Of a stretch of DNA of 8,523 nucleotides, positions 1 through 8,523 are shown one piece after another. Position 1 is the stretch's first letter; each line of letters opens with the position of its first letter. Where the stretch lies: contig WQRL01000011.1 of NCBI GenBank assembly GCA_009786775.1, positions 5,461-13,983 on the forward strand, read 5' to 3'. This stretch comes from Oscillospiraceae bacterium (GTDB lineage Bacteria > Bacillota > Clostridia > Oscillospirales > Oscillospiraceae). The translations under genes and the position numbers were made by a program. Below the pieces are notes generated by a model. That model was given only the letters and a program-made list of their open reading frames with translations, searched no databases and was not told the origin of the DNA.

Positions 1-436
1 GGTCAATTCCCACCTTAGAGAGCATTTCCCCCGCTTTTTTCATCGCCTCGGCAGCGGTGGTTCTTTCGTGCAGCCTGATAACTTCAGCTATCTGCTCACC
101 TACCGGAATAACGGGATTGAGGCTGGTCATAGGGTCTTGGAAAATCATCGACACTTTATTGCCGCGGATTTTGCGCATACCCGCTTCTTTCTTGCCCACA
201 ACATCCTCGCCGTCAATGAATATCTCACCGCCGACTATCTTTCCCGGCGGGTTTGGCACCAGCTTCAAAATCCCCAGCGCAGTTGTCGTCTTGCCGGCTC
301 CTGTTTCACCGACCAGACCCACGGCCTCACCGCGGTCAACGCTGAGGTTTAGGTTATTTACGGCATGCACCACACCATCATCTGTTTTATAGTGGATGGT
401 GAGATTCTTTATTTCAAGTAGCTTCTCATTACTCAT
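1..436 (-). CDS. dppD: DppD/OppD-type peptide ABC transporter ATPase, N-terminal part
   Basis: This is the first 145 codons of an ATPase that energises the peptide/nickel-type importer encoded just upstream; the gene runs off the left edge, so no stop is visible. The protein begins MSNEKLLEIKNLTIHY, as DppD/OppD proteins do. Walker A is GETGAGKT at residues 43-50 and the Q-loop lies in FQDPMTSLNP at 99-108, a run typical of this family. The ABC signature, Walker B and the C-terminal oligopeptide-binding extension would be off-window. The ATG at 434-436 is chosen because CAGGAG sits 7 bases upstream of it. The gene follows dppC after a 109-base gap, a break from the tight spacing of dppB and dppC. 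The exact substrate (dipeptide, oligopeptide, nickel, glutathione) cannot be told from this subunit; the symbol names the subunit class. Confidence 0.93.
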   Translation of the reverse strand, partial: MSNEKLLEIKNLTIHYKTDDGVVHAVNNLNLSVDRGEAVGLVGETGAGKTTTALGILKLVPNPPGKIVGGEIFIDGEDVVGKKEAGMRKIRGNKVSMIFQDPMTSLNPVIPVGEQIAEVIRLHERTTAAEAMKKAGEMLSKVGID

Positions 437-466
437 TATTTCACTCCTGCATAGACTAACTTATTG

Positions 467-517
467 GATAGCGCGGCACGGGTCAAAAACTTATGCCCAG
501 GCCCGCATCACACTATC
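467..517 (-). other. Imperfect stem-loop in the dppC-dppD gap
   Basis: Read on the minus strand, GATAGTGTG (517-509) can pair with CGCGCTATC (475-467), with two G-U pairs. The stem continues with GC and GGG pairing to GC and CCC around two small bulges. The loop is about 19 bases. No U-tract follows, so this does not look like an intrinsic terminator. It could stabilise or process the dppBC message ahead of dppD, or be chance. The rest of the 109-base gap (437-545) holds no gene I can support. Confidence 0.3.
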
Positions 518-545
518 TAGGTTTTCACAGCATTCATTTTCAAAA

Positions 546-1472
546 TTACTGTTTGAGGCGCGGGTCAAGAACGTCGCGCAAGCCGTCGCCGAGCATGTTC
601 AGGCCGAAAACAACCAAGGCAATCGCCAGCCCCGGGAACACAGTACTCGGCCAGTGGTCGCGTATAAAACGCCGTCCTTCCGAGAGCATGGCTCCCCACT
701 CGGGAGTGGGAGGCTCAACGCCCAGACCGATAAAGCTCAGCGCCGCGGCTGACAAAATCGCCACCGCCATGCCCATTGTTGCACGGACAATAATCGGTGC
801 CATGCAGTTGGGCAAGATATGCAAAAACATAATGCGCAGATCCTTAGCTCCAATCGCCCTGGCCGCTTCAATAAACTCCTGTTCACGGACAGACAGCACG
901 GAAGATCTCACCTGTCTTGCAAACAGCGGTATGGAACCTATGCCGACTGCAATCATGAGGTTGACAAGCCCCGCCCCCAATGCTGCCACAATCGAAATAG
1001 CCAGCAAAATGTTGGGAATCGCCATCATAATATCTATAAAGCGCATTATAATGCTATCAGATGCTTTGCCATAATATCCTGCGACGGTACCCAGTATTAC
1101 TCCGACTACCATCGAAATGCCGACTACAACAAAGCCGACCAAAAGAGAAATGCGAGAACCGTGAACAACCCTGTTAAATATGCAGCGCCCGAAGTTATCC
1201 GTGCCGAAAGGGTGTTCCCTGCTAGGGAAGGTGTTGCGGTTCCCCAAATCCTGAAACTCGTAGGCCGGCACTTCCCCCAGTATGGGGTCATAAACCGCCG
1301 GTGCGATGACATCGGCAAAAATGGCTGAAAAAATCAGCACCAGCACAATGAACAGCCCCACCATTCCAACAGGATTTCTTCTAAACCGCCGCCACATATC
1401 ATGTAACTGGCTGCGCTTCTTTTTTTCTTTCACTTGCTCCGAAGGAGTGTTATCTATATTTCGCAAAATCAT
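546..1472 (-). CDS. dppC: DppC-type peptide ABC transporter permease
   Basis: One of the two membrane subunits of the peptide-type importer, 308 residues, a usual length for DppC. A cytoplasmic basic N-terminus (KEKKKRSQLHDMWRRFRRNP, about 16-34) leads into the first helix (about 36-54), matching the OppC_N region. The family motif HPFGTDNFGR follows at 87-96. The BPD_transp_1 core has the EAA loop that docks to the ATPase at about 199-221 (EFIEAARAIGAKDLRIMFLH). LSFIGLGVEPPTPEWGAML at 245-263 and the ending LGDGLRDVLDPRLK are also DppC hallmarks. The ATG at 1470-1472 is supported by AGGAGG about 5 bases upstream; that site overlaps the dppB stop codon, and the two genes are 9 bases apart, so translation is probably coupled. 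Its partner is DppB. No damage is seen. Confidence 0.96.
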   Translation of the reverse strand: MILRNIDNTPSEQVKEKKKRSQLHDMWRRFRRNPVGMVGLFIVLVLIFSAIFADVIAPAVYDPILGEVPAYEFQDLGNRNTFPSREHPFGTDNFGRCIFNRVVHGSRISLLVGFVVVGISMVVGVILGTVAGYYGKASDSIIMRFIDIMMAIPNILLAISIVAALGAGLVNLMIAVGIGSIPLFARQVRSSVLSVREQEFIEAARAIGAKDLRIMFLHILPNCMAPIIVRATMGMAVAILSAAALSFIGLGVEPPTPEWGAMLSEGRRFIRDHWPSTVFPGLAIALVVFGLNMLGDGLRDVLDPRLKQ

Positions 1473-1481
1473 CTCCCCCTC

Positions 1482-2408
1482 CTACTTATATTGCGATTTA
1501 ATGCGCGGGTCTATGTAGGCATACAGTATGTCAACTAACAGATTGACCAAACTAAATACTATAGCCAAAAACAAAACCCCGCCCTGAATGATTGGAAAGT
1601 CGCGTGTGCGGATAGAGTCCACCATGAACCGCCCAAGTCCGGGCACTGCATATATAGACTCTGTCAAAACAGCTCCGCCCAACAAAAATCCAAAATCAAG
1701 GCCGACAGCAGTGACAACGGGAATCAGGGCATTGCGCAGGGCATGCTTCCAGATTATAACAGATTCCTTCTGCCCCTTAGCCCTTGCTGTGCGGATATAA
1801 TCCTGCCGTATTACTTCGAGCATACTTGAGCGGGTGATACGCATAACCATGGCAGCACTACCTGTGCCCAATGTAATTACAGGCAAAATCCAGGCCGAAG
1901 GGGTGGCGATGCCTGAAGGGGGCAGCCATCCTAAATTGATGGAAAATAATATAATCAGCATCAGCCCCAGCCAGAAGTTGGGAATCGAAACCCCCAACAG
2001 GCCGGCCGCCGTGGCAGCATTGTCGAATATGCTATACTGCTTGGTCGCCGATATAATGCCTAGGGGAATGCCGATTAACACGGAAAGCACCGTGCCGTAA
2101 AACGCCAGCATCAATGTTGTCGGGAACCTGTCCATAATTTCATCGACAACACCTCTGCGAGTCATGAAGGAATTTCCCAAATCGCCTTGCACCATATTGA
2201 CAACATATGTCACATAGCGCACCAAAAACGGGTCATTTAACCCCATTTCTTCCCTTAATGCCTCAATAGCCTCCGGCGGAGCGCCCTCTCCCAGTGTCAT
2301 AATGGCAGGGTCGCCCGGAGTTATATAGGTCATAAAGAAAATAACAAAACTAACGCCCAGAATAATGGGAATCATCATCAAAAGACGTTTGAGTATATAC
2401 TTGTACAA
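1482..2408 (-). CDS. dppB: DppB-type peptide ABC transporter permease (TTG start)
   Basis: The second membrane subunit of the peptide-type importer, 308 residues. The N-terminus MYKYILKRLLMMIPIILGVS is the standard DppB/OppB opening helix. TPGDPA at 30-35, the extracytoplasmic stretch with GLNDPF at 56-61, LGVSIPNFWLGLMLI at 138-152, the EAA loop at about 203-230 (DYIRTARAKGQKESVIIWKH) and LTESIYAVPGLGRF at 248-261 are all family hallmarks, as is the ending DPRIK. The start is a TTG: an in-frame TAA lies eight codons upstream with no ATG or GTG between, and a good ribosome binding site precedes the TTG. The gene ends in TAG nine bases before dppC. A 134-base gap with two stem-loops separates it from the binding-protein gene upstream. 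Confidence 0.95.
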   Translation of the reverse strand: MYKYILKRLLMMIPIILGVSFVIFFMTYITPGDPAIMTLGEGAPPEAIEALREEMGLNDPFLVRYVTYVVNMVQGDLGNSFMTRRGVVDEIMDRFPTTLMLAFYGTVLSVLIGIPLGIISATKQYSIFDNAATAAGLLGVSIPNFWLGLMLIILFSINLGWLPPSGIATPSAWILPVITLGTGSAAMVMRITRSSMLEVIRQDYIRTARAKGQKESVIIWKHALRNALIPVVTAVGLDFGFLLGGAVLTESIYAVPGLGRFMVDSIRTRDFPIIQGGVLFLAIVFSLVNLLVDILYAYIDPRIKSQYK

Positions 2409-2412
2409 TCCA

Positions 2413-2421
2413 TCACCGCCT
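2413..2421 (-). promoter_or_regulatory. Ribosome binding site deciding the TTG start of dppB
   Basis: AGGCGGTGA on the minus strand differs from AGGAGGTGA at one base and ends 4 bases before the TTG at 2408-2406. The nearby ATG at 2413-2411 is out of frame with dppB and lies partly within this site, so it is not the start. Confidence 0.7.
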
Positions 2422-2457
2422 ATTTGCTCTTATAAGTCATGTGCCAGGTCTTGGTTA

Positions 2458-2498
2458 AGCATGCCGGCATGGCCTGAATTTGGCTTCGCCGGCATGCT
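2458..2498 (-). other. GC-rich stem-loop between binding-protein gene and dppB
   Basis: AGCATGCCGGC at 2458-2468 is the exact reverse complement of GCCGGCATGCT at 2488-2498, giving an 11-base-pair stem. GCC at 2472-2474 can also pair with GGC at 2482-2484 inside the loop. No U-tract follows on the transcribed strand. A stem-loop at this position in binding-protein operons commonly protects the upstream message from 3' exonucleases or attenuates read-through, so the binding protein is made in excess. That role is inferred here. Confidence 0.65.
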
Positions 2499-2516
2499 AA
2501 GTTTATGCTAGGTGTG

Positions 2517-2535
2517 TCCGGAAATTATTTCCGGA
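2517..2535 (-). other. Short perfect stem-loop just after the binding-protein stop codon
   Basis: TCCGGAAA at 2517-2524 and TTTCCGGA at 2528-2535 form a perfect 8-base-pair stem with a 3-base loop, seven bases past the TAA of the binding-protein gene. There is no U-run after it, so it is not a standard intrinsic terminator. With the larger stem-loop at 2458-2498 it forms a tandem hairpin pair ahead of dppB. Confidence 0.6.
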
Positions 2536-2542
2536 AGCTATT

Positions 2543-4141
2543 TTAGTGGATAACTACGTTCCACAAGGGGAATACGCCTGAAGGTGTAACTGTAAAGCCT
2601 TCGATGTTGTTTCGAGATGCATGCAATTCAACAGACTGCCATAGCGGGATAAGGGGCAGATCTTCCATTATCAGAATTTGAGCTTCACGGTAGGCTTCCA
2701 TGCGGACTGCATCGTCGGAGCTGGTTCTGCCTAGGTCAAGCAGTTCGTCAACGCGCGGGTTTGAGTAGAAGTTACGGTTACCAGCATCACCCCAGTTGCT
2801 GCTGTGGTAAACTGGGAAGAGGCCGTAGTCGGGATCGCCCGTAACTGAAGTCCAGCCCATGAGGGACATGTCATGTTCGCCTGCTGCTGTGGCAGGTAGC
2901 AAGATACCCCACTCGTAGATGTTGATTTGAGTTTCGATGTTTAGCGCACGGAGCTGAGCTTGAATCATGGTGGCGGCGTCAGCGCGCATCGCATTACCTT
3001 CATTTACCCAGACATTGGTTGAAAATCCATCAGCCAGTCCAGCTTCAGCCATTAGCTCACGGGCTCTTTCGATATTTTGAGGGATGATTGGGAACTCCAG
3101 AGCACCTCTGATGGTGGTGGGTATCGGGCCTGTAGCAACTTGGCCGAGGCCTGCCCATGCGACATCTACGATAGATTCGATATCAATTGCATAAGCTATG
3201 GCTTGACGTACTCTTATATCGTCAAATGGGGCTCTTTGGTTATTAAAGCCCAGCCATGTGTTAAGCGCAAGGTTTGGAACTTCAAGCATTACCAGGTCGT
3301 TATGCTCTCTTATACGCGCAACCTCTGTGGCCGCAGCGTCAAAGAGAAGGTGTGCAGAACCTGTTTCCAGCTCTATTGTGCGTACGCCCGCTTCAGGAAC
3401 AATGCGGAAAGTGATTTGCTCAACTGCTGGAAGCTGGCCTTCCGGCAAGCCTGGGACTACACTGTTGAAGTCTTCAAAGCGGACAAGCTCAAGACGGTCG
3501 CCTGCCACTAGGTTGTGGAAACGGAACGGGCCAGTGCCTACAGGGTTTTGACCATGCGCTTCGTCACCTACACGCTCTACCTCTTCACGGTTTACAATGC
3601 TGGCCGCTTGGTGTGCAAGATGGCTGAGCATTGGGGCAAACGGGTATTCGGAAATCAGCTTAACTTGGTTGTCGTTTAGAACTTCAACTTCGTAGATGAA
3701 ACTTGTGATAGCTGCGATATGCGGTGACTGGCCTGCACGGTTGAGGCTAAAGGCCACGTCATCAGCAGTGAGGATGTTGCCGTTATGGAAACGGACACCT
3801 TCCCTAAGTGTGAATACAACGGTTTGTGCATCCAAAAACTCCCATTCTGTAGCAAGGCCGGGAATGATGTTTAGGTCTGCATCTTGATATACCAAGGTCT
3901 GATATATCAGGTGGAACACGCGGGCTGAGGGAACGTCGTTTGTAAGCGAGGGGTCTAGGTTTGCCGCAGCCATCGGCTGAACTACAAGCAGGTGTGTTTC
4001 GCCAGCAGCACCATTAGCTGCCGGGGTTCCTGCATCATTTGCAGTGCCGTTTTCTGCCGCAGGGGGAGCGTCCTGGCCACATGCGGTGAGCAGGAGCATT
4101 GCACTTATAACAAGTGCGGCTAATACTAGGATCTTTTTCAT
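2543..4141 (-). CDS. Peptide/nickel-type ABC transporter solute-binding lipoprotein (SBP_bac_5 family)
   Basis: The extracellular binding protein that captures substrate and delivers it to DppB/DppC; 532 residues, a usual length for the DppA/OppA family. The N-terminus is a lipoprotein signal: basic MKK, a hydrophobic core, and lipobox LTAC with the lipidated Cys at residue 21. A low-complexity Ala/Gly/Asn/Pro linker (about 22-47) follows, a tether from the membrane. Family landmarks are GLATEW at 95-100, LREGVRFHNGNILTADDVAFSL at 112-133, NPVGTGPFRF at 199-208, VRQAIAYAID at 311-320 and GDPD at 435-438. The last resembles the GDPD element of DppA-like proteins, where an Asp contacts the peptide amino group in E. 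coli DppA. The ATG at 4141-4139 has AAAGAGGT 5 bases upstream. It is the first gene of the peptide block, behind its own probable promoter. Dipeptides are likely, but oligopeptide, nickel or glutathione cannot be excluded. Confidence 0.93.
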   Translation of the reverse strand: MKKILVLAALVISAMLLLTACGQDAPPAAENGTANDAGTPAANGAAGETHLLVVQPMAAANLDPSLTNDVPSARVFHLIYQTLVYQDADLNIIPGLATEWEFLDAQTVVFTLREGVRFHNGNILTADDVAFSLNRAGQSPHIAAITSFIYEVEVLNDNQVKLISEYPFAPMLSHLAHQAASIVNREEVERVGDEAHGQNPVGTGPFRFHNLVAGDRLELVRFEDFNSVVPGLPEGQLPAVEQITFRIVPEAGVRTIELETGSAHLLFDAAATEVARIREHNDLVMLEVPNLALNTWLGFNNQRAPFDDIRVRQAIAYAIDIESIVDVAWAGLGQVATGPIPTTIRGALEFPIIPQNIERARELMAEAGLADGFSTNVWVNEGNAMRADAATMIQAQLRALNIETQINIYEWGILLPATAAGEHDMSLMGWTSVTGDPDYGLFPVYHSSNWGDAGNRNFYSNPRVDELLDLGRTSSDDAVRMEAYREAQILIMEDLPLIPLWQSVELHASRNNIEGFTVTPSGVFPLWNVVIH

Positions 4142-4151
4142 ATTATACCTC

Positions 4152-4180
4152 TTTCTAATATATTTTTATTAAAATGTCAA
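4152..4180 (-). promoter_or_regulatory. Probable sigma-A-type promoter for the peptide transporter operon
   Basis: A consensus -35 box, TTGACA, is at 4180-4175 on the minus strand. The hexamer 17 bases downstream is TAGAAA (4157-4152), a weak -10 (4 of 6 matches), inside an AT-rich stretch; TATATT at 4162-4157 looks better but is only 12 bases away. The -35 is convincing and the -10 is not. It lies 118 bases or less downstream of the preceding operon and just ahead of the binding-protein gene, as expected for a separate promoter. If the -10 is right, the 5' leader would be very short. Confidence 0.4.
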
Positions 4181-4195
4181 ATAACATTTAATAAA
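4165..4195. repeat. AT-rich inverted repeat overlapping the -35 box (possible operator)
   Basis: On the plus strand TTTATTAAAATGT (4165-4177) faces ACATTTAATAAA (4184-4195) across the 6-base spacer CAAATA. The arms are reverse complements apart from one extra A in the first arm. The dyad covers the TTGACA box at 4175-4180, so a protein bound here would block RNA polymerase. Alternatively it is only a hairpin in AT-rich DNA. It does not match a regulator site that I recognise. Confidence 0.5.
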
Positions 4196-4259
4196 CTTTC
4201 TGTTACCCTTTAAGATTGCATGGACACGGCAAAAATATACGGATGTGGCCGCGCTATCT

Positions 4260-6632
4260 CTAGGTTAGGGTGTCATACCGCTCGGCAAACTCTCTTTGCT
4301 TACTGAGGGCACCGCTGTAAAATACTATTGGCAAAACTACTGTTGTGAGCAGGGCGGCGATGAACACGAACAGGCCGACAGCCCCCGCTCTGAAAACTAC
4401 AACGGCTAGGTACACATCTACAATTGACATTATAAGACCCATCCCGCCGAGTGCGCTGAGCATTCCTGCGCGCCTTAAGTCTTTGCGGAAGATGATGCCC
4501 ATAATGCTGTAGAACGCTCTATACAGTGCAAACACCAAAGTTAGTGCGTAGACTATCCACCAAGGGGCTACCAGCGGGGCTGTGGCATCCCAGAGCCCGG
4601 CCATAGCCAGTCCGCCTACGGAAACAATTACCGCCAAAATACACCCGGCCAGCATCAGTATTGATGAAGCCCTAATGCGGTTTTCGGCCGATATGCTCAG
4701 TTTGCTGCGTATGTTTGCAAGGCCTGCTGATATTTTCAAGGCTGCGTTGCCGGGCTGCGCAATGGGGTCTGCCTTTACATTGGTGCGAGTACCTACGAAG
4801 TACACAATCGGCAGAAGTGTGGCAGTTATAAGGAGAATGATCAGTGTCATAACACCTATGGCCTGCCCGTTATACATGGCAAACGCCAAGAAGATTTCAG
4901 GGAATGCTACAAGTATGCCCAGCCCGCCAAGCACACTGAGCCTGCCTGACTTGCGCAAGTCATTGCAGTAGAGGATGCCCATGATACTGTAGAAGGCTCT
5001 GTACAGGGAGAACACTAGTGTAAGGCCGAAAATCATTGCCCACGGTACCGTCATGCGTATCGCGGCATCCCAATGGGCGGCCATGGGCAGCCCGCTGGCA
5101 GCGACAACTATTCCGGCTATGCTCCCTGCAAGCATCAAAAATGATGAACCCCTTATGAGGTTTTTGCCCGGAACCTTCAGCTTCTTCGAGATGCGCTTCC
5201 ATCCGTGCATTATTAGTGCGAATGCTATGACAGCATTTGCTACCACCATGCGGAAGTATTCACCAATCAGGGCACTTCCAAACAGCCGCATACCCGCAAA
5301 TGGAGCAAGTATAAAGAATGCATGGAAGATTATTACGCCGATTACAGCATGTTTAATGGATGCCTTTGCCACCGACGCCCCGCCGACAAGAAGTGCTGCC
5401 ACTGCATACAGGGCAACAAACTCGTGACCGCCGTATGTAACCATAACTCCGACATTTTGCATGAATATTAGGTGTCCGAAAGCTGCCAGGACAGTGGATA
5501 TCATCATTGCAATAATCCTTGTCCTGTCCACGTTTATTCCGGCGGCTGTCGCAACGGCCCTGTCGTGGCCGATTGTCCGCATGTTCTGGCCCAGCCTAGT
5601 GTTCTGAAACCACGTGATAATGATGCAGAGCACCGCAATTATTATGTAGGTAAAGACTGGAATCCTCACCCTGTCAAGGCCGTTGTAAATCTCCGGCTGA
5701 AGTGTCAGCAGGAACACCAAAATTCCTATTACCAGATACTTTACCGTATTTTTTTGAAATGCGGGCGGTTTCTCCCCAACTTTTGACCTTATAAAGCTGA
5801 CGAGCGGAACGAGCATCGCGCCAAAGGCCACAATCCAGACGCCGTACAGCCCTCTGAGCCGGTCTACATACAGCCACTCGTGGAAAGGCTCAATGATATA
5901 GTTAAGCGCATAGGCAATACCCAGTATTACCAGCACAACCAGTGATTTTAGAAGCCCGCCAGGCCCTTTGAGGGTTATCGGGATTTTCCTTATGGCATTG
6001 GAGATTATAACAAGCACTATGAGAGCTGCAAGCCCCCAGAATGCAACCTGAAGCAGATGGAACATGTGTACATTGTCAAGCGCCTGCCTCATGCCAAAGG
6101 TTCCCATTTCAATTGCGTTGAGAACCCCGACTCCGGTACCAGTGGTAAGGCCCGGGGTAGTTATGGTGATTACCCCTCCGAAGACAAAGAGGAACAGGAA
6201 GTTGTAAAACCCGCCGAAAAACAGGTTTGCCACCATTCCGCCTATCATCTCCGCACCTTTCATCTTGTTGAAAAGTTTACCCACTATATAGCCGAGAAAC
6301 ACAGCTATCGGAATGGACAACAGTGCAACAAACATTATGCCTGTAAGCCCCTGTCCTCCCCACAAAATGATGAGAAACAGAGCAATCTGTGCTGACATCG
6401 CACCGATTCCGACGGCAAAGTTGAGCCCTAGCCCGGCCACAACCGGAATAAGGAGTGCCAAAACTAGAAATAGATTGCGCCCGATGCGCGTAAATAGTTC
6501 ACTGAAAAACATTACAGTGGACATTCCCGCCGCCCAAAATGCGCCGGCTGTAATGAGAAGGAAGAGCAGGACAACCTTGTACTCGAATACAAATTCCTTT
6601 AGCTTGGTAAACACTGCGTTATTCGTATTCAT
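4260..6632 (-). CDS. Oversized sugar/nucleoside-type ABC permease with duplicated four-helix C-terminal domain
   Basis: The second membrane subunit of the upstream importer, 790 residues against roughly 300-400 for most of the family. Residues 1-480 are a BPD_transp_2 permease: GLGLNFAVGIGAMSAQIAL at 67-85, the cytoplasmic coupling region GHDRAVATAAGINVDRTRII at 355-374, and AVAALLVGGASVAKASIKHA at 410-429, each with a counterpart in the 376-aa partner permease. The core has about 120 extra residues between about 155 and 350 with several additional hydrophobic segments. After a basic hinge (478-490, WKRISKKLKVPGK) come two homologous four-helix domains, 491-614 and 651-774, joined by a polar linker. 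The ATG at 6632-6630 overlaps the partner's TGA as ATGA, with an AAGGGGGGGAG binding site before it. It ends in TAG at 4262-4260. Substrate unknown; function of the extension unknown. Confidence 0.9.
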   Translation of the reverse strand: MNTNNAVFTKLKEFVFEYKVVLLFLLITAGAFWAAGMSTVMFFSELFTRIGRNLFLVLALLIPVVAGLGLNFAVGIGAMSAQIALFLIILWGGQGLTGIMFVALLSIPIAVFLGYIVGKLFNKMKGAEMIGGMVANLFFGGFYNFLFLFVFGGVITITTPGLTTGTGVGVLNAIEMGTFGMRQALDNVHMFHLLQVAFWGLAALIVLVIISNAIRKIPITLKGPGGLLKSLVVLVILGIAYALNYIIEPFHEWLYVDRLRGLYGVWIVAFGAMLVPLVSFIRSKVGEKPPAFQKNTVKYLVIGILVFLLTLQPEIYNGLDRVRIPVFTYIIIAVLCIIITWFQNTRLGQNMRTIGHDRAVATAAGINVDRTRIIAMMISTVLAAFGHLIFMQNVGVMVTYGGHEFVALYAVAALLVGGASVAKASIKHAVIGVIIFHAFFILAPFAGMRLFGSALIGEYFRMVVANAVIAFALIMHGWKRISKKLKVPGKNLIRGSSFLMLAGSIAGIVVAASGLPMAAHWDAAIRMTVPWAMIFGLTLVFSLYRAFYSIMGILYCNDLRKSGRLSVLGGLGILVAFPEIFLAFAMYNGQAIGVMTLIILLITATLLPIVYFVGTRTNVKADPIAQPGNAALKISAGLANIRSKLSISAENRIRASSILMLAGCILAVIVSVGGLAMAGLWDATAPLVAPWWIVYALTLVFALYRAFYSIMGIIFRKDLRRAGMLSALGGMGLIMSIVDVYLAVVVFRAGAVGLFVFIAALLTTVVLPIVFYSGALSKQREFAERYDTLT
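4311..4682 (-). repeat. Second copy of the tandem membrane domain (residues 651-774 of the 790-aa permease)
   Basis: This stretch encodes four hydrophobic segments (about 656-675, 690-714, 724-747, 751-774) and aligns without gaps to residues 491-614 of the same protein at an offset of 160 residues. By hand count 59 of 124 positions are identical. The best conserved run is LTLVFALYRAFYSIMGI at 697-713, which differs from copy one at a single residue. The copies have clearly diverged, so this is an old duplication rather than an assembly artefact. Confidence 0.88.
4791..5162 (-). repeat. First copy of the tandem membrane domain (residues 491-614 of the 790-aa permease)
   Basis: Four hydrophobic segments (about 496-515, 530-554, 564-587, 591-614) with the motif LTLVFSLYRAFYSIMGI at 537-553. 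The order of landmarks is IRxSSxLMLAG, GLxMAxxWD, the LYRAFYSIMGI run, DLRxxGxLSxLGG, then LPIV near the end; all recur in copy two at the same spacing. A polar linker of about 36 residues (615-650) separates the copies. I do not recognise the domain as a named family. Confidence 0.88.
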
Positions 6633-7759
6633 CGGCTCCCCCCCTTAATTTTAGTCAGAGCATACAAAATGATGCCGTTGGTCGCAATCGCCCTGAGCAT
6701 TTCAGGTACGCCCGCCCGCAGTTCCGGCGGCAGCAGCTCTGTTGCAAGCGGCAGAGCAATTGTAAGGATGCCGTGGAAAATAAACGCTCCGAAAATAACA
6801 TCGAACACTCTTGCCCTTCTTACAGTGGCACCGCCCACTAAAACCGCAGCTACAGCCTGGAATGTAAATGCGTTTGGACCTGCATAATATTGTAGAAAGC
6901 CAAAACTTTGAGCATAGATAACAATACCCACAGCCGCCAAGGCTGTTGAGAGGGTAGTGCCTATAATGCGCATCTTGTCAACATTTATGCCTGATGCCCT
7001 TGCATAGTTCGGGTTTGCCCCCGCCGCACTCATCATCATTCCTGTGCGGCTTCTTGTAAACATCCAGATAATTAGGCAGAACACCAAGAACACCAGCACA
7101 AGCCCGAGCCTGACCGTCATACCTCCGATTTCAAACCGCAGAAGCTGGTCAAAGGCATTTCCAAAGTCCTGATCCAGATTAACCATCTGGCGCAGCCCTC
7201 TGCCCGTTGCAGGAAGGATTGCGATGTCCGCAGTGATAAAGGGGCTCATAGCCCACAGGATATTAAACAGCGCAACAGCAGAGAAGCCTACATATACCGT
7301 AATTGCCATCTCACTGCCCTTAACCTTGTTAAGAAGCATGCCGTACAAAATTCCGATAGCGACAGATATGATAAGGGCAACTACAATTGCCACCAGTGCA
7401 AGCACTATAGGATTTAGATAGGGGTTTGTAATGCTGCCAAACAGCCCCCGGTGGTTTAGTTCAATGCTTACCGTGGCTCCGACAAGACCGCCCAGGATAC
7501 CCAGCGGAACACCGAAGTTCGGGCCGACACCGCTCTGTATGCTCGGCAGCATAGCAAGAACTATAACCCCCCACATTCCCCAGCGGCGTATTACGTCGCC
7601 GAAAAACGAGGCAGTGTTCATGTCCATAAGCCCTGCGCCAACAAACATTAGCACAAAAAGCCCAACTATAATAACACGCGCCAAGCCAAAATCCGTCTGG
7701 ACCTTGCCCCACAGCCTCGCGGCTGTCCCTTGCCCCGCAGCAGTTGTTTCAGGCTTCAT
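6629..7759 (-). CDS. Sugar/nucleoside-type ABC transporter permease (BPD_transp_2 family)
   Basis: First membrane subunit of the upstream importer, 376 residues, a normal size. After a short cytoplasmic N-terminus the helices start at about 28-45. Family landmarks are VGPNFGVPLGILGGL at 78-92, the cytoplasmic ATPase-coupling region AAGANPNYARASGINVDKMR at 245-264 (corresponding to the RbsC/YufP-type GxNxxAAxxxGI loop) and AVAAVLVGGATVRRARVFDV at 302-321. It pairs with the 790-aa permease encoded next, which aligns at the same three places. The ATG at 7759-7757 shares its A with the ATPase stop (TAATG) and has GTGAGGT just upstream; the TGA stop overlaps the next start as ATGA. These overlaps imply translational coupling and fixed stoichiometry. 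The substrate could be a sugar, a nucleoside or a related small molecule; the sequence does not decide. Confidence 0.92.
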   Translation of the reverse strand: MKPETTAAGQGTAARLWGKVQTDFGLARVIIVGLFVLMFVGAGLMDMNTASFFGDVIRRWGMWGVIVLAMLPSIQSGVGPNFGVPLGILGGLVGATVSIELNHRGLFGSITNPYLNPIVLALVAIVVALIISVAIGILYGMLLNKVKGSEMAITVYVGFSAVALFNILWAMSPFITADIAILPATGRGLRQMVNLDQDFGNAFDQLLRFEIGGMTVRLGLVLVFLVFCLIIWMFTRSRTGMMMSAAGANPNYARASGINVDKMRIIGTTLSTALAAVGIVIYAQSFGFLQYYAGPNAFTFQAVAAVLVGGATVRRARVFDVIFGAFIFHGILTIALPLATELLPPELRAGVPEMLRAIATNGIILYALTKIKGGSR

Positions 7760-8523
7760 TATACCTCACCGCCTTCCGCATTGTTTGCAGGCGCATCACC
7801 GCCGTATAGCGCCTTATCCCAGCGTGAATCCTCAGCCTCTAAGCCAGCATTAGCTTGAGCGGCACCGAAGCTCACCGTTTCAGCCTGGGCAATATTTTCT
7901 GCGCTGGGCGCAACTCCGCTCATCGCAAGGCCATATTCGGCATCAGTCGCGTCGGGGCGCAAAGTAGCTATTATCTTGCCGTCTGATACAATCGCTATCT
8001 GGTCACAGAGGCTCCTTAGCTCCCCTAGCTCACTGCTGACCATTATAATAGTCATGCCTTCATCGCGCAGCTTCGAGAGGTAGTTTAGGATCAGTTCCTT
8101 CGCCCCTATGTCGATGCCACGGGTCGGCTCGGAAACTATCAGCACCTTCGGCCCCATTGTTAGAGCTGATGCCAGACACACCTTTTGCTGATTGCCGCCT
8201 GACAGAGTGCCTGCTTTTTGCTTGCGGCTCCGGCATCTAATGTCAAGTGTCTTTATCATCTCGTCAGCATGGGTGTTCATCTTGTGGGCGTTTATCTGTC
8301 CGCTCCGCAAAAATTCACGCTTGGTTGTCATGGTGCGGAACATTATGTTGTGGGCAATACTTTCTTCAAGCAGTAGCCCAACGCCGCGCCTGTCTTCTGA
8401 AACGAAGGCAATGCTTTTGCTCAGGGCATCCCCAAGTTTTTTCAAGTTGAGCTGCTCGCCGAATACTTCGACCCGCCCTTCGGCTGAAAAGAGCCCTGCA
8501 ATTCCGTTGGGAATACCCACCTT
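7759..8523 (-). CDS. Sugar/nucleoside-type ABC transporter ATPase, C-terminal domain (partial)
   Basis: The last 254 codons of what is normally a roughly 500-residue ATPase with two nucleotide-binding domains; the first domain and true start lie beyond base 8523. Codon 2 (GTG, 8520-8518) is an internal valine, not a start. Visible landmarks, numbered from the first visible codon: KVGIPNGIAGLF at 1-12, the position of the degenerate Walker A in this class; VSEDRRGVGL at 41-50, a family hallmark; ABC signature LSGGNQQK at 107-114; Walker B VLIVSEPTRGID at 127-138; SSELGEL at 163-169. Walker B has Ser where Asp is usual, and Walker A has Lys-Val instead of Lys-Ser/Thr, so this half is probably a non-catalytic site. 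A 50-residue Ala/Glu/Asn-rich tail ends the protein. The TAA stop overlaps the next permease's ATG by one base. Confidence 0.93.
   Translation of the reverse strand, partial: KVGIPNGIAGLFSAEGRVEVFGEQLNLKKLGDALSKSIAFVSEDRRGVGLLLEESIAHNIMFRTMTTKREFLRSGQINAHKMNTHADEMIKTLDIRCRSRKQKAGTLSGGNQQKVCLASALTMGPKVLIVSEPTRGIDIGAKELILNYLSKLRDEGMTIIMVSSELGELRSLCDQIAIVSDGKIIATLRPDATDAEYGLAMSGVAPSAENIAQAETVSFGAAQANAGLEAEDSRWDKALYGGDAPANNAEGGEV

Follow-up and report, generated by a model that had tools for sequence, protein, structure and literature searches.

The 790-aa ABC importer permease encoded in the 8,523-nt stretch of DNA analyzed here (the window) ends in two tandem copies of a predicted four-helix membrane domain. 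This tetraspan domain also occurs free-standing and fused to three other kinds of permease, and on balance it is probably a lateral partner-binding module that would tether or regulate the importer. The first-pass annotation of the window had recognized the doubled extension; its picture lacked the family of small free-standing proteins, which sequence comparisons place in fusion with four kinds of ABC permease.

The permease, its operon and its doubled extension

The permease gene (4260..6632, minus strand) was delimited as an open reading frame and assigned with Pfam, in which it passed the BPD_transp_2 cut-off (42.1 versus 26.8 bits). The first-pass annotation had described a complete BPD_transp_2 core; the Pfam match upholds the family, but it starts only at residue 197 (197–463), and the core carries a surplus. 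This core (residues 1–478; 5199..6632, minus strand), delimited as in orthologs of about 490 aa (alignment A4), is more than 100 residues longer than the whole 376-aa BPD_transp_2 partner permease (6629..7759, minus strand), whose gene has a start/stop overlap with that of the 790-aa protein. By our own reading of the alignment, the surplus is a membrane stretch around residues 186–322 (5667..6077, minus strand; borders inferred) that is common to this permease subfamily and is itself a candidate for an ancient two-fold repeat, with 78.5% and E 1.7e-5 in a profile self-comparison. In the related permeases P0066 (658 aa) and P0073 (666 aa) the surplus stretch is doubled at an offset of 147 residues, with 40/73 and 41/72 identities, respectively, and the doubling is only faint in P0069 and P0072, which are of similar length; the subfamily therefore holds two unrelated tandem doublings of membrane modules. 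We rejected a relationship of the extension to the surplus stretch or to two other parts of the core, for which profile-comparison probabilities were only 0.2–1.3%. Compared with the sequences of solved structures, the 790-aa permease gave no match at 0.01.

The importer of the window appears to be a DUF3798-SBP/ATPase/permease/permease operon that is split over two contigs. The window ends in the C-terminal part of an ABC ATPase gene (7759..8523, minus strand), and contig C189 of the same genome carries the N-terminal part of that gene together with a DUF3798 protein (293 bits). The end of C189 and the end of the window are identical over 39 bases and coincide in the protein stretch, the contigs themselves being separate. 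At L050 and L053, relatives show the gene order DUF3798 protein–ATPase–permease–permease; Pfam identified the DUF3798 protein at each locus and, at L053, also the ATPase and the first permease, and the remainder was judged by eye. The DUF3798 family, presumed to consist of binding proteins, has been little studied, and in the excerpted text of PMC10600179 it occurs as a name only. An operon of this type gives a DUF3798 protein (L090:1121-2395) an ATPase and two permeases as partners. Downstream of the 790-aa gene, positions 2–4141 of the window hold a dipeptide/oligopeptide-type ABC operon, in which a binding protein, two permeases and an ATPase were judged by eye from the translations.

Beyond the core lie copy A (residues 491–614; 4791..5162), a positively charged linker (residues 615–650; 4683..4790) and copy B (residues 651–774; 4311..4682), all on the minus strand, so that both copies fall exactly inside 4311..5162. 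Our recount agreed with the tandem duplication proposed at first, finding 59 of 124 residues identical at an offset of 160 without a gap, while 2000 shuffles of the whole protein averaged 9.6 identities and never exceeded 22. The 790-aa protein is present on two contigs, the larger spanning 76 kb, so misassembly is an improbable source of the tandem copy. Third bases of copies A and B were alike at 24 of 54 identical residues and at 41% over all 124 codons, and synonymous positions look saturated, indicating that the likeness of the two proteins is probably held by selection rather than by recency and pointing to purifying selection. The copies are sisters in our trees, and thus part of their identity is shared descent. 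These results bear on the long, near-invariant run which the first-pass annotation took to be under selection for a specific contact. The run is indeed common to A and B and the saturation is consistent with selection, but shared descent accounts for part of its conservation, and among free-standing members it is loose, with mainly G-I-x-G kept.

An AlphaFold2 model of copy A, built with 29 relatives, predicts four long helices (pLDDT 90), in agreement with the four helices per copy assigned earlier. With borders that we set from hydropathy, 24 lysines and arginines fall in the five presumed cytosolic segments and 2 in the four outer loops, each of which is 9–12 residues long in copies A and B. 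Both termini of each copy are predicted to be cytosolic, an arrangement in which either end of a permease could receive a copy with its topology undisturbed.

A whole-permease search retrieved 1092 proteins, of which the best 120 were examined further. The extension was present in three of these 120: the 790-aa permease with two copies, and P0002 (633 aa) and P0003 (632 aa), which are 71–72% identical and carry one copy each. The domain profile found no copy in the other 117, and 27 aligned permeases from among them end soon after the last helix of the core. This supports the earlier view of an accessory membrane domain that lies beyond the transport core and that such permeases normally do without. 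The same type of core thus occurs with two, one or no copies, which makes these permeases a ready-made comparison set. Rarity among the best 120 of 1092 permeases, and the existence of both single-copy and two-copy forms, are also what would be expected if a downstream tetraspan gene had been fused through loss of a stop codon and later doubled as a neutral passenger with no role in transport. We consider this unlikely, because the copies have remained open and 48% alike despite saturated synonymous sites, the extension has been retained in P0002 and P0003, and four kinds of ABC permease bear a member of the same family, at one end or the other.

A family of free-standing tetraspan proteins

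The search for free-standing homologs succeeded within the genome of the window itself. With the permease as query against 101 genomes of the window's family, we found in the same genome a 155-aa open frame matching residues 486–629, which the extension alone also matched (E 2.0e-18). It corresponds to a 147-aa free-standing gene (L022:2360-2803), whose neighbors on the other strand we take to be htpG-like and mreB-like genes. Its start, MTNLPGKNLIR, compared with KLKVPGKNLIR in copy A, fits the fusion of a whole free-standing frame to the end of the permease. A profile (A1) made from copies A and B, P0002, P0003 and this gene retrieved more free-standing proteins (best L026, 1.9e-14), with matches in 17 of 300 genomes of the window's family at E <= 0.01. 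Marginal matches in ORFs of 502–891 aa (G054, G167 and G176; E 0.003–0.004) were absent from the later survey at E <= 0.001.

At that threshold, matches occurred in 48 of 400 genomes of the window's family (26 of 106 genera), in 23 of 391 genomes of the class, in 7 of 51 genomes of the order of G474, and in 2 of 398 genomes sampled across the phylum, one of them the genome of the window. In the genomes sampled, the family therefore appears to be chiefly a class-level one, of the Clostridia. An extended profile was run against a protein database; of the 7997 candidates scored, 2348 qualified as members (E <= 1e-5). A query with the two-copy stretch, in a length window that left out whole permeases and the bulk of the free-standing proteins, gave no match. 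Counts on the domain set exclude repeats, as well as matches to fewer than 100 positions of the profile. Sequence similarity assigns the extension to a large family of predicted four-helix membrane proteins, small in size (about 130–190 aa) and almost without annotation. A profile of free-standing sequences only, whose rows had originally been gathered by a profile containing fused copies, matched the domain of P0002 (P0002C) at 1.1e-8, copy B at 0.0062, copy A at 0.027 and the full 790-aa protein at 0.41.

The family motif reads PGK/R-xLLKV..GIL, G-I-x-G, LP-V-LY..GA..N. Copy A has PGKNLIR, MGILYC and LLPIVYFVG..TN, and the motif is weaker in copy B and in the single copies. A tryptophan in the first half of helix 3, present in 21 of 30 rows of alignment A3, is a leucine in both fused copies and in the paralog from the same genome, a possible difference in pairing.

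Several genomes carry the domain more than once in close succession. Free-standing genes were adjacent in 3 of 47 matching genomes besides that of the window in the family survey (G297, with three genes, G112 and G1134) and in 3 of 22 in the class survey (G649, G647 and G612, with one gene partial); in P0123 (273 aa), two copies share one protein. Groups of two or three free-standing genes lie side by side at L073:2691-4412, L070:2172-3899 and L071:2145-2988, the first adjoining genes that we take to resemble spoIIGA and sigE. Other arrangements included a free-standing protein with a C-terminal SHOCT domain (L032:1348-1851; 3.2e-9) and, in the phylum sample, a domain followed by a low-complexity tail (G760).

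Copies A and B were sisters in two trees (98/83 and 98/88), as were the domains of P0002 and P0003 (P0002C and P0003C), and the free-standing gene from the same genome stood next to all four copies (100/98 and 99/98). Bootstraps had not settled in the first tree, and thirteen locus names were left out of the second (long, distant, duplicate-named or near-copies). The trees favor one fusion followed by tandem doubling in the lineage of the window, although a forced grouping of copy A with P0002 and P0003, excluding B, was not rejected (p-AU 0.246).

Fusions to other importer permeases

Eight permeases of four kinds carry the domain: P0001, P0002 and P0003; L069; two in L113; and two in L114. 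In the survey of 400 genomes at E <= 0.001, there were 12 matches in ORFs longer than 300 aa besides the permease of the window, and all were examined. Three were BPD_transp_1 permeases (two in G010, one in G112), eight were proteins with inserts, and the last (G217) is apparently a free-standing gene whose start was set too far upstream. The gene adjoining the G112 permease encodes a fourth BPD_transp_1 permease with weaker matches (iE 1.4e-4 and 6.8e-4). In G010 and G112 the domain lies at the N terminus of both permeases of an importer whose class we take to be CUT1 (L113:2487-5383; L114:3078-5941). The CUT1-like permeases adjoin an SBP_bac_1/8 gene and, in G112, also a MalK-like ATPase gene. 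In the class survey, the only match in an ORF longer than 300 aa was a permease in G474 with the domain at its C-terminal end (residues 359–495). This permease matched PF02653 at 139.7 bits, its best NCBIfam match was LivM at 224 bits, under the cut-off of 366, and it lies between LivH- and LivG/LivF-type genes. The fusions show that the domain is an accessory membrane module in repeated use and not a one-off.

The occurrence of the domain at opposite permease ends and in two permease families argues for several fusions independently of any tree. The second tree required four changes between fused and free-standing states, equal to the number of fusion kinds, with weak branches (82/78 to 85/79) separating the permease groups. 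The first tree placed the LivM-type domain firmly (97/86); in the second its position had weak support (85/61 and 82/78). A single origin of the DUF3798-type and LivM-type fusions was rejected at the borderline (p-AU 0.046), for a group named after the tree had been seen.

The inserts bear on another role suggested in the first-pass annotation, that of a docking platform for the binding protein, here the DUF3798 protein, on the outer face. In the second CUT1-like permease, helices 1 and 2 are joined by an outer loop with a FIVAR-like insert (matches below cut-off at 1.8e-5 and 0.0095), and eight relatives of 353–552 aa (L117, L118, L120–L125) have a long repetitive, helical or coiled-coil-like insert in the same loop; both observations would favor such docking. 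Of these eight, only three extend their match into the second half of the profile, and Pfam gave no ABC match on the two of the eight to which it was applied. The outer loops of the window's own copies are too short for this role to be anything but the least likely of the three suggested at first, and same-core permeases at L050 and L053, with no extension by eye, stand beside DUF3798 proteins; we therefore regard docking as very improbable.

Possible role and comparison with known systems

The usual picture of an ABC importer has a transport core together with an ATPase and a binding protein. The presence of one domain on four kinds of importer permease, at either end, points to an unstudied layer of docking or regulation of importers within the membrane. 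In the mechanism that we propose, a free-standing gene would have been fused to the permease and then doubled, the two copies would pack together as a built-in dimer beside the transport core, and the outer faces of the pair would bind a partner within the membrane, so that the module could tether the importer to another membrane protein or regulate it through that protein. We chose this reading because AuxB dimerizes and binds a partner laterally and because TMD0 of TAP recruits a partner (see below); partner binding, dimerization and regulation by the tetraspan copies are thus inferred by analogy. Rather more tentatively, it is conceivable that the domain is a mobile "importer tetraspan" of the Clostridia, a counterpart of TMD0 that was recruited repeatedly to BPD_transp_1 and BPD_transp_2 permeases and couples uptake to a shared partner or links importers among themselves; the free-standing versions would then act in trans, and the tandem of the window would be a hard-wired dimer. 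The fusions offer a first handle on the role of the many free-standing small membrane proteins among the 2348 relatives.

No described family was found above cut-off for the extension in Pfam, NCBIfam or PADLOC, and neither outcome that could have overturned the first-pass annotation occurred, be it a match to a well-described family or a general presence of the extension, with a known function, in orthologous permeases. Foldseek with the full model gave nothing meaningful, and the best match of the domain profile to sequences of solved structures (0.016) was to part of peptide transporters. The closest fold neighbors include the tetraspan proteins CD20, CD81 and CD53, which would suit a sensor of lipids or small amphiphiles, each copy binding a membrane lipid in its bundle and tuning transport allosterically; in the excerpted AuxB report (PMC12505970) the authors considered undecaprenyl metabolites as signals. 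The fold match lies below the line for helical bundles, and we hold lipid sensing to be improbable. Eukaryotic tetraspanins have a large outer loop between helices 3 and 4 and a CCG motif. In copies A and B the corresponding loop has 9 and 12 residues, and neither copy contains CCG.

A literature search, with preprints and most subscription journals outside its coverage, found no report of the domain fused to importer permeases. For DUF4383 (PF14325), the free-standing relative P0127 just passed (27.8 versus 27 bits), as the sole one of six tested; copies A and B gave no match, and the DUF4383 model matched in 0 of 118 class genomes. Copy A did not match DUF4064 (PF13273), and the best of 30 members reached 0.022, at 15.4 bits against a cut-off of 32.1. 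Comparison with a profile of just four DUF4064 rows (a near-identical pair among them, and one row below cut-off) gave 69% over 104 columns and 62.7% against the free-standing rows alone, versus 0.3% and 1.2% for two segments of the permease core. AuxB/DUF4064 is therefore a possible distant relative of the tetraspan family, a lead and not a membership.

According to the excerpted text of PMC12505970, AuxB of Staphylococcus aureus is a DUF4064 protein (PF13273, a family that the authors place in Pfam's tetraspanin clan), and its membrane part exists in an equilibrium between homodimers and heterodimers with PknB. As there described, AuxB resembles the domain of the window in being a small four-pass protein with a cytosolic C terminus, whose membrane domain dimerizes and binds a membrane partner laterally. 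Unlike that domain, it is free-standing, binds a kinase and has no importer part, and the tetraspan family stays below the Pfam cut-off. TMD0 of TAP1 and TAP2 is likewise an autonomous domain, whose four putative helices extend a transmembrane subunit of an ABC transporter, and it recruits tapasin 1:1, as stated in the excerpted text of PMC3437018. TMD0 is N-terminal and belongs to a eukaryotic exporter, whereas the domain of the window is C-terminal, doubled and part of an importer; the N-terminal position is shared by the permeases of L113 and L114, and not by the C-terminal fusions of the 790-aa permease and L069. GlnPQ and OpuA, in the excerpted accounts, are also ABC importers whose transmembrane part bears extra domains, arranged in tandem in GlnPQ, but these domains are soluble and substrate-binding rather than membrane bundles. 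The BPD_transp_2 permeases of DUF3798 systems share the core and the operon order SBP-ATPase-permease-permease with the importer of the window, and differ in that nearly all among the best 120 of 1092 stop soon after the core. Extra membrane domains on ABC subunits are a known theme, and the tandem tetraspan domain is a variant of it in importers, with a putative function.
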